Source of the DNA: Ruegeria sp. TM1040
Lineage (GTDB): Bacteria; Pseudomonadota; Alphaproteobacteria; Rhodobacterales; Rhodobacteraceae
DNA length: 64,000 bases
Assembly: GCF_000014065.1 (NCBI RefSeq)
Contig: NC_008043.1
Coordinates: 62,001-126,000 of the forward strand
Direction: 5' to 3'
This document shows, piece after piece, positions 1 through 64,000 of the stretch; within the stretch, counting starts at the first letter, position 1; every line of letters starts with the position of its first letter. Below the pieces are notes generated by a model. It worked only from the letters and a program-made list of their open reading frames with translations, was not told the origin of the DNA and ran no database searches. Both the position numbers and the translations under genes were made by a program.

Positions 1-116
1 GTGTCGCCGCTAGCCGTCTTGGTGCACCTGACCTCCCTGCCCCCGCGCCGCTCTATCTGCGCGATGCCGACGCGGCCCCCTCGCGCGAGCAGCCGCCCGC
101 CCTTCTTAATGACTGA
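1..116 (+). CDS. tsaB: TsaB C-terminus (partial, runs off left edge)
   Basis: Only the last 37 codons are present, read in the frame starting at base 3 and ending at TGA 114-116. The end contains APLYLRDADAA, the usual C-terminal pattern of TsaB, the inactive Kae1/TsaD paralogue that forms the complex making N6-threonylcarbamoyladenosine on ANN-decoding tRNAs. The next gene begins three bases later and is a RimI-type acetyltransferase, and tsaB-rimI is a common bacterial pair. The fragment is short, so the call depends on this motif and on the neighbour. Confidence 0.7.
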   Translation, partial: VAASRLGAPDLPAPAPLYLRDADAAPSREQPPALLND

Positions 117-119
117 TCC

Positions 120-554
120 ATGACGGACAGCACCATGGATGACAGCCCCGCAGCGCTTGCCGCGACACATCGCGCCGCCTTTACGCAGTCCCGCCCCTGG
201 ACGGAAGCTGAGTTTGGCGACCTTCTGTCGGATCGTTTCACATATCTGACCGGGGATGCGCGCGCCTTTGCCGTGGTGCGTGAAATCGCGGGCGAGGCAG
301 AGCTGCTCACCATCGCAACGCATCCGGATGAACAGCGACAGGGCCATGGGCGCAAGATCATGCAGATGTGGATGCATAACGCAGCGACACGCGGCGCCAC
401 AGACGCTTTTCTTGAGGTCGCACAAGACAACCTTGCCGCGCAAGCGCTATACTCGGCTTGCGGATTCGGCCTTGTCGGGATTCGAAAGGCCTATTATCCG
501 CGACCAGAAGCTGAAGCGGCGGATGCCTTGCTCATGAAACGGGAACTTCCTTAA
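120..554 (+). CDS. rimI: RimI-type GNAT N-acetyltransferase
   Basis: A 144-residue GNAT protein. RimI acetylates the N-terminal alanine of ribosomal protein S18 with acetyl-CoA. The acetyl-CoA binding motif A is visible as ATHPDEQRQGHGRKIM at about residues 65-80 (the Q/RxxGxG/A signature), followed by FLEVAQDNLAAQALYSACGF, the conserved RimI stretch with the Asn and Tyr near the active site. The length is normal for RimI. It begins three bases after tsaB, so it is probably co-transcribed and may be translationally coupled. Another GNAT of unknown substrate remains possible, but the position after tsaB supports RimI. Confidence 0.85.
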   Translation: MTDSTMDDSPAALAATHRAAFTQSRPWTEAEFGDLLSDRFTYLTGDARAFAVVREIAGEAELLTIATHPDEQRQGHGRKIMQMWMHNAATRGATDAFLEVAQDNLAAQALYSACGFGLVGIRKAYYPRPEAEAADALLMKRELP

Positions 555-690
555 CGGAAATTCACATTTTTAGACCGGCTGGTCAAAAATATGTTGACCC
601 CGGGCATGCGCAACAGGCTAAATCGCTCCACCTTTTTGAACGGACATGCCCGCGATGCGGGGTAAGAAAGAAAAAACTGGGAGTATCTGA

Positions 691-1686
691 ATGACCCTGA
701 TGAAATCGCTCATGGGCGCTGCTGCCGCAGTTGCGCTGACCGCAGGTAGCGCACTGGCAAACCCGGCTGTGATCTTCGACCTTGGTGGCAAGTTCGACAA
801 ATCCTTTAACGAAGCGGCCTATAACGGCGCGCAGCGTTGGGCGGATGAGACCGGCGGCAAGTACCTCGAGATTGAAATGAAGTCCGAAGCCCAGCGGGAA
901 CAGGCGCTGCGCCGTTTTGCTGAATCCGGTGCCAACCCGATCATCACCACCGGCTTCGCCATGAGCGCGCCGCTGGAAGAAGTGGCCGGCGACTACCCTG
1001 ACACCAAATTCGTCACCATCGACGGTTGGGTCGACGCGCCCAACGTCCACGTTGTGAGCTTCTCCGAGCACGAAGGCTCCTTCCTCGTGGGCATGCTGGC
1101 GGCGGAAGCCTCCAAGTCCGGCACCGTGGGCTTCATCGGTGGTATGGACGTGCCGCTGATCCGCAAATTTGCCTGCGGCTACGCGCAGGGCGTGAAGGCC
1201 GTGAACCCCGATGCGACCATCATCTCCAACATGACCGGAACCACCCCGGCAGCCTGGAATGACCCGGTCAAAGGCTCCGAGCTGACCAAAGCGCAGATTT
1301 CTCAGGGCGCGGACGTGGTTTACGCGGCTGCGGGCGGCACCGGCGTTGGCGTTCTGCAAACCGCAGCAGATGAGGGCATCCTCTCCATCGGTGTGGACAG
1401 CAACCAGAACCACCTGCACCCGGGCAAGGTTCTCACCTCCATGCTCAAGCGCGTGGACGTGGCCGTCTATGAAATCCTGAAAGCTGGCGAAGATCTCGAA
1501 ATCGGCAAGGTCACCCTTGACCTCTCCGACAACGGTGTTGGCTATGCAATGGATGAAAACAACGCCGAGCTGGTCACCGCAGAGATGCAGGCCGCGGTGG
1601 AAGATGCCAAAGCAAAGATCATTTCCGGCGAGCTCAAAGTTCACAACTACACCAGCGACGACAGCTGCCCGGTTCTGAACTTCTGA
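691..1686 (+). CDS. BMP family ABC transporter substrate-binding protein
   Basis: A 331-residue periplasmic binding protein of the basic membrane protein/Med family, whose characterised members bind purine nucleosides. A Sec signal peptide covers about residues 1-23 (hydrophobic core, cleavage after SALA). The mature protein shows family patterns such as FDLGGKFDKSFNE near the N-terminus and FIGGMDVPLI in the middle. A GGGAG ribosome site lies about 10 bases before the ATG. It is the first gene of an importer with a double-ATPase gene and two permeases downstream. A terminator-like hairpin separates it from the ATPase gene, the usual way to make more binding protein than membrane components. 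Substrate inferred from family only. Confidence 0.9.
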   Translation: MTLMKSLMGAAAAVALTAGSALANPAVIFDLGGKFDKSFNEAAYNGAQRWADETGGKYLEIEMKSEAQREQALRRFAESGANPIITTGFAMSAPLEEVAGDYPDTKFVTIDGWVDAPNVHVVSFSEHEGSFLVGMLAAEASKSGTVGFIGGMDVPLIRKFACGYAQGVKAVNPDATIISNMTGTTPAAWNDPVKGSELTKAQISQGADVVYAAAGGTGVGVLQTAADEGILSIGVDSNQNHLHPGKVLTSMLKRVDVAVYEILKAGEDLEIGKVTLDLSDNGVGYAMDENNAELVTAEMQAAVEDAKAKIISGELKVHNYTSDDSCPVLNF

Positions 1687-1749
1687 TCACAGTGATCCGC
1701 ACCTCTCTCCGCCTGGGACATCCCGCGGCGGAGGGGTGTTTGCATATGG

Positions 1750-1790
1750 CCCGGAGGTCGCGTTCCGCGTGCCCTCCGGGTTTGGTTTTT
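1750..1790 (+). terminator. Hairpin with T-tract after the BMP gene (attenuator)
   Basis: Perfect 8-bp arms CCCGGAGG (1750-1757) and CCTCCGGG (1773-1780), followed by TTTGGTTTTT. It lies inside the transport operon, so it probably acts as a partial terminator that lowers expression of the ATPase and permease genes. A weaker stem-loop lies at about 1702-1740. Confidence 0.65.
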
Positions 1791-1875
1791 CCCGTCCCGG
1801 TGTTTCTTAACATGAACATGAAAACCACGCGTTTGCGCACGCGGGGACCGGCGATGAGATGACAGGGGAACCGCG

Positions 1876-3405
1876 ATGACGGCACCAGCAATCGAACTCA
1901 AAGGCATCTCGAAGGCCTTTGGCCCCGTCCAGGCGAACAAGGACATTTCCATCAGCGTTCAGCCCGGCACGATCCATGGGATCATCGGGGAAAACGGCGC
2001 GGGCAAATCCACGCTGATGAGCATTCTTTATGGGTTTTACAAGGCCGACAAAGGCGAGATCTGGATCAAGGGTCAAAAGACCGAGATCCCCGACAGTCAG
2101 GCCGCCATCGCCGCAGGGATCGGCATGGTGTTCCAGCATTTCAAACTGGTCGAGAATTTCACCGTCCTTGAAAACATCGTGCTTGGCGCCGAGGATTCCG
2201 GCCTGCTGATGCCCTCGCTCTCTCGGGCCCGCAAGGAGCTCAAGGAGCTTGAGGAAGAATACGAGCTCTATGTTGATCCCGACAAACGCATCGACGAAAT
2301 CGGCGTTGGCATGCAGCAGCGGGTAGAGATCCTGAAAGCCCTCTACCGCAAGGCAGAGATCCTCATTCTGGACGAACCCACCGGGGTGCTGACCCCGGCC
2401 GAGGCGGATCAGCTGTTTCGCATTCTCGACCGGCTGCGTTCGGAAGGAAAAACCATCATCCTGATCACGCATAAACTGCGTGAAATCATGGAATATACCG
2501 ATACCGTTTCGGTGATGCGCCGTGGCCAGATGACCGCCACCGTAAAGACCGCCGAAAGCAGCCCCGAACAGCTTGCAGAGCTGATGGTGGGCCGTAAGGT
2601 GTTGTTGCGCGTCGATAAAGTCCCCGCCACCCCCGGCAAGCCCATCCTCGAGATCGAGAAACTCTCGGTTGTGGACAGTGCCGGTGTGCAGCGCGTGAAG
2701 GACATTGACCTCACCGTGCGCGCAGGCGAGATCCTCGGCATTGCGGGCGTTGCGGGCAACGGCCAATCCGAACTCCTGGAGGTTCTGGGCGGCATGCGCG
2801 AAGGCACCGGCAATATTCGCGTCAACGGCCAGCCGCTGCCGCTCTCGGGCAAGGGCTCGGATGCGCGCGCGCGCCGCCACGCCGGTATCGCGCATGTCCC
2901 CGAGGATCGCCAGCGCGAAGGCCTGATTATGGATTTCCACGCTTGGGAAAACGTCGCCTTCGGCTATCACCGCGAGGACATCTATAAAAAGGGCCTGCTT
3001 CTGGACAACGCGCGCCTGCGCGCCGACACCGAAGCCAAGATGGAGAAATTCGATGTCCGCCCGCCGAACCCCTGGCTCGCGGCCAAGAGCTTTTCCGGTG
3101 GCAACCAGCAGAAAATCGTTGTGGCCCGTGAAATCGAGCGCAACCCCGACCTGCTGCTAATCGGCCAGCCGACGCGCGGGGTCGATATTGGTGCGATCGA
3201 ATTTATCCACCAGCAGATCGTAGAGCTGCGCGACCAAGGCAAGGCGATCCTGCTGGTCTCGGTAGAGCTTGAGGAAATCCTGTCGCTCAGCGACCGGGTT
3301 GCGGTGATGTTTGACGGTAAGATCATGGGCGAGCGTCCCGCGGATCAGACCGATGAGAAAGAACTCGGCCTGTTGATGGCCGGCGTCGCGGGGGAGGCCG
3401 CGTAA
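1876..3405 (+). CDS. BMP-type ABC transporter double ATPase
   Basis: A 509-residue protein with two ABC domains in tandem, as in the NupA/YufO and RbsA/MglA types. The first domain (about residues 5-240) has Walker A GENGAGKST, Walker B ILILDEPTGVLTP and a non-canonical signature VGMQQRVEI, typical of this family. The second (about 255-500) has a degenerate Walker A (GVAGNGQSE), a good signature FSGGNQQKIVVA, and a Walker B in which LIGQPTRGVD replaces the usual DEPT. One site is therefore probably weak in hydrolysis, as in relatives. It powers uptake with the two permeases that follow; the next gene starts at the base after its stop codon. Confidence 0.92.
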   Translation: MTAPAIELKGISKAFGPVQANKDISISVQPGTIHGIIGENGAGKSTLMSILYGFYKADKGEIWIKGQKTEIPDSQAAIAAGIGMVFQHFKLVENFTVLENIVLGAEDSGLLMPSLSRARKELKELEEEYELYVDPDKRIDEIGVGMQQRVEILKALYRKAEILILDEPTGVLTPAEADQLFRILDRLRSEGKTIILITHKLREIMEYTDTVSVMRRGQMTATVKTAESSPEQLAELMVGRKVLLRVDKVPATPGKPILEIEKLSVVDSAGVQRVKDIDLTVRAGEILGIAGVAGNGQSELLEVLGGMREGTGNIRVNGQPLPLSGKGSDARARRHAGIAHVPEDRQREGLIMDFHAWENVAFGYHREDIYKKGLLLDNARLRADTEAKMEKFDVRPPNPWLAAKSFSGGNQQKIVVAREIERNPDLLLIGQPTRGVDIGAIEFIHQQIVELRDQGKAILLVSVELEEILSLSDRVAVMFDGKIMGERPADQTDEKELGLLMAGVAGEAA

Positions 3406-4500
3406 ATGGAAAAGATGCCTAAATGGGCCGATGTGGTGCTGATCCCTCTGATCAGCCTCCTGTTGGCCGCAGTGATTTCCGCAATCGTGATCCTCTTGAT
3501 CGGAGAAAGCCCGATCGAGGCGCTGAACCTCATGGTGAATGGCGCGCTGGGATCCACCTATGGCTGGGGCTACACGCTCTATTACGCCACCAACTTCCTC
3601 TTTACCGGGCTTGCGGTGGCGGTGGCCGCCCATGCGGGGCTCTTCAACATCGGCGGCGAGGGTCAGGCGATGATTGGCGGACTGGGTCTTGCGCTTGTCT
3701 GCCTCTATATTCCCTTCCCGCATTGGTCGATTGCGCTGATCTTTGCAGCCTTGGGCGCCGGGATCTTTGGCGCCGCCTGGGCAGCGATCCCCGCCTATCT
3801 GCAGGCCAAACGCGGCAGTCACATCGTGATCACCACCATCATGTTCAACTTCATCGCTGCGGCGGTGCTCAACTACATGCTGGTGAATGCCCTGAAACCC
3901 AAGGGCGCGATGGACCCTTCCACCGCGAAATTCCCAGAAAGCGCTCAGCTGCCTTCTCTGCACGAGATCCTCGCGCCCATCGGCATCGAGTTCTCCAAAT
4001 CCGCTCCCGCCAATGTCACGCTCTTTGTGGGCATTGCCGCCTGTATCGTCGTCTGGGGCCTCATCTGGCATACGCCGCTGGGCCACGAAATCCGCGCCCT
4101 CGGCAAATCCGAGCGCGGCGCCGTCTATGCGGGCATCTCGCCGGTGCGCACCGTCATGATCACCATGCTGATCTCCGGCGCGCTCTGCGGCTTGATGGCC
4201 ACCAACAACGTCATGGGCGAGGCTGAGCGCCTGGTGCTGAACGCCACCGAAGGCGCTGGCTTTATCGGTATTGCGGTGGCCCTGATGGGGCGCAACCACC
4301 CGTTTGGGGTCTTCCTCGCGGCGATCCTCTTTGGGTTCCTCTATCAAGGCGGCGCAGAGCTCGCGCTCTGGACCAATATCCCCTCCGAGCTGATCGTGGT
4401 GATTCAGGCGCTTGTGATCCTCTTTACCGGTGCGCTCGACAATATGGTCCGCATGCCGATTGAAAAGATCTTCCTCGCCTTCCGGAAGGAGAACGCCTGA
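3406..4500 (+). CDS. BMP-type ABC transporter permease 1
   Basis: A 364-residue inner-membrane permease of the BPD_transp_2 (LivH/RbsC-like) superfamily, NupP/YufP type. About eight to ten hydrophobic segments are visible, starting at residues 8-30. The motifs GLFNIGGEGQAMIGG (about 80-95) and GLGFIGIAVALMGR-like GFIGIAVALMGRNHPFG (about 285-300) are diagnostic of this family. The ATG directly abuts the ATPase stop codon, and its own stop overlaps the next start by one base, so the three genes should be translationally coupled. It forms the heteromeric membrane channel with the next gene product. Confidence 0.92.
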   Translation: MEKMPKWADVVLIPLISLLLAAVISAIVILLIGESPIEALNLMVNGALGSTYGWGYTLYYATNFLFTGLAVAVAAHAGLFNIGGEGQAMIGGLGLALVCLYIPFPHWSIALIFAALGAGIFGAAWAAIPAYLQAKRGSHIVITTIMFNFIAAAVLNYMLVNALKPKGAMDPSTAKFPESAQLPSLHEILAPIGIEFSKSAPANVTLFVGIAACIVVWGLIWHTPLGHEIRALGKSERGAVYAGISPVRTVMITMLISGALCGLMATNNVMGEAERLVLNATEGAGFIGIAVALMGRNHPFGVFLAAILFGFLYQGGAELALWTNIPSELIVVIQALVILFTGALDNMVRMPIEKIFLAFRKENA

Positions 4501-5507
4501 TGGATTTCCTGACACTCATTCAGGTGTTTGACAGCACCGTTCGCATGGCGACCCCGCTACTGCTGGCCTGTCTTGCGGGTCTCTTCTCCGAACGCGCAGG
4601 CATTTTCGACATCGGCCTTGAGGGCAAGATGCTGATGGCGGCGTTTTTCTCCGCTGCGGTTGCGGCCGTTACCGGCAACGTCTGGCTGGGCCTTCTGGCC
4701 GGGATTGGCGCGTCGCTGCTGCTCTCGGGGCTGCATGGACTGGCCTCGATCACCTTCCGGGGCAATCAGCTGATCTCGGGTGTAGCGCTCAACTTCCTCG
4801 CCTCCGGCCTGACCGTATTGATCGCCGAAAGCTGGTTCCGCCAGGGGGGCCGCACGCCGTCGCTCTTGACCGAAGGTCGTTTCAACGGGATTGAACTGCC
4901 CTTTGCCATCGGCCCTTCGGACGCCGAGGCCGCCGGGCGCCCCCTGAGCGAAATGATCGCCGAAGCCAATGTGATCCAGCAGATCTGGTCCGAGTTGATC
5001 TCCGGTCATTCCATTCTGGTTTATGTGGCCGTCCTGATGGTGCCGCTGACGTGGTGGGTTCTGTTTCGCACGCGGTTTGGCCTGCGCCTGCGCGCGGTGG
5101 GGGAAAACCCGGCCGCCGTCGACACCGCAGGTGTGTCGGTGCGCAGCCTGCGCTTTGCCGCCATTGGCATCGCGGGCGTGCTCTGCGGTATCGCCGGGGC
5201 CTATCTCGCCACCGGCCTGCAGGCGGGCTTTGTCAAGGAAATGACCTCCGGGCGGGGATATATCGCGCTGGCCGCGCTGATCTTTGCCAAATGGCGCCCC
5301 TGGCACGCGCTTGGCGCCTGTCTGCTGTTTGGTCTGTTGCAAGCGGTCGCTCTGCGGTTCCAGAGCATCCAGCTTGGCGGGGTTTCGATCCCGGTGCAGG
5401 TCATGGATGCCCTGCCCTATGTGCTGACCGTTGTGATCCTTGCTGGTTTTGTCGGCAAGGCAATCCCGCCGCGCGCCGGGGGTCAGCCCTATGTAAAGGA
5501 ACGCTAA
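4500..5507 (+). CDS. BMP-type ABC transporter permease 2
   Basis: A 335-residue permease, NupQ/YufQ type, partner of the preceding gene. It has the same diagnostic motif in the form GIFDIGLEGKMLMAAFFSA at about residues 37-55 and the ALAALIFAKWRPWHALGACLLFG-type segment near residues 255-280 (key residues A, F, W, P). The start ATG shares one base with the upstream TGA. Hydrophobic segments cover most of the length. It ends the operon: a strong intrinsic terminator follows 40 bases later. Confidence 0.92.
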   Translation: MDFLTLIQVFDSTVRMATPLLLACLAGLFSERAGIFDIGLEGKMLMAAFFSAAVAAVTGNVWLGLLAGIGASLLLSGLHGLASITFRGNQLISGVALNFLASGLTVLIAESWFRQGGRTPSLLTEGRFNGIELPFAIGPSDAEAAGRPLSEMIAEANVIQQIWSELISGHSILVYVAVLMVPLTWWVLFRTRFGLRLRAVGENPAAVDTAGVSVRSLRFAAIGIAGVLCGIAGAYLATGLQAGFVKEMTSGRGYIALAALIFAKWRPWHALGACLLFGLLQAVALRFQSIQLGGVSIPVQVMDALPYVLTVVILAGFVGKAIPPRAGGQPYVKER

Positions 5508-5547
5508 AGGCTTCTGTCCAAAGCACATCCTTTCAGTCATCCTGTAG

Positions 5548-5584
5548 CACCCCCGCCTCAGTCCTGAGCGCGGGGGTGTTTTTT
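5548..5584 (+). terminator. Intrinsic terminator of the BMP-type ABC operon
   Basis: Perfect 9-bp stem CACCCCCGC (5548-5556) with GCGGGGGTG (5570-5578), followed by a run of six T. Directly after the last permease gene. Confidence 0.92.
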
Positions 5585-5703
5585 CGGCTCTGGGCGGTCG
5601 CTTTCAAAATCAGCCTGTTCTATGGTCAATGCAACTCCGTCCCATGGGGTGCCGCGTTGCAGCATGCCCATGCCCATCCGCCAGCAGAAGACGCCCCAGG
5701 GAT

Positions 5704-6621
5704 ATGAATATTTACCTCCCCATCGCCGAAGTGGCCGTGAATGCGTTCCTGATTCTGGGACTGGGTGGCATGGTTGGGGTGCTGTCCGGCATGTTTGGGG
5801 TCGGCGGCGGGTTCCTTCTGACGCCGCTTTTGTTCTTTATCGGCATCCCGCCAGCGGTTGCCGTGGCCACTGGCGCCAATCAGATCGTGGCCTCTTCGGT
5901 GTCTGGCGTTCTGGCACATCTGCGTCGCCGCACCGTAGACCTCAAGATGGGAGCCGTGCTGCAACTCGGGGGTCTCATCGGCGCGGGATTAGGCGTTGCG
6001 ATTTTCAATTATCTGAAGTCGCTGGGGCAAATCGATCTCTTTGTGACGCTCTGCTATGTGGTTTTCCTCGGGATAGTCGGCGGTCTCATGTTCATCGAGA
6101 GCGTAAACGCCCTGCGCAAATCCAAACGCGGCGGCGCGCCCAAACGCCGCCAGCGCGGCTGGGTTCATAGCCTGCCCTTCAAGATGCGCTTTCGCACGTC
6201 CGGGCTCTATATCTCTGTGCTCCCACCTGTCGCCGTCGGGCTCTTTGTGGGGATGCTCACCGCGATCATGGGGGTCGGTGGCGGCTTCATCATGGTGCCT
6301 GCGATGATCTACCTCTTGGGCATGCCAACCAAGGTTGTGGTCGGCACCTCGCTGTTCCAGATCATCACCGTGACCGCAGCCACCACCATGATGCACGCGG
6401 TCACCAACCAGACCGTCGACATCGTGCTCGCAGTCCTTCTGCTGATCGGCGGCGTGGTGGGCGCGCAATTTGGTACCCGCATCGGCATGCTCCTCAAGGC
6501 CGAACAACTGCGCATTCTTCTTGCGCTCTTGGTGCTCCTTGTCTGCGGCAAGCTGGCGCTGGATCTCCTGTTGGAACCAAGCGAGCTGTACTCGCTCAGC
6601 CCGCTCCGGGAGGTCCGCTGA
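5704..6621 (+). CDS. TauE/SafE family sulfite/organosulfonate exporter
   Basis: A 305-residue inner-membrane protein of the TauE/SafE (DUF81) family, thought to export sulfite or related anions. Two homologous halves each carry the family motif: GMFGVGGGFLLTPLLFFIG near residues 30-50 and AIMGVGGGFIMVPAMIYLLG near residues 190-210. About eight membrane segments are visible. The reading frame extends upstream to 5629, but that stretch is Arg/Pro/Cys-rich and unlike the family, so the ATG at 5704 (MNIYLPIAE) is preferred. The stop overlaps the next ATG by one base, coupling it to the TIGR02186 gene. Transported anion not shown by the sequence. Confidence 0.88.
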   Translation: MNIYLPIAEVAVNAFLILGLGGMVGVLSGMFGVGGGFLLTPLLFFIGIPPAVAVATGANQIVASSVSGVLAHLRRRTVDLKMGAVLQLGGLIGAGLGVAIFNYLKSLGQIDLFVTLCYVVFLGIVGGLMFIESVNALRKSKRGGAPKRRQRGWVHSLPFKMRFRTSGLYISVLPPVAVGLFVGMLTAIMGVGGGFIMVPAMIYLLGMPTKVVVGTSLFQIITVTAATTMMHAVTNQTVDIVLAVLLLIGGVVGAQFGTRIGMLLKAEQLRILLALLVLLVCGKLALDLLLEPSELYSLSPLREVR

Positions 6622-7388
6622 TGTCCCTTCTGCGTCTGATCTCCTTTACGATATGTGCCACGCTCTCTGCTTTGGCCGCCACTGCCGAAGAGGTGGTGCT
6701 CGGCCTCAGTCAGGATCGTGTCGCCATCACCGCGACCTTTGATGGCTCGGAAATCCTGATCTTTGGCGCTGTGAAACGCGAAAGCCCCATCGCCACCGAA
6801 GCCCCGCTTGAGGTGGTCGTCACCGTCGCAGGTCCAAGCGAAACCGTGCTGGTGCGCCGCAAGGACCGCGAGTTGGGCATCTGGGTCAATACCGAGGCCG
6901 TCACCGTCGACTCCGCGCCGAGCTTTTATGCCGTCGCCACCTCAGCCCCGTTTTCCGAGGCCCTCAGTGACACAGAAGATCTACGCCACAAGATCTCCAT
7001 CAACCGTGCCATCCGATCCGTGGGGGCAACGGTCGAGGGCGCGCAGAGCTTTACAGACGCGTTGATGCGGATCCGCGAGGAAAAGGGGCTCTACTCCTTG
7101 CAGGAAAACACCGTTGCAGTGGACGAACAGACCCTGTTCCGCACTGCGTTGCGCATGCCGGCAGACCTGATCGAAGGCCACTACCGGACCCGGATTTTCC
7201 TCACCCGCGCCGGGCGGGTGGTGTCGCAATACGAGACGGTGATCGAGGTCAACAAGGTCGGGATGGAGCGGTTCCTGTTCAACCTGTCGCGCGAACAGCC
7301 TGCAATTTACGGCCTACTGGCACTTGTGATCGCGGTGGTCTCGGGCTGGGGCGCGGCGGCCGGGTTCCAGCTCCTGCGCGCACGCTGA
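6621..7388 (+). CDS. TIGR02186 family protein, partner of the TauE/SafE exporter
   Basis: A 255-residue protein of the alphaproteobacterial TIGR02186 family, function unknown. An N-terminal signal sequence (about residues 1-22, ending AATA) is followed by EEVVLGLSQDRVAITATFDG, the family start, then a periplasmic beta-rich region and one C-terminal membrane helix (about residues 230-252, GLLALVIAVVSGWGAAAGF). It is therefore probably anchored in the inner membrane with its bulk in the periplasm. It overlaps the exporter by one base, and in this family adjacency to TauE/SafE is usual, which suggests an accessory subunit. No enzyme motif is seen. Confidence 0.8.
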   Translation: MSLLRLISFTICATLSALAATAEEVVLGLSQDRVAITATFDGSEILIFGAVKRESPIATEAPLEVVVTVAGPSETVLVRRKDRELGIWVNTEAVTVDSAPSFYAVATSAPFSEALSDTEDLRHKISINRAIRSVGATVEGAQSFTDALMRIREEKGLYSLQENTVAVDEQTLFRTALRMPADLIEGHYRTRIFLTRAGRVVSQYETVIEVNKVGMERFLFNLSREQPAIYGLLALVIAVVSGWGAAAGFQLLRAR

Positions 7389-7401
7389 GGCGGACGCAAC
7401 C

Positions 7402-7423
7402 GCGCCGCGCGTCAGCGCGGCGC
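7402..7423. other. GC-rich hairpin between convergent genes
   Basis: Perfect 9-bp arms GCGCCGCGC (7402-7410) and GCGCGGCGC (7415-7423) with a GTCA loop, in the gap between the TIGR02186 gene and the oppositely oriented dehydrogenase. There is no T-tract, so intrinsic termination is uncertain. Confidence 0.4.
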
Positions 7424-7503
7424 CCGGCCCAACCAGAGGCCATGTGCCACAAGGCGCAGGGCAAATGGGCGGGAGCCTCCCCGCCCCGGATTCACACCAG
7501 AGG

Positions 7504-8241
7504 TCAGCCGCGCCCGATATAGGGCATCTTGGTCGCCATCACGGTCATGAACTGCACATTGGCCTCCAGTGGCAACTCCGCCATATGCAGCACTGATCGC
7601 GCCGCATCGCCCACGTCAAAGGAGTCCATCGGCGGCGCCTCGGGATTGGCCTCGGCCATGCGCTGCGCCAGATCTGCAACCATCGGCGTGCGGGCATTGC
7701 CGATATCGATCTGCCCACAGGCAATGTCATAGGCCCGCCCATCCAGAGACAGCGATTTGGTAAGCCCGGTGATCGCAGCCTTTGTCGCCGCATAAGGCAC
7801 GGTGCCCGGGCGCGGCACATGGGCGGCGATGGAGCCATTGTTGATGATCCGTCCCCCCCGCGGGGTTTGATGGCGCATGCGGGCAAATGCGGCCCGCGCG
7901 CTCAGGAACATCCCGTTGAGGTTCACATTCACCGCCGCAAACCAATCCTCCAGCGCGATTTCATCGATGGTGCCCGGCGGGGTGAAAATCCCCGCATTGT
8001 TGAACAAGACATCGATCCGCCCTGCCTCGGTGCAGAAGCGATCAAATGCAGCCTCTACGGCGGCGGGGTCGGTCACATCTGCAGGCAGCACCACGGCACA
8101 GCGTTGACCCTCGGCGACCTCCGCCAGTTTCTCCACGCGCCGTGCCAAGAGACCGACCATCCAGCCCTCCGCCAAGAACAGCTCCGCGACCGCCCGGCCG
8201 ATACCGGAACTCGCGCCGGTGACGAGAATGGATTTTGTCAT
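7504..8241 (-). CDS. Short-chain dehydrogenase/reductase (SDR)
   Basis: A 245-residue classical SDR, NAD(P)-dependent, substrate unknown. The cofactor loop TGASSGIG is at about residues 8-15, NNAG at about 87-90, and the catalytic Ser-Tyr-Lys set is visible as NNGSIAA (about 138) and PYAATKAA (about 151-155, YxxxK). The ATG at 8241 is chosen because it starts directly before the nucleotide-binding strand and overlaps the upstream helicase stop by four bases (ATGA); a longer frame upstream only reads through the helicase gene. The C-terminal region (MTVMATKMPYIGRG) is common in alphaproteobacterial members. Cytoplasmic. Confidence 0.88.
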   Translation of the reverse strand: MTKSILVTGASSGIGRAVAELFLAEGWMVGLLARRVEKLAEVAEGQRCAVVLPADVTDPAAVEAAFDRFCTEAGRIDVLFNNAGIFTPPGTIDEIALEDWFAAVNVNLNGMFLSARAAFARMRHQTPRGGRIINNGSIAAHVPRPGTVPYAATKAAITGLTKSLSLDGRAYDIACGQIDIGNARTPMVADLAQRMAEANPEAPPMDSFDVGDAARSVLHMAELPLEANVQFMTVMATKMPYIGRG

Positions 8242-9791
8242 AAAGAGGCCTCCGCGTCCTGTGCTTCCAATGTCAGTGTGGGCGCCGCCACTTGCTTCAG
8301 ATCCTCGACCGGCAGCGGCCCCGTAGGTTTGGCCAACCGGTTGCGCACCACCCAGATCAGCCGTTCCTGTGCGCGGGTGATCGCCACATAGGCCAGCCGT
8401 TTCCACAGGGGCTGGCCCGCCTCGACCCGCCCCATCCGCGCTGCCGCATAGATGTCGGGCGCAAAGACCTGCGCCGTTTCCCATTGGCTGCCTTGCGCCT
8501 TGTGGATCGTAACCGCCGCACCGTGTAAAAACGTCGCCCCCATGCGCGCGGCAAAGGGAATAAAAGGCTCCTCTTCCTCGGGTTTTTCGATCTTCACGAT
8601 CGAGGCGGCCGAGACCTGCGGATCTTCAGCGCCCATCACATGCAGGCGCGAAAACCCAGGCTTGCGCCCGGGACCGAGGTAGATGACCTGCGCCCCCTTG
8701 ATGAGTCCGCGCGCTTCCAGATCGAGCCGCTTCTTGCGGTGTTTGAGCGGAAGCTCCAGCCCGTCGCAGATCAGTGGCTCCCCCTCAAGAAGCTGATCCT
8801 CTGGCGCGCCATGCACGGCCCGAAACGCGTTGATGAGCCGGATGCGGGTGTTGTTGCGCCAGACCAGAACCGGCGAGCGCGCCATCAGATCCACCTCGAC
8901 CCGCTGGCCCCAGACCACACGTTCGTCCTGACGCGCCTTTTCCTCGACCATGCGCTCAAAATCCTCAAACCCCATCTGCGGGTCCGCCAGCGCATGCGCC
9001 AGATCGAGGATCGGGTTGTCGGCTTCTTGGCGGTGAATGCGATTGAGGATCAGCTTGCGCTCTTCGGGCAGGTCGTCAAACACCATCGAACCCGATTGGT
9101 TCACGGGCGCCAACTGCGCCGGATCCCCAAACAGCACAAGCGTCGGGAAAATCTCCTTCAGGTCTTCGAACTGGCGATCGTCCAGCATCGAGGCCTCATC
9201 GACAAAACCAATGTCCAGAGGCTCTTCGCGCCGTTTCCAGCCGGTGATAAAGTCCGATCCCCGCAAACCCGCCGCCGCCAGTGCGCCAGGTATGGATTTA
9301 TTGGTGGCGTAAAAGGCTTCGGCGCGCGCCAGCGCCTCGTCGCTCAGCCCCTCGATCTCGGGCCGGTCGCCCTCTCCCGCCAGCCACTCGGCGATGCGCT
9401 CATATTCCGGGTCATACACCGGCGTGTAGAGAATGCGGTGAATGGTCGTCGCCGGCACACCGCGCAGGCGCAGGACGCTGGCGGCCTTGTTGGTTGGTGC
9501 GAGGATCGCCAGCGTGCGTTTCTCGCCCTTTTTGCGGCTCTCGTAATCACCCGACACCACTTCGACACCGGCGGCGGCCAGGGCTTTGTAGAACTCCGAT
9601 AGCAACAAGGTCTTGCCCGATCCGGCCTTGCCGATCACTGCGCTGACGCCGGTTTCTCCACGCGGCGGATGCAGCAGATCCTCACCCAGATCAACCCCGG
9701 CTTTGCGCAGCTGTTCGGAAAGGGAATCAAAGGCTTGCGCCTGATCATCAGAGAATTGCAGCGCGGGCGCTGAGGAAGGAGCCTGTGTCAT
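8238..9791 (-). CDS. RecD-like AAA ATPase / superfamily 1 DNA helicase
   Basis: A 517-residue ATP-dependent DNA helicase of the RecD/UvrD superfamily. Walker A is GKAGSGKT (about residues 54-61); APTNKAA is motif Ia; VDEASML is the Walker B/motif II; FGDPAQLAPV is motif III; and the C-terminal UvrD_C_2 region has TIHKAQGSQW (motif V) and YVAITRAQERL (motif VI). It is shorter than RecD2 and lacks the usual N-terminal helical extension, resembling stand-alone RecD-like helicases common in Rhodobacterales. It overlaps the SDR gene by four bases, so the two are coupled although no functional link is evident. Likely role in repair or recombination is inferred. Confidence 0.85.
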   Translation of the reverse strand: MTQAPSSAPALQFSDDQAQAFDSLSEQLRKAGVDLGEDLLHPPRGETGVSAVIGKAGSGKTLLLSEFYKALAAAGVEVVSGDYESRKKGEKRTLAILAPTNKAASVLRLRGVPATTIHRILYTPVYDPEYERIAEWLAGEGDRPEIEGLSDEALARAEAFYATNKSIPGALAAAGLRGSDFITGWKRREEPLDIGFVDEASMLDDRQFEDLKEIFPTLVLFGDPAQLAPVNQSGSMVFDDLPEERKLILNRIHRQEADNPILDLAHALADPQMGFEDFERMVEEKARQDERVVWGQRVEVDLMARSPVLVWRNNTRIRLINAFRAVHGAPEDQLLEGEPLICDGLELPLKHRKKRLDLEARGLIKGAQVIYLGPGRKPGFSRLHVMGAEDPQVSAASIVKIEKPEEEEPFIPFAARMGATFLHGAAVTIHKAQGSQWETAQVFAPDIYAAARMGRVEAGQPLWKRLAYVAITRAQERLIWVVRNRLAKPTGPLPVEDLKQVAAPTLTLEAQDAEASL

Positions 9792-9832
9792 GGCGCGACA
9801 TTACAACTGGGCGCACGCGCGCACCAGTGGGA

Positions 9833-10552
9833 TCAGGTTGCAATCAGCCCCATTGTCACCGCGCGCGCCACCGCATGCGTGGTGTTCTGAGCCTGCAACT
9901 TGCTGCGCGCACCCTCGATATAGACCCGAAGCGTGTGTTCGGAAATCGCCATCGCCTCGGCGGCGCGCGCGCGGCTCATGCCTTCGGCCAAGAGGCTGAG
10001 TGCCTCGGACTCGCGCATGGAGAGCGGCTGCTCCGGGGTTGGGTAATAGCTCACCTCGAACTCCAGCGCGCGGCGATTGACATAATGCGCCAACAGGATC
10101 AGGTCGCGGCTGTGTTTCTGGGTGAATTTATCCCAAACCTCGCCTTCGCAGGATTTTGTGATGCTCAGGATGGCATATTGCCCGGCTGGCCCGCGCACCG
10201 GAACGCTATAGCCCTGATTGCCGACCCCAAAGGCTATGGAGTCCTTGCGATAGGCCGACGCAAGACGCGCAGACCAGTCCAGATCGCGCCAATCGACCGG
10301 ATGAAATGCGGTATAGCAACCGATTACAACCGGATCGATGCGATGATAGCTCATGGCAGAATAACGGTCCTGCCAGGCTGTCGGCAGGGTCGAGCAGCCG
10401 CTGACACTGCCGCTGCGATCGACCCATCGGTAGCTCACATGATCGAGGTCAACAAGATTGCGGAACTGGGCAAGAACTTCGCCAATCTCCTCGAGATTTG
10501 CGGAGCTTTCGATCAACTCAAGGATGGCGTTAAAACTGTGACGTCGTACCAT
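9833..10552 (-). CDS. LuxR family acyl-homoserine-lactone-type regulator
   Basis: A 239-residue quorum-sensing type transcription factor. The N-terminal autoinducer-binding domain (about residues 20-155) keeps the ligand-pocket residues: W60, Y64, D73, P74 and W88, with the same spacing as W57, Y61, D70, P71 and W85 of TraR. The C-terminal GerE helix-turn-helix spans about residues 175-235 (LSMRESEALSLLAEG, then ISEHTLRVYIEGARSKL). ATG 10552 is chosen; an in-frame TTG at 10564 is an alternative. No luxI synthase is visible nearby, so it is a solo regulator or responds to a synthase elsewhere. A 20-bp dyad (GTCTG-N10-CAGAC, 10569-10588) lies just upstream and could be a binding site. Confidence 0.87.
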   Translation of the reverse strand: MVRRHSFNAILELIESSANLEEIGEVLAQFRNLVDLDHVSYRWVDRSGSVSGCSTLPTAWQDRYSAMSYHRIDPVVIGCYTAFHPVDWRDLDWSARLASAYRKDSIAFGVGNQGYSVPVRGPAGQYAILSITKSCEGEVWDKFTQKHSRDLILLAHYVNRRALEFEVSYYPTPEQPLSMRESEALSLLAEGMSRARAAEAMAISEHTLRVYIEGARSKLQAQNTTHAVARAVTMGLIAT

Positions 10553-11014
10553 TTCAACTCGCAATACTGTCTGGCCTTGATGTCAGACGATGCTGGACAG
10601 GTTTGTAAATCGGGTGTTCGCCACCCTTGGTCTTCAAACCCAGTACATGTCCGCTCTGCTCTGGTTTCGTGTCTCTATTCGAACGCATCGAAAGGGCATG
10701 GCCGAAAGCCCAACGACCCCCCTCTTGGAAAAAGGAATTTCATATCTGTTTATCAATATAGTTTACAAAGAAAATGAATCCACCCTGATCTACGATAAAT
10801 GCTATCGACAAAATGAATTCTATCAAGGGTTGTGGATGATCGGACACGTCTTCATCCGAGTGTTTTCGATACTTGCGCCACACCTGCGTCTCGCGCGCCT
10901 CGTCATGCAGATGACACAAGCACGCAAAAGGGGGGGCAAAACGGGCGTTAAAAAAACACCCGCCCCGAAAGGCGGATGTTTCAGTCAGGAAGCTCTGTCG
11001 CGACATGCGTGAAT
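10553..11014. other. Intergenic region upstream of the LuxR gene
   Basis: No gene is supported. The stretch 10740-10850 is clearly more AT-rich than its surroundings and may hold promoters. It also contains the candidate operator dyad at 10569-10588 and the ccr terminator at 10950-10984. Confidence 0.5.
10950..10984 (-). terminator. Intrinsic terminator of ccr
   Basis: On the minus strand the RNA would form CAUCCGCC/GGCGGGUG (one G-U pair, loop from 10965-10970) followed by seven U. It lies 30 bases after the ccr stop codon. Confidence 0.85.
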
Positions 11015-12295
11015 TCAGGCGTCGAGCACCTCGCCAAGGGTGCGCAGACCGGTTTTGGGCGCCTGCACCAGCACCGACATATTGCCGGGCTTATGCTCGT
11101 TGCGCAGCATTTTCATATGCGCCTCAGGCAGATCCGCCCAGCTGAACACCTCGGACATGCAAGGGTCAAGGCGACGTTCGATCATCAGCTTGTTGGCCGC
11201 CGAGGCCTGCTTCAGATGGGCAAAATGGCTGCCCTGAAGGCGCTTTTGATGCATCCACATGTAGCGCACGTCAAAGGTGCAGTTGAACCCGGATGTGCCC
11301 GCGCAGATCACCACCATGCCGCCTTTTTTCACAACAAACGTCGACACCGGAAAGGTCGCCTGACCAGGGTGCTCAAACACCATATCGACGTTGTTGCCCT
11401 TGCCGGTGATATCCCAGATCGCCTTGCCGAACTTGCGCGCTTCCTTGAACCACTCGGCATATTCCGGCGTGTTCACGGTCGGAAGCTGCCCCCAGCAGTT
11501 GAAATCCTTGCGGTTGAGCACGCCTTTGGCCCCCAGGCTCATCACAAACTCGCGTTTGCTTTCGTCCGAGATCACCCCGATCGCGTTGGCCCCCGCGGTA
11601 TTGATGAGCTGGATCGCATAGGACCCAAGCCCGCCCGACGCGCCCCAGACCAACACGTTCTGGCCCGGCTTCAGGTCATGCGGCTCATGGCCGAACAGCA
11701 TCCGGTAGGCGGTCGCAAGCGTCAGCGTGTAGCAGGCGCTTTCTTCCCAGGTGAGATGCTTGGGGCGCGGCATCAACTGCTGGGCCTGTACGTTGGTGAA
11801 CTGGGCAAAGGATCCATCCGGCGTCTCATAGCCCCAGATGCGCTGGCTGTTTGAATACATCGGATCGCCGCCGTTGCATTCCTCATCGTCGCCATCGTCC
11901 TGGTTGCAGTGGATCACCACTTCATCGCCAACTTTCCAGCGCTTTACCTTGTCGCCAACGGCCCAAACGATGCCCGACGCATCCGAGCCCGCGATATGAT
12001 AGGGGGCCTTGTGGCCGTCAAAGGGGCTGATCGGCTGGCCAAGTGCGGCCCAGACACCGTTGTAGTTCACACCGGCCGCCATCACCAGAACCAGCACCTC
12101 GTTGCTGTCGAGCGTCGGCACATCGACCACTTCCTGCTGCATCGCAGTATCAGGCTCTCCATGGCGCTCCTTGCGGATGGCCCAGGCGTACATCTTCTTG
12201 GGCACATAGCCCATCGGGGGGATTTCCCCCATTTCATAGAGGTCTTTCTGCGGTGCATCGTAGGTCATCATGCTGTCCTGCGTGTCCAGAGCCAT
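11015..12295 (-). CDS. ccr: Crotonyl-CoA carboxylase/reductase
   Basis: A 426-residue medium-chain dehydrogenase/reductase that reductively carboxylates crotonyl-CoA to ethylmalonyl-CoA with NADPH and CO2, the hallmark step of the ethylmalonyl-CoA pathway for acetyl-CoA assimilation. Family features visible are the extended N-terminus (PPMGYVPKKMYAWAIRKER), GVNYNGVWAALG with the active-site Asn, the insert NQDDGDDEECNGGDPM, YETPDGSFAQF with the CO2-site Glu, the nucleotide loop VLVWGASGGLGSYA, and LQGSHFA with the active-site His. Length matches the family. ecm lies 1.7 kb away. Terminated at 10950-10984. Confidence 0.97.
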   Translation of the reverse strand: MALDTQDSMMTYDAPQKDLYEMGEIPPMGYVPKKMYAWAIRKERHGEPDTAMQQEVVDVPTLDSNEVLVLVMAAGVNYNGVWAALGQPISPFDGHKAPYHIAGSDASGIVWAVGDKVKRWKVGDEVVIHCNQDDGDDEECNGGDPMYSNSQRIWGYETPDGSFAQFTNVQAQQLMPRPKHLTWEESACYTLTLATAYRMLFGHEPHDLKPGQNVLVWGASGGLGSYAIQLINTAGANAIGVISDESKREFVMSLGAKGVLNRKDFNCWGQLPTVNTPEYAEWFKEARKFGKAIWDITGKGNNVDMVFEHPGQATFPVSTFVVKKGGMVVICAGTSGFNCTFDVRYMWMHQKRLQGSHFAHLKQASAANKLMIERRLDPCMSEVFSWADLPEAHMKMLRNEHKPGNMSVLVQAPKTGLRTLGEVLDA

Positions 12296-12420
12296 GCCGG
12301 CCTCCCTTGGTCTCGATCTCTCGTAGCGCGTTTGTTCTGCAGCGCAGAATCGCGCCGTCTTCCAAAGGAGTACGGACGGGAAGGTAATATTGCAACCCCA
12401 ATCATACGTATTTTGTAATT

Positions 12421-13851
12421 TTATGACCCCGCGGATGCAGAATAATCTTTTGCAGGTGCAGAAATCGCCTCCGAGTCCGGCGGGGGTTCGAGCGCGACGG
12501 GCACAAGGTGAGCGATGGAATTGGCATAATACCGCAGCATATCCGTCTGGCTGCGCTCGGGCGTGATCATTCCCCCCGAGGTGCGAATGAGCTTGCGACG
12601 GCGCATCTGCAGGATCGCACTCTGGACGGCTGCGCCGTGGGCGTGTTCCGGCATATGGATGGCCGCAAGGGGCATGGAAGCCACCGTTTCGCGCAGCGCC
12701 TGCACCAAAGCGGCCTCGCTCATCGCGCCCCGTTGCAACAGAAGATAGCTCACCATGGGCACCGGCAGCACTGGGATAACCTCGCCGATGCGGCGCATCA
12801 GCTCCGTCGACAGCAGGCGCGCGCGGTCTTCACCGGCGCCAGTGGGCAGCTCGCTCACGCTGAGCGGCCGGCCAAAGCTGACTGCCGCCTGCCCGGCGTG
12901 TTGATAGCGCCCGGTGATCCAGAGCCAAAACTGGCGCAGCAGCCGCACCATCACCGCGCCGATCCGCGCCCGGAACCGCCGGTCCCCGGTCTGCGCGGCC
13001 CGGATCAGGATCTTGTCTTCCAACACCCGGTCATAATTCAGCGCCACCGGTACAAAGACAACGTCCTTGCCCACCTCGGCGCTGCCCTCGACGATGTATT
13101 TCAGCAACCCATGTTTGGGCGGCGCCATCACCCCGGTGAGGCTGAGGCCCCCTTCGGGAAACATCGCCTGCGTCACGCCGGCGCGCGTGGCCAGCCGTAC
13201 ATAGGCCGCCAGCACCGCCCGGTAGAGCGCGTTTTGGGATTTGCGCCGGATGAAATAGGCCCCCATCGCGCGGATCAGGCGGCTGAGCGGCCAGACCCGC
13301 GCCCATTCGCCCACCGCATAGGACAGGGCCGAGCGTTTGGCGACCAGATAGGTCACCAGCACATAATCCATGTTGGACCGGTGGTTCATCACAAAAACCA
13401 CGGTAGAGTCCCGGTCAATCGCCTTCAGCAGGCCCTCGTCATAACTGCCCAGACGCACACGGTAGATCGCATTCGACAGGAGCCGCGCCGCCCGGATCGC
13501 AAAGCTGAAATAGGTGAAGGCCGAAAACGACGGCACGATCTCGCGCGCAGAGCGCCGCGCCTCCTCAAAGGCGACGTTTTCCGGAATGCCCTTCGCCGCC
13601 GCGTGATCCGACACCGCCTGCGCCACCTGCGGATCATAGATCAGCCGCTGGATCATGTCGTAGCGCCGCGCCAGCTTGAAGGGCTCGATCGGGCGCTCCA
13701 GCCGTTGATTGAGCCGCGCCACCGCGCGCTCCAGCCGGCGACGAAAGAACCAGCGCACCGAAGGGAACAGGAAATGCGAGGCAAATGTCACCGCTGCAAA
13801 CAGCAGGATCAGCACAAAGGCCCAAAGAGGAAGTTCCACGGTCTGCGTCAT
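12421..13851 (-). CDS. PlsB-like glycerol-3-phosphate/lysophospholipid acyltransferase
   Basis: A 476-residue membrane-associated acyltransferase. One N-terminal membrane helix (about residues 8-28) is followed by the PlsC/PlsB-type domain with NHRSNMDY (the HX4D motif, about residues 178-185) and FPEGGLS (the EG motif, about 253-259). This matches the alphaproteobacterial 1-acyl-sn-glycerol-3-phosphate-type enzymes that resemble a shortened PlsB, so the reaction is acyl transfer to a glycerol-phosphate lipid. The frame is open back to 13965, but that extension is Cys/Arg-rich and the ATG at 13851 (MTQTVELPLWAF) directly precedes the membrane helix. It lies between ccr and ecm; no pathway link is obvious. 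Confidence 0.8.
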   Translation of the reverse strand: MTQTVELPLWAFVLILLFAAVTFASHFLFPSVRWFFRRRLERAVARLNQRLERPIEPFKLARRYDMIQRLIYDPQVAQAVSDHAAAKGIPENVAFEEARRSAREIVPSFSAFTYFSFAIRAARLLSNAIYRVRLGSYDEGLLKAIDRDSTVVFVMNHRSNMDYVLVTYLVAKRSALSYAVGEWARVWPLSRLIRAMGAYFIRRKSQNALYRAVLAAYVRLATRAGVTQAMFPEGGLSLTGVMAPPKHGLLKYIVEGSAEVGKDVVFVPVALNYDRVLEDKILIRAAQTGDRRFRARIGAVMVRLLRQFWLWITGRYQHAGQAAVSFGRPLSVSELPTGAGEDRARLLSTELMRRIGEVIPVLPVPMVSYLLLQRGAMSEAALVQALRETVASMPLAAIHMPEHAHGAAVQSAILQMRRRKLIRTSGGMITPERSQTDMLRYYANSIAHLVPVALEPPPDSEAISAPAKDYSASAGS

Positions 13852-14028
13852 AGCCGCAGTCTTACCGCGCCCGCCCCTCGGCACAACCGGAACCGCGCCT
13901 CTTCTGCGGATGCAAAAGGCGCAGCGCAGCAATTGCCGCAACGCGGCGAATTGACAAGGTAGCATAATTCCAGTTTAGATCCTCATCGAGTAACTTTATT
14001 ACCCATCTGATGATTCACGAGGCCCGCC

Positions 14029-16014
14029 ATGTCGCTCGCGCAGAAAGATCGCTCCGAAGCCCCCAATCGGGATCGGCCCTGGCTGATCCGCACCTATGCG
14101 GGCCATTCCACCGCCGCGGCGTCCAACGCGCTTTATCGCGCGAATCTCGCCAAGGGGCAGACCGGGCTCTCGGTGGCTTTTGATCTGCCGACTCAGACCG
14201 GCTACGACAGCGATCACGTCCTAGCGCGCGGCGAAGTGGGCAAGGTTGGCGTGCCGGTGGGGCATCTGGGCGACATGCGGGCGCTGTTTGATCAGATCCC
14301 GCTCGAACAGATGAACACATCGATGACCATCAACGCCACCGCGCCCTGGCTCCTGAGCCTCTATATCGCGGTGGCCGAAGAACAGGGCGCAGACGTATCA
14401 AAACTTCAGGGCACGGTGCAAAACGACCTGATCAAGGAATACCTCAGCCGCGGCACCTATATCTGCCCTCCGGCCCCGAGCCTCAAGATGATCGCGGATG
14501 TGGCGGAATACTGCTATCAGAATGTTCCCAAGTGGAACCCGATGAACGTCTGTTCCTACCACCTGCAAGAAGCGGGCGCGACGCCCGAGCAGGAGCTTGC
14601 GTTTGCTCTGGCCACCGCGCAGGCGGTGCTGGACGAGCTGAAACCGCGCGTGCCCGCCGAGGACTTCCCGGCGATGGTCGGACGCATCTCCTTCTTTGTG
14701 AACGCAGGCATCCGCTTTGTGACAGAGATGTGCAAGATGCGCGCCTTTGTCGACCTCTGGGACGAGATCTGCCGGACCCGCTATAGCGTCGAGGACCCCA
14801 AATTCCGCCGCTTTCGCTATGGCGTGCAGGTGAACTCGCTGGGGCTGACCGAGCAGCAGCCGGAAAACAACGTCTATCGCATCCTGATCGAAATGCTCGC
14901 CGTGACGCTTTCAAAAAAGGCCCGCGCCCGTGCGGTGCAGCTTCCGGCCTGGAACGAGGCGCTTGGCCTGCCGCGCCCATGGGATCAGCAATGGTCGATG
15001 CGGATGCAACAGATCCTCGCCTATGAGACCGATCTGTTGGAATACGGCGACCTCTTTGATGGCAACCCGGTGGTGGACGCCAAGGTTGAGGTGTTGAAAG
15101 AGGGCGCGCGCGCCGAGCTTGCCACGCTGGAAGGTATGGGCGGCGCTGTGGCCTCCATTGAATATATGAAGTCCCGCCTCGTGGACTCCAACGCCGAACG
15201 TCTCAATCGCATCGAGGCGGGCGAGACCGTGGTGGTCGGCGTCAACAAATGGACCGAGGGCGAGCCCTCGCCGCTTCAGACCGAGGATGGCGGCATCATG
15301 ACCGTTGATCCCGCCGTCGAGGCCGAGCAGATCGCCCGGCTCAATGCATGGCGCGCCAGCCGCGATGACGCGGCGGTGGCCGCTGCGCTTGAGGGTCTGC
15401 GCGCCGCCGCACGCGATGGCACCAATATCATGCCAGCCTCAATCAAGGCCGCCCGCGCAGGCGTCACCACCGGGGAATGGGCCGAAGAGATGCGCAAGGC
15501 CTACGGCACCTATCGTGGTCCCACTGGCGTCTCGGCCTCGATGTCCAACAAGACAGATGGGCTGGACGATCTGCGCGAGGCGGTCAATGCGGCGTCCGAC
15601 CAGCTGGGGCGGCGGCTCAAGTTTGTGGTGGGCAAGCCCGGACTGGATGGCCATTCCAACGGCGCCGAGCAGATTGCCTTTCGCGCCCGCGACTGTGGCA
15701 TGGACATCACCTATGACGGCATCCGCCTCACCCCTCAGGAACTGGTCCAAAGCGCGCAGCGCGACTCGGCCCATGTGATCGGTCTCTCCATTCTCTCGGG
15801 TAGTCATTTGCCATTGGTCGAAGATACATTGGCCCAGTTGCGCGCCGCCGGATTGGAAAATGTCCCTGTTGTTGTGGGGGGAATTATCCCTGAGGAAGAC
15901 GCAAATATGCTTCTCGATATGGGCGTCTCCAAGGTCTACACACCAAAGAATTTTGAGTTGAATTCAATCATGAAAGATATCGTCGAGCTCGCAAAAACAA
16001 ACACATCAGTTTAA
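14029..16014 (+). CDS. ecm: Ethylmalonyl-CoA mutase
   Basis: A 661-residue adenosylcobalamin-dependent mutase converting (2R)-ethylmalonyl-CoA to methylsuccinyl-CoA in the ethylmalonyl-CoA pathway (formerly MeaA). The N-terminal substrate-binding barrel shows LPTQTGYDSDH near residue 55 and TSMTINATAPWLL near residue 100. The C-terminal B12-binding domain carries GKPGLDGHSNGAEQ at about residues 535-548, the DxHxxG motif whose His coordinates cobalt. A GAGG site precedes the ATG. Length and the fused B12 domain separate it from two-subunit methylmalonyl-CoA mutases. With ccr it indicates growth on C2 or C4 acids through this pathway. Confidence 0.96.
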   Translation: MSLAQKDRSEAPNRDRPWLIRTYAGHSTAAASNALYRANLAKGQTGLSVAFDLPTQTGYDSDHVLARGEVGKVGVPVGHLGDMRALFDQIPLEQMNTSMTINATAPWLLSLYIAVAEEQGADVSKLQGTVQNDLIKEYLSRGTYICPPAPSLKMIADVAEYCYQNVPKWNPMNVCSYHLQEAGATPEQELAFALATAQAVLDELKPRVPAEDFPAMVGRISFFVNAGIRFVTEMCKMRAFVDLWDEICRTRYSVEDPKFRRFRYGVQVNSLGLTEQQPENNVYRILIEMLAVTLSKKARARAVQLPAWNEALGLPRPWDQQWSMRMQQILAYETDLLEYGDLFDGNPVVDAKVEVLKEGARAELATLEGMGGAVASIEYMKSRLVDSNAERLNRIEAGETVVVGVNKWTEGEPSPLQTEDGGIMTVDPAVEAEQIARLNAWRASRDDAAVAAALEGLRAAARDGTNIMPASIKAARAGVTTGEWAEEMRKAYGTYRGPTGVSASMSNKTDGLDDLREAVNAASDQLGRRLKFVVGKPGLDGHSNGAEQIAFRARDCGMDITYDGIRLTPQELVQSAQRDSAHVIGLSILSGSHLPLVEDTLAQLRAAGLENVPVVVGGIIPEEDANMLLDMGVSKVYTPKNFELNSIMKDIVELAKTNTSV

Positions 16015-16143
16015 TTCCACTAAGACGAATTCCGCCAAAAAACGACAAAGATGCAAATTAGGTGCTGATCTGCACCGAGAATTGGGGCATTAAGTGCAAT
16101 AGCCCGATCTTTTGTCGTGGCTAAATTCTACGGAGTAAAACTT

Positions 16144-16464
16144 ATGTCCATCGACCTGAACAAAATGTCCCGAAAGGACCTGCTTCAGTTGCGCAAAGAC
16201 GTTGAAAAGGCACTGAAAGATGCTGAACTGCGCGAACGCACCGAGGCTCTGAAAGCCGCCGAACAGGCTGCCGCTGAATATGGCTTCTCTCTCGACGAAG
16301 TCCTCTCTGGCCCGGCAAAGGGTGCTGCGCGGAAATCAAAAGCCAGCCCGAAATACCGTAATCCCGAAAATCCGGACGAAACGTGGACAGGCCGTGGCCG
16401 CAAACCGCATTGGGTCCATACTGCCCTGAGCAATGGTGTCGATATATCCGATCTGGAAATTTGA
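16144..16464 (+). CDS. H-NS histone-like nucleoid-associated protein
   Basis: A 106-residue protein of the H-NS family. The N-terminal half (about residues 5-55) is a charged, Leu/Ala-rich coiled coil for oligomerisation; the C-terminal half holds the DNA-binding motif YRNPENPDETWTGRGRKP at about residues 73-90, which gives minor-groove binding to AT-rich DNA. The ATG at 16144 has GGAG eight bases upstream; an ATG 27 bases earlier lacks such a site. It probably silences or bridges AT-rich DNA, and the island at 29-39.7 kb would be a natural target (inference). It stands between ecm and deoD, 18 bases before deoD. Confidence 0.9.
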   Translation: MSIDLNKMSRKDLLQLRKDVEKALKDAELRERTEALKAAEQAAAEYGFSLDEVLSGPAKGAARKSKASPKYRNPENPDETWTGRGRKPHWVHTALSNGVDISDLEI

Positions 16465-16482
16465 TACGAAAGGCGCGTTTCA

Positions 16483-17187
16483 GTGACTGTGCATATTGGC
16501 TCTCAAAAAGATGATTTCGCCGAAACCGTCCTGCTTCCCGGCGATCCCTATCGCGCCAAATGGGCAGCGGAGACATTTCTAAGTGACGTGCGCCTCGTCA
16601 ATGAGGTCCGCGGCATGCTGGGCTATACGGGCATGTGGAACGGCCATCGGGTCTCGATCCAAGGCAGCGGCATGGGGATGCCATCCCTGTCGATCTATGC
16701 CAATGAGCTGATCCGGGACTTCGACGCCCAGACCTTGATCCGCATCGGGTCCTGTGGGGGCATGCAGCCCCACGTCAAGGTCCGCGATGTGATCATTGCG
16801 ATGTCGGCAACCAGTGTGAGCACGCCGTCGCGCACGATTTTCAGGGATGTGAATTTCGCGCCGACCGCGGACTGGACCCTGCTGCGCAACGCGGTCACCG
16901 CAGCCGAGGCACAGGGTCTGTCACCGCATGTGGGCGGGATCTACTCCTCTGACACCTTCTATGACGAACGCCCTGATCTCAACGAACAGATGGTCCGCCA
17001 TGGTGTTCTTGGCGTGGAGATGGAAGCGGCCGAGCTTTATACGCTTGCCGCTCGCTACGGACGCCGCGCCCTTGCGGTTCTGACCGTTTCCGACCACCTG
17101 CAGACCGGCGAGGCCCTCCCGTCGGAAGAACGCGAACGCAGTTTTGGAGAGATGGTGGAAATCGCCCTTTCTGCAGCGTTTGCATAA
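16483..17187 (+). CDS. deoD: Purine-nucleoside phosphorylase (DeoD type)
   Basis: A 234-residue hexameric-type purine-nucleoside phosphorylase that cleaves purine (deoxy)nucleosides with phosphate. Family motifs are [14 protein letters not shown] near residue 20, [10 protein letters not shown] near residue 85 (phosphate and ribose site), [13 protein letters not shown] near residue 180, and VSDHL near residue 203, where Asp is the catalytic acid. The start is GTG, 18 bases after the H-NS gene, so the two may share a transcript. Purine salvage fits with the BMP-type (nucleoside-like) importer 12 kb upstream. Confidence 0.94.
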
Positions 17188-17277
17188 CGGCAGCCTCCTT
17201 TTTGGGGGCGGCTGACACGATGTTCTACCCCGCCCCAGAGCGGTGGCTGACATTGATCCGGGCACGGCAACGCCCAC

Positions 17278-17315
17278 AAAAGGGCCGCTCCTCTTGCGAG
17301 GGCGGTCCTTTTTGT
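17278..17315 (+). terminator. Terminator between deoD and the DUF1989 gene
   Basis: An AAAAGGGCCGC arm (17278-17288) pairs with GCGGTCCTTTTT (17302-17313), loop CTCCTCTTGCGAGG-like. A-rich on one side and T-rich on the other, so it can serve both convergent genes. Confidence 0.75.
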
Positions 17316-17359
17316 TGGCCACGAGCGGCAGGCGCCCTTGTGGCGCCGTCCTAACCTGC

Positions 17360-18217
17360 TCAGCGGCCGTGGCTGCGGTCGTAACCATTGAGCGCCGGGC
17401 TCTTCCAGCCCTGAAGCGCACCGTCCCTGGGCGCAAACACCTCGACCAGCATCGGATAACAGGCCGCCGTATCGCTTGAATGTTCGGCAGAGCAGTCACC
17501 TCCGGGGCAGGCGCTCATGGCGCCCAAGAGATCAATCTCGGCAAAGAACTCCAGATAATCCCCCGGACGCACGGGGCTTGCCTTCATGAAATACTGACCG
17601 GTGTCGCGGGTAAACCCCGTACACATAAAGACATTCAGCACATCATGCACATGTGGCTCTGCTTCTTCGAGCGAGAGCCCCAGGTGATCCGCCAGCGCGC
17701 GGGTGAGGTTGGAATGGCAGCAATGGTGATACTGGCTCCCCTGCAACAGGTTGCCAGTATAGGGGTCGCAACGGGTGCCAATCACGTCATGTACCGATCC
17801 GCCATAGGCATCAATCCCGTACCACTCCAGCGTGTCGGCGATGATCGTCGCCATAGGGCGCATATAAGGCAGGTTCGACCAGAGCCGCTCTGCGGTGGTA
17901 ACATGTGTTCCGTGCAGCGCCCGGGTCTTGCCGGAAAAGAACCGCTCAGAAATGTCGTGGCGGTTCCAGAGGTTGAGGTCCCCAACCTGCGGCCCCTCAA
18001 TAGAGGAGATCCGGAAAAACTGCCCCGCGCCCACCTCAAACGTGGCCGCCTCGCGCGGGGGTACCGTGACCTCTGCAATCTTTTCAGCGCCTTGGCGCGC
18101 CGCGCGATAAAGATCCAGATCCGGCTTCGGAAGCGTCTCGTTGGGGTAGCAGATGACAGGCGGCACAGCGCGGCGGGTTTCTGCGTCTGCGGGGATGGGG
18201 AAATCTGTATCGGTCAT
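17360..18217 (-). CDS. DUF1989 / urea carboxylase-associated family protein
   Basis: A 285-residue cytoplasmic protein of the DUF1989 family. Members accompany urea or guanidine carboxylases, and two of them form carboxyguanidine deiminase; others have no known reaction. Conserved stretches include QVGDLNLWNRHD, GTRCDPYTGN, and HHCCHSNLTRAL (about residues 165-176), with further Cys in CPGGDCS, suggesting a metal site. The ATG at 18217 has a GGGAG site 11 bases upstream. No carboxylase is nearby; instead it follows a PLP decarboxylase gene by 129 bases on the same strand, hinting at amine or guanidino-compound metabolism (inference). Confidence 0.75.
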   Translation of the reverse strand: MTDTDFPIPADAETRRAVPPVICYPNETLPKPDLDLYRAARQGAEKIAEVTVPPREAATFEVGAGQFFRISSIEGPQVGDLNLWNRHDISERFFSGKTRALHGTHVTTAERLWSNLPYMRPMATIIADTLEWYGIDAYGGSVHDVIGTRCDPYTGNLLQGSQYHHCCHSNLTRALADHLGLSLEEAEPHVHDVLNVFMCTGFTRDTGQYFMKASPVRPGDYLEFFAEIDLLGAMSACPGGDCSAEHSSDTAACYPMLVEVFAPRDGALQGWKSPALNGYDRSHGR

Positions 18218-18288
18218 GGTTTGGCGCACTCCCTGCGGGTTTTCCCGGCCATTAAGCGGCTGCACCCCGGGGCTGTCAAACAGATGAC

Positions 18289-18321
18289 CCGCGCCCAGAG
18301 AGCATCCAGGCGCGGTTTTTT
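18289..18321 (+). terminator. Terminator-like hairpin between decarboxylase and DUF1989 genes
   Basis: Perfect CCGCGCC (18289-18295) / GGCGCGG (18309-18315) stem followed by six T on the plus strand. Both flanking genes are on the minus strand, where the hairpin lacks a U-tract, so its role is unclear. Confidence 0.5.
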
Positions 18322-18346
18322 ATCAAGCCAAATCAAAATGCTGAGA

Positions 18347-19519
18347 TCAGAGCACCACGACATCCAGCGGCGGGAAGCCGTTGAACCCGATCGAGGCATA
18401 GGTGGTGGTGTAGGCCCCACAAGAGTGGATCACCACACGGTCGCCCGACGTCAGCCCCAGCGGCAGCTGAACGGGTTGTTTTTCATAGAGCACATCGGCG
18501 CTGTCGCAGGACGGGCCTGCCAGCACACAGGCGCCCATGGTTTCATGATCGCGGTCGGTGGTGATCTTGTAGCGGATCGCCTCGTCCATGGTTTCCGCAA
18601 GGCCGGAGAACTTGCCAATGTCGAGATAGACCCAACGATGAAGATCGCTGTCGTGCTTACGCGATACCAGCATGACCTCGGCGGCGATTGCGCCGGCTTC
18701 GGCCACCAGACCACGACCGGGTTCTGCCATCACTTCGGCCGCATCCGGGAAACGGGCATTCACGCGTTTCATCACCTCAGAGGCGTAGTCCTGCGGCGCC
18801 ATCACGGCATCACGGTAGCCAGCCGGGAAACCGCCCCCGATGTTCAGAAGCTTGAGATCATGCCCCGCCGCACGCGCCGCCTGCCAGACGTCGGCAACCT
18901 GATCGAGGATCGGCTCCCACATCTCGGGCTTGCGGGTTTGAGAACCCACATGAAACGACAGGCCATGCGGGACCAGGCCAAGCGCCACGCAGCGATCCAT
19001 CAGACCCACCGCCATATCCGGCGCGCAGCCGAACTTGCGGCTGAGCGGCCAATCGGCCGAGGAGGCCTCTACGAGGATGCGAATGCAGACATGGGCGCCC
19101 GGCGCGTGTTCGGCGAGCTTTTCCAGCTCCTCGACCGCATCCGCCGCAAAATGAGTGATCCCCAGCGCATGCGCAAAAGCGATGTCGGCGGGTTTCTTGA
19201 TGGTATTGCCAAAAGTGATGCGCGCAGCAGAGGCGCCGGCGGCGCGGCACATTTCGATCTCGGCGCGGCTGGCGGCATCGAAATTCGACCCCAACGCGCA
19301 GAGACGGCGCAGGATTTCAGGCGCCGGGTTGGCCTTGACCGCGTAGTGAATACGCGCACGCCCCAGACCCCGGGCAAGACCCATGTACTGGCGCGCCACG
19401 GCTTCGCTGTCGATCACAAGCGTCGGGCGCTCGAACCGGGTGTTTGCGATATACTGCAGGTGGCGGGGGACAAAAGTCACGTCGTCGCGGGCCGCAGGCC
19501 CGGTCACGAATACTGTCAT
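18347..19519 (-). CDS. Type III PLP-dependent ornithine/lysine-type decarboxylase
   Basis: A 390-residue alanine-racemase-fold (type III) decarboxylase that probably makes putrescine or cadaverine from ornithine or lysine. The PLP lysine lies in HYAVKANP (about residue 58). The family also shows FHVGSQ near residue 185, NIGGGFP near 222 (phosphate binding), EPGRGLV near 262, and the C-terminal Cys motif GPSCDSADVL, where Cys and Asp face the substrate of the partner subunit. The ATG at 19519 has GGAG six bases upstream and is preferred over an ATG two codons earlier. Substrate choice between ornithine, lysine and diaminopimelate-like compounds is not settled, but the length favours ornithine/lysine decarboxylase. 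Confidence 0.87.
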   Translation of the reverse strand: MTVFVTGPAARDDVTFVPRHLQYIANTRFERPTLVIDSEAVARQYMGLARGLGRARIHYAVKANPAPEILRRLCALGSNFDAASRAEIEMCRAAGASAARITFGNTIKKPADIAFAHALGITHFAADAVEELEKLAEHAPGAHVCIRILVEASSADWPLSRKFGCAPDMAVGLMDRCVALGLVPHGLSFHVGSQTRKPEMWEPILDQVADVWQAARAAGHDLKLLNIGGGFPAGYRDAVMAPQDYASEVMKRVNARFPDAAEVMAEPGRGLVAEAGAIAAEVMLVSRKHDSDLHRWVYLDIGKFSGLAETMDEAIRYKITTDRDHETMGACVLAGPSCDSADVLYEKQPVQLPLGLTSGDRVVIHSCGAYTTTYASIGFNGFPPLDVVVL

Positions 19520-20003
19520 GGTCATCTCCAAAAGACCCGGCCATATATGACCGCTCAGTTCCATCAGAGACGTTACCGTCGCTACGTAACCCTAGGGCTT
19601 TGAACCCTTTCGACAGAGGCGCGTGCGTTGGCGTCTTAAGCGCGCATATCGGGCAAAACCACGAGTCGATCAAGCACCAATTTCTGCAAGGAAGATATTT
19701 CTTTTCTGCATGGCTCAGCGTGCTGGCGTGCGCGCCACAGGGAGCCGGCCTGGATAGCGCATCCCGGCGACGCACTCCTCATTGCCATGTGCGACCTTGA
19801 TGTTTTCAGACAGGCGCAAGGCCCACGCGGCCCACCACATCGCATCCCCGAGGGTCGCCCTCACGCTGGCACAACAGCCGCCCTGCGCAGGAGTGCGCAT
19901 GAACTGACAGGACGCGGGACAAAGTGTGAATTCGCTGCTTATGCACCGACGTCTGCAATAGAGGTAGGCAGGCCCAAGTCTCGCTCTCACAGCCTTTAGT
20001 CCA
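19520..20003. other. Intergenic region between decarboxylase and LysR genes
   Basis: No gene is supported. A 61-codon minus-strand frame (19715-19900) has no ribosome site and no recognisable family. A polyamine-responsive leader for the decarboxylase could lie here, but no conserved structure was recognised. Confidence 0.4.
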
Positions 20004-20945
20004 TCAAGGCACAATTCCTGAGAGCTGCGAAACGTCGGAAACGACGTTTCGCAGCCATTGATGTCCAAAGTCCTTGGTGCGGGTTTTGTGCCAAACCTGA
20101 AAAATCTTCCTGACCGGAGCTTCAAAGGGCAGTTCCGATACCTGCAGTCCGAAAGCCTGTTCGGCGTGCTGAGCCAGTATGCGCGGCACGGTGTAGACCA
20201 GATCGGTCAGAGCCGTTGCGCTGAGTGCTGCGGAATAATGCGGCACACGAAGTTCGATCCGCCGCCGAATCCCCATCTTTGAAAGTGCTTCGTCGATACG
20301 GCTGTATTCGGCGTCCAGCGTGGTGAACATGATGTGACCAAGCGACGTGTATTGCTCCATGCTCAAACCCGGTTGAAACACCGGGTGCCCTGCACGAGCG
20401 ACGCAAACAAACTCACTTGCACCCAGAAGTTCGCGATCAAAACGCGAAGGTGTATCAAAATCCTGAATGACCGTGAGATCGATCCTTCCGCGTTCCAAAT
20501 CTGAGTAGGCGTCATCGACGTTCTGGTTGATCGCCATCGAGTGCAAAAACCGCAAAGAAACATTCGGTGCCTGTTTCGCAACACGTGCAGTGAGGCCAGG
20601 CACAAGCAGCGTTGAAAACAGATCATTCATGCCCAAGCGATAAGTTGCACGCAGGTTGGCCGGATCATTGTCATCCTTCACCGTCATAGCGTCCTGAAGC
20701 ATCTTTAGGCTGGCGTCTATGGCCGGTGCCAGCTCACGGCAGCGCTCGGTCGGTTGCATGCCGTCGGTCGATCGAATGAACAACTCATCATCCATCAGGT
20801 CGCGCAACCGCCGCAACGCATGGCTGACCGCGGGTTGGCTTAATCCGACAGAGTTCGCGGCTTTGGTTACGCTTCGTTCGGCCGCGAGAGCCGAAAAAAC
20901 CTTTAGGAGATTCAAATCGATGGCATTCAAATTCTTCTGGTGCAT
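20004..20945 (-). CDS. LysR family transcriptional regulator
   Basis: A 313-residue LysR-type regulator. The N-terminal winged helix-turn-helix (about residues 3-62) shows LNLLKVFSALAAERSVTKAA followed by LSQPAVSHALRRLR. The remainder is the periplasmic-binding-like effector domain; it resembles the NodD/NahR-like branch (MNDLFSTLLVPGL near residue 105). ATG 20945 is preferred because the HTH begins at once; an upstream in-frame ATG (20963) lies inside the operator-like palindrome. It is divergent from the peptide-type ABC operon beginning at 21029 and is its likely regulator, with an unknown effector that may be the imported compound. Confidence 0.88.
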   Translation of the reverse strand: MHQKNLNAIDLNLLKVFSALAAERSVTKAANSVGLSQPAVSHALRRLRDLMDDELFIRSTDGMQPTERCRELAPAIDASLKMLQDAMTVKDDNDPANLRATYRLGMNDLFSTLLVPGLTARVAKQAPNVSLRFLHSMAINQNVDDAYSDLERGRIDLTVIQDFDTPSRFDRELLGASEFVCVARAGHPVFQPGLSMEQYTSLGHIMFTTLDAEYSRIDEALSKMGIRRRIELRVPHYSAALSATALTDLVYTVPRILAQHAEQAFGLQVSELPFEAPVRKIFQVWHKTRTKDFGHQWLRNVVSDVSQLSGIVP

Positions 20946-20948
20946 ATT

Positions 20949-20964
20949 AATGATACTAATCATT
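20949..20964. promoter_or_regulatory. Palindrome in the LysR/ABC divergent promoter
   Basis: AATGAT-ACTA-ATCATT, a perfect 6-bp inverted repeat four bases upstream of the LysR start. It fits the T-N11-A type site expected for LysR autoregulation and control of the divergent operon. Confidence 0.55.
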
Positions 20965-21028
20965 CATTCGACTGATGCAACCGAGTTGCTCTAATGAGGT
21001 GCAAGAAAACCCAAAAGGGAGAATCCAT

Positions 21029-22546
21029 ATGTCCGTCAGATCCATGCTGCTTGCCTCAGCGCTGGCGCTTTCCTCCGCGCTTCCCAGTTTTGCCGACAAG
21101 GCGAATGACACGCTGGTCGCAGCTTTCAACAAGGAAGTTCAGACGCTTGACGGTCTCTACTCAACGTCGCGCGAGAACCTGATCCTGTCCTATCTGACCT
21201 CGGATCAGCTGGTCGAGCTGAACCTCGACACCGGAGAGTATGAAGGGGCACTAGCGGAAAGCTATACTTGGGTCGATGATCGCACCATCGATTTCACACT
21301 CCGCGAAGGCCTGACATTCCATGACGGTTCGCCTGTAATGGTCGAAGACATCGTCTATTCCTTTGACTGGATCGCCAATGCGGACTCCAAGACCAAACGC
21401 GGCGCCTTTATCCGTGGTTGGTTCGAGAGCGCTGTCGCGATTGATGATCGCACAGTGCGCGTCACCGCCAAACAACCCTATCCTTTGATGCTGCGTGACA
21501 TCGCCGTCTTCGTTCTCACTCGCAAGGCAGGCAGCTATGGCGATGGCAACCCTGATGCGCTGACGCAGAACTTCGTCGGCACCGGCCCTTACAAGATTTC
21601 TGAATTTGCCATGGGCGCCGGTGTGCAGCTGGAGCGCTATGATGGATACTACACTGGCGGACCCAAGGCGGCCGGTTCGATTGAGAAAATCGTCCTGCGC
21701 CCGATTCCCGACTGGGGCACCGTGACGGCGGAATTGCTGTCGGGGGGCGTAAACTGGTCTTTCAACGTGCCTGACGATACGGCCAAAGATCTGGGCGGAT
21801 TGCCCATGGTGGATCATGTATCCGGCGTGTCCACGCGCGTTGCCTTCCTGGTGCTGGACGCCGCAGGTGTCAGCGATGCGGAAGGCCCAATGACCAACAA
21901 GCTGGTGCGTCAGGCGCTCAACCATGCGGTAAACCGGAAAGAAATCGTTGAATTTCTCGTCGGCGGTTCGGGCCGCGTTGTTCACTCGACCTGTAACGCG
22001 GGCATGTTCGGCTGTGATGTCGAGATCACGGAATACGATTATGACCCCGAAAAGGCCAAGGCTTTGCTGGCTGAAGCGGGCTACCCGGACGGCTTTGAGT
22101 TCGACCTGACCGCCTATCGCGAACGCCCCATCATGGAAGCAGTTGCCGCGGATCTGGCCGAAATCGGCGTGATCGCGAATATCAACTTCGTAAAGCTTTC
22201 CGCGTTGTCCAAATCCCGCGCCGAAGGTCAGCTTGAAGCATTCCAGAACGCCTGGGGCTTTTATGCGACGCCGGATCTGGGCGCGATTTCCAACTACTAT
22301 GTCGAAGGATCCAACCGCAACCTACACCAAGACGCAGAGGTTCAAGGTTGGTTCAAGGCTGCGCTGGAAACTGTCGATCAAGACGAGCGCGCAGATCTCT
22401 ATGCGAAGGCCCTGCAGAAGATCGCCGATGAGGCTTACCTGCTTCCGATCTTCCAGTATTCGCAAAACTACGTGAAGAGCGTGGATGTGAATTTTGCGGC
22501 ACCGGCCGACGGCCTGCCACGGCTCAATGAGCTGAGCTGGAAGTAA
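21029..22546 (+). CDS. ABC transporter substrate-binding protein (peptide/opine type)
   Basis: A 505-residue SBP_bac_5 (DppA/OppA-type) periplasmic protein. The signal peptide covers about residues 1-22 (cleavage near SFA-DK). Family motifs are FTLREGLTFHDGSPVMVEDI near residue 85, the SBP_bac_5 signature, and GTGPYKISEF near residue 175. The ATG has AAGGGAG eight bases upstream; a frame extending to 20975 has no such site. It is the first gene of a six-gene operon with two permeases, a double ATPase, a DapE-like deacylase and a CapA-like protein. The ligand is probably a peptide or acylated amino compound, inferred from the enzymes. Confidence 0.9.
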   Translation: MSVRSMLLASALALSSALPSFADKANDTLVAAFNKEVQTLDGLYSTSRENLILSYLTSDQLVELNLDTGEYEGALAESYTWVDDRTIDFTLREGLTFHDGSPVMVEDIVYSFDWIANADSKTKRGAFIRGWFESAVAIDDRTVRVTAKQPYPLMLRDIAVFVLTRKAGSYGDGNPDALTQNFVGTGPYKISEFAMGAGVQLERYDGYYTGGPKAAGSIEKIVLRPIPDWGTVTAELLSGGVNWSFNVPDDTAKDLGGLPMVDHVSGVSTRVAFLVLDAAGVSDAEGPMTNKLVRQALNHAVNRKEIVEFLVGGSGRVVHSTCNAGMFGCDVEITEYDYDPEKAKALLAEAGYPDGFEFDLTAYRERPIMEAVAADLAEIGVIANINFVKLSALSKSRAEGQLEAFQNAWGFYATPDLGAISNYYVEGSNRNLHQDAEVQGWFKAALETVDQDERADLYAKALQKIADEAYLLPIFQYSQNYVKSVDVNFAAPADGLPRLNELSWK

Positions 22547-22618
22547 CCACACAAGCCTGACCGGGCGCCTCTCTTTGCGTCCGGTCGGCATCCCTGCTTT
22601 CCTACAGGACCACCTGCC

Positions 22619-23536
22619 ATGTTGAGATTCATACTAAAGCGCCTGGCTCTTGGCCTTTCGGTCGCGCTGACCGTGTCGCTTGCGACCTTCCTGATGCTGA
22701 ACCTGGCAGCCGACCCTGCGGCTATGGTTGCCGGTGAAGACGCCACCCAAGAAGCTATCGAGCAAATCCGCGTGCAATACGGGTTTGACCGTCCGCTTTA
22801 CGTCCGCTTTTTCGAATGGTTTGGTAGCATTCTCGTTGGTGACTTTGGTGACAGCTATTACTGGAAAAAACCGGTATTCGATCTGCTGATCGAACGCGCA
22901 CCGGTTACCATAACCCTCGCCCTTGGCGCGCTCAGCGTCACTGTTCTGGTAGGTCTTCCGCTGGGTGTTCTGGCCGCGCTGAAACCAAATGGCTGGCTTG
23001 ATCGCTTTGCCTTGAGTTTCGGCACCGCCGCTCAGGCCGTTCCGAATTTCTGGCTCGGGCTGATCCTGATCATCCTTTTGGGCGTTATGTTTCCGATCTT
23101 TCCTGTTTCGGGAGATTCCACCTGGAAACACTTCATCCTGCCCTGTTTCGTTCTTGGCACCAGCGCGGTTCCCCAGGTGTTGCGCCTCACACGGACCGGC
23201 ATGATCGAGGTGCTGGGCTCTGACTATATTCGCACTGCCCGTGCCAAAGGGTTTCGTTCAAGCCAGATCTTGTTCCGCCATGCGCTGCGCAACGCGCTTT
23301 TGCCGGTTGTGAGCGTTCTGGCGATCCAATTGGGCTACAAGCTGGGTGGCTCGGTCATCACCGAAACGATCTTTGCGCTCAATGGCCTGGGCCGGCTGGC
23401 CTACGAGTCGATCCTCGGCGCCGACATCCCGACGGTGCAAATGCTCGTCTTCTTCTTTGCCCTCGTCTTCATCGTCCTGACCGTTCTGGGCGACATCCTG
23501 AACGCGTGGCTTGATCCTCGCATGCGTGTGGAGTGA
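22619..23536 (+). CDS. ABC transporter permease (DppB-like)
   Basis: A 305-residue inner-membrane permease of the DppB/OppB family. The first membrane helix is at about residues 9-30; the periplasmic loop contains QYGFDRPLYVRFFEW. The cytoplasmic EAA loop that contacts the ATPase is LRLTRTGMIEVLGSDYIRTA continuing to ARAKG (about residues 185-208). Six membrane segments are visible. It pairs with the next gene, which starts four bases after its stop. Confidence 0.92.
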   Translation: MLRFILKRLALGLSVALTVSLATFLMLNLAADPAAMVAGEDATQEAIEQIRVQYGFDRPLYVRFFEWFGSILVGDFGDSYYWKKPVFDLLIERAPVTITLALGALSVTVLVGLPLGVLAALKPNGWLDRFALSFGTAAQAVPNFWLGLILIILLGVMFPIFPVSGDSTWKHFILPCFVLGTSAVPQVLRLTRTGMIEVLGSDYIRTARAKGFRSSQILFRHALRNALLPVVSVLAIQLGYKLGGSVITETIFALNGLGRLAYESILGADIPTVQMLVFFFALVFIVLTVLGDILNAWLDPRMRVE

Positions 23537-23540
23537 ACCA

Positions 23541-24449
23541 ATGACAACAACAGCGAACGCCGTGGCTGCAATGGCCGACGATATCATCGACCTGACGCCG
23601 AAAGAGCGGATGATCCGCAAGGCAAAAAGCCACTTCGGCTTCAAGTTCGGCGCATTTATCGTGATCTCATTCTCATTGATCGCGATCTTCGCTCCGCTTT
23701 TTGCACCGCATGATCCCTATCTTCAGGACCTTGCCAAACGTCTGGTGCCGCCCGTCTGGCAAGAGAGCGGGTCGTGGGAGCATATCCTGGGCACCGACGC
23801 GCTCGGCCGCGATTACCTGAGCCGCTTGATTTACGGTGCACGCATTTCCATGGGCGTAGGCTTTGGCGCTGCAACACTGGGATGTCTGATTGGCGTCACC
23901 ATCGGTCTCAGTGCGGGCTATCTGGGCGGGCGCGTCGATCAGGCTGCCTCCTTTCTGCTGACCTGCCAACTGGCGCTACCGTCTCTCTTGCTGGCCATGG
24001 CGCTTGTGTTCTTTGTTGGCTCTTCGGTCACGACTCTGTTGATCGTGCTCGGTGTGTTGCATTGGCAATACTACATGGTGGTCACGCGGACGCTGACCCG
24101 GCAGATCAGATCGCTGGAGTATGTCGCGGCGGCGCGCTCGATCGGCAGCACCGACCGGCAGATCCTGTTCTACGAAATCCTGCCGAACCTCTTTAACCAG
24201 ATCATCGTTGTGTTCTCGTTGGAAATGGCCGTCGTCATCATCCACGAAGCGTCGCTGTCGTTCCTCGGTGTGGGGGTGCAGCCCCCGACCGCCTCCTGGG
24301 GGCTGATGATCGCTGAGGGCAAGACCATGATGTATTTCAAACCCTACCTCGTCGTGATCCCCGGTGCCGCGCTGTTCTTGTTGGTGCTGGCTGTGAATCT
24401 GCTGGGCGATGGCATTCGCGACATCACCGCACCTGAAAGCCGCAACTGA
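23541..24449 (+). CDS. ABC transporter permease (DppC-like)
   Basis: A 302-residue DppC/OppC-family permease. An N-terminal cytoplasmic tail of about 35 residues precedes the first membrane helix, as is usual for this subunit. HILGTDALGRDYLSRLIYGA (about residues 78-97) is the DppC signature, and the EAA loop is near residue 195 (YVAAARSIGSTDRQI). The ATG at 23541 follows the DppB stop by four bases. Its stop overlaps an upstream in-frame start of the next gene. Confidence 0.92.
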   Translation: MTTTANAVAAMADDIIDLTPKERMIRKAKSHFGFKFGAFIVISFSLIAIFAPLFAPHDPYLQDLAKRLVPPVWQESGSWEHILGTDALGRDYLSRLIYGARISMGVGFGAATLGCLIGVTIGLSAGYLGGRVDQAASFLLTCQLALPSLLLAMALVFFVGSSVTTLLIVLGVLHWQYYMVVTRTLTRQIRSLEYVAAARSIGSTDRQILFYEILPNLFNQIIVVFSLEMAVVIIHEASLSFLGVGVQPPTASWGLMIAEGKTMMYFKPYLVVIPGAALFLLVLAVNLLGDGIRDITAPESRN

Positions 24450-24469
24450 TGCCGCCGGAGGAAAAAGAC

Positions 24470-26485
24470 ATGCAGCCCCTACTTGAAGTTCAAGACCTGT
24501 CGGTGACCCTGAAACTGGCCGAAGGTGAAATGACCGCCGTACGCGATGTTTCTTTCACGGTGAACCGCGGCGAAACGCTTGGCATCGTCGGCGAATCCGG
24601 CTCAGGCAAATCGGTGTCATCCATGGCAATAATGGGGCTACTGCCGGAGGGCACACGCACCCAAGCTGCGTGCCTGAGGTTTGATGACACGGATCTTTTG
24701 ACCGCGTCCGAGAAGCAGATGTCCAGGCTGCGCGGCAACAAGATTGCAATGATCTTTCAGGAGCCGATGACGTCGCTGAACCCGGTCTACACTATCGGGC
24801 GGCAGATGACCGAGCTGATGCAGCATCACAAGAATGTATCTAAGGCCGAGGCCCGCGCCCGTGCGATTGAGCTCTTGGAAAAGGTCGGGATCACCGCCGC
24901 CGCCAGCCGCTTGTCGCAATATCCGCACCAGCTGTCCGGCGGGCTGCGCCAGCGGGTCATGATCGCGATGATGCTGATGAACGATCCGGACCTGATCATC
25001 GCTGATGAACCCACCACCGCTTTGGACGTGACCATTCAGGCGCAGATCCTCAACCTGCTCAAGGACCTGCAAAAAGAGTTGAACATAGCGCTTGTCATCA
25101 TCTCGCATGACATGGGGGTTGTGGCCCGCGTATCGGACAAGATTGCGGTGATGTATGCCGGTCAGGTGATCGAAACCGGGACGGTGACGAATGTGCTGCA
25201 AAATCCCGTTCATCCCTATACCCAAGGCTTGCTGGAGAGCATTCCGATCCCCGGCCAGATCGAACCGGGCGGTCAGTTGGGGTCTATCCCCGGTCTGGTT
25301 CCATCGTTGAAAACACGGTTCAAGGGCTGTCGCTTTGCCAATCGCTGCACACGTGTTCAGGACGCCTGCATAGACCAGAGTGTCGCTTTGCGGGACGCGC
25401 CAACAGGTCAGGCCTATCGCTGCATTCTACCGTTTGAGGACCTTATGGCCCCGGCCGCGCCAGAGAGCTATGAGGCGGCTGGCTCTGGTCATGTCTATGG
25501 CTCCCGGATCGACAAGGAAGCAACGCCCCTGCTGTCTGCCGATGCGGCTGAATGTGTGTTTCAGGTCAGTCAGGATATGTTCTCTGCTCCCAAACCACTG
25601 AAAGCTGTCGACAACCTGTCCCTGGAGCTTAGCAAAGGCGAAGTTGTGGCCGTTGTCGGTGAATCCGGCTGCGGCAAGTCCACTTTGGCGCGCATGCTTT
25701 TGGGGCTTCAATCCCCCACCAATGGTAAGGTCACGTTGGATGGGCGCGACATTTCGGCCATGTCAAATGCCGAGCGATCGCGAAAAGTCCAGTCGATCTT
25801 TCAGGACCCGTATTCGTCGCTCAACCCCCGCCGGACGATTGGCGAGATCATCCGCCGTCCGATGGCGTTGCACGGTATGGGCAGCGCAAGCGAGCAGCAA
25901 AAAGTGGTCGAAGAGATCATGGAGCTAGTCGGCCTGCCGCGGAACTTTTATCACAACTATCCCAACCAGCTTTCTGGCGGGCAACGTCAGCGTGTCGCCA
26001 TTGCGCGTGCACTGGTCCTGAAACCCGAGATTGTCGTCTGCGACGAACCGACCTCGGCGCTGGATGTCTCGGTTCAGGCCCAAATCCTGAACCTGCTGCT
26101 GGAATTGCGCCGGGAGATGCGGCTCACCTATCTGCTCATCACGCATGATATGGCGGTGGTCGAACATATAGCAACCCGTGTGATCGTCATGTATCTGGGC
26201 CGGGTGGTCGAGATCGCCGACGCGCGCTCGATCTTCAAATCCCCCAAACACCCCTACACCAAGGCGCTGCTCAAGTCCGTGTTGACCCCCGATCCCGGTG
26301 CCGGTGTGCCGAGCATCGAGTTGGGCTCCTCCTATCCCAACCCGATCAACCCGCCCAGCGGTTGCACGTTCCACCCCAGGTGCGAGTTCGCGGAGGATAT
26401 CTGCAAAGCCAAGGCGCCTTTGCTTGAACATCTCACCGGCCAGCAAAGCTGCGCCTGTCACATGGTGGCGAGGGAAGTGGTATGA
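24470..26485 (+). CDS. Fused double ATPase of a peptide-type ABC importer (DppD-DppF)
   Basis: A 671-residue protein combining the two ATPases that DppD and DppF usually provide separately. Domain 1 (about residues 1-325) has GESGSGKS, LSGGLRQRVMIAMML and ADEPTTALDVT, plus the oligopeptide C-terminal Cys-rich extension (GCRFANRC). Domain 2 (about 350-670) has GESGCGKST, LSGGQRQRVAIARAL and CDEPTSALDVS, and ends with a similar extension (GCTFHPRC). These Cys-rich tails can bind an iron-sulfur cluster in relatives. ATG 24470 is chosen because GGAGGAAA lies six bases upstream; an ATG 21 bases earlier overlaps the DppC stop. Its stop overlaps the next gene by four bases. Confidence 0.93.
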   Translation: MQPLLEVQDLSVTLKLAEGEMTAVRDVSFTVNRGETLGIVGESGSGKSVSSMAIMGLLPEGTRTQAACLRFDDTDLLTASEKQMSRLRGNKIAMIFQEPMTSLNPVYTIGRQMTELMQHHKNVSKAEARARAIELLEKVGITAAASRLSQYPHQLSGGLRQRVMIAMMLMNDPDLIIADEPTTALDVTIQAQILNLLKDLQKELNIALVIISHDMGVVARVSDKIAVMYAGQVIETGTVTNVLQNPVHPYTQGLLESIPIPGQIEPGGQLGSIPGLVPSLKTRFKGCRFANRCTRVQDACIDQSVALRDAPTGQAYRCILPFEDLMAPAAPESYEAAGSGHVYGSRIDKEATPLLSADAAECVFQVSQDMFSAPKPLKAVDNLSLELSKGEVVAVVGESGCGKSTLARMLLGLQSPTNGKVTLDGRDISAMSNAERSRKVQSIFQDPYSSLNPRRTIGEIIRRPMALHGMGSASEQQKVVEEIMELVGLPRNFYHNYPNQLSGGQRQRVAIARALVLKPEIVVCDEPTSALDVSVQAQILNLLLELRREMRLTYLLITHDMAVVEHIATRVIVMYLGRVVEIADARSIFKSPKHPYTKALLKSVLTPDPGAGVPSIELGSSYPNPINPPSGCTFHPRCEFAEDICKAKAPLLEHLTGQQSCACHMVAREVV

Positions 26486-27669
26486 ACAAATTGTCCGCAC
26501 CACGCGCCCAACATGCCGTCGACCCTGTGGAACTGACAGCCGACCTTGTACGCTGCCAGACCGTGACCCCCGAGGAAGGTAGTGCGCTTAAGCTGCTAAG
26601 CGCATTGCTGAGCGAGCATGGGTTTCAGTGTCAGCGCATTGATCGCAACGGTATTCCCAATCTATTTGCGATTTGGGGAGAGGACCGAAATGGACGCACA
26701 TTCGGGTTTAACGGTCATACCGATGTCGTTCCGATAGGCGATCCAAAAGACTGGACCGTCGATCCTTTTGGAGCAGAGATCCGTGACGGCATTCTCTACG
26801 GGCGCGGCTCAACGGACATGAAATCAGGCGTTGCGGCCTTTGCCGCGGCCGCCATCGAGTTTGTCAACGAAACACCACCTGATGGCCGCGTCATCATCGC
26901 GATCACAGGTGCCGAAGAAACCGGCTCGCCCGACGGGACACGAGCCATTGTCCAATGGATGGAGGCCAATGATATTCGGGCCGACCACTTTATCGTGGGC
27001 GAACCGACGAGCCTTAAGTCCATCGGGGACGCAATAAAGATCGGTCGCCGGGGAACGATCACGGTCTTTCTGACCGTGACTGGCGTGCAAGGCCATTCGG
27101 GATACCCGGAAAAAGCGAACAACCCGCTTCCTGCACTGGTCGATCTTTTGCAAGGTTTCGGGCAGGCGGCCATGGACGAAGGAACGGAATTTTTCGCGCC
27201 TTCAACACTTGCGATCACGACGATTGATACAGGCAATCCTGCACGCAACGTCATTCCTGCGACGTGCAAGGCGACCCTGAGCATCCGGTTCAACGACAAA
27301 TGGACCTCTGGGAAAGTCCTTGACTGGGTGTCCAGGCATACGCGCGCCGCCGAGGACAAGTTCGGTGTCACGATCAGTGCCGATCACTACCTGTCGGGAG
27401 AGTGTTTTTTCACACCGCCCGGGGCTCTTTCAAAGCTGGTTCAAGATGCCGTCGAACAGGAAACGGGACAAAGACCACAGATGACGACCCTCGGCGGCAG
27501 TTCCGATGCCCGCCACCTCTTCAAGCACTGCCCGGTAGTCGAGGTTGGTTTGACCGGCGAGACCTTGCACCAGGTGGATGAGCACGTCTCCGTGGCCGAA
27601 ATCAATGCGCTCAAGACCGTCTACGGCAGAATCTTACGGGACTACTTCGGGTCGGAGGGCAAGATATGA
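26482..27669 (+). CDS. M20 family deacylase/peptidase (DapE/ArgE-like)
   Basis: A 395-residue di-zinc amidohydrolase of the ArgE/DapE/carboxypeptidase G2 family. Metal-ligand and catalytic motifs are all present: GFNGHTDVVP (His), GRGSTDMKSG (bridging Asp), TGAEETGSPDG (catalytic Glu pair), VGEPTS, and the C-terminal HQVDEHV (His). The closest named homologue is succinyl-diaminopimelate desuccinylase, but its place in a transport operon, overlapping the ATPase and the CapA gene by four bases each, points to a catabolic N-acyl or peptide substrate rather than lysine biosynthesis. No signal peptide, so it acts on the imported compound in the cytoplasm. Confidence 0.87.
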   Translation: MNKLSAPRAQHAVDPVELTADLVRCQTVTPEEGSALKLLSALLSEHGFQCQRIDRNGIPNLFAIWGEDRNGRTFGFNGHTDVVPIGDPKDWTVDPFGAEIRDGILYGRGSTDMKSGVAAFAAAAIEFVNETPPDGRVIIAITGAEETGSPDGTRAIVQWMEANDIRADHFIVGEPTSLKSIGDAIKIGRRGTITVFLTVTGVQGHSGYPEKANNPLPALVDLLQGFGQAAMDEGTEFFAPSTLAITTIDTGNPARNVIPATCKATLSIRFNDKWTSGKVLDWVSRHTRAAEDKFGVTISADHYLSGECFFTPPGALSKLVQDAVEQETGQRPQMTTLGGSSDARHLFKHCPVVEVGLTGETLHQVDEHVSVAEINALKTVYGRILRDYFGSEGKI

Positions 27670-28961
27670 CCACTCTGGCCCTGACCGGTGACAGCATCCT
27701 GCAAAGGCGGCTTCTCAGCACGTCAGATCCGGTTATCAAACCTCTCTTTGATCTGATCCGTGGATGCGATGCGGCATTCACCAACCTCGAGGTCCTGCCG
27801 AACGATTATCGCGGCGATCCCGCTTTTGACAGCGGCGGGTCGCATTTCGGCGCGCCGTCATGGGTGCTGGATGATCTGGTCGAAGCCGGGTTCGGCATGT
27901 TTTCCACGGCGACAAACCATACGCTCGACTACTCCATCTCTGGGCTTGAATATGGGTTGGACCAACTCGACAAACGCGGCCTGTGCCACGCCGGGGCGGG
28001 ACGACACCTTGAGGAGGCCCGACGCGCCGCTTACCTTACAACGCCCAATGCGGCGATCGGCATGGTCGCTTGCGGGTCCACTTATACAAAGGGGCAGGAA
28101 GCCGCGCGCCAGACGGCAGCCATGCAGGGGCGACCCGGCCTGAACCCGCTGTGGCCCGACAGCACCTATGAGGTGACGGCAGAGCAAATGGCCGTCGTGA
28201 AAGAGATGGCCGAGGGGCTGGGCCTGGAGAAGTTCCGCCAGATCCGCATCAGCACGGGGTTTGCCTTCGAGGCCCCGGAGGGCATTTTTCCCTTCAATGG
28301 CATGAACTTCCGCGTAGGTGAGCAAACCCGCCATGTGCGCCATCCGAACCCCAAAGACTTGGCCGCGATCATCCGCTGGGTCGAAGAGGCTAAACTGGCC
28401 TCTGACATCGCACTGGTCAGCATCCATGCCCATGAACATGCCGATGAAAAGGACCAACCAGCGGATTTCATCGTCGAGTTCGCCCACGCGGTGATCGACG
28501 CGGGTGCCGACCTAGTCGTCGGCCACGGGCCGCACCTGCTGCGTGGCATGGAAATCTACAAGGGCAAACCGATTTTCTACAGTCTTGGCAATTTCATCGG
28601 TCAGAATGAAATGGTGCGGCAGCTGCCAGGCGAATCCTATGATCGCTTTCATGTCGATGACCGACTGACACCGACACAGCTCTATAAGCAGCGTACACTA
28701 GATGACCAGAAAGGCTTCCCTTCCGATGAACGCTATTGGCAGACTGTGGTCCCAATATGCCACTTTGAAGGGGACGGACTTGTCGATGTCGAAATCCATC
28801 CCGTTTCTCTTGGCCTGGGTGAGCAGCGTCACCGCAGGGGGCGTCCACGTTTGGCACATGGTGCCGAGGCTGAATCTATTCTCAACCGGTTTTCCTCGCT
28901 GTCGTACGAATTTGGATCAACGCTTGAGGTCGGTGACACCTGCGCCAATGCCGTTCTCTGA
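27666..28961 (+). CDS. CapA family metallophosphatase-fold protein
   Basis: A 431-residue protein of the CapA/PgsA family (metallo-dependent phosphatase fold), known from poly-gamma-glutamate synthesis or release. Typical motifs are ALTGDSILQRR at the start, FTNLEVLP near residue 38, TATNHTLDYSISGLEYGLDQ near residue 80, SIHAHEHADE (about 257) and HGPHLLRGMEIYKGKPI followed by FYSLGNFIG (about 285-310). There is no signal peptide or membrane helix, unlike PgsA proteins, so it is cytoplasmic. Four-base overlap with the DapE-like gene suggests joint action on an imported compound, perhaps a gamma-glutamyl or similar peptide; this is inference. Last gene of the operon. Confidence 0.85.
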   Translation: MTTLALTGDSILQRRLLSTSDPVIKPLFDLIRGCDAAFTNLEVLPNDYRGDPAFDSGGSHFGAPSWVLDDLVEAGFGMFSTATNHTLDYSISGLEYGLDQLDKRGLCHAGAGRHLEEARRAAYLTTPNAAIGMVACGSTYTKGQEAARQTAAMQGRPGLNPLWPDSTYEVTAEQMAVVKEMAEGLGLEKFRQIRISTGFAFEAPEGIFPFNGMNFRVGEQTRHVRHPNPKDLAAIIRWVEEAKLASDIALVSIHAHEHADEKDQPADFIVEFAHAVIDAGADLVVGHGPHLLRGMEIYKGKPIFYSLGNFIGQNEMVRQLPGESYDRFHVDDRLTPTQLYKQRTLDDQKGFPSDERYWQTVVPICHFEGDGLVDVEIHPVSLGLGEQRHRRGRPRLAHGAEAESILNRFSSLSYEFGSTLEVGDTCANAVL

Positions 28962-29338
28962 GGGTGCCCGCTCCATTCGAAACATCGCGCATCTTAGATT
29001 TAGGGCGATGTCCATTAGGATTGCGCAAGAGCCTTGTAAAGTTCGCACAGCTACCTGTTCTTGAGTACAAACGTGGTCGAGGCTTTAAAGCAATGGCTTC
29101 AATCTAACCTGTTGGACTGCGTGCCATTCATTGCGTATCAGTCCCTGCTATTTGCCTTGTGATGAGTTCTCTGAATTGTCTTGGCCGTTGTGAACAAGCG
29201 GACCTTGGTGCAGCGCGCGGCATCGGTCAAAATGGGCTCGGAGCCGACCTCAGTGGCAGCGCAGCAACCTGTGATACATTGGACAGGTCAACGTCGGGTT
29301 GTCGTTGTGGGCGGGAATGGCGGATCGGAGGATCAGTC
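28962..29338. other. Left edge of the genomic island
   Basis: No gene is supported between the CapA stop and the integrase. Base composition changes to more AT-rich here. No copy of the tRNA-Arg 3' end was found, so an attachment site could not be placed. Confidence 0.4.
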
Positions 29339-29971
29339 ATGCAAACACCAAACTTACCAGCCATTCGCGCACTTCGCCCAGCTTGGAACAAGGGCCGCAT
29401 TGTGGGTCAGAAACGGCCGCTGAAGCCAAAGCACGTCTGGGCGATCCGTGTCCGACTTGAACTGGCCGAGAACCATCGAGACCTCGCGCTGTTCAATATG
29501 GCCATCGACAGCAAGCTGCGCGGCTGTGACTTGGTGAAGATGAAAGTCGTCGACGTCATGGCGTCTGGTCTGATCAAAGAACGGGCATCGGTGCTACAAA
29601 GTAAGACACAGAAGCCTGTGCGATTTGAGATATCCGAAGGCACACGCGCCTCGATAGAAAAGTGGATGGAAGATGAGCTCATGGTCGGCTCGGAGTACCT
29701 TTGGCCGGGTCGGTTCCATGAACGCCTGCACATCTCGACACGCCAGTATGCCCGGATCGTCCGGGATTGGGTCACGTCGATCGGTCTGGAGGCCAGCGCA
29801 TACGGAACGCATTCGATGCGGAGGACAAAAGTCACACAGATATACAAGAAGACCGGCAACCTGAGGGCGGTCCAGCTGCTACTTGGGCACACCAAGATGG
29901 ACAGCACCGTCAGATATCTGGGTGTTGAACTCGAAGACGCGCTAGCAATCGCGGAGGCCATTGAAATTTAA
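29339..29971 (+). CDS. Tyrosine site-specific recombinase (integrase)
   Basis: A 210-residue tyrosine recombinase with the full catalytic set: R61 (KLRGCDL), HSMRR with H158 and R161, LLGHT with H184, and Y193. There is almost no N-terminal core-binding domain, which makes it a short catalytic-domain type widespread in Proteobacterial accessory DNA. ATG 29339 has GGAGG upstream (cggatcggaggatc); a longer frame starting at 29159 has no family similarity and is rejected. It sits at the start of the island and points into it. A perfect hairpin follows. Its target site is unknown. Confidence 0.9.
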   Translation: MQTPNLPAIRALRPAWNKGRIVGQKRPLKPKHVWAIRVRLELAENHRDLALFNMAIDSKLRGCDLVKMKVVDVMASGLIKERASVLQSKTQKPVRFEISEGTRASIEKWMEDELMVGSEYLWPGRFHERLHISTRQYARIVRDWVTSIGLEASAYGTHSMRRTKVTQIYKKTGNLRAVQLLLGHTKMDSTVRYLGVELEDALAIAEAIEI

Positions 29972-29975
29972 CAAC

Positions 29976-30001
29976 TTGGGCCGTCTTCAGGGACGGCCCA
30001 A
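29976..30001 (+). terminator. Perfect hairpin after the integrase
   Basis: Ten-base arms TTGGGCCGTC (29976-29985) and GACGGCCCAA (29992-30001), six-base loop, then AGCTGCCTTTC. A terminator with a poor T-tract, or a recombination-site structure. Confidence 0.5.
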
Positions 30002-30029
30002 AGCTGCCTTTCATTGATAGGTAACAAGC

Positions 30030-30042
30030 TGCGGCGCAGCAT
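30030..30042. repeat. GCTGC-rich palindrome motif of the island repeat family
   Basis: GCTGCGGCGCAGC palindrome in the gap before the DUF429-like gene; the related GCTGCGGTGCAGC occurs at about 31022-31034, in the gap before the HEPN-like gene. Confidence 0.4.
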
Positions 30043-30140
30043 CTGAAACCTCACATTCAGCCCCTTGCACAGCAACTTCGCCCAAGGGAAGGTAGCAGAT
30101 GATGCAAACGATCCAACTGCTACAATGATAAGGCTTAGGC

Positions 30141-30704
30141 ATGACAGTGTTTCTTGGTTACGACCCTGGAGGAAAAGGCAAAAACGGTGTAGCTGCCATT
30201 CGGGTAATCTCTGACGAACCTGAGGTCGTGGCCAAAGCTACTGTTCGCGATGCTGCCGAGGCACTGTCTTGGTTGGAGGACTATGCAAAAACGGCGGTTG
30301 CACTCGGCATAGATACCCTCCTGGCTTGGTCACCTAAGGGCGGGCGGGCCTGCGATGATGCGCTACGACGGAAATATGGCGGCAATTCGGTTGTTGCTCA
30401 GAACTCCTTATACAGTTCTATGACCTTGAATGGTGCGATTGTGGCAAAGCGGCTCGGATTACCCGTCTACGAAAGCCACCCCAAGCTGTTGCTTCGCGTA
30501 TCTAGCGAGAATGGGATCCGCGAGATCTATGACGACGCAGTGTCCGCCACGGAAGCAGATCATGAGGGGGACGCTATCGTAGCGGCTTGGTGCGCAGCCA
30601 TGGGACATAGTCGCAAATGGGCCGTTGATCTCTATATGGACGTTGAAGATGACATAGAACTCGTGGTGCCGGAAGCTCGCTACCCTTGGTTTGAGAAGAT
30701 CTGA
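30141..30704 (+). CDS. DUF429-like RNase H-fold protein
   Basis: A 187-residue protein of unknown function. Three acidic positions are arranged as in RNase H/RuvC-like folds: FLGYDPGGKGKNGVAAI at the first strand (D8), GIDTLLAWSPKGGR near residue 57, and ADHEGDAIVAAWCA near residue 145, the last resembling the DALVAA helix of DUF429 proteins. It may be a nuclease or an inactive relative. There is no signal peptide. It is the first cargo gene after the integrase, on the same strand, and is followed by a copy of the degenerate repeat. Assignment to the fold rests on motif pattern only. Confidence 0.55.
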   Translation: MTVFLGYDPGGKGKNGVAAIRVISDEPEVVAKATVRDAAEALSWLEDYAKTAVALGIDTLLAWSPKGGRACDDALRRKYGGNSVVAQNSLYSSMTLNGAIVAKRLGLPVYESHPKLLLRVSSENGIREIYDDAVSATEADHEGDAIVAAWCAAMGHSRKWAVDLYMDVEDDIELVVPEARYPWFEKI

Positions 30705-30754
30705 CGCGAGTCAGCCCATTGCATCATTAGGCTAGCGCACGAGATTGTCGCGTC

Positions 30755-30937
30755 CGGCCCTTAGCCGACATTCACGCTAGGCGCGGCCAATAACCGGTAT
30801 CAGCCCATTATGACATTCGTCCATGCCGCAGCGAAGGGGATGCTGCGAGTACGAAGGGCTTCCCCAAAGCAGACCTTCAAGCTTGCACAGTTGACCCAGA
30901 CGGTGCTGCATCCGGCTTCAAGGTCAGCGAAGCGCAG
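30755..30937. repeat. Degenerate island repeat, copy A
   Basis: About 183 bases that align over their whole length with copy B at 31650-31833 (same orientation, roughly three quarters identity by eye). Shared blocks include CGGCCCTTAGCCGA, ACCGGTATCAGCCC, TGACATTC and CTGCTGCGAG-like segments, ending at CGAAGCGCAG. It fills the gap 30705-31111 with no gene. A and B flank the HEPN-like gene. Confidence 0.7.
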
Positions 30938-31111
30938 AGAATGATCTTTGCAAAGTCGCAGTGACCAGCCAGGCCCGCAGAGGTTACCGGCCCAAAGCTG
31001 ACCTTGACATGGGAAACGAAAGCTGCGGTGCAGCTTCCCAAAAGCGGACAAATACCAAATGACAAGGCAGAGTTGTCATCGAACAAGCTTAAGCTGTAGC
31101 CTGGCGAGAAT

Positions 31112-31603
31112 ATGTGGGAGGCTGACTTGGACGAAGAAATCGCAAATTTCATGCTTTTGGCTGCCAAGTTAGAGTTCTTTTTGGTCAATCTCGACCAAAC
31201 CTTTGCCCATGTGGATGGAAAGACACGGGTGGTTAGGGGCATCAACTGGGACCGGATCGGTCAATCATTGGAAGTCAAGCATCCTTTCAGCGGATTTGAT
31301 TTCGCAGGATCGGGGTTTCAGATCTTCAAAGAAACGACGCCTCAACTTCTGGTAGCCAAAGAAGGTGGCGGGTTGAAATGGGACAGTGATGAAATCGAAG
31401 TTTCGTCTTGGCAGATATTGTTGGGGCGTAGCTATGCTCAGCTTCGGAACAATGTTGCACACGGAAACAAGGCTCAGCTCTCGGCACCTTTCACACATGA
31501 TCGAACAAGGGAGTTTCTCGAAGCTGGGCGCCACCTGATCCACTTTCTTGCGGGAGCACATTCATCGGATGACACTTGGAGTTACGCAGTCCAGTTCCAT
31601 TAG
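31112..31603 (+). CDS. HEPN-like protein with an RNxxxH motif
   Basis: A 163-residue, mostly helical protein with no family I can name. Near the C-terminus it has LRNNVAHGNK (R112 to H117), the Rx4H motif that forms the catalytic site of HEPN ribonucleases in toxins, abortive-infection proteins and CRISPR effectors; a final helix (REFLEAGRHLIHFLAG) follows as in HEPN folds. A GGCGAG stretch precedes the ATG. No antitoxin gene is adjacent. It lies between direct repeats A and B like a cassette. Ribonuclease activity is inference from the motif. Confidence 0.5.
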   Translation: MWEADLDEEIANFMLLAAKLEFFLVNLDQTFAHVDGKTRVVRGINWDRIGQSLEVKHPFSGFDFAGSGFQIFKETTPQLLVAKEGGGLKWDSDEIEVSSWQILLGRSYAQLRNNVAHGNKAQLSAPFTHDRTREFLEAGRHLIHFLAGAHSSDDTWSYAVQFH

Positions 31604-31649
31604 CGTGCTCACCGTATCGCGGAAGATCCTCAGGCCATCAAATCGCGGA

Positions 31650-31833
31650 CGGCCCTTAGCCGATATTCACGCCAGGCGCGGCAGATGACCGGTATCAGCC
31701 CAAACTTGACATTCATGCAAGGCGCAGCAAAGGGGCTGCTGCGAGCGCGAGCGTCTTACTGAAAGCGGACCTTCAAGTCTGCTCAGCTAATCCAAGCTAT
31801 GCTTCACCCTAGACTGATGTCCACGAAGCGCAG
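31650..31833. repeat. Degenerate island repeat, copy B
   Basis: Direct copy of repeat A (30755-30937), 184 bases. The rest of the gap to 31986 shows no gene. Confidence 0.7.
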
Positions 31834-31986
31834 TTAGCGACATTTGAAAAGTGCTGGCGACAGCTGCTGGGCGAAGGCAACATGCTGTACAAGCAATGGA
31901 AGCAGCATACCTTTGCCGTAGGTGCAGCCCCGACCATCATCGAACGGAAGGGACGTGGGACAAAGCGCCCTTCAATGGGGCGCACT

Positions 31987-32586
31987 TCAAGGTCTAGTTA
32001 ATGTTCCGGTGGCGAAATCGTAGACGAAAAAATGACGCCCAAACCAGCTAAGCACTGTGGCCTCTGTCCCAATTGTCTTACCGTAAACGTCTGAGAAAGT
32101 GACTTTCAGCTCAATTGCCATCAGCGCCCTTCGGGTCGTGTCCCTTTGAGCGCTGAACTCTGCATCTTCTGGGTCACCTGTTAACTTCAAAAGGGCTAGC
32201 TCGCCTCCTGCCCTTATGGTTTTCCCGCATGGGTTTCCGGAAAATGCGTTCCAAGTTGCAACAACTTGTTTATCTGACATTTGCTCGATCAAAGAATTGG
32301 TAATATTTCCTGTATTGCTGCACTTGACCGTAAAGGCGTCAATTCTCATGGGCCCCACACCGGCATTCATAAGCCGAATTGATATTTCATCTTCAAAATC
32401 ACCATAGACAAAGTTTGCAATAGGTCGAACCGATAGTCGATTATGCTGTCTCTGAACCGAGAGTGAATATATGCTGAGAAATATCGCAACCAATGCGGCT
32501 ACGGACGCTCCCAGTGCGGAAAGAGCTGAGAGGGTGGCGGAACTCTTAGTTGCAAATTCCAAAATAACTTCAATCAATTCCCGCAC
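31987..32586 (-). CDS. Membrane-anchored hypothetical protein
   Basis: A 199-residue protein that I do not recognise. It has one strong membrane helix at about residues 20-44 (LSALGASVAALVAIFLSIYS) followed by QRQHNRLSVRP, a pattern seen in several short membrane-anchored proteins of accessory regions. The rest looks beta-rich (for example SIRLMNAGVGPMRIDAFTV) and contains two Cys. It lies alone between repeat copies B and C and opposite in strand to the HEPN-like gene. Codon use is less GC-rich than the core genes, consistent with transfer. Possible role as a membrane effector is speculation. Confidence 0.55.
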   Translation of the reverse strand: MRELIEVILEFATKSSATLSALSALGASVAALVAIFLSIYSLSVQRQHNRLSVRPIANFVYGDFEDEISIRLMNAGVGPMRIDAFTVKCSNTGNITNSLIEQMSDKQVVATWNAFSGNPCGKTIRAGGELALLKLTGDPEDAEFSAQRDTTRRALMAIELKVTFSDVYGKTIGTEATVLSWFGRHFFVYDFATGTLTRP

Positions 32587-32741
32587 CCCATGATGCGTCT
32601 TACGTTATCGGCAAATGCCGATCAGAGCATCCAACATATCTACGTCACCGCGAGGCTTCGATGATCTACGAATCGAAAACTACAACGGTTCTTTATCCTA
32701 GCTGTCATTTGTTCAAAGCGCAGCATCTGTTGCCCTGGACT

Positions 32742-32823
32742 CGAAGCCGACTTGCGGCAGCGCGGCGCCGGGTTGCTGGGAAACCGCACTTGGTCTCCGC
32801 CGCCAGATGACGCCAGCCAGCCC
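32742..32823 (-). repeat. Degenerate island repeat, copy C (inverted relative to D)
   Basis: The reverse complement aligns with copy D at 35406-35488: GGGCTGGCTGGCGTCATCT, then a diverged middle, then GCCGCAAGTCGGCTT. It lies in the gap 32587-33142, which holds no gene. Further downstream (about 32940-32990) the gap contains GCGAAGCGCA and GGACTTTGCAAAGTC, blocks also present near repeat A. Confidence 0.65.
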
Positions 32824-33142
32824 TTTTGAGACATTCGCACCAGGCCCAGCGCGCACTCCGCTGCAGACGCGAATTGTCGGGGGCGTTTGCCCTAAAGCGG
32901 CCCTTCGTCGGCCCCGGTGAACGCTCCCCAATGCTGCGACCAGCACAAGCGTCTGCGAAGCGCATAAACGGACTTTGCAAAGTCGGAGCTGGCAGAATCC
33001 TGTGAAGGAGACGTGTCACCATGTGGTTATCTAAGCGCATCACGTCGTATGACTGATCTGCAATCGAAACCGGTCGTTTGCGGTGGCACTCAAACCTGTC
33101 TTTCTTTTGAAAATCTTGGTAGCCTCCAGCAGACCCTGTCTT

Positions 33143-34261
33143 CTAGACGCTCTCAAATCGGCTCAAGACCCGAGCAATGCGCGCCTGATCGTCCTGAGAC
33201 AGAACATACATTGTGAATCCTGGACATTCCCCGATGGATCGCCGCAATAGGTGCGTCAAAGCCATCAGATTCTTTTGCTGATGCGAATTGAAGGTCGTCA
33301 AAGCCTCTTCCAGCTCATCTTCTGTATGCTTGCTAACGAATTTAAAAAACTTGCCAAGAAGGCCTGTGATGGCGTCCGACACTTGTATCCATGCGTGCTG
33401 CTTGGAATTCACGAACGAGAAGTGTGTCGCTGGACTGCCGCCGTCGTGAAGGTCGAGGCCTCTCAGAAAATTGGCGATCTGTGGTTCGATGTCTAGGATG
33501 TGTGTGGCGTTGCGGAACAAGGCGATCCTGTGCAGATAAAAGTCACCGAAACCATTGATAAGTATGTTTGGCTTTTCATCCTCGAGATAGGGAAGCCGCC
33601 GAAGGCGCGCCCCGACCCGCAGCACTTCCCTGAGGAACAGGTAATGCTGAGCTGGCAAAACACTCCGGCGTTCATCGAGCATCGCACCAAGCTCGGCGAT
33701 GAACTCGCATCGGCGTGCTCTGCCCACATCGGGGAAGTTGAACCGTCCCAAGAGCGCGGCCGTGGTGTCAAGATCAGTGCGCAGTACGGCGTACAAGGCG
33801 TTTTTGAGCATCGCATGAGCCATCATTAGGTTGACATCCCGCTGCTCGGTAAGGATGGAATCGATCACATCGACAATTGACCAGTAAAGTGGATCGAGCA
33901 CCTGAAAGTGGACGAACAGTTCGTTACGAACAAGCCAGTGAAGGAATGCGGTAATCTTCTTTGACTTGAGTAGGGCGGAGAAGTCGCCGTTGCCGAGCTG
34001 ATTTAATTTCAACTCAGAAGCAGATCTCTGGAGGTGGAATTCGTGGCTCAATGATGAAAAGTCGAGATGCGGTGCTCTTCCACGGTGTGCCACCCCTCCG
34101 AGCACAAAGAAGTCTGGCCTGCAGACATTCAGACCATCGGGTGTGAGGAACAGAGTCCTGATGTTGTTCGTTTCGTCGTAATGCAGCGTATAAGCCTGGT
34201 TGACGTTGGGCAGTTCGTGCCAAGCTAAAATCGTTTTCCGGATCGCTTCAAGGTTTGTCAT
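33143..34261 (-). CDS. DUF3800-like protein (large member of a tandem pair)
   Basis: A 372-residue protein. It begins with the DUF3800-style strand YTLHYDETNN (D29, E30) and FFVLGGVAH, and near the C-terminus has HAWIQVSDAITGLLGKFF (D296), matching the QVADxxxG helix that closes the DUF3800/RNase H-like site. The middle is helical and unfamiliar. Function unknown; DUF3800 proteins occur in defence and mobile regions and are predicted nucleases. It follows a smaller DUF3800 gene on the same strand by 144 bases, so the two probably act together. The assignment is from motif pattern, less sure than for the neighbour. Confidence 0.55.
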   Translation of the reverse strand: MTNLEAIRKTILAWHELPNVNQAYTLHYDETNNIRTLFLTPDGLNVCRPDFFVLGGVAHRGRAPHLDFSSLSHEFHLQRSASELKLNQLGNGDFSALLKSKKITAFLHWLVRNELFVHFQVLDPLYWSIVDVIDSILTEQRDVNLMMAHAMLKNALYAVLRTDLDTTAALLGRFNFPDVGRARRCEFIAELGAMLDERRSVLPAQHYLFLREVLRVGARLRRLPYLEDEKPNILINGFGDFYLHRIALFRNATHILDIEPQIANFLRGLDLHDGGSPATHFSFVNSKQHAWIQVSDAITGLLGKFFKFVSKHTEDELEEALTTFNSHQQKNLMALTHLLRRSIGECPGFTMYVLSQDDQARIARVLSRFESV

Positions 34262-34405
34262 ATGGACCTCGCTGAAGGCGCTAAATCGCCCTAAATCAAA
34301 ACTTGAAATTAACCGGTATATGCGTATGTTTGCACCAAAGGTTCCCCTCTGATGAAAGAACCCAAGGGTGTTCTCCAGAAATGGTAGTCAGGGGGGTCGC
34401 ACTCC

Positions 34406-35101
34406 CTAATAATAGTGGCGCGTACCGGTCCGAAAGATGTCGAACTCTGTGCGGATTTGAGGTGCGACTTTGGAGTGGGAAGATGGGTCTTTATGCTCCC
34501 ACTTTCTGTAGATCGCCCAGTTGAAGTAGTCCGCGACCTGAAGCCCGTAGTGCGCGGCGGACGGGTGGTGCATCAAGCGATATGGTGTGCCCGTTGGAAG
34601 CATTTTGGGAAGGGATGTCTTGATGCCCTTTTCAATGGCTCGTTTCTTTTTCTTCACGGGAATACTGTCAGTGATCACGACAACCTCACCAATTGCCCCC
34701 GGCGCCTTATCAACGGCGTACCGCAGAAGATAGCCCAGCATCCTCGGGTAGAACTCTTCCGGAGGCCGTAGGGCTGGACCCGTCTTGCTTTTCTCGACAA
34801 TGACTGCGTCGACGGAATTGGCAGGCACCTGAGCGGAAAGCATGTCAAACACCTTACTTCGGACATGCGGGTTGTCGTAGGCGCAGTGAAAATGATCCAT
34901 CGCAATGCGAGGTTTGATCCGGTGCTCGATCAGGTTGTACTTGAACGTATCTAAATCTGTGTGGAGCGTGAATGGGCGAAACAAGCTAACACATGTCAGA
35001 GTAAAGTATTTCGACCCCCTCAGCGAAAAGTCGAAGTTGCCTCCCTCGTCGAGGAAAATGTATAGGCTGGGCAGTGCTGGTGCGCTAGAAGTAATCGGCA
35101 T
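34406..35101 (-). CDS. DUF3800 domain protein (small member of a tandem pair)
   Basis: A 231-residue DUF3800 protein. The N-terminal strand is LYIFLDEGGNFDF (D18, E19), and a helix near the C-terminus is HYGLQVADYFNWAIYRKWE (D191), together the typical acidic residues of this predicted RNase H-like family. A further conserved pair is EVVVITDSIPVKKKK near residue 140 (Asp in an RNase H-type strand, then basic residues). Transcribed before the larger DUF3800-like gene. No toxin or methylase is adjacent. Nuclease activity is predicted, not shown. Confidence 0.75.
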   Translation of the reverse strand: MPITSSAPALPSLYIFLDEGGNFDFSLRGSKYFTLTCVSLFRPFTLHTDLDTFKYNLIEHRIKPRIAMDHFHCAYDNPHVRSKVFDMLSAQVPANSVDAVIVEKSKTGPALRPPEEFYPRMLGYLLRYAVDKAPGAIGEVVVITDSIPVKKKKRAIEKGIKTSLPKMLPTGTPYRLMHHPSAAHYGLQVADYFNWAIYRKWEHKDPSSHSKVAPQIRTEFDIFRTGTRHYY

Positions 35102-35932
35102 CTGTGAATTGAACTTTTACTGACTGGCTCTCGGAAATGAGATTTCTTGTAGGGGCTCGTGGCAACAGGGTAAAGTGCCCGCCAGCTCTCCAGGACAAAG
35201 TTAGACGAGCATGGCCCACAACTAACCCCTCCTCCATCCTATTCAGTATTGCAACTAACTTGGCCCGGACCTCATTTTGCGCGATCAGCCAAAGTCCGCT
35301 TCGTTGTGAATAGCCGACATTGACGTGGACTGATAGGAACTTATGCAACCTACACAGTATACCGTTTCTTTCCACTGATCGAGAAATGAAGAGCACGTCC
35401 GCTTTGGGCTGGCTGGCGTCATCTAGCGGCTGGGACGAGGCGCGGGTTCACTGCGCCCTGGTTGCCGCAGCGCCGCAAGTCGGCTTTGAACCCATAACTG
35501 ACCTTGGGTTGCAGCTACGCAGCTCGGCCAATTGCGGATTGATGTGTTGTCAGTGAATGTCCGCTCACCGAAGGATCCAATGCCCTCCCTTGATGAACCA
35601 TGCGGCCCGGGCATTCTCTTACGGTTGCGAATTACCTACCGGGCCATGGCATGCTGCAGAACGCCCTGCTGTACGTGACGGCGGCTTACCTGCCCACAGG
35701 GCCTGTCCGATGCAATGAACAGCAAGCAAGTGGGGGCATTTCTCACCAGGCAGTGAAGTGGTCAAGTAGAACGAAATGTACGATGTGGCCGAAGACCTCG
35801 ATCAATACGTGCTGCCCGCCGTTCACCGGTCGCGACAGCGTGGCTACTTCAAGCCACGCTTAGAAAGAACAACAGGATAAGTGGGACGACCTTCTCTGCA
35901 GGCAGCTTGACGTCCGGGCGCAAGTGCGCGCC
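35102..35932. other. Gap with repeat copy D and unassigned remnants
   Basis: About 830 bases without a supported gene. It contains repeat copy D. A short open stretch ending at 35879 (from the ATG at about 35776, 34 codons) has no family and no ribosome site. It may be the decayed end of a lost gene. Confidence 0.4.
35406..35488 (+). repeat. Degenerate island repeat, copy D
   Basis: About 83 bases matching copy C in inverted orientation (see 32742-32823). C and D lie on either side of the DUF3800-like gene pair, so the pair is bounded by inverted repeats. Confidence 0.65.
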
Positions 35933-36112
35933 TCAGTCTGCGTGTGCTTCTTCGGCTCTAGCCTTTTCCGCGGCGGCAAACATATTCTTAACGGTCTGTT
36001 GGCTCCGGTCCTTCACAGACATCTTTTGGGACTCGCCATACCGCTCTGGAATGGACGAACCGGTAATCCGATTGACGGCTTTGTCCTTCAACTTGACATT
36101 TATCCTACGCAT
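35933..36112 (-). CDS. Small basic protein coupled to the Ntn-hydrolase gene
   Basis: A 59-residue, highly charged protein (starts MRRINVKLKDKAVN, ends AEKARAEEAHAD). Its ATG overlaps the end of the upstream Ntn-hydrolase gene by eight bases and is preceded by AGGGG eight bases away, so translational coupling is likely and the frame is not a shadow. No family is recognised. The sequence is probably partly disordered with a C-terminal Ala/Glu helix. Being co-produced with a proteasome-like hydrolase, it could be a substrate, regulator or adaptor; this is speculation. Confidence 0.55.
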   Translation of the reverse strand: MRRINVKLKDKAVNRITGSSIPERYGESQKMSVKDRSQQTVKNMFAAAEKARAEEAHAD

Positions 36113-37355
36113 CTTGGTTCCCCTGATACCTTTGGTTGCGCCTTTCCATGAAATCTCTGTTGAATTCAACATCAAAGTAGTGCTTTCGCTTTGTCCAGAC
36201 AAACCCGTCCGACTTTGAGATAATCGCAACGTCGACAGGGCCACCTACAGTCTCAAGTGATGAATCCATCTTTCTCCGCAAAGAGGTAATCTCCACAAGA
36301 GCCTCAGCCATAGCCGCCATTTCCTCTTTGGGTAGAGAGTTTACCACTTTTAGAAGGTTGGCGACAGATTCGTCGTGCCGATATTGTTTGAAGTCGGTTG
36401 AAAACTGCTTAACCATAGCGCGGTTGGCTTTCTTTTGCCGTTCCATTTCGACAACGCGATCTGGTTCTGGGACATAGTCTTTAACAAGTTCTGCAGTTTT
36501 CAGGTCGAGGGTCTGCAGAAGGGTCTGTCGAGTATAACTCAGATATTGTGGTAGCGTACCTTCCACAAAAAGATTGGCTACATCGGCTTGTGCGAAAGGG
36601 AGGATGGCGCCAGAAGTTCCGCCTTCATTCATGTTGTTTTCACGAACCTGCCAGGCTCTGACCTTCCCTTCTAATTCGCCATCGACACACATTTCGATAA
36701 CGACAGGCAGGAGTTCCGAGTCGCCATATCCGGCGAAGACAACCCCCGTCTCGAACTTCGTTTCGAAAGCTCTCCGCGACCGTTCGTAGCAAAGCGTTAT
36801 CATCTTGGAGTGCATGGTCTGGGTGACATGCATTCCAAGCTCTTCCGCCATAAACTCTTTGATCTTTTGGGAGTGTTTCTTGCGGTACTGATCACGAGAG
36901 TATCCGTCGAAGAGGAGGGGATAGTGATCCGCTTCTTCGATTTTCTCGGAGATTGCAGCGATAAGCTGTTGGCGACGTTTTAGCGAACCACTGGCAGTCA
37001 TAGCTTTTTGGGTCTGGCTGATGGCGTTAAGGATTATGTACCATCCGGTCAAATCGGCCAGCGGTGTTGGAGGAACAACCAAGTCGTCCAAAAAACCCAG
37101 AAAGCGCCCAACATACTCTTCTACCCTGGAGTATGTTGTTTTCCCGAGGCTTTTTCTAAATTCCTTAATCACAACTTCCCAAGGCAAGCCGCAGTAGTCC
37201 CCGCTTCCGAAGACCATGACTGCAACGTCGTTTGATGGTGCTAGATGAAAAAGTTTGTTGGAGTTCTTCCATACCCGGTCGCGGCCGATCGTTACGGCGC
37301 TGTCGGCGGCCAGAGCGATGCCCGACCTATTAATAATTGCGACCTCTGCAGTCAT
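36105..37355 (-). CDS. Proteasome/HslV-like N-terminal nucleophile hydrolase with long C-terminal extension
   Basis: A 416-residue protein. After removal of Met the N-terminus is Thr, and the start reads TAEVAIINRSGIALAADSAV. Numbering Thr as 1, Asp is 17 (AADS) and Lys is 33 (NSNKLFHL), exactly the Thr1-Asp17-Lys33 spacing of proteasome beta subunits and HslV. A later strand VVFAGYGDSELLPVV (about 205-220) resembles the fifth-helix/strand region of the fold. About 150 residues of helical extension follow, ending in GGPVDVAIISKSDGFVW. There is no ATPase partner nearby. It lies in the island between repeats D and E, with a coupled 59-residue gene downstream. Threonine-peptidase activity is inference. 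Confidence 0.7.
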   Translation of the reverse strand: MTAEVAIINRSGIALAADSAVTIGRDRVWKNSNKLFHLAPSNDVAVMVFGSGDYCGLPWEVVIKEFRKSLGKTTYSRVEEYVGRFLGFLDDLVVPPTPLADLTGWYIILNAISQTQKAMTASGSLKRRQQLIAAISEKIEEADHYPLLFDGYSRDQYRKKHSQKIKEFMAEELGMHVTQTMHSKMITLCYERSRRAFETKFETGVVFAGYGDSELLPVVIEMCVDGELEGKVRAWQVRENNMNEGGTSGAILPFAQADVANLFVEGTLPQYLSYTRQTLLQTLDLKTAELVKDYVPEPDRVVEMERQKKANRAMVKQFSTDFKQYRHDESVANLLKVVNSLPKEEMAAMAEALVEITSLRRKMDSSLETVGGPVDVAIISKSDGFVWTKRKHYFDVEFNRDFMERRNQRYQGNQDA

Positions 37356-37835
37356 AATGCGAATCCAGTATCAAAAGTTCTTGCGAAGCAATTTTTTCAG
37401 AGAGGGTATTAGATGTCGAGACATGGCAGTCAACAACACAGCATTTCGATGGTGGTGGGATGCCGTTCAGCGACTTCCAGAAAGGATGGCTGGAGGCGCA
37501 CGATGTGGAGGCGACTGAGAAGCCACCGACGCGGCGCAACCGGCAACCGGCGACCAAGCCCTCTGACCGCGCCAGAGCTGAAAGTGGACTTTGACTAAAT
37601 CTGATCGCCACTGATCAGGAGCATAATTTTTCAGCTGCAGCGAAAGTCCGCAATGTCCGCTTAGCCGACATCTAAGGGTTTTCGGCGGCCGCACGTGCGG
37701 CGAAGGGCAGCTTTTCCTTATGCGCCTGCGGCAGTGAGTGCTCGCCATGCCGCCAGGTCCGAAGACTTTGCAAAGCTCACTATCTGCGCAGAGCTGCCGT
37801 CCTCACATGACACAACACCGGTTAATGTGGACTCG
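37356..37835. other. Gap with a diverged island repeat (copy E)
   Basis: No gene. Between about 37640 and 37800 it has CTTAGCCGACAT, GCGGCGAAGGGCAGC and GAAGACTTTGCAAAG, blocks related to repeats A-C, so it looks like a further decayed copy. Confidence 0.45.
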
Positions 37836-38130
37836 TGCTCATCAACAGAGCGCATCATCCCGCGGGCCTCGAAGTGCTTGAAGCGGGACTAGCGCAGGTT
37901 GTCGAAGGACTCGCCTTTGTCGTCGGTGTCTGCAGGGAAAATGCTTCGGGACGTGGGGGTACCCTGGTCCTCGGAATTGCGTTCTTCTACGGTGTGCAAA
38001 TCGTCAAGCCGCTCAATGAACATGAGGAAAGTCAGCTGTTCGATCACACGGAGAGCGGGTTGGAGGCCTCACCAGACCAGAATGCGTTCCAGATCTGATC
38101 GATCTGACTTTTGATAGTGCCTGTAATCAC
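37836..38130 (-). pseudogene. hsdM N-terminal remnant (type I restriction-modification methyltransferase)
   Basis: Translated from GTG 38130, the minus strand reads VITGTIKSQIDQIWNAFWSG and SNPLSV, the classic start of HsdM. A one-base frameshift at about 38045-38050 then shifts the frame into IEQLTFLMFIERLDDLHT and IFPADTDDKGESFDNLR, followed by an in-frame TAG (37889-37891) where the family has Trp, then SRFKHFE and VDEH, where similarity stops near 37836. The methylation domain (NPPF) is absent, as are hsdS and hsdR. The gene is dead: a frameshift, a stop and a 3' deletion. It shows that the island once carried a type I restriction system. Confidence 0.8.
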
Positions 38131-38359
38131 CGGGAGCCCGCTACAAACTCGGCCCGATCATAAGTCTTGCGTACGCAAGCGCAACACGCATACCGTCAGG
38201 GCGAAGTGGGAAAGGCTGTTACTCCTTCCCTTTCGCCGGACAGAGTTAGGTCCAGTTTTGCGCCCGGCAGTACATTCTCAGTTCAACGTTAGCTGGCATC
38301 GTGATGTGCTACCCAACGTGCCCTCGGCCGTTGTTAGAATTTCCGCGGTTCCATCAGGT

Positions 38360-39193
38360 TCACGGGCTGGTGTCGTGAACTGATTTCATCAGGTCTGCCG
38401 GGACCTTGTTCCCGATAGCCCCGTGCGGGCGTTCTTCATTGTAGTCTCTACGCCAAGCCTCCAACTTTTCGGCTGCATCTTCAAGGCTCATGAACCAGTG
38501 CGCGTTCAGGCACTCCGCCCGGAACCGGCCATTGAACGCCTCGATGAAGGCGTTGTCGGTAGGTTTGCCCGGACGGGAGAAGTCCAATGTCACGTCGTTG
38601 GCATAGGCCCAAAGGTCCATATCCTTGGAGATGAACTCGCTGCCCTGGTCAACACGGATGGTGGCTGGGTAGCCGGTGCGCTTGCATACTTGCTCAAGCG
38701 TCGCGACCACGTCCTCCCCGCGATATGTGAACCGAGCATCAAGCACCGGGACATAGCGTGAGAAGGTGTCGACGACCGTCAGAACCCGAAGTTTCCAGCC
38801 TGTAGCCAGCTGATCATGAACAAAGTCCATAGCCCAGACGTCATTGGGGCTGACAGCCTCCTTGCGGTCATCCCGCAGCTTGGCCTTCACCCGGCGCTTA
38901 GGTGTCTTGCTCCGAAGTTGCATACCCAACTCCTTGTAAATGCGATAGGTCTTCTTGGCGTTGATCTCCCAGCCCTCCCGGCGCAGCAGCACATGCACGC
39001 GCCTGTAGCCGAAGCGCACGCGCGTCTGGCAAATCTCTCGTATCCGCTGTTCCAAAGCGGCCTGCCCAGGCCGGCGGGATTTGTAGCGATAGGTTCTCGG
39101 ATCGAACCGGATCACCTCGCAGGCCCGGCGGATCGACACCTGCCAATCCGCCCGCATCCCGTCGACCAGCGACCTTTTCCGGGCAGGCCTCAA
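38360..39193 (-). CDS. IS3-family transposase OrfB (DDE integrase)
   Basis: A 277-residue rve-type transposase with the DDE triad: D in WAMDFVHDQ, D in RVDQGSEF, and E in DNAFIEAFNGRFR. The N-terminal HTH_21 region is present (RFGYRRVHVLLRREGW). It looks intact. The start used here is TTG 39193, overlapping the orfA stop by four bases (TTGA); in most IS3 elements OrfB is made instead as a fusion by -1 frameshifting. Confidence 0.93.
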   Translation of the reverse strand: MRPARKRSLVDGMRADWQVSIRRACEVIRFDPRTYRYKSRRPGQAALEQRIREICQTRVRFGYRRVHVLLRREGWEINAKKTYRIYKELGMQLRSKTPKRRVKAKLRDDRKEAVSPNDVWAMDFVHDQLATGWKLRVLTVVDTFSRYVPVLDARFTYRGEDVVATLEQVCKRTGYPATIRVDQGSEFISKDMDLWAYANDVTLDFSRPGKPTDNAFIEAFNGRFRAECLNAHWFMSLEDAAEKLEAWRRDYNEERPHGAIGNKVPADLMKSVHDTSP

Positions 39194-39456
39194 AGCTTTC
39201 GCTTAATGACGTCCTGCAGCATTTCCTTGTCGAGCGCGAGATCCGCGACGATCTTCTTCAGACGCGCGTTCTCCTGCTCGAGTTCCCTGAGCCGTTTCAT
39301 CTCGGATGGCATCAGGCCAGCATATTTTTTCTTCCAGTTGAAAAATGTCGCCGTGCTGATCCCGGCCTTGCGGCAGACCTCGGCCACCGAGGTGCCGTCC
39401 TCCGCCTGCTTGATGATGAACGCCTTCTGCGCGTCCGTGAACTTCGATGCCTTCAT
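39190..39456 (-). CDS. IS3-family transposase OrfA (helix-turn-helix)
   Basis: An 88-residue IS3/IS911-type OrfA. The HTH spans about residues 5-50 (GTSVAEVCRKAGISTATFFNWK), followed by a leucine-zipper-like coiled coil (LRELEQENARLKKIVADL). It binds the element ends and partners OrfB. Overlaps OrfB by four bases. Confidence 0.92.
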   Translation of the reverse strand: MKASKFTDAQKAFIIKQAEDGTSVAEVCRKAGISTATFFNWKKKYAGLMPSEMKRLRELEQENARLKKIVADLALDKEMLQDVIKRKL

Positions 39457-39718
39457 GCGTTTCCGCTCCTCTCCCAGCCAGGGTTTCTCTGCGGAAAACT
39501 CTAATCAAAAACGGGGGCGTTTTCGGGGATCACATCAACAAAAGCTCCGACCAGCCACACTTTGGCAACAAACACGGCTTTTAGACTGCACGCTTTTTGC
39601 ACACCTTTGACCCCATACAGACCGGTTTTTCACCTTAAAAGGCGGTAAAACGCACTAAAAGGAGCGAATGCGGAAAGCACATAGATGCTGGAATTGTACA
39701 ATAAAATCATATGCTTAA

Positions 39719-39795
39719 TGGCGACCCCGGCAGGATTCGAACCTGCAACCTGCCCCTTAGGAGGGGGCTGCTCTATCCAGTTGAGCCACGGGGCC
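39719..39795 (-). tRNA. tRNA-Arg (anticodon CCT)
   Basis: On the minus strand the sequence folds as a cloverleaf: acceptor GGCCCCG (39795-39789) with CGGGGTC (39729-39723, one G-U pair), discriminator G and encoded CCA; anticodon stem CCCC/GGGG around CTCCTAA, giving CCT; T loop GGTTCGAATCC. Its 3' end faces the island, the usual side for integration. Confidence 0.95.
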
Positions 39796-39919
39796 AGCGG
39801 ATTTCGCGATAGCAAATAGACCCCACAAGCTCAAGCGTCTCATCATGGGCTTCAACAGCCATTGTGTCCTCCGGTGGGACTGGATAACCTCGCTGTAACA
39901 AAGCAAAGAGGCCAAGCAC

Positions 39920-40945
39920 GTGACCAACGACTCCAAGCGTCCGCTGACGCTGCGTGATGTTTCAGATGCAACCGGCGTGTCAGAAATGACCGTGAGCCGC
40001 GTTCTCCGCAATCGCGGTGATGTCTCTGAAAAGACCCGACAAAAGGTGTTGGAGGCGGCAAAGGAACTCGGCTACGTGCCCAACAAGATCGCTGGCGCCT
40101 TGGCCTCCAAGCGGGTCAATTTGGTTGCGGTTATCATCCCGTCGCTCTCCAATATGGTCTTTCCCGAGGTTCTGACCGGTATCAACCGCGTGCTTGAGGA
40201 TACCGAGCTTCAGCCGGTTGTTGGCGTCACCGACTACCAACCGGAGAAAGAAGAAAAAGTTCTCTACGAGATGCTCTCGTGGCGGCCGTCGGGTGTCATT
40301 ATCGCCGGTCTCGAACACACCGAGCCCGCGCGCGCAATGCTCGCAGCTGCGGGCATTCCTGTGGTGGAGATCATGGATACGGACGGCAATCCGGTGGATT
40401 CCATGGTCGGGATCTCCCACCGCCGTGCGGGCCGCGAGATGGCCAAGGCGATCTTGAAGGCAGGCTATAGCCATATCGGGTTTATGGGGACAAAAATGCC
40501 CCTCGATCACCGTGCCCGCAAACGATTTGAAGGCTTCACCGAAGCGCTCGCCAAAGAAGGGGTCGAGATCGAGGATCGTGAATTTTATTCGGGTGGCTCT
40601 GCGCTCGCCAAGGGTCGTGAGATGACCCAAGCCATGCTTGAGCGCTCTCCCGAACTCGACTTTCTGTATTATTCCAATGACATGATTGGCGCCGGCGGGC
40701 TGCTTCACCTGATTGACCAGGGAATTGACGTGCCAGGGCAGATTGGTCTTGCGGGCTTTAACGGAGTGGAGCTTCTGGCGGGCCTGCCGCGGCAGCTGGC
40801 GACCATGGATGCTTGCCGTCAGGAGATCGGCATGAAGGCGGCACAAATCATTGCGGCCCAGCTCGAAGACTCAAACGCAGAGATCGAGAAACATGTAACG
40901 CTCACACCGACCATTACCTATGGCGATACGCTGAAACGGCGCTGA
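39920..40945 (+). CDS. LacI family transcriptional regulator
   Basis: A 341-residue LacI/GalR regulator starting with GTG. The N-terminal helix-turn-helix and hinge are clear: LTLRDVSDATGVSEMTVSRV (about residues 9-28), then GYVPNKIAGALAS (about 54-66), including the hinge helix Leu region. The rest is the two-lobed sugar-binding-protein-like domain. It resembles gluconate-type (GntR) members. It is convergent with a TRAP transporter operon across a shared terminator, so it may control that operon or a distant sugar-acid pathway; nothing in the sequence decides. Confidence 0.9.
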   Translation: MTNDSKRPLTLRDVSDATGVSEMTVSRVLRNRGDVSEKTRQKVLEAAKELGYVPNKIAGALASKRVNLVAVIIPSLSNMVFPEVLTGINRVLEDTELQPVVGVTDYQPEKEEKVLYEMLSWRPSGVIIAGLEHTEPARAMLAAAGIPVVEIMDTDGNPVDSMVGISHRRAGREMAKAILKAGYSHIGFMGTKMPLDHRARKRFEGFTEALAKEGVEIEDREFYSGGSALAKGREMTQAMLERSPELDFLYYSNDMIGAGGLLHLIDQGIDVPGQIGLAGFNGVELLAGLPRQLATMDACRQEIGMKAAQIIAAQLEDSNAEIEKHVTLTPTITYGDTLKRR

Positions 40946-40961
40946 GATCACCGGACACTCT

Positions 40962-41001
40962 AAAAAAAACGCGCGACCCATCTGGGCCGCGCGTTTTTTT
41001 T
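40962..41001. terminator. Bidirectional terminator between LacI and TRAP genes
   Basis: AAAAAAAACGCGCG stem pairing with CGCGCGTTTTTTTT, inner CCC/GGG pairs. A-run and T-run on each side serve both convergent transcripts. Confidence 0.93.
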
Positions 41002-41015
41002 AATATGCGCTGCCC

Positions 41016-42521
41016 TCAGTAGAGCAGCATCAAAGGCAAGAGCGTGATCACCGGGAACAAGACCAGGATCACCACACGGATCAGGTCGGAGCCCACGAAG
41101 AACAGAACCGCCTTGTAGGTGTCCACCATGCGCGACTTTGGATCCATCGCGTTGATCACAAAGAGGTTCATGCCAACCGGCGGTGTGATCAGGCCAACTT
41201 CGACCACGATCAGCGTGAGGATACCAAACCAGATCGCGACATATTCTGTCTCGAGCCGGTTTGCGATGCCTTGGGTCACGCGAATGCCAAGTTCCTTCAT
41301 CTGCTCTCGCGTCAGTTCTGTCCCGTTGGCGATCGCATCCTTGATGGAGGCAAGCATCTCCTGCCCCATGCCATCGGGAACCCCAGCCCGGAGAACCTCC
41401 ATCGCAGCATCCGCCTGCATCGCCGGGAGCGACACAAGACCAAAGTCCATCGCTGAGATCACCGGATAGAAGATCGGGATTGTCAGCAGGATCATCGACA
41501 GACTGTCCATCAGACAGCCGAGAAGCAGATAGAACACGAGGATAAGCGCAAGCACCATCCAAGGGCTCAGGCCTTGTGCTACCACAAAGTTCGCGAGTTC
41601 CTGCGGCACCTGCGTGAGTGCGAGAAAGCCATTGTAGAACCCCGCTCCCAGCACGATGAAGAAGATCATCGCGGTGGACCGTGCCGTGATCATGAAGCTG
41701 TCGGTCAGCGTCTGGCGGGTCAGCCCCCCATTGGCAAGCGCGATAAGCCCGGTGCCCAATGCACCCACGGCCGCCCCTTCGGTCGGGGTGAACCAGCCTG
41801 CATAGATGCCACCCACCACGAGGCCAAATACCAAGAGCACGGGCCAGACCGCAAACAAGAGCGAGAAACGCTCGCGCCACGGGATCGGCTCACGGGTGCC
41901 CGCGCTTTCGGGAAAGAGGCGCACATAGACGGAGATTGCGATGACATAACCGATGGCCGCCAAAAGACCGGGGATAAAGGCCGCCAAGAAGAGCTTTGCG
42001 ATATTCTGTTCGGTCAAGATGGCATAGATCACCAAAACCACCGAGGGCGGGATCAGGATGCCCAACGTGCCACCTGCCGCCAGGGTTGCGGTCGAAAACC
42101 CGCTCGCATAGCCATAGTTTTTCAACTCAGGCAGCGCCACGCGCCCCATGGTGGCTGCCGTCGCCAGCGACGATCCACAGATTGCGCCAAAGCCCGCACA
42201 GGCCCCGATTGCGGCCATGGCGACACCGCCTTTGCGATGCCCGATAAAGCCTTCCGCCGCCTTGAACAGCGCGGTCGACATGCCTCCGAGCGTTGCAAAC
42301 TGCCCCATCAGGAAGAACATCGGGATGATCGACAGCGAATAGGAGGAAAAGGTCGAGTAGGTTTCATTCTTGAGACGGCCAAAGGCGACGATCGTGTCCC
42401 CCGTGACCAGCACAAGACCGCCAAGGCCCACCAAGAACATCGACAAACCAATAGGCACCCTCAGAAAGATCAGCCCCATCAGGACGGGAAAGGACCAGAT
42501 ACCGATTTCAAGCGCGCTCAC
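41016..42521 (-). CDS. dctM: TRAP transporter large permease (DctM)
   Basis: A 501-residue DctM-type membrane subunit with about 12 hydrophobic segments, driving sodium-coupled uptake of an organic acid. Family motifs include SIPMFFLMGQ-like IIPMFFLMGQFA, GFGAICGSSLATAATMG, GTLGILIPPSVVLVIYAILT (about residues 150-170) and GLITPPVGMNLFVINA near the end. Compared with usual DctM (about 425-440 residues) it has an insertion of about 65 hydrophilic residues near position 380-445 between FYPVISAMDF and YVAIWFGIL. The GTG start overlaps the DctQ stop (GTGA), so the two are coupled. Confidence 0.93.
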   Translation of the reverse strand: MSALEIGIWSFPVLMGLIFLRVPIGLSMFLVGLGGLVLVTGDTIVAFGRLKNETYSTFSSYSLSIIPMFFLMGQFATLGGMSTALFKAAEGFIGHRKGGVAMAAIGACAGFGAICGSSLATAATMGRVALPELKNYGYASGFSTATLAAGGTLGILIPPSVVLVIYAILTEQNIAKLFLAAFIPGLLAAIGYVIAISVYVRLFPESAGTREPIPWRERFSLLFAVWPVLLVFGLVVGGIYAGWFTPTEGAAVGALGTGLIALANGGLTRQTLTDSFMITARSTAMIFFIVLGAGFYNGFLALTQVPQELANFVVAQGLSPWMVLALILVFYLLLGCLMDSLSMILLTIPIFYPVISAMDFGLVSLPAMQADAAMEVLRAGVPDGMGQEMLASIKDAIANGTELTREQMKELGIRVTQGIANRLETEYVAIWFGILTLIVVEVGLITPPVGMNLFVINAMDPKSRMVDTYKAVLFFVGSDLIRVVILVLFPVITLLPLMLLY

Positions 42522-43099
42522 GACTGTACCTCCACGCCGTCCCAGATCAGGATCTGGCCTGTCATTGCTTCGATGCTGCGGATCACCGCCATGTAGATCC
42601 CGACAACAGCGGCCACGACGGCCGCGATCAGGCTCAGCCCGTAGGCCCACCAGATGGGAAACTCCAGCAGGAAGGAGGTTTCACCATTTTCAAATTTGCT
42701 GAGCGTGCCCGCGCCCAAGCGCCACGCGATCAACACCAGCACAAGCGCAAACACAATCTCTGTGATCATGCGCAGGATACGGTTCACGCGGGCCGAGAAA
42801 CTGTTGGCAAACACATCTACCGCCGCATGGCCCGCCGTGATCTGGCACAGGGGAATAAAACTGAAGATCGCAAAGGCGACACCGGCCTCGACCACTTCAA
42901 AATCCCCATTCACCGGGCCAACCCGCGCAGCCATCCACTCAGAAAGCTGCGGTGCGAGCCCCTCGAGCATGTCGCTGTGGAAGACACCATTGAGCAGGCG
43001 TCCAGCAATCGAGATACAGGTCAGGAAAATCAAGAAAGTGAGGACCGCGCCGCCGATCATGGCCATGATCCGCGCCAGCCTCATCATATAGCTATGCAT
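42518..43099 (-). CDS. dctQ: TRAP transporter small permease (DctQ)
   Basis: A 193-residue DctQ-type subunit with four membrane segments, the first at about residues 10-32 (MIGGAVLTFLIFLTCISIAG). The pattern GRLLNGVF and the later GHAAVDVFA (about 95-103) fit the family. A somewhat larger periplasmic loop than usual follows the first helix. ATG 43099 (MHSYMMRLARIM) is preferred; a frame 13 codons longer begins at 43138. It overlaps dctM. Confidence 0.87.
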   Translation of the reverse strand: MHSYMMRLARIMAMIGGAVLTFLIFLTCISIAGRLLNGVFHSDMLEGLAPQLSEWMAARVGPVNGDFEVVEAGVAFAIFSFIPLCQITAGHAAVDVFANSFSARVNRILRMITEIVFALVLVLIAWRLGAGTLSKFENGETSFLLEFPIWWAYGLSLIAAVVAAVVGIYMAVIRSIEAMTGQILIWDGVEVQS

Positions 43100-43140
43100 G
43101 CCTTTGCCCACCTTTGGCTTTTCAAAGCACCGTTGCATGC

Positions 43141-43176
43141 GACGGGGCCCGCTGCCGAAGCGATGCGGACCCCGTC
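43141..43176 (-). other. Hairpin between dctP and dctQ
   Basis: GACGGGG (43141-43147) pairs with CCCCGTC (43170-43176). In the gap after the binding-protein gene, where it may stabilise dctP mRNA or reduce read-through. Confidence 0.55.
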
Positions 43177-43190
43177 AATGGATCTGGTGA

Positions 43191-44237
43191 TCAGTTTTCG
43201 TACTGCGGCGTATATTTGTCGATCAGCATGGTCGCCTCATCCAGAAGCGCCTGACCGTCGATGCCGCGCTCCGACATATCGGCGAGCCACTTGTCGTAGA
43301 TCGGCTGAGAGCGCTCGCGCCACACGGCCGTCTGATCCGCGTCGAGCGTGATCACATTGTTGCCGAGATCCAGCGCGTTTTCACGCGCGGGCATGTCCGA
43401 ATCTGCCATCGTGCCGCCTGCAAAGACAGACATCTCGACACCGGAGTTGTCGTCGATCACCTTCTTCAGGTCATCAGGCAGGCTGTCGTATTTTTCCTTG
43501 TTCATCGCCAGAACAAAGGTCAGCGTGTACAGCGCGCGGCCCGAGAATTCGGTATGGTTTTCAACAAGTTCCGGCACTTTCAGGGCGGTGGTCACCTCCC
43601 ATGGGATGGTGGTCCCATCAATCACGCCCTTCGAGAGCGCTTCGGGAATGGACGGCACAGGCATGCCGACAGGTGTTGCGCCCAGCTCGGTCAGCAAGGC
43701 GTTTACAGAGCGCCCACCACCGCGAATTTTCATGCCCTCAAGATCCTTTGGTACTTCGACCGGATCAGAGGTGTGGAAGATGCCCGGACCATGCACCCAC
43801 CCTGCAAGGATCTTGAAGTCCTTGAATTCGGTGTCCAGCCAATGATCTTCCATCATGTCCCAATAGGCGTGGCTTGCGGCACGTGCATTGGTCATCATAA
43901 AGGGCAGCTCAAACACTTCGGTCGATGGGAAACGACCCGGCGTGTAGCCCACCACGGTCCAGACGATATCGGCAACGCCGTCCTGAACCTGATCAATCAA
44001 TTCTGGCGGCTTGCCGCCCAGCTGCATCGAGGGGTAGCGGTCAATCTTGATACGATCGCCCGATGCGTCTTCGATCTTGTCTGCCCAGACATCCAGAATG
44101 AGCTTTGGCACATTGGCCTGTGCGGGCAGGAACTGGTGCAGCTTCAGCGTCACCTCCTGCGCGAAGGCGGGCACTGCGCCCATTGCGGAAAATGCCAGTG
44201 CGGTGGCTGCACCAAGTAGTGCTCTGCGAGTGGTCAT
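43191..44237 (-). CDS. dctP: TRAP transporter solute-binding protein (DctP)
   Basis: A 348-residue periplasmic DctP-type protein. The signal peptide spans about residues 1-26 (cleavage after AFA). Near the middle, MKIRGGGRSVNALLTELGAT holds the Arg that binds the ligand carboxylate, and VIDGTTIPWE follows, both typical of DctP proteins. GGGAGG lies seven bases before the ATG. First gene of dctPQM. The ligand is a carboxylate; which one cannot be told, although this DctP branch is often annotated for C4-dicarboxylates or related acids in roseobacters. Confidence 0.93.
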   Translation of the reverse strand: MTTRRALLGAATALAFSAMGAVPAFAQEVTLKLHQFLPAQANVPKLILDVWADKIEDASGDRIKIDRYPSMQLGGKPPELIDQVQDGVADIVWTVVGYTPGRFPSTEVFELPFMMTNARAASHAYWDMMEDHWLDTEFKDFKILAGWVHGPGIFHTSDPVEVPKDLEGMKIRGGGRSVNALLTELGATPVGMPVPSIPEALSKGVIDGTTIPWEVTTALKVPELVENHTEFSGRALYTLTFVLAMNKEKYDSLPDDLKKVIDDNSGVEMSVFAGGTMADSDMPARENALDLGNNVITLDADQTAVWRERSQPIYDKWLADMSERGIDGQALLDEATMLIDKYTPQYEN

Positions 44238-44446
44238 GCGTTTCCTCCCTTTGACCGGGACCTTTACGGCTCCTCTACGGCAACATTACCGTATGAGACT
44301 CTAATGTCTTGCCTATTTTTTAGGCGCTTAGAGTTGCGCGTCGTCCGGCTCTGCGAAGCACAGGGCTATTAGGTGCTTTTGTAACTATCAATGGTGGGGG
44401 CGGTAACAAATTACGTATTTTTGATGCGCGTTTGTAACGTATCGCA

Positions 44447-46480
44447 TCAGGCGTCCGATCCGACGTATGGTTTGGGGCGCGCGTATCGGAGCCAGGTCTC
44501 GGCAAACTGCGCGGCAGGAACGGGTCGGCTGAACAGGTATCCCTGTGCTTCGGCACATCCCAAAGAGATCAACCTGTCCCGCTGCTCGCGCGTCTCGACG
44601 CCTTCGGCGATTACGCTCACACCCAGGCTGCGCCCCATCGCCACAACAGCGGCAACGATGCGATCGTCTTTGACGTTCTCAGGTAGCGAGGTGATGAATC
44701 GCCGGTCAAGCTTGATGCGGTCGATAGGCAAATCCTTCAGCATCGCCAGCGACGAATACCCCGTTCCAAAGTCATCAATGGCCAGCTTCACCCCCATCGT
44801 ACGCAGATCATCCACGGTATTGAGAGAGCTGCGCATGCGTGGAAACAGAGTGGTTTCCAGCACTTCGATCTCCAGTTGAGTAAGATCCACCTGATGATGC
44901 CGTGCCGTCGACCGCAAATCCCGTGCAAAATCCGGAGACAGCAGCGTCATCGCAGACATGTTCACCGAGATTTTTGCAGGCGCATAACCCTCCGTATTCC
45001 AGGCACGGATCTGGCGACAGACCTCATCGGTCACAAACTGATCGATCGCCGTCGTGAGGCCCGTGTCGAGCGCCAAAGGCACAAAGCCTCCCGGCAACAG
45101 GAGGCCCTTCTTGGGGTGTTGCCAGCGCAAGAGCGCCTCGGCGCCGATACATTGTCCTGTGCGCAAGTCGATCTGAGGCTGATAGAACATCAGCAGCTCA
45201 CCATCAGAGATGGCCCGCTTCAGGTCGTGTTCCATCTGCAGGCTTTCTTCCGAGCGCTGCTCCATATTTTCAGAATAGAAACAGATCTGCCCGCGCCCTT
45301 TGGCCTTCGCATGACACAGCGACACGCCCGCCGCCTGCATCAGGTTGCGCTGATCGCTGCCGTCCTTGGGGTATTGCGCGATCCCCATGCTGGCGCTCAA
45401 CCGGCAGGTCAGCCCGTCCACGACTACCTCGTCCCCCAGCGCCGCACCAATGTCATGGGCCACCTGCAGCACCACCTCGGGACTTGAGGCCTGCTCGATC
45501 AGCAAGATGAACTCATCACCTCCGATCCGGCCAATGGTGATCCCGGGACGCATCACAGATCGCACCGCATCCGCAAGCCGTTCGATCACGCGATCCCCGA
45601 TGTCGTCGCCAAAGATCGAGTTGATGTCCCGAAACCGGTCGAGATCAATGAGAATGATCGCCAACTCGGCCGTTGCGGCCTTGGCGCGCACGATTGCAAA
45701 TTCCACCTGTGTTTTCATCGCTCTACGGCTCGGCAACCCGGTCAGAGCATCCCGAAGGCCACTGTCGAGCAGACCGGCACGGTCCGATTTGGGACGAAAG
45801 GAACGCCGCGAGCGAAATTCGTAGGTGGGATCAGCCCCCGACACATTGAACGCGCGCAGTGACAGGGTTTCCGTCTCGGGATGGAGGTCGTCGCTCAGTG
45901 TGCGCGCCTCGCCCTGCCAAGCGCCCTCGGTCAGCGCCTCTTGTATCGCGCCGTCCCAGAAACACTTGCCAAACCCCTTGGCGTGAATGGACCAGATCGG
46001 GCGGCCTCTGATCTGCGCAAGCGGCATGCCGGCCTCGTATTCAAACCGGCGATTGGCATCAATAACGCGCGCCTCCCCGTCCAACAGCGCCAAGCTGTCG
46101 CCTTTGGGGCGCGTTTCAGGGGCTTTGGGGGCGACGGGTTGTGCCTGCGCCGTATCGCGTGTGCGCCTGACCCGACGCAGGACTTCGGCCAAAACGATGG
46201 CCAACACAGCGATGGCGGAGAGACCATAAAGCACATACGCAAAGGGTGACGTCGGAAGCGCCAGCGCATCGCCGACCGAGGTCGGCAGATGGACTTGAGA
46301 GGGCTCAATCGCGTCCGGCCCCCGCAATCCCGAGCGAAAGGCCACGCCTGGCTCAACGCCGTCTGAAGATTGAGCGGCGCTCGAAACTGGCAGCACGGAC
46401 AGAAGCAGTGAGATCGCAAAAGTGTAAAGGTCGGCGCCCGAGCTCCGCTTTGTCCCTTGCTGCTTTCTGCCGCAGAGCAT
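44447..46480 (-). CDS. GGDEF-EAL cyclic-di-GMP protein with PAS-like sensor
   Basis: A 677-residue inner-membrane protein with signal-like N-terminus (about 15-37) and a second membrane helix (about 82-102), then a PAS-like region (about 130-210), a GGDEF domain (about 240-400) and an EAL domain (about 415-665). The cyclase motif is intact (RIGGDEF), as are phosphodiesterase motifs GAEALLRW, IDDFGTGYSSL and IAEGVET. It may therefore make or degrade c-di-GMP, with one activity usually dominant. A 7-bp palindrome lies 49 bases upstream of the start. Confidence 0.93.
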   Translation of the reverse strand: MLCGRKQQGTKRSSGADLYTFAISLLLSVLPVSSAAQSSDGVEPGVAFRSGLRGPDAIEPSQVHLPTSVGDALALPTSPFAYVLYGLSAIAVLAIVLAEVLRRVRRTRDTAQAQPVAPKAPETRPKGDSLALLDGEARVIDANRRFEYEAGMPLAQIRGRPIWSIHAKGFGKCFWDGAIQEALTEGAWQGEARTLSDDLHPETETLSLRAFNVSGADPTYEFRSRRSFRPKSDRAGLLDSGLRDALTGLPSRRAMKTQVEFAIVRAKAATAELAIILIDLDRFRDINSIFGDDIGDRVIERLADAVRSVMRPGITIGRIGGDEFILLIEQASSPEVVLQVAHDIGAALGDEVVVDGLTCRLSASMGIAQYPKDGSDQRNLMQAAGVSLCHAKAKGRGQICFYSENMEQRSEESLQMEHDLKRAISDGELLMFYQPQIDLRTGQCIGAEALLRWQHPKKGLLLPGGFVPLALDTGLTTAIDQFVTDEVCRQIRAWNTEGYAPAKISVNMSAMTLLSPDFARDLRSTARHHQVDLTQLEIEVLETTLFPRMRSSLNTVDDLRTMGVKLAIDDFGTGYSSLAMLKDLPIDRIKLDRRFITSLPENVKDDRIVAAVVAMGRSLGVSVIAEGVETREQRDRLISLGCAEAQGYLFSRPVPAAQFAETWLRYARPKPYVGSDA

Positions 46481-46528
46481 CGGACCCTCCTCCAGCTACA
46501 AGAAAGAGCCTAGCACCCGCCTGCACTC

Positions 46529-46547
46529 TGTCAACTGTAGGTTGACA
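46529..46547. promoter_or_regulatory. Palindrome upstream of the GGDEF-EAL gene
   Basis: TGTCAAC-TGTAG-GTTGACA, perfect 7-bp arms, 49 bases upstream of the GGDEF-EAL start. Possible regulator site. Confidence 0.45.
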
Positions 46548-46658
46548 AGAAAATTGCCAAGAATAACCGACTTCTAGAAGTTTATACCTCGCTGTTTATA
46601 GCGGTGTACGGAGACGCCCGCCCCACCTCTTTCGCCAATGGGAAAGCAGGGTGAATGC

Positions 46659-46684
46659 TTTTATTGACTGATGAGTCAATAAAA
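46659..46684. promoter_or_regulatory. Perfect palindromic operator upstream of betC
   Basis: TTTTATTGACT-GATG-AGTCAATAAAA: 11-bp perfect arms, ending 78 bases before the betC ATG. Its A/T ends and TTGA/TCAA half-sites resemble BetI (TetR-type) operators of choline genes; the BetI link is inference. Confidence 0.65.
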
Positions 46685-46762
46685 ACTAGCCTGCGCCAAT
46701 CGACACCTTCTGCGCATGGGCTGCACGCCGCAGCCCGCCCCGAAACCCCAAGGACTCCTGCG

Positions 46763-48277
46763 ATGACATTGCCAAACATCCTCATTTTTATGGTCGATCA
46801 GTTGAACGGGACCCTGTTCCCGGATGGCCCCGCAGAATGGCTGCACGCACCAAACATGAAGAAACTGGCCGCGCGGTCTACCCGGTTTCGCAATTGCTAT
46901 ACCGCCAGCCCGCTCTGTGCGCCGGGTCGGGCCAGTTTCATGTCCGGGCAGCTGCCGTCTGCCACGGGCGTCTACGACAACGCGGCGGAATTCGCCTCTT
47001 CAATCCCGACGTATGCCCATCATCTGCGCCGCGCAGGCTATTACACCTGCCTATCGGGCAAGATGCATTTTGTCGGCCCAGATCAGCTTCATGGCTTTGA
47101 AGAACGTCTGACAACCGATATCTACCCACCCGATTTCGGTTGGACCCCGGACTATCGCAAACCCGGCGAGCGCATCGACTGGTGGTATCACAACATGGGG
47201 TCGGTCACCGGCGCCGGGGTGGCGGAGATTTCGAACCAGATGGAGTTTGATGACGAGGTCGCCTTTCACGCGACCCAAAAGATCTACGACCTGGCGCGCG
47301 GCAAGGACGCCCGGCCGTGGTGCCTCACCGTCAGCTTTACGCACCCCCATGATCCCTATGTGACTCGTAAAAAATACTGGGATCTATACGAGGATTGCCC
47401 GCATCTTATGCCGGAGGTCGCGGATCTCGGCTATGAGAACCAGGATCCGCACTCGAAACGGATCTTTGACGCAAATGACTGGCGCAACTTTGACATCACC
47501 GAAGAAGACATCCGCAGGTCGCGTCGCGCGTATTTCGGCAATATCTCCTATCTCGACGACAAGATCGGCGAGGTCATGGAAGCGCTGGAAGGAACGCGTC
47601 AGGACAAGGATACGATCATTCTCTTTGTCTCGGATCACGGCGACATGCTGGGAGAGCGCGGCCTGTGGTTCAAGATGAGCTTTTATGAGGGGTCCTCACG
47701 CGTTCCGATGATGATTTCAGCGCCCAATATGACCCCTGGCCTGGTTTGCGATCCGGTCTCCAACATCGATGTCTGTCCAACGCTTTGCGATCTGGCAGGT
47801 GTGAGCATGTCCGAGGTAATGCCTTGGACCGCTGGGGAAAGCCTGGTCCCGCTTGGCCAAGGTGGCACGCGCAGCACGCCGGTGGCGATGGAATATGCAG
47901 CCGAAGCCTCTTATGCCCCGATGGTCTCCTTGCGGTCGGGGCGCTACAAGCTCAATCTTTGTGCGCTTGATCCGGACCAGCTGTTTGATCTGGACGCCGA
48001 CCCACATGAACGGGTGAATCTCGCCAAAGATCCCACCCACCACGAGGCTTATCAGGCGCTCAAGGCGATTGCGGCCGAGCGCTGGGATCTGGATCGATTT
48101 GACGCCGATGTGCGCGCCAGCCAGGCGCGGCGCTGGGTGGTATATGAGGCGCTCCGCCAGGGCGGCTATTTCCCGTGGGATTATCAACCCCTGCAAAAAG
48201 CGTCCGAACGCTACATGCGCAACCATATGGATTTGAATGTGGTCGAAGACCAAGCCCGCTACCCGCGCGGAGAATAA
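46763..48277 (+). CDS. betC: Choline sulfatase
   Basis: A 504-residue sulfatase hydrolysing choline-O-sulfate to choline and sulfate. The catalytic motif is C52-A-P-G-R56 (PLCAPGRASF), the Cys being converted to formylglycine. Metal ligands are visible in IFMVDQLNG (Asp near the start) and VSDHGDMLGE (about residue 293). BetC-specific stretches include TGVYDNAAEFAS, LSGKMHFVGPDQLHGFEERL (20 residues, about 101-120) and TTDIYPPDFGWTPDY. No signal peptide, so cytoplasmic. ATG 46763 has AAGGA upstream; the frame extends to 46655 across the palindrome, which supports the shorter start. No betA/betB follow; the next gene is a convergent flagellin. Confidence 0.95.
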   Translation: MTLPNILIFMVDQLNGTLFPDGPAEWLHAPNMKKLAARSTRFRNCYTASPLCAPGRASFMSGQLPSATGVYDNAAEFASSIPTYAHHLRRAGYYTCLSGKMHFVGPDQLHGFEERLTTDIYPPDFGWTPDYRKPGERIDWWYHNMGSVTGAGVAEISNQMEFDDEVAFHATQKIYDLARGKDARPWCLTVSFTHPHDPYVTRKKYWDLYEDCPHLMPEVADLGYENQDPHSKRIFDANDWRNFDITEEDIRRSRRAYFGNISYLDDKIGEVMEALEGTRQDKDTIILFVSDHGDMLGERGLWFKMSFYEGSSRVPMMISAPNMTPGLVCDPVSNIDVCPTLCDLAGVSMSEVMPWTAGESLVPLGQGGTRSTPVAMEYAAEASYAPMVSLRSGRYKLNLCALDPDQLFDLDADPHERVNLAKDPTHHEAYQALKAIAAERWDLDRFDADVRASQARRWVVYEALRQGGYFPWDYQPLQKASERYMRNHMDLNVVEDQARYPRGE

Positions 48278-48366
48278 AATCAGCCCTTCGGCCGAAACTG
48301 GTTGTGCAGTTTGTGCAGACCCTGTGGGCCGAGGGCCCATCGCGTCTGACGGGGCTTTAAACGGCA

Positions 48367-48391
48367 ACAGGGATGCGCGACGCATCCCTGT
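48367..48391 (-). terminator. Hairpin between betC and the flagellin gene
   Basis: ACAGGGATGCG (48367-48377) and CGCATCCCTGT (48381-48391), 11 perfect pairs, three-base loop. No strong T-tract on either strand, but it lies 29 bases after the flagellin stop and is a likely 3' end structure. Confidence 0.65.
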
Positions 48392-48419
48392 ACCGTGACC
48401 TTGGGTATGGTTCAGCTGA

Positions 48420-49265
48420 TTAGTTGAACAGCTGCAGCAGCGCCTGCGGGGCCTGGTTCGCGATCCCGAGCGACTGAACTGCCAGTTCTTGCTGGGTCTG
48501 CAGTGCCGACAGGCGGGCGGAGGCCTCTTCCATGTCGGTATCCGTCATGGTGGAGACACCCATTGTCATGGAGTCGACCAGCTTGGACACAAAGCTTGCC
48601 TGGTCATCAATACGCGCGGCGGCCGCACCCAGTTCTGCAGCACCCGAAATCGCAACCTGCAGGAAGTCTTCGATCTCACCAAGCGCAGAAGCTGCGGTTG
48701 CGGTGTCGGTGATTGCTGTCAGGCTGTTCGCCAGATCCAGAGTGGATTCAAAACCCTGCGCCTCGATGGTGATGTCAACGCCGGTTACGGTGCCCCCTGC
48801 ACCAACGCGGTCCAGCGATGCCAGAACACCCATTTGTGTGGCCGTCCCGTCGATGGTGTTGGCCAAGAGGTTGGCCCCATTGAACTGAGCGGCGCCAATG
48901 ATGGATTCGATCTGATCAATCTTTGATTCAATGTCAGTTTGAATTTTGTCATGCGATACGTTCTCGGCCTGCGCCGAAACGATCAGCTCTTTAATTTCGA
49001 CAAGCTTCTCAACGATCTGTTCTGCGCCCGCAGAGGCAACCGCAACAGTGGCCTCGCCCATGGAGAGACCTTCTTCGATCGCCTCAAAGCTGGCGATGTC
49101 GGATTCCATTGTTTTCGAGATAGCCCAGACGGCGGCATTGTCTTTGGCAACACCGATTTCCTTGCCGGTTGAAATTGCGTTTTGCGTATCGGTGAGATTG
49201 GTGTTGACGACTTTCAGCGTCTGCAGAGCCACCATAGCACCATTGTTTGTCAAAATGCTGGACAT
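48420..49265 (-). CDS. fliC: Flagellin
   Basis: A 281-residue flagellin. The N-terminal D0/D1 helices (about residues 1-100) have SSILTNNGAMVALQTLKVVN and STGKEIGVAKDNAA; the C-terminal helices (about 205-281) end with VQSLGIANQAPQALLQLF, the terminal pattern of flagellins. The variable centre is very short, as usual in alphaproteobacteria. There are no Cys. ATG 49265 is preferred (AAGGA upstream) over one seven codons earlier. Secreted by the flagellar export apparatus. No other flagellar gene is within the window. Confidence 0.93.
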   Translation of the reverse strand: MSSILTNNGAMVALQTLKVVNTNLTDTQNAISTGKEIGVAKDNAAVWAISKTMESDIASFEAIEEGLSMGEATVAVASAGAEQIVEKLVEIKELIVSAQAENVSHDKIQTDIESKIDQIESIIGAAQFNGANLLANTIDGTATQMGVLASLDRVGAGGTVTGVDITIEAQGFESTLDLANSLTAITDTATAASALGEIEDFLQVAISGAAELGAAAARIDDQASFVSKLVDSMTMGVSTMTDTDMEEASARLSALQTQQELAVQSLGIANQAPQALLQLFN

Positions 49266-49841
49266 AGCATGAGTTCCTTTGAGCAAGGAGCACTTTGGCC
49301 CCGATATATTCCCTTTCCCCCATTATGGGGTGTTCTCTCTCGTCTTTCTGAACGTGCGGGGCACTTCGGCCTCCACAACAAACTCAATAAGATGCAGGCC
49401 AACTCTTGACGCGAGGATGCTAATGAAGAGCTAAAATGTCGGCGTATATGTCTAAAATGCGAGTCAAATTGCGCAGAACGGCAACTTGCCCCCTGTCGCG
49501 CGCGCAACATCTATCGCGCAAAATTCTGCAAAGCCTCGCTCCCGAAAATCTGAGTCAAATCCACAAAGCTCCACCAGCCATGAATAAACCCCTCGTTCGC
49601 CATGCGGGTAACCCGGGCACCCTCAACTGCGCCCATACCTCTGCGGGCGCGCGGCGCCTGCGTTCTCCGGGCGCGGGCTTAGGAACAATGAGGGGGTGAA
49701 ATCAAATTGGATCTGATATTTACGTTGTTTTTCAGACAATTGCTGACATCCAAACGGGGCGAATAAACGGATTCTTCAGGCCAAACGCACAGGTTGATCC
49801 GAAGCCACACTTCCTTATTCACTTCTAACGGAAACAGCGCC
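49266..49841. other. Divergent intergenic region of flagellin and peroxidase genes
   Basis: No gene is supported. It should contain both promoters. I looked for sigma-28 and sigma-54 type sites for the flagellin and found none convincing. Confidence 0.4.
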
Positions 49842-50831
49842 GTGCGACGTCTTGCTCTTCTCTGCATTGGATTGATTTGCACCGTTGCTCTGGCCGGAGC
49901 CTCGCGTTTTGAGCTTCGGAAGATGTTTGAAAGACCCACCCGGATCGAGTTTCCCACAACAGAACCTTACTCGCCTCAACGCGCCGCTTTGGGCAAAATG
50001 TTGTTTTTTGATGCACGCCTGTCTGGCGCCATCAATATGAGTTGTGCCACCTGTCACAATCCGTCGTTTGGCTGGGAAACACCGGCATCCCGCGCGATTG
50101 GCGCGATGAATCAGCCCCTGGCGCGCCACACCCCCACAATCGAGAATCTCACAGAATCAGAGCATTTCTATTGGGACGGACGCATCGCGTCGCTCAAGGA
50201 ACAGATACGCGGCCCGATCACCCACCCGCTCAAGATGAACTCCAGCATGCGCCAAGTTCAGCGCCGGTTGGAGAATATCTCAGGTTATCGTCGCTATTTC
50301 GAGATCGCCTTTCCAGACACCGGTCTGACGGAGGACACAATCCTGGTGGCGCTTGCGACCTATCAGAGAACCCTGCGCTCAGGCTGGTCTCCGTTTGACG
50401 ACTGGGTCGAGGGTGACGAGGACGCAATTTCTTCTTCCGCGCAGCGTGGCTTTGACGTCTTTACCGGGCGCGGCCAATGTGTGAGCTGCCATCAGGGATG
50501 GGCCTTCACCGATCATGACTTTCACAATGTCAGCCTCGGAGACGACGACATCGGGCGCGGCGTGCTGGACCCGACGATGCGGTACCGCTTCAAGACGCCG
50601 GGGCTGCGCAACATCGCGCTGCGCGCGCCGTATATGCACAATGGCAGCCTCAATTCTCTGCGCGCGGTGGTGGAGCATTACCGACGCGGCGGCGCGCCGA
50701 ATACAACCGCGAGCGACATCGAACCGCTCACCGAGATGAGTGACCGCGATGTGAACGACCTCATTGCATTCCTTGAAACCCTGACGGCCTATGCGCCCCA
50801 TGTTTCGGCTCCGGCCCTGCCTGTGGACTAA
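49842..50831 (+). CDS. Di-haem cytochrome c peroxidase (MauG/CCP family)
   Basis: A 329-residue periplasmic di-haem protein. An N-terminal signal/anchor covers about residues 3-20. Two CxxCH sites are present: CATCH (68-72) and CVSCH (about 210-214). TPTIENL after the first and FKTPGLRNIALRAPYMHNGS near residue 262 are peroxidase-family motifs. It would reduce hydrogen peroxide with electrons from a cytochrome, or oxidise a protein as MauG does. GTG 49842 is chosen because the signal sequence starts there; an ATG at 49794 is possible. It is followed 12 bases later by a GGDEF-EAL gene, so the two probably share a transcript. Confidence 0.88.
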   Translation: MRRLALLCIGLICTVALAGASRFELRKMFERPTRIEFPTTEPYSPQRAALGKMLFFDARLSGAINMSCATCHNPSFGWETPASRAIGAMNQPLARHTPTIENLTESEHFYWDGRIASLKEQIRGPITHPLKMNSSMRQVQRRLENISGYRRYFEIAFPDTGLTEDTILVALATYQRTLRSGWSPFDDWVEGDEDAISSSAQRGFDVFTGRGQCVSCHQGWAFTDHDFHNVSLGDDDIGRGVLDPTMRYRFKTPGLRNIALRAPYMHNGSLNSLRAVVEHYRRGGAPNTTASDIEPLTEMSDRDVNDLIAFLETLTAYAPHVSAPALPVD

Positions 50832-50843
50832 AGGACAGAAGCG

Positions 50844-52946
50844 ATGTCGATCAAACGCAGAATCCTTGGCCCTATCATCCTGCTGATCGTGATCGGCATC
50901 GTCGGCGCTATCTGGGTGGCGCGTGCGGCGATCAAGACACAAGACCTGATCCAGGACGCGGACTCCGCGGCGGTGCGCACCCTGCAGGCCACAGAGCGTG
51001 CACAACGGATCCGAGCGGAGATCGAGAGTCGCCTCAGCGAGTTTCTGGAATTCAACACCATCGCCCCGCCCGACCGGATCAGGCGCAATCATCAGCGGTA
51101 TGTCGATGCGTTCCAGAACGTCTGGAACGACCTGCGCGCAGCGCCAGGGTCCGAGGCCCAGAAACGGATGGTGGCGCAGGTCGAAGAACAGTTCAAATCC
51201 TGGAACACAGAAGCCTCGATTGCCCTCGGGTTGATCTACGACACCCATATTCCCTCGCGCAACCGGCTGGACACTCTGGCAAGGCGATTGGAACTGGCGC
51301 TGGTGGCGCTGGAGCAGGAGGTGCGTCTGAGTGCGGAGCAGGTCAATCAGGACGCACGGCGCCGCTATGCAAAACAGGTGGTGATTGTTCTTGTCACCAT
51401 GATCGGGATCTTTCTTGTGGCGGGGTCTGCATTCATCGGCTTTGGTGGTCAACTGGTGCGGTCTCTGACCCAACTCGCGGCCGCAATGGAGCGCATTCGT
51501 GCGGGCGATTTCGACACCCCACTGAGCGACCTGCAGCGCCGCGACGAAGTGGGCAAGATTGCGCGCGGGGTGGCGGATTTCTCATCGACCTTGCGCGATC
51601 TCAGTGAGGCCAAAACCCACATCGAGCATCTGGCGCTGCACGATCAGTTGACCGATCTTCCCAACCGACGTGCCCTACAGGACTATCTCGAACGCTCTGT
51701 GGAGCAGGCGCGTGATTCAAACGCGCGCCACGCCGTGCTGCATGTCGATCTCGACCGGTTCAAGCAGATCAATGACCTGATGGGCCACGCAGCGGGCGAC
51801 CAGATCCTGCTGCATGCGGCCGAGGCCATGCAGCGCCAGATTGGGCCAGACGATATGACGGCCCGCGTCGGAGGAGACGAATTTGTTATTGTCCTGCGCG
51901 GCCATGGTACTGACTCGAAAACCAAAGCGATTGCCAAACGGGTCATCGAGGAAATTTCAAAACCTGTCGAAATCGAAGGCGAGTTTGTAAATGTCGGCGC
52001 AAGCATCGGCATCGCTTATCTGGCAGCCGGAGAGACCGATCCGGCGCGCATCCTCTCCAACGCCGATATTGCACTCTATATCGCCAAGAGTGAGGGCCGC
52101 GGCCGCGTGTCCTTTTACAATGATGCCACCCGCGCGCGCTTTGAGGGCAATATGGCGCTCCTGCGCGATCTGCGCATTGGCCTGGACAATGGCGAAATCA
52201 CCGCCTTTTTCCAGCCTCAGGTGGATGGGATCACCAACGAGGTGCTCGGCTTTGAGGCGCTTGCGCGCTGGCATCACCCCAAGCGCGGCATGCTCGATCC
52301 GGGCGTCTTTATCACCTTGGCCTTTGAACACGGGCTGGGCGACCGGCTGACCGAGCGCATCGTATCCGACGCGATTTCCGCCTTGCTCGAATGGCGCGCC
52401 CTTGGCCTGCCTGCGCCCAGCGTCAGCGTGAATTTCTCCGCCAAGCAGCTGCGCGATGGGGGGCTGGTGGAGTACCTGGATGATGCCTTGTTCGCGGCCA
52501 ACCTGCAGCCGAAGGATATCGCCATCGAAGTCCTCGAGAGCGTGCTCTTCAGCGATGGAGTGGACCCTGCCCTCAACACAATCGCCAAGTTGCAGGACCG
52601 TGGCTACAAGATCGAACTTGATGATTTTGGCACTGGGCATGCCTCGATCTCGAACCTGCGACGGTTCAAGGTCGATGGCATCAAACTCGACAAGGATTTT
52701 GTGGCCGGGGTCGATCAGGACGCCGAACAGGAGGTCATCCTGCGCACCATGATCGACCTCTGCCGAAATCTCAACATCGAGTGCCTTGCCGAAGGTGTTG
52801 AGACCGAGGCAGAAATCGCCAAGCTGATCTCGCTGGGCTGCAGCCGTTTCCAGGGCTACGGCATCGCGCGCCCGATGGCGCGCGACGCCGTCACCAGCTG
52901 GCTCGAGACACATTACGGGCGCAAGCCCGATGCCAAGGTAAGCTGA
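50844..52946 (+). CDS. HAMP-GGDEF-EAL cyclic-di-GMP protein
   Basis: A 700-residue sensor. Two membrane helices (about residues 8-30 and 178-200) bracket a helical periplasmic domain of about 145 residues; HAMP follows (about 200-255), then GGDEF (about 265-425) and EAL (about 440-690). Motifs are intact: RVGGDEF, FEALARWHHP, LDDFGTGHASI and LAEGVET, so both c-di-GMP synthesis and degradation are possible. The gene lies 12 bases after the di-haem peroxidase gene, which suggests that the sensor responds to a redox or peroxide-related signal (inference). Convergent with the next gene at 14 bases distance. Confidence 0.93.
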   Translation: MSIKRRILGPIILLIVIGIVGAIWVARAAIKTQDLIQDADSAAVRTLQATERAQRIRAEIESRLSEFLEFNTIAPPDRIRRNHQRYVDAFQNVWNDLRAAPGSEAQKRMVAQVEEQFKSWNTEASIALGLIYDTHIPSRNRLDTLARRLELALVALEQEVRLSAEQVNQDARRRYAKQVVIVLVTMIGIFLVAGSAFIGFGGQLVRSLTQLAAAMERIRAGDFDTPLSDLQRRDEVGKIARGVADFSSTLRDLSEAKTHIEHLALHDQLTDLPNRRALQDYLERSVEQARDSNARHAVLHVDLDRFKQINDLMGHAAGDQILLHAAEAMQRQIGPDDMTARVGGDEFVIVLRGHGTDSKTKAIAKRVIEEISKPVEIEGEFVNVGASIGIAYLAAGETDPARILSNADIALYIAKSEGRGRVSFYNDATRARFEGNMALLRDLRIGLDNGEITAFFQPQVDGITNEVLGFEALARWHHPKRGMLDPGVFITLAFEHGLGDRLTERIVSDAISALLEWRALGLPAPSVSVNFSAKQLRDGGLVEYLDDALFAANLQPKDIAIEVLESVLFSDGVDPALNTIAKLQDRGYKIELDDFGTGHASISNLRRFKVDGIKLDKDFVAGVDQDAEQEVILRTMIDLCRNLNIECLAEGVETEAEIAKLISLGCSRFQGYGIARPMARDAVTSWLETHYGRKPDAKVS

Positions 52947-52960
52947 GCACCCCCCAGAGA

Positions 52961-55006
52961 TCAAAGATCCTTCATCAGCCGCAGCGCGTCATAGATCGCA
53001 GCATGGGTGTTGCGGGCCGAGACCGCATCGCCGATGCGAAACAGCTGAAACGCGCCTCGCGGGTTGCGCGTGATCGCCTGCGGCTGACCGCAGATCAGCG
53101 CATCATGATCGACCTCGCCGTGGTTGATGCTGGCCGGTCGCAACGCCTGATACAGGTCATCATTGGGAAGGGCGCCATAGTTTAGCACGACCTGATCATA
53201 TGACTTCTGCGTGGTGAAATTGCTGTAGTCGGTGCCAATCGTCGCCACCAATTCATTGCCCTGTCGCGCCACCCCAAGGAGGCGACGGGTCACGGTAAAG
53301 GTGACGTCCTTTTCCTGCAGTGCGCGCATGTAGGGCACGAGGTTCATCGCCATGATTTCGGGCGCAAAGGTCCGATCCGGGGTCATTACCTCGACTTCTG
53401 CGCCTGCTTCGGCGGCGATTTCAGCTGCCTGAAGTCCGGGATGATCGCCGCTTTCGTCGTAGATAAGCACCCGGCCCGCCGGCTTTACATCCCCCGCGAT
53501 CAGATCCCAGGCCGAGACCACATGCGCGGCCTCCTGTCCGGTCTCGAACAGCTCCAGATTTGGAAGCCCGCCGGTGGCGATGATGACCAGATCGGGGTTT
53601 TGCGCCAGAACATCCTCTTCTTCGGCCCATGTATTAAAGTGAAACTGCACATCCCGCGCCGCGCATTGCGCCATGCGCCAATCTACGATCGAAATCATCT
53701 CGCGACGCCGGGGGGATTGTGCGGTGAGACGGATCTGGCCTCCGGGGTCGGGCTGCGCCTCAAAGACCACAACCCTGTGGCCACGCTCTGCCGCCACCCG
53801 CGCGGCCTCCAGCCCGGCCGGACCAGCGCCCACAATCGCTACTTTCCGTTGCTTTTCGGCCGGGGCGATCTCATGCGGCATCGTCAGTTCACGCCCGGTG
53901 GCCGCATTGTGAATGCAGAGCGCATCGCCCGCCTGATAGATCCGATCCAGGCAGTAGGTCGCGCCCACGCAGGGCCGGATGTCCTCTTCGCGCCCCTCTT
54001 TGAGTTTTTGCACCACATGCGGGTCGGCCATGTGGGCCCGCGTCATGCCCACCATATCCAAAAGCCCTGCCTGCACCGCATGGCGCGCGGTGGCGACATC
54101 GGGGATCCGCGCCGCATGGAATACAGGCAGATCGGTTTCATGTTTGACACGGCCCGCAAAATCCAGATGCGGTGCGGATCGCATGCCCTGCACCGGGATC
54201 ACATCCGTCATCGCCGGATCGGTATGAATGCGCCCCCGGATCACATTGAGAAAGTCCACCTGCCCCGTCGCGCTCAGGATACGGGTGATTTCCAGCCCTT
54301 CTTCTTCGGTGATGCCACCTTTTTGCACCTCGTCGGCGGTGAAGCGCATCCCGACAATAAAGTCCGGCCCCACCCTTTTTCGAATGGCCTGAAGCACATC
54401 CATCGGAAATCGCAAACGATTCTCAAGCGTGTCCGCCCCATAGGGGCCGTTCAGATCATTGGTCAGCGGCGACCAGAACTGGTCAATCAGATGTCCATAG
54501 GCCTGCAGTTCGATCCCATCCATGCCTCCGGCTTTCATGCGTTCTGCGGCATCGGCAAAATCGGTGATGATGCGCTCGATGTCCCAATCTTCGACCAGTT
54601 TGGGAAAGGCGCGGTGCGCCGGCTCGCGATGCCGCGACGAAGACACTGACGGCAGCCAGTCGCCCTTGTTCCATGTTGTCCGCCGTCCCAGATGCGTCAG
54701 CTGGATCATTACCGCGCAGCCGTGTTCATGACAGCCCTCAGTAAGATCACGGATCCACGGCACCACCTCGTCCTTGTAGGCGAGGATATTGTTGAACACC
54801 GGTGGGCTGTCCTTTGAGACCGCCGCAGACCCCGCCGTCATCGCCAGCGCCACTCCGGCCTTGGCCCGCTCCGCATGATAGGCGCGGTAACGCGCCTTGG
54901 GCATGCCGTCCTCAGGGTAGGCCGGTTCATGACTGGTGGTCATGATCCGGTTGCGAAGGGTCAGATGCTTGAGTTGAAAGGGCTGCAAGAGCGGGTCGTG
55001 TGACAT
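52961..55006 (-). CDS. NADH:flavin oxidoreductase, TMADH/DgcA-type N-demethylase-like
   Basis: A 681-residue two-part flavoenzyme: an Old-Yellow-Enzyme FMN barrel (about 1-340), an Fe-S linker and a C-terminal FAD/NAD(P) domain (about 375-680, KVAIVGAGPAGLEAA). The Fe-S stretch is CVGATYCLDRIYQAGDALC: against the four Cys of trimethylamine dehydrogenase, the second is Ala, as in dimethylglycine and stachydrine demethylase relatives (DgcA, StcD). The likely reaction is oxidation or demethylation of a methylated amine; 2,4-dienoyl-CoA reductase-like activity is less likely. It is divergent from a TetR gene with two operator-like palindromes between. Confidence 0.82.
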   Translation of the reverse strand: MSHDPLLQPFQLKHLTLRNRIMTTSHEPAYPEDGMPKARYRAYHAERAKAGVALAMTAGSAAVSKDSPPVFNNILAYKDEVVPWIRDLTEGCHEHGCAVMIQLTHLGRRTTWNKGDWLPSVSSSRHREPAHRAFPKLVEDWDIERIITDFADAAERMKAGGMDGIELQAYGHLIDQFWSPLTNDLNGPYGADTLENRLRFPMDVLQAIRKRVGPDFIVGMRFTADEVQKGGITEEEGLEITRILSATGQVDFLNVIRGRIHTDPAMTDVIPVQGMRSAPHLDFAGRVKHETDLPVFHAARIPDVATARHAVQAGLLDMVGMTRAHMADPHVVQKLKEGREEDIRPCVGATYCLDRIYQAGDALCIHNAATGRELTMPHEIAPAEKQRKVAIVGAGPAGLEAARVAAERGHRVVVFEAQPDPGGQIRLTAQSPRRREMISIVDWRMAQCAARDVQFHFNTWAEEEDVLAQNPDLVIIATGGLPNLELFETGQEAAHVVSAWDLIAGDVKPAGRVLIYDESGDHPGLQAAEIAAEAGAEVEVMTPDRTFAPEIMAMNLVPYMRALQEKDVTFTVTRRLLGVARQGNELVATIGTDYSNFTTQKSYDQVVLNYGALPNDDLYQALRPASINHGEVDHDALICGQPQAITRNPRGAFQLFRIGDAVSARNTHAAIYDALRLMKDL

Positions 55007-55032
55007 GGCGCTGCCTCATGGAATCAGGTGAC

Positions 55033-55048
55033 TTGACACAAGTGTAAA
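55033..55048. promoter_or_regulatory. Second TetR-type operator (imperfect)
   Basis: TTGACACAAGTGTAAA, two mismatches from the perfect site at 55065-55082 and 16 bases from it, near the oxidoreductase start (55006). Confidence 0.6.
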
Positions 55049-55064
55049 GTCAGCCTGCACCCCG

Positions 55065-55082
55065 ATTGACACTAGTGTCAAT
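55065..55082. promoter_or_regulatory. Perfect 18-bp TetR-type operator
   Basis: ATTGACACTAGTGTCAAT, fully palindromic, 17 bases upstream of the TetR ATG and in the promoter of the divergent oxidoreductase. Confidence 0.75.
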
Positions 55083-55099
55083 TATTTTAGAGTGCCCAC

Positions 55100-55723
55100 A
55101 TGTCCAAACCCACCTCCCCTCGCCCGCGCGGCTCGCGCGACCTCTGGCTCGATGCCGCGCTTGATCTTTTGGTCTCAAGTGGGATCGACGCGGTGAAAAT
55201 CATGCCGCTGGCCCGCGCCGTGGATCAAACCCGCACCGGGTTTTACTGGTATTTCAAGGATATCGGCGCATTGCACGAGGCAATGATCGACACTTGGGAA
55301 GCGCGCAACACCGGCCAGATCCAGGCCCGCTGCGAGGCCCCGGCCCAGAGCATCGGCGCAGCGCTGTTCAACCTGATGGATTGCTGGCTCAACCCTGCGC
55401 TTTTTGATGCCCGCCTGGATCTGGCTATCCGCAACTGGGCGCGCAATGACACCAGACTCGCCGCGCGGCTGGAAAGCGCCGACAACGCCCGCATAAAATC
55501 CGTGCGCGACATGTTCCTGCGCTATGGCTACAGCAAAGAGCAGGCCGATGTCCGAAGTCTCACCACGATTTACACACAGGTGGGCTATATCTCGATGGAG
55601 GTCGAAGAAGATCCCCTGCAGCGCCTCAACCGCGTGCCGCATTATGTGGAGATGTTCTCGGGCCAGCCTCCCACAGAGGAAGAGATCGCCGAATTCATGG
55701 GGCGCCACCAAACGCCGCAATAA
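55100..55723 (+). CDS. TetR family transcriptional regulator
   Basis: A 207-residue TetR-type repressor. The N-terminal HTH (about residues 10-60) shows SRDLWLDAALDLLVSSGIDAV followed by TRTGFYWYFKDIGALHEAM, the recognition helix region. The C-terminal ligand domain is helical and not assignable. It is divergent from the flavin oxidoreductase with two palindromes between, so it most likely represses both genes until the oxidoreductase substrate or a related compound binds. Confidence 0.9.
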   Translation: MSKPTSPRPRGSRDLWLDAALDLLVSSGIDAVKIMPLARAVDQTRTGFYWYFKDIGALHEAMIDTWEARNTGQIQARCEAPAQSIGAALFNLMDCWLNPALFDARLDLAIRNWARNDTRLAARLESADNARIKSVRDMFLRYGYSKEQADVRSLTTIYTQVGYISMEVEEDPLQRLNRVPHYVEMFSGQPPTEEEIAEFMGRHQTPQ

Positions 55724-55754
55724 AAAACGGCAGGGTCACTCGACCCAGCCGTTC
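55722..55754 (-). terminator. Terminator of the second peptide ABC operon
   Basis: On the minus strand, AACGGCTGGGTC-GAGT-GACCCTGCCGTT (one internal mismatch) is followed by TTTTTATT. Shared region with the convergent TetR gene end. Confidence 0.8.
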
Positions 55755-55759
55755 TATTG

Positions 55760-56725
55760 TTAGCCTTCCGCCATGTGGCAAGCGACACGGGTGGTGCCAA
55801 GCCTGCGCATCTCGGGGCGCTGCTGTTTGCAGATATCCGTCGCCAGCGGACAGCGCGGATGGAAGGCGCACCCCGAAGGCGGGTTGATCGGATCAGGGAT
55901 CTCGCCTTCGGGCGGTGTCACTTCGCGTCCGAACCCGTCCATCCGCGGCGCAGCTTCAAGCAGCATCTGCGTGTAGGGGTGCTTGGGGCGCTCAAAGAGC
56001 TCATCGGGGGCGCCCTCTTCGACCAATCGGCCAAGATAGAGAACCCCGATCCGGTCCGCCATATGCTGCACCACCGTCAGGTCGTGCGTGATCAGCACAT
56101 ACGTGAGGCCAAAGTTGTCCTTGAGGTCGCTCATCAGGTTCAAGACCTGAGACTGCACCGACACATCCAGCGCCGAGGTGGGCTCGTCACAGACAATGAG
56201 GCGCGGCTCGGACGCGAGCGCACGGGCGATACAGATCCGCTGTCGCTGTCCGCCAGAAAACTCATGCGGGAATTTGCCTGCGTCTTTGACCGAAAGCCCC
56301 ACCTGCTCCAGGAGCTTCTCGGCAAGGCCTTCGGTCTTGCCCCCACGCGCCGCCACCGGTTCAACGATGATATCACGCACCCGCCAACGCGGATTGAGCG
56401 AGGCATAGGGGTCCTGAAAGATCATCTGGATGTCAGAGCGGATCGCATCGACCTTGGCGGCGTCTTTCTCATTGGCGAGATCAACGCCCTCGATCTCCAC
56501 ATTGCCGTCAGACGGATTGAGCAAGCCCACCAACATGCGGCCGATGGTGGATTTCCCGGACCCGGATTCCCCCACCAAGGCATAGGTGGTCTGAGGTTCG
56601 ACCTCGAAATCTACATCCGAGACCGCAGTCAAAAAGGCCTTGGGTTCACGCTCGATCACCCGGTTGAGCCAGGGCTTTGAGACATCAAACACACGGCTCA
56701 GGTTCTTGACAGAAACAAGCGCCAT
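55760..56725 (-). CDS. Peptide-type ABC transporter ATPase (DppF-like)
   Basis: A 321-residue ATPase of the oligopeptide/dipeptide family. Walker A GESGSGKST (about 51-59), signature FSGGQRQRICIARAL (about 157) and Walker B LIVCDEPTSALDVS are intact, and the C-terminal Cys-rich extension GCAFHPRCPLATDIC can bind an iron-sulfur cluster in relatives. Final gene of the operon; its ATG overlaps the upstream ATPase stop by one base. Confidence 0.93.
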   Translation of the reverse strand: MALVSVKNLSRVFDVSKPWLNRVIEREPKAFLTAVSDVDFEVEPQTTYALVGESGSGKSTIGRMLVGLLNPSDGNVEIEGVDLANEKDAAKVDAIRSDIQMIFQDPYASLNPRWRVRDIIVEPVAARGGKTEGLAEKLLEQVGLSVKDAGKFPHEFSGGQRQRICIARALASEPRLIVCDEPTSALDVSVQSQVLNLMSDLKDNFGLTYVLITHDLTVVQHMADRIGVLYLGRLVEEGAPDELFERPKHPYTQMLLEAAPRMDGFGREVTPPEGEIPDPINPPSGCAFHPRCPLATDICKQQRPEMRRLGTTRVACHMAEG

Positions 56726-57699
56726 CAGGAGGCCTCCTCATGTTGAAGTGGGAACCAGCACGCGGCGGAACCTCCGTCGACCTTGGGTGCGGGGGCCGCG
56801 CGGCATTTGTCGGCCGCATGCGGGCAGCGTGGGTTGAAGGCGCAACCATCCGGCACCGCATCCAGACGCGGCATTGCGCCGGGGATCTGGTGCAGACGTT
56901 TCTGGCCACGCGACGCGAGTGGTGTCGAGGCCATCAGCCCATGCGTATAGGGGTGCTCAGGCGCGGTGATCACATCGCGCACCGGGCCGAGCTCTGCGAG
57001 GCGCCCGGCATACATCACCGCCACACGATCTGCTGCTTCGGCAATCACGCCCATGTCGTGCGTGATCAGCATGACAGCCGTGCCGCGCTCACGACAGAGC
57101 CGTTTCAGCAACGCGATGATCTGTGCCTGCACAGACACATCCAGCGCCGTTGTCGGCTCATCCGCGATGACCAGCGAAGGCTCCGCACAAAGCGCCAAGG
57201 CGATCACCACCCGCTGGCGCATACCGCCGGAAAACTCGTGCGGGTAGCTGTTCACACGTTTCGCAGCACCGGGAATGCCCACTTCTTCTAGGGCGGCCAC
57301 GGCGCGTTTTTCGGCCTCGGATTTGCTGATCGGCAGGTGGGTCAGCATGGTCTCCACCAGTTGATCCCCGATCCGCAACAGCGGATTGATGGAGGTCAGT
57401 GGGTCCTGAAAGACCATACCGATTTCCTTGCCCCGCAGGCGGCGCAGCGCGTCCCCTTTCAGGGTGTCGATACGTTTGCCGTTGAGCCAGATCTCACCGG
57501 AAGACACATGCGCCGGCGGGTTCAGGAGACCAATGACGGCATTGCCCGCCATCGACTTGCCGGCGCCACTTTCGCCAACGATGCCAAGGATTTCGCCCTT
57601 GGCAATGTCATAAGAGACGCCATCGACCGGTTTCAGGATGCCGTGGCGGGTCGGGATTTCCACACAAAGGTTGCGGATGGACAGAACAGGGTCAGCCAT
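56725..57699 (-). CDS. Peptide-type ABC transporter ATPase (DppD-like)
   Basis: A 324-residue ATPase: GESGAGKSM at Walker A (about 39-47), FSGGMRQRVVIALAL signature and VIADEPTTALDVS Walker B, with the family tail GCAFNPRCPHAADKC. Starts with one-base overlap of the permease stop. Forms a heterodimer with the DppF-like product on the cytoplasmic side. Confidence 0.93.
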   Translation of the reverse strand: MADPVLSIRNLCVEIPTRHGILKPVDGVSYDIAKGEILGIVGESGAGKSMAGNAVIGLLNPPAHVSSGEIWLNGKRIDTLKGDALRRLRGKEIGMVFQDPLTSINPLLRIGDQLVETMLTHLPISKSEAEKRAVAALEEVGIPGAAKRVNSYPHEFSGGMRQRVVIALALCAEPSLVIADEPTTALDVSVQAQIIALLKRLCRERGTAVMLITHDMGVIAEAADRVAVMYAGRLAELGPVRDVITAPEHPYTHGLMASTPLASRGQKRLHQIPGAMPRLDAVPDGCAFNPRCPHAADKCRAAPAPKVDGGSAACWFPLQHEEAS

Positions 57700-58640
57700 T
57701 AGCGAAGCCTCGGGTTCAGAGCGTCACGCAGCCAGTCGCCCAGCAGGTTGACGCTGAGCGCCAGTCCCAACAGCGTGATCGCAGGGAAGAGAAGAATCCA
57801 CCATTCGCCAGAGAACAGGAAGCCCTGCCCGATGCGAATGAGTGTACCAAGAGACGGCTGGGTCGGCGGCGCGCCCACCCCGAGGAACGACAGTGTCGCT
57901 TCGGCAATGATCGCCAGCGCCAGCGAGATCGTCGCGATGACCAAGACCGGCGACAACACGTTCGGCAGGATGTGCCTCAGCATGATCGCGCCGGAGCGCC
58001 GACCGATCAGCCGCGCGGCCTCGACGTATTCCTTGTTTTTCTCAACAAGGGTCGCGCCACGCACCACACGGGCAAACTGCACCCAATCCGACAGGCCAAT
58101 CGCAAGGATCAGCACCCAGATCGCCATCTGATCGCGGTATTCCACCGGGGTGATGCCCTTGGCGACACCAAAGATCAGCATCGCCACGAGGATCGACGGG
58201 AACGTCAGCTGCACATCGGCAATGCGCATGATCACCGTCTCGACCCAACCCCCGAGGTAGCCGGACAACAGACCCAGCGTGATCCCCAGAACCATGGCAA
58301 AGAGCACCGCAGCCACACCCACAAAGAGTGAAATCCGCATGCCATAGAGAATGGTCGAGAATACATCGCGACCCTGATCGTCGGTGCCCATCAGGAACAC
58401 TTCGCCGGTGAAATCATTGGGCGACATCGGCGCGGTAAAGCCGTTCATCAGGTTGAGCGAGGCCGGATCAAACGGGTTCGTGGGCGCGATCAGCGGCGCA
58501 AACACCGCCGAGAGGACCAGAACCAGAACCACGATGGTCGACACAACGGCCACGGGCGAGCGCTTGAACGTATAAAAGAGATCGCTTTCAAGCGCAGTGC
58601 GCAGGCGCGATTTCTGGGCGGGGGTAGATGTCTCAGACAT
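57699..58640 (-). CDS. Peptide-type ABC transporter permease (DppC-like)
   Basis: A 313-residue permease with an N-terminal cytoplasmic tail of about 30 residues, six membrane segments, the DppC signature MGTDDQGRDVFSTILYGMRI (20 residues, about 84-103) and an EAA loop near residue 205 (YVEAARLIGRRSGAI). One-base overlaps on both sides. Confidence 0.92.
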   Translation of the reverse strand: MSETSTPAQKSRLRTALESDLFYTFKRSPVAVVSTIVVLVLVLSAVFAPLIAPTNPFDPASLNLMNGFTAPMSPNDFTGEVFLMGTDDQGRDVFSTILYGMRISLFVGVAAVLFAMVLGITLGLLSGYLGGWVETVIMRIADVQLTFPSILVAMLIFGVAKGITPVEYRDQMAIWVLILAIGLSDWVQFARVVRGATLVEKNKEYVEAARLIGRRSGAIMLRHILPNVLSPVLVIATISLALAIIAEATLSFLGVGAPPTQPSLGTLIRIGQGFLFSGEWWILLFPAITLLGLALSVNLLGDWLRDALNPRLR

Positions 58641-59620
58641 TAGTGACCTCCCTTGCGATCAACGCGCAGACGCGGATCGATAAAGAAATAGAGGATATCG
58701 ACGATAAGGTTGATGCCGACAAACATCACCGAGATCAGCATAAGATACGCCGCCATGACGGGAATATCGACGAACTGGATCGCGTTGATGAACAACAGGC
58801 CCACGCCTGGCCACTGGAACACCGTCTCGGTGATGATCGCAAAGGCGATGATCGCGCCCACTTGCAGGCCGATCACGGTGATCACGGGTACCATGGTGTT
58901 CTTGAGCGCATGGCGGAAATGCACCGCCCGGTCGCGCAGGCCACGGGCGCGGGCAAAGCGGATATAATCCTGCCTCAGCACTTCGAGCATCTCGGAGCGC
59001 ACCAGCCGCATGATCAGCGTCATCTGATAGAGCCCGAGTGTGATCGACGGCAAGATCAGCGCCTTGAGACCGCTCACCGTAAGGAACCCGGTACTCCAAC
59101 CGCCCAGATCGACGACATCGCCGCGCCCGAAACTCGGCAGCCAGCCGAGTTCGACGGAGAACAGATAGATCAGCAAAATCCCGATCAGGAACGTCGGCAA
59201 CGACACCCCTATGAGCGAGCCTGACATGATGAGATTGGCCGCGATCCCGTTGCGTTTGATGGCCGTGAAGACCCCGAGCGCAATGCCGAATATGATCGCC
59301 AGAATGCCCGAGACCGCCGCCAGCTCCAGTGTTGCGGGCGCACGTTCCATCAGGATGTCGATGACGGGCCGCCCCTGCCGGTAGCTGACCCCGAAATTGC
59401 CTTGCACGGCGTTCTCGAGGAACCGGTAGTATTGCACCACAAAGGGCTGGTCGAGGCCAAGTTGTGCGCGCAGACGCTCGATGTCTTCGGCGGTGCGCTC
59501 CTGGCCCAGCATGTTGTCGATCGGGTCGCCGACAAAGCGGAACATGGCAAAGGCCACGAGTCCTACGATAAGAAGAACCAGCGCGGATTGGGCCACGCGC
59601 CGGATGATATAAGCGAGCAT
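58640..59620 (-). CDS. Peptide-type ABC transporter permease (DppB-like)
   Basis: A 326-residue DppB-family permease: first helix at about 10-30, LGLDQPFVVQYYRFLENA in the first periplasmic loop, the EAA loop MLEVLRQDYIRFARARGL (about 212-229), and GLLFINAIQFVDIPVM near residue 280. A stable hairpin separates it from the binding-protein gene upstream. Confidence 0.92.
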   Translation of the reverse strand: MLAYIIRRVAQSALVLLIVGLVAFAMFRFVGDPIDNMLGQERTAEDIERLRAQLGLDQPFVVQYYRFLENAVQGNFGVSYRQGRPVIDILMERAPATLELAAVSGILAIIFGIALGVFTAIKRNGIAANLIMSGSLIGVSLPTFLIGILLIYLFSVELGWLPSFGRGDVVDLGGWSTGFLTVSGLKALILPSITLGLYQMTLIMRLVRSEMLEVLRQDYIRFARARGLRDRAVHFRHALKNTMVPVITVIGLQVGAIIAFAIITETVFQWPGVGLLFINAIQFVDIPVMAAYLMLISVMFVGINLIVDILYFFIDPRLRVDRKGGH

Positions 59621-59647
59621 ATCCTTGCTCTCCTGTGGGTGGATGAA

Positions 59648-59663
59648 GGGGGCCGAAGCCCCC
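59648..59663 (-). other. Hairpin between binding-protein and permease genes
   Basis: GGGGGC-CGAA-GCCCCC, a perfect 6-bp stem with a tetraloop, 20 bases after the binding-protein stop. Probable mRNA-stabilising or attenuating element within the operon. Confidence 0.65.
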
Positions 59664-59683
59664 GTCTGCCTTGATGAGCGGCG

Positions 59684-61258
59684 TTATTTAACGGAGACCC
59701 AGCGCAGGATAAAGAAGTTATCTGGCCGTTGGGTCAAAGTGACGTTGCTGCGGGTCCCCCAGACCAGCGGTTGCACGTAGAGCGGTACATAGGCGGTCTC
59801 GTCCTGCAAGACCTGCGCCACCTCATCAAGCATCCCCTGCCGGGTCGAATCGTCGATCTCGGACTGGATCTTAGGCAACAGCGCGTCCACGCGCGCGTTG
59901 GAATAGCCGCCAAAGTTCCAGGAACCGAGCTTCTTCTCCGTGTTCGGGGTCGCCGCCAGGAAGCGGATTGGATGCTCCGCATCAAAGGTGCCGGGCGACC
60001 AGCCCAGAAGATACATGTCAAAGTTCCCGGCCCGCAGTTCCGGCCAGTAGTTCTGCACCGGCATCGCATCCAAAGTCGCCTTGAGCCCCACCTGCGCCAG
60101 CATGGCCGTCACAGCCTGACAGACCGCCTCATCATTGAGGTAGCGGTTGTTGGGGCACTTCAGACCAAAGGAAAACCCGTCGGGATAGCCTGCCTCTGCC
60201 AGGAGCGCCTTTGCGGCCTCCGGGTCATAGGCCATCTGGCCCGGCAGCGCCTCGGAGTAGCCGCGCATGGCGCTGCTCACCAGCTGGTTCACCGGCTCGG
60301 CGTTGCCACGCATGATGGTGCGCAGGATTGCAGGCACATTGACCGCATGGGCCACGGCCTTGCGCACGCGCGGGTCCCCAAAGGGGTTGTCTTCAGTCTC
60401 GGCAGAGTATTTCAACGCCTCCGCCTGATGGCCAAAGCCCAGCATGATGACGCGGGCCTCGATGCCCTGCACCACATTCACATCCGGGTTGCCCTGCAGG
60501 CGCTCGACGTCCTGAATTGGCACCGGATTGATCATGTCCACGTCCCCCGAGAGCAGCGCCGCAAGGGCGGTGGCCGGGTTCTGGATCGGAGTCATCTCGG
60601 CGCGGGTGATGTTGTGCTCGGCCTCGCCCCACCAGCCTTCATAGGGCTCCAGCACGGTGCGCAGGCCAGGCTCGCGTGCGGTCACGCGGAACGCGCCGGT
60701 GCCATTGGCGTTGAGCGTCGCGTAGTTGCCGCTCTCCTTGTCGGGGCGGCTGGCGGCATTGGCCTCGGCCCAGCCGCTGTCCATGATCATCCAGTTCGCG
60801 ATGCTGTCCGGAAAAATCGGGTTTGGAGAATTCGTCAGAAAATCAACGGTATAGTCATCGACCTTGACCACATCCGACACGGGCGCAAACCAGCTTGCGG
60901 TGTCGGATTCAGGGCTCGAGGCCCGCTCATAGGAAAAGATCACATCCTCCGCATCAAAGGCGCTGCCGTCCTGAAACGTCACGCCCTCGCGCAGGAAGAA
61001 CCGCCAGCCCTCGCCCTCGCCAATCGGCTCCCAGCCGGTGGCCAGCGCAGGCTCGATGCTCATGTCCTTGCCGCGCCGCACAAGACCTTCGTAGACGTTG
61101 TTCAAAAAGCCCAGAACGGGCGAGGAATTCACCGCATGGGGATCCATGGTCTGCGGATCGGTGGTCACGGCCCAAGAGAACTCCTTGGCCACGGCGGAGG
61201 CAGGGAGCTGGGACACAAGGGCGGTTGCACAGGCAGCCGTGCATAACAGACGGAGCAT
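59684..61258 (-). CDS. Peptide-type ABC substrate-binding protein, second copy
   Basis: A 524-residue SBP_bac_5 protein. The signal peptide spans about residues 1-24 (cleavage after AVA). Family motif FFLREGVTFQDGSAFDAEDV at about residue 85; GTGAFRVTAREPG near residue 180; SFGLKCPNNRYLNDEAVCQA near 350 with two Cys that could form a disulfide. ATG 61258 follows AGGAAAGG. It is closely related to the protein encoded just upstream (61368-62948), sharing the NGTG and CPN-RY-NDE patterns, so it arose by tandem duplication or serves a second ligand. Confidence 0.92.
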   Translation of the reverse strand: MLRLLCTAACATALVSQLPASAVAKEFSWAVTTDPQTMDPHAVNSSPVLGFLNNVYEGLVRRGKDMSIEPALATGWEPIGEGEGWRFFLREGVTFQDGSAFDAEDVIFSYERASSPESDTASWFAPVSDVVKVDDYTVDFLTNSPNPIFPDSIANWMIMDSGWAEANAASRPDKESGNYATLNANGTGAFRVTAREPGLRTVLEPYEGWWGEAEHNITRAEMTPIQNPATALAALLSGDVDMINPVPIQDVERLQGNPDVNVVQGIEARVIMLGFGHQAEALKYSAETEDNPFGDPRVRKAVAHAVNVPAILRTIMRGNAEPVNQLVSSAMRGYSEALPGQMAYDPEAAKALLAEAGYPDGFSFGLKCPNNRYLNDEAVCQAVTAMLAQVGLKATLDAMPVQNYWPELRAGNFDMYLLGWSPGTFDAEHPIRFLAATPNTEKKLGSWNFGGYSNARVDALLPKIQSEIDDSTRQGMLDEVAQVLQDETAYVPLYVQPLVWGTRSNVTLTQRPDNFFILRWVSVK

Positions 61259-61288
61259 CGGAACTTTTCCTTTCCTATCAATGCGCGT

Positions 61289-61318
61289 GTCGCCGGGATG
61301 CGTAAGCGCCCCGGCGAC
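61289..61318. other. Hairpin between the two binding-protein genes
   Basis: GTCGCCGGG (61289-61297) and CCCGGCGAC (61310-61318), nine perfect pairs, 12-base loop, no T-tract. Confidence 0.6.
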
Positions 61319-61367
61319 CTTGGCAAATCCTGCAGCACATCCTGAATGGCATGCGCTGCACACGAGA

Positions 61368-62948
61368 TCAGTTCATCTTGAAGTATTTGACCTTCGGCTG
61401 ATCCTCGGGATCGACAGCGATGTCGACCTTCTCGGACATGCCCCAGTTCAGCACCTGATGGTGGATCGGGATATAGAGCTGCTCGTCCTGAACCACACGC
61501 CAGATATCTGCGATGTCCTGGTTGCGCGCTTCAAGATCGGTGTTCGACGCCAGAGATTTGATCTTCGCGTCCAGCTCGTCATTGTCAAAGCCGGTGCCGT
61601 TCCAGGTGCCGATGTCGCTCTCACGACCATGCACGAGGAAGTTGAAGATATACTCGGAGTCGTATGTCGGCACGCCCCAGCCCAGCATGTAGAAGTCGGT
61701 CTTGCCATCGGTGATCAGCGGGAAGTGCTGCGCCTTGGGTTTGGCGTCGAGGTTCACGGTAATCCCGATCTGACCCAGCATGCCCACGGCGGCCTGACAG
61801 ATCGGCTCGTCGTTGACGTAACGGTCGTTGGGACAGTCCAGACGGATCGAGAAGCCATCCGCGTAGCCCGCTTCGGCCATCAGCGCCTTGGCGCCTTCGA
61901 TGTCTGTCTTGGATTCCGAGTCCATCTCTTCGGTCCAGCCGTTGACAAACGGCGGCGCGATCATGCCTGCCGGCTGCGACTGGCCGCGCATAACGACCTT
62001 CTGGATTGCATCGCGGTTGATCGCCATCGACATCGCCTTGCGCACGCGCACATCAGCGAGCGGGTTCTTGCCATCAACGTTGTCGGCTTCGATGTCATCG
62101 GCACCCATGTTCATGCCAAAGAAGATCACGCGGTTCTGCGGCGCCTTGCGCACCATCAGACCATCTGCACCGCTGACGCGGTCAAGATCCTGCACCGGCA
62201 TGTCCTGAAGGAAGTCGATCTCACCCGACAAGAGCGCTGCCACGCGGGTCGCGGGATTCTGGATCGGCGTGTAGACGATCTCGGTCACTTCGAGCGGGAA
62301 CTGGTCCTTGCCCCAGTAGTTCTCGTTGAGCGTCATCACGGTTTTGACGTCCGGCTCGCGGCTTTGCAGCACATAGGGACCGGTGCCGTTGGCATTGGTG
62401 GTGGCATAGGTGATTTCGCCGCCCTCAAAATCCTGCACGTTCACGGTGTTGTTGGCCTCGGTCCAGCCCTTGTCCATGATGAACAGGTTGGTGAGGTTCG
62501 ACGGCAGGATCGGGTTCGGACCATCGGTGACGATCTCGACGGTCAGATCATCAACAGCGCGCACCTCGGTGATGGAGCCAATAAGCTCCTTCATGTCGGA
62601 GTTGGCCTGCTTGGCGCGTTCAAAAGAGAACACCACATCCTCAGCGGTGAAATCCTCGCCGCCGTGGAACTTCACGCCCTCACGCAGCTTGAACACCCAA
62701 ACGTTGGGATCGCCTTCCTTGGGTGCCCATTCGGTCGCCAATGCGGGCTCAAACGCGCCGGTCACGTCGCGGATGATGAGCGGCTCATACATCTGGTGAC
62801 GGACGGTATGCGTGGGCCCTTCGTTCTGGGCATGCGGATCCAGCGTCAGCGCATCGCCAGAACGCGCCCAGCGCAGGGTTTCCGCGCTCAGCGGCGCCGC
62901 AGACGCCAGCAGCAGCGACGTCAGTGTCAATACAGTCGTGGTCTTCAT
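61368..62948 (-). CDS. Peptide-type ABC substrate-binding protein, first copy
   Basis: A 526-residue SBP_bac_5 protein and the first gene of the operon. The signal peptide covers about residues 1-23 (cleavage after LSA). Family motif FKLREGVKFHGGEDFTAEDV at about residue 85; NGTGPYVLQSREPD near 180; LDCPNDRYVNDEPICQAAVG near 350 with paired Cys as in its neighbour. ATG 62948 has AGGGGAGG upstream; the open frame to 63080 is not used. Similar SBP pairs in roseobacters are annotated for peptides, opines or glutathione; the ligand is undetermined. Confidence 0.93.
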   Translation of the reverse strand: MKTTTVLTLTSLLLASAAPLSAETLRWARSGDALTLDPHAQNEGPTHTVRHQMYEPLIIRDVTGAFEPALATEWAPKEGDPNVWVFKLREGVKFHGGEDFTAEDVVFSFERAKQANSDMKELIGSITEVRAVDDLTVEIVTDGPNPILPSNLTNLFIMDKGWTEANNTVNVQDFEGGEITYATTNANGTGPYVLQSREPDVKTVMTLNENYWGKDQFPLEVTEIVYTPIQNPATRVAALLSGEIDFLQDMPVQDLDRVSGADGLMVRKAPQNRVIFFGMNMGADDIEADNVDGKNPLADVRVRKAMSMAINRDAIQKVVMRGQSQPAGMIAPPFVNGWTEEMDSESKTDIEGAKALMAEAGYADGFSIRLDCPNDRYVNDEPICQAAVGMLGQIGITVNLDAKPKAQHFPLITDGKTDFYMLGWGVPTYDSEYIFNFLVHGRESDIGTWNGTGFDNDELDAKIKSLASNTDLEARNQDIADIWRVVQDEQLYIPIHHQVLNWGMSEKVDIAVDPEDQPKVKYFKMN

Positions 62949-63312
62949 AGGACCTCCCCTAGTCTTTTCTCGATTCTTGGAACTGTTCGGCACATAGGCC
63001 GCCAGCCCGATGGCGGCAGTGTTGGCGAACACCCGGAGTTTGACAAGCCTACTCCGGGCAATCTTGGGAATAAATTTCACCCCAACACCCAGATTTGCTT
63101 ACATATTATTATTCTCAGCGCAGCTCACCCAGAGCAATCCCATTTGCATGCGCAAATGCGAATGTTCAGATTGCCAACAGGGCTTGCGGATGCCCATGAC
63201 AGCCCCCGACTGTGCCGCAGGGTGGCACCGAGCCACAAAGGGGGTTGCCATCCGCGTTTCCTCGCGTGGCGACCGGCGACGCTTCTCGAACCCGCTGCGA
63301 CCTAATCCCTTG
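62949..63312. other. Promoter region of the second peptide ABC operon
   Basis: No gene. It holds a hairpin CCCGGAGT/ACTCCGGG (63032-63058) that would lie in the leader, an AT-rich stretch at 63060-63115 suited to a promoter, and the palindrome at 63141-63158. Confidence 0.5.
63141..63158. promoter_or_regulatory. Palindrome upstream of the peptide ABC operon
   Basis: CATTTGC-ATGC-GCAAATG, 7-bp perfect arms, about 190 bases before the first gene. Candidate operator. Confidence 0.45.
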
Positions 63313-63930
63313 CTACCCCCCAGACGGACAGGGCTGGCCCGCCGCGCCCCAAAGCGCCATGTCATTGATGTGACCATCCAGACTGTAGGGCGCAGGCTCC
63401 CGCCCCGCACCCGGAGACCAGCCCCAGGCCACCGGCCCATTGAGGCTGGCGTCGTGTTCCAGATGCTCCACCATTCCTCGCCAGTCGCGCCCGCCGTTGC
63501 GCTCAGGGTCCTTGAGCTGTGCACAGATCTCGGCGCGGGATTTGCCGAACCATTCAAACTCCACCGGCGCCAATTGCCAGGCAATGCCAAAGCGCGGCGC
63601 GGCATGGGGAGCAGTGTTGAAATCATCCGACACCACATGACAGGTCTGGCAGGGCAGGAACTCCGCACCGATGCGGCTCTCGCCGGCGTTGATGTTCATG
63701 CCATGTGGTTGCGGCGCACCATAGCTTGGCCCCGACCACATGGGGATATTGTCATCACCCACATGGCAATTGGCGCATCTGGGGTGGGTCACGACCTCGT
63801 AGATCCGCTCAAACGCGGCCTGCCCCTCGCTACGGCTGATGCTGCCTTCCTCCGGCAGGGTCACTGAGCCCTCGGCCAGAGCCGTCCCAGCGATCGAGGC
63901 GAGCGCCACAATGGCAAATCCTTTTTGCAT
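63313..63930 (-). CDS. Di-haem cytochrome c-like periplasmic protein
   Basis: A 205-residue exported protein: signal peptide about residues 1-19 (cleavage after ALA), two haem c sites C52-A-N-C55-H and C94-Q-T-C97-H. Sequence between them (MWSGPSYGAPQPHGMNI) fits small cytochromes found next to isoquinoline 1-oxidoreductase-type molybdoenzymes. GAGGAGGG lies before the ATG. It starts 13 bases after the stop of a molybdopterin oxidoreductase gene, so it is probably that enzyme's electron acceptor in the periplasm (inference). Confidence 0.8.
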   Translation of the reverse strand: MQKGFAIVALASIAGTALAEGSVTLPEEGSISRSEGQAAFERIYEVVTHPRCANCHVGDDNIPMWSGPSYGAPQPHGMNINAGESRIGAEFLPCQTCHVVSDDFNTAPHAAPRFGIAWQLAPVEFEWFGKSRAEICAQLKDPERNGGRDWRGMVEHLEHDASLNGPVAWGWSPGAGREPAPYSLDGHINDMALWGAAGQPCPSGG

Positions 63931-63942
63931 GTCCGGCCCTCC

Positions 63943-64000
63943 TCAGACGAAATCGATATGTTTATTCAGCGGCAACTCGCGAATGCGCTGCCCGGTGGCG
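63943..64000 (-). CDS. Molybdopterin oxidoreductase large subunit C-terminus (partial)
   Basis: Only the last 18 codons are present, ending at TGA (63945-63943). The tail reads ATGQRIRELPLNKHIDFV, like the C-terminus of xanthine dehydrogenase/isoquinoline 1-oxidoreductase large subunits, where TGKRIRxLP is typical. The following di-haem cytochrome supports an IorB-type enzyme. The call is from a short tail only. Confidence 0.55.
   Translation of the reverse strand, partial: ATGQRIRELPLNKHIDFV

Follow-up and report, generated by a model that had tools for sequence, protein, structure and literature searches.

What does a proteasome-like hydrolase do when it is encoded on a genomic island, with no ATPase nearby and in overlap with a gene for a protein of 59 residues? 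The question is raised by a locus of Ruegeria sp. TM1040, whose genome amounts to 4.15 Mb in three contigs. The 64,000-nucleotide stretch of DNA analysed here (the window, to which all positions refer) lies on contig C2. The gene for the proteasome-like Ntn-hydrolase, of 416 amino acids, occupies positions 36105..37355 on the minus strand and is assigned from PHROG 5990, its alignment, its model and Foldseek. On the same strand, positions 35933..36112 encode a small basic partner of 59 amino acids, recognised by a family profile and by homologs in locus L045 and, weakly, L038. Both open reading frames (ORFs) lie exactly where the first-pass annotation had put them, and their positions confirm that they share eight bases (36105..36112, minus strand), an overlap that suggests translational coupling of the enzyme and the small protein. 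The most upstream start of the small ORF also precedes the stop of the big gene in 71 of 112 relatives with a picked small ORF, a count that is inflated since the picks use the most upstream allowed start. Building on the fold, active-site conservation, widespread pairing and mobility computed here, we favor with moderate confidence the reading that the locus is a mobile module, in which a PMI-type proteasome-like threonine hydrolase is coupled to a small protein acting as its dedicated regulator. Most of what had been read from the DNA at first stands, including the Ntn fold, the catalytic residues, the conserved partner, the missing ATPase and the mobile island; a C-terminal extension and the novelty of the enzyme do not.

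The active site of the enzyme is highly conserved. Numbered after removal of the initiator Met, the protein starts with Thr1 and carries Asp17 and Lys33. These residues were invariant in 14 of 14 sequences of a first alignment and show no variation in a larger one (113 of 113 relatives), drawn from 121 representatives of which eight were left out. The proposed Thr start with Asp17 and Lys33 therefore holds, and the homologs, in which a lack of conservation had been named as the sign of a wrong assignment, keep all three residues. Also invariant across the 113 sequences, in the same numbering, are Ala15, Ser18, a C-terminal VGGP.DV motif, Gly383, Trp386 and Lys390. The residue next to the initiator Met is Thr in 171 of 172 proteins; the sole exception (L042) starts at the catalytic Thr, the match being cut there. 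Thr is a permissive second residue for Met aminopeptidase. No propeptide is predicted, and Met removal would expose Thr1.

An AlphaFold2 model built on the 113-sequence alignment (pLDDT 93.3, pTM 0.91) provided the structural check that had been proposed for the Ntn fold, and its elements follow the proteasome order plus two additions. The first insertion comprises four helices (residues 98-193) after H1/H2, and the second is a 44-residue helix (297-340) between H3 and H4. The extra helices are thus internal. The helical C-terminal extension described in the first-pass annotation was a misreading, since the model ends in two strands (374-380 and 384-389) followed by a short helix. The best Foldseek matches in the PDB are 20S proteasome chains (E 1.4e-5, probability 1.00), which from their chain letters we take to be beta-type. 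Anbu appears from rank 16 onward (E 1.6e-4), and all of the 50 best matches are either 20S proteasome or Anbu at probability 1.00. The best match has a TM-score of about 0.29 by query and 0.56 by target with an rmsd of 16 A; we attribute the low TM-scores to the insertions, which make up a large share of the enzyme. Among viral models, a phage protein that bears the name proteasome beta type-2 scores best (E 3.3e-5). A PDB search with the single sequence gave noise only, and a profile search was needed: with the family profile the best match is the Thermoplasma proteasome beta subunit (E 0.0028 over 18 residues), closely followed by unrelated helical proteins at E 0.0075 upward. Since helical proteins score nearly as well by sequence, it is the fold and the active site that carry the argument, and both indicate a proteasome beta-type Ntn fold with a conserved catalytic set. 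The label 'hydrolase' is likewise a prediction from fold and active site.

Family searches place the enzyme in PHROG 5990 (E 7.4e-91), a cluster of 'unknown function'; it is the same protein family, but its label gives neither a function nor a partner. For a homolog from a phage, PHROG gives a match to 'peptidase HslV family' (E 0.0033). Neither the enzyme nor the small protein matched NCBIfam or PADLOC at E <= 1, and Pfam returned only noise. In particular, the enzyme has no match to PF00227 at E <= 1, and a search of the whole genome with that model returned two other genes only. This miss does not exclude membership, since in the available text of Fuchs et al. the homologs described there also needed iterative search.

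The enzyme itself is not new. Fuchs, Alva and Lupas described 22 new proteasome homologs in 2021 (PMC8665760). In PMI-3 and PMI-4 of that set, insertions follow H1/H2 and separate H3 from H4; in the available part of the paper, Table 1 assigns phages to PMI-4 alone among the PMI types. The enzyme studied here has both insertion sites, its family is found across many bacterial phyla as well as in archaea and phages, and the enzyme of the window is of the PMI type, most likely PMI-4, whose described features it matches. The novelty implied by the first-pass annotation is therefore not borne out, the family having been published (PMC8665760). With PMI-4 and PMI-3 the enzyme shares Thr1/Asp17/Lys33, the lack of a propeptide, both insertion sites and the lack of an AAA+ partner, and with PMI-4 its spread over bacteria, archaea and phages. 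It differs from PMI-4 and PMI-3 as published in its small partner gene, of which the available text makes no mention (PMC8665760), and PMI proteins are described there as having no genomic context suggestive of function. Among the papers listed from the accessible literature, a body that excludes preprints and most subscription papers, there was no PMI follow-up and no partner gene; a 2026 review lists Fuchs et al. among its references and does not mention Anbu in its available passages (PMC13022661). The new part is the pair, not the enzyme, and a conserved partner gene is the missing handle on the function of these context-less PMI homologs.

The enzyme resembles HslV (ClpQ) and the proteasome beta subunit in fold and catalytic residues, but it is about twice as long, has added helical insertions, lacks an HslU-type neighbor and has a small coupled partner. 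HslU, whose presence beside the gene marks membership in HslV, is not found there. The genome does contain two further genes of the proteasome family, and one of these has an HslU-like ATPase as its neighbor. AAA+ ATPases were searched for at E <= 0.001; nine places match PF07724 and 22 match PF00004, all of them on contig C3 and none on contig C2, which agrees with the earlier remark that no HslU- or ARC-like ATPase is nearby. Anbu also has a proteasome-like fold without a known ATPase and is among the best structural matches, but its extra element is a C-terminal helix according to the available text (PMC8665760), whereas the extra helices of the enzyme are internal. How proteasome relatives that lack an ATPase choose their substrates and stay safe is the wider question on which the pair bears.

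The family is widely distributed. The enzyme gene was found by tblastn in nine plasmid records and in 13 phage records, which include Streptococcus satellite phages and phages of Providencia, Porphyromonas and Stenotrophomonas. A profile scan detected 426 relatives among 84,980 species genomes and relatives in 174 viral contigs of IMG/VR; the best 80 of each set were examined. The best 80 of the 426 genome relatives cover many bacterial phyla as well as archaea (Altarchaeum, Methanoperedenaceae, Thermococcaceae, Methanosaeta, Thermoplasmata, Woesearchaeota and others), although some archaeal host names may be wrong since most archaeal loci are metagenome bins. Within the class, 16 of 385 genomes carry the enzyme gene, the genome of the window included. 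The gene can also be lost, as indicated by a copy in Rhizobium leguminosarum TpK that looks frame-disrupted (L037 5001-6251) and by a copy split into two open frames in another genome (G040, loci L010 and L019).

Does the small gene belong to the enzyme? It was sought as an ORF of 45-95 amino acids that shares the strand of the big gene and has its start no more than 70 bases before, or 40 bases after, the stop of that gene. Such an ORF is present in 101 of 113 representative loci, so that the small gene, whose conservation had been proposed as a check, is found with most relatives. The simplest alternative is that it is a chance or unrelated neighbor and the enzyme acts alone. An ORF passing the same rule follows 26% of the other genes of at least 200 amino acids in these loci (197 of 757), and a few relatives have no recognisable small gene, two of them (L098 and L107) for no evident technical reason. 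Homology among the small ORFs speaks strongly against chance. A profile of 27 small proteins, searched against the 41,340 six-frame ORFs of all loci, gave 35 matches at E <= 0.01, all adjoining the big gene, while the first non-adjacent ORF scored E 1.5. The 35 are the 27 training sequences and eight new ones, of which L089 and L123 come from loci close to training loci. When each training sequence was left out in turn, the adjacent ORF was recovered at E < 0.01 in 25 of 27 cases (misses L050 and L105). Each of 16 whole genomes has exactly one match at E < 0.001, beside the big gene, and the next best match in any of them is at E 0.0186. Thirteen of these genomes contributed training sequences (L049, L061 and L102 did not), and for those 13 the news is the absence of further copies.

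The profiles also cross the boundary between domains. One trained on bacteria detected the small gene in seven of nine archaeal loci at E < 1e-7, with L084 at E 1.1 and L070 missed, where the contig ends; one trained on archaea reached E < 0.01 in 17 of 20 bacterial loci and about 0.02 in two others. The small protein of the window itself shares 24 identities in 54 positions with that of L045 (scoring 54 where shuffled sequences reach at most 19) and 15 in 59 with that of L038, where the score of 36 is barely above the shuffled maximum of 33. In both comparisons third codon positions hold most of the differences (against L045, 26, 14 and 35 at positions one, two and three), a bias that also speaks against a chance or unrelated neighbor. 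Given the single adjacent matches in whole genomes and the detection between bacteria and archaea, the chance-neighbor explanation is nearly refuted and we regard it as extremely improbable. The small gene is real, and it is conserved beside the enzyme gene across bacteria, archaea and phages. It is annotated directly after the big gene in five fetched records (a Providencia phage, a Porphyromonas phage, an Enterococcus plasmid and the satellites Javan468 and Javan160) and unannotated in seven (L031, L032, L034, L035, L037, L216 and L221), although an unannotated small ORF is present in L034 and L035; the records of L029 and L036 end at the big gene.

The properties of the small proteins were counted on picks made by a crude rule in 112 of the 121 representatives. 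Some picks (L039, L059, L110, L031 and L190) look wrong by eye; the same 112 underlie the counts of motifs, charge and divergence, starts and last residues, with L039 replaced in the last two. The median length is 62 amino acids and the median net charge +4, the protein of the window having +5, and no membrane segment was found in the picked proteins. In the commonest form a motif such as E-F-E-K-K-F-F-P-K-S is followed by a helix. An aromatic-hydrophobic-Pro motif, [FYW][FYINLV]P, occurs in 38 of the 112 picks, compared with a mean of 4.2 and a maximum of 11 after shuffling and with 9% of 5,156 other short ORFs; it is absent from the small protein of the window. The copy from L071 was modelled as three helices with Pro opening the second (pLDDT 82.5, pTM 0.36). 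The small proteins diverge faster than their enzymes, with a median identity of 34.7% where the enzymes are 60-70% identical. A small helical protein that is basic, has no membrane segment and diverges fast is what would be expected of a partner-dependent protein. Profile searches with the small protein against Pfam and the PDB gave nothing credible, and no natural fusion with the enzyme occurs in the loci examined.

A small, divergent and basic partner on mobile carriers would also suit a toxin-antitoxin-like pair, in which the free enzyme is harmful and the small protein is an antitoxin released by phage or stress. At this locus, however, the enzyme gene comes first, and most toxin-antitoxin pairs have the other gene order, the toxin not being first. 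We consider this reading rather unlikely.

Alternatively, the enzyme might be a ligase or processing enzyme, acylated at Thr1, with the small protein joined or cleaved as its specific substrate. The precedent is connectase, a proteasome-like monomer that according to the available text is a ligase and not a protease (PMC8665760). Connectase shares with the enzyme a proteasome-like fold plus an insertion, and the substrate could be the product of a dedicated small gene; the insertion of connectase is placed at S3/S4 in that text (PMC8665760), however, and those of the enzyme lie at other sites. The connectase recognition motif, KDPGA, is found in 0 of the 112 picked small proteins, and no single residue prevails at their last position (K stands there in 26 of 112). 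We consider a ligase or processing enzyme improbable.

A third possibility is that the small protein is a degradation tag like Pup, or that the enzyme serves bacterial ubiquitin-like cassettes as their protease. Pup has a GG[EQ] C-terminal ending, which is present in 0 of the 112 small proteins. In favor of a link to cassettes, Multi_ubiq and ThiF genes lie within about 4 kb of the enzyme gene in five loci, namely those of the Rhizobium plasmids L035, L037 and L216, of Mesorhizobium (L031) and of a Gemmatimonadetes MAG (L113). An E2 domain is fused in L035 and L031, JAB-ThiF is found in L035, and DUF6527 in L035, L216 and L113; in L113 the cassette is on the same strand as the enzyme gene and ends about 0.7 kb upstream. 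Across the 385 class genomes, however, 16 have the enzyme gene, 11 have Multi_ubiq and one has both, on different contigs, against 0.46 expected by simple proportion. The ubiquitin link was accordingly marked down, co-occurrence not being beyond chance, four of the five loci being rhizobial plasmids and three sharing one layout, and a degradation tag is very doubtful. On the rhizobial plasmids the cassette is followed by a gene annotated as Clp protease proteolytic subunit, of the SDH type by Pfam (L035 10597-11157).

We thus return to the small protein as a dedicated regulator of the enzyme. The coupled translation and the strict pairing point to a stable complex, and since the small gene accompanies the enzyme in most relatives its product probably controls the enzyme. 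Made by coupled translation, the small protein would probably bind the enzyme physically and directly, and then hold it inactive, complete its assembly or deliver its substrates, thereby filling the role that a propeptide, an Ump1-like chaperone or an ATPase cap has in proteasome relatives. With no AAA+ unfoldase encoded beside it, the enzyme would carry out proteolysis independently of an ATPase. The PMI family has been described but left uncharacterised, and to our knowledge none of its proteins has a measured activity. The two helical insertions probably prevent the usual stacked, capped barrel; that they may block normal stacked rings follows the argument made in the available text of Fuchs et al. 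(PMC8665760).

The module is mobile: it is carried by phages, satellites and plasmids, and in the window it lies on an island at a tRNA-Arg gene. The island placement of the first-pass annotation is supported by a low G+C content (about 0.52, compared with 0.57-0.64 in most of the window), by a phage-type tyrosine integrase (29159..29971, plus strand; PF00589, E 1.3e-16) and by a homology boundary at tRNA-Arg(CCT) (39719..39795, minus strand), which is the conserved island edge in same-genus genomes. All 17 same-genus genomes contain the tRNA-Arg/LacI side; in the 11 of them where the alignment extends as far as the tRNA, homology begins at positions 39713-39719, the 3' end of the tRNA. The enzyme gene is absent from all 17 of these other genomes, one of which (G414) is only 67% complete. 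The left edge of the island was sought and not found, and no 14-base copy of the tRNA-Arg 3' region that could represent an attachment-site repeat occurs elsewhere in the window. The genus-variable stretch within 27666-39719 exceeds its low-GC part: none of the 17 same-genus genomes searched has the segment 27666-28961, which holds a PGA_cap gene. A two-ORF transposase, IS3-type by our reading, lies between the enzyme gene and the tRNA (38360..39456, minus strand; PF00665/PF13683 and PF01527).

Beyond the small gene, the module has no conserved third partner among neighbors of at least 80 amino acids in 120 loci. The commonest neighbor families occur in nine loci, then seven, then five; from their sequences we take them to be resolvase-like (nine), DnaC-like (seven), and type I methylase-like and repressor-like (five). 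In the Streptococcus satellite phages L029, L219, L220 and L221 the enzyme gene is directly preceded by two small genes that all four share, the second of them annotated 'putative transcription regulator' and HigA-like by our reading.

Phages and satellites are reported, in the available text of one study, to carry hotspots of antiviral systems (PMC9122126), and the carriers of the module, namely phages, satellites, plasmids and a tRNA island, fit a selfish or a defensive role. As cargo of phages, satellites and islands, the module would serve in phage conflict or stress. Of 362 candidate proteins within 3.5 kb of the module, 148 were sampled, and PADLOC matched 193 families among them; the 150 sampled from 222 candidates at a distance of more than 6 kb gave 182 families. 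These figures count families and not proteins hit, and both sets may lie inside islands. Because no enrichment of PADLOC families near the module was seen, we keep a defence role as a plausible hypothesis, which the phage and satellite carriers make directly testable. A broader picture, which we consider unlikely, is that of an old, mobile and ATPase-free conflict effector of the proteasome family, spread over bacteria, archaea, phages and their satellites and functional solely together with its cognate small helical protein, which would block or aim it until infection triggers the cleavage of selected proteins; in some lineages it would be wired to a bacterial ubiquitin-like cassette, and if true, those lineages would show a prokaryotic echo of ubiquitin plus proteasome.

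The nuclease-like genes that had been noted beside the enzyme gene proved to be of two kinds. One is a DUF3800 gene (34406..35101, minus strand; PF12686, E 8e-10; PADLOC DUF3800_VII, E 2.9e-7), in line with that description. The other (33143..34261, minus strand) is only a PADLOC defence candidate, PDC-S51 (E 1.7e-101), and weakly DUF3800-like, its match to PF12686 (E 0.003) being below the cut-off. Adjacent on the minus strand, these two genes (33143-35101) may form a separate defence pair.
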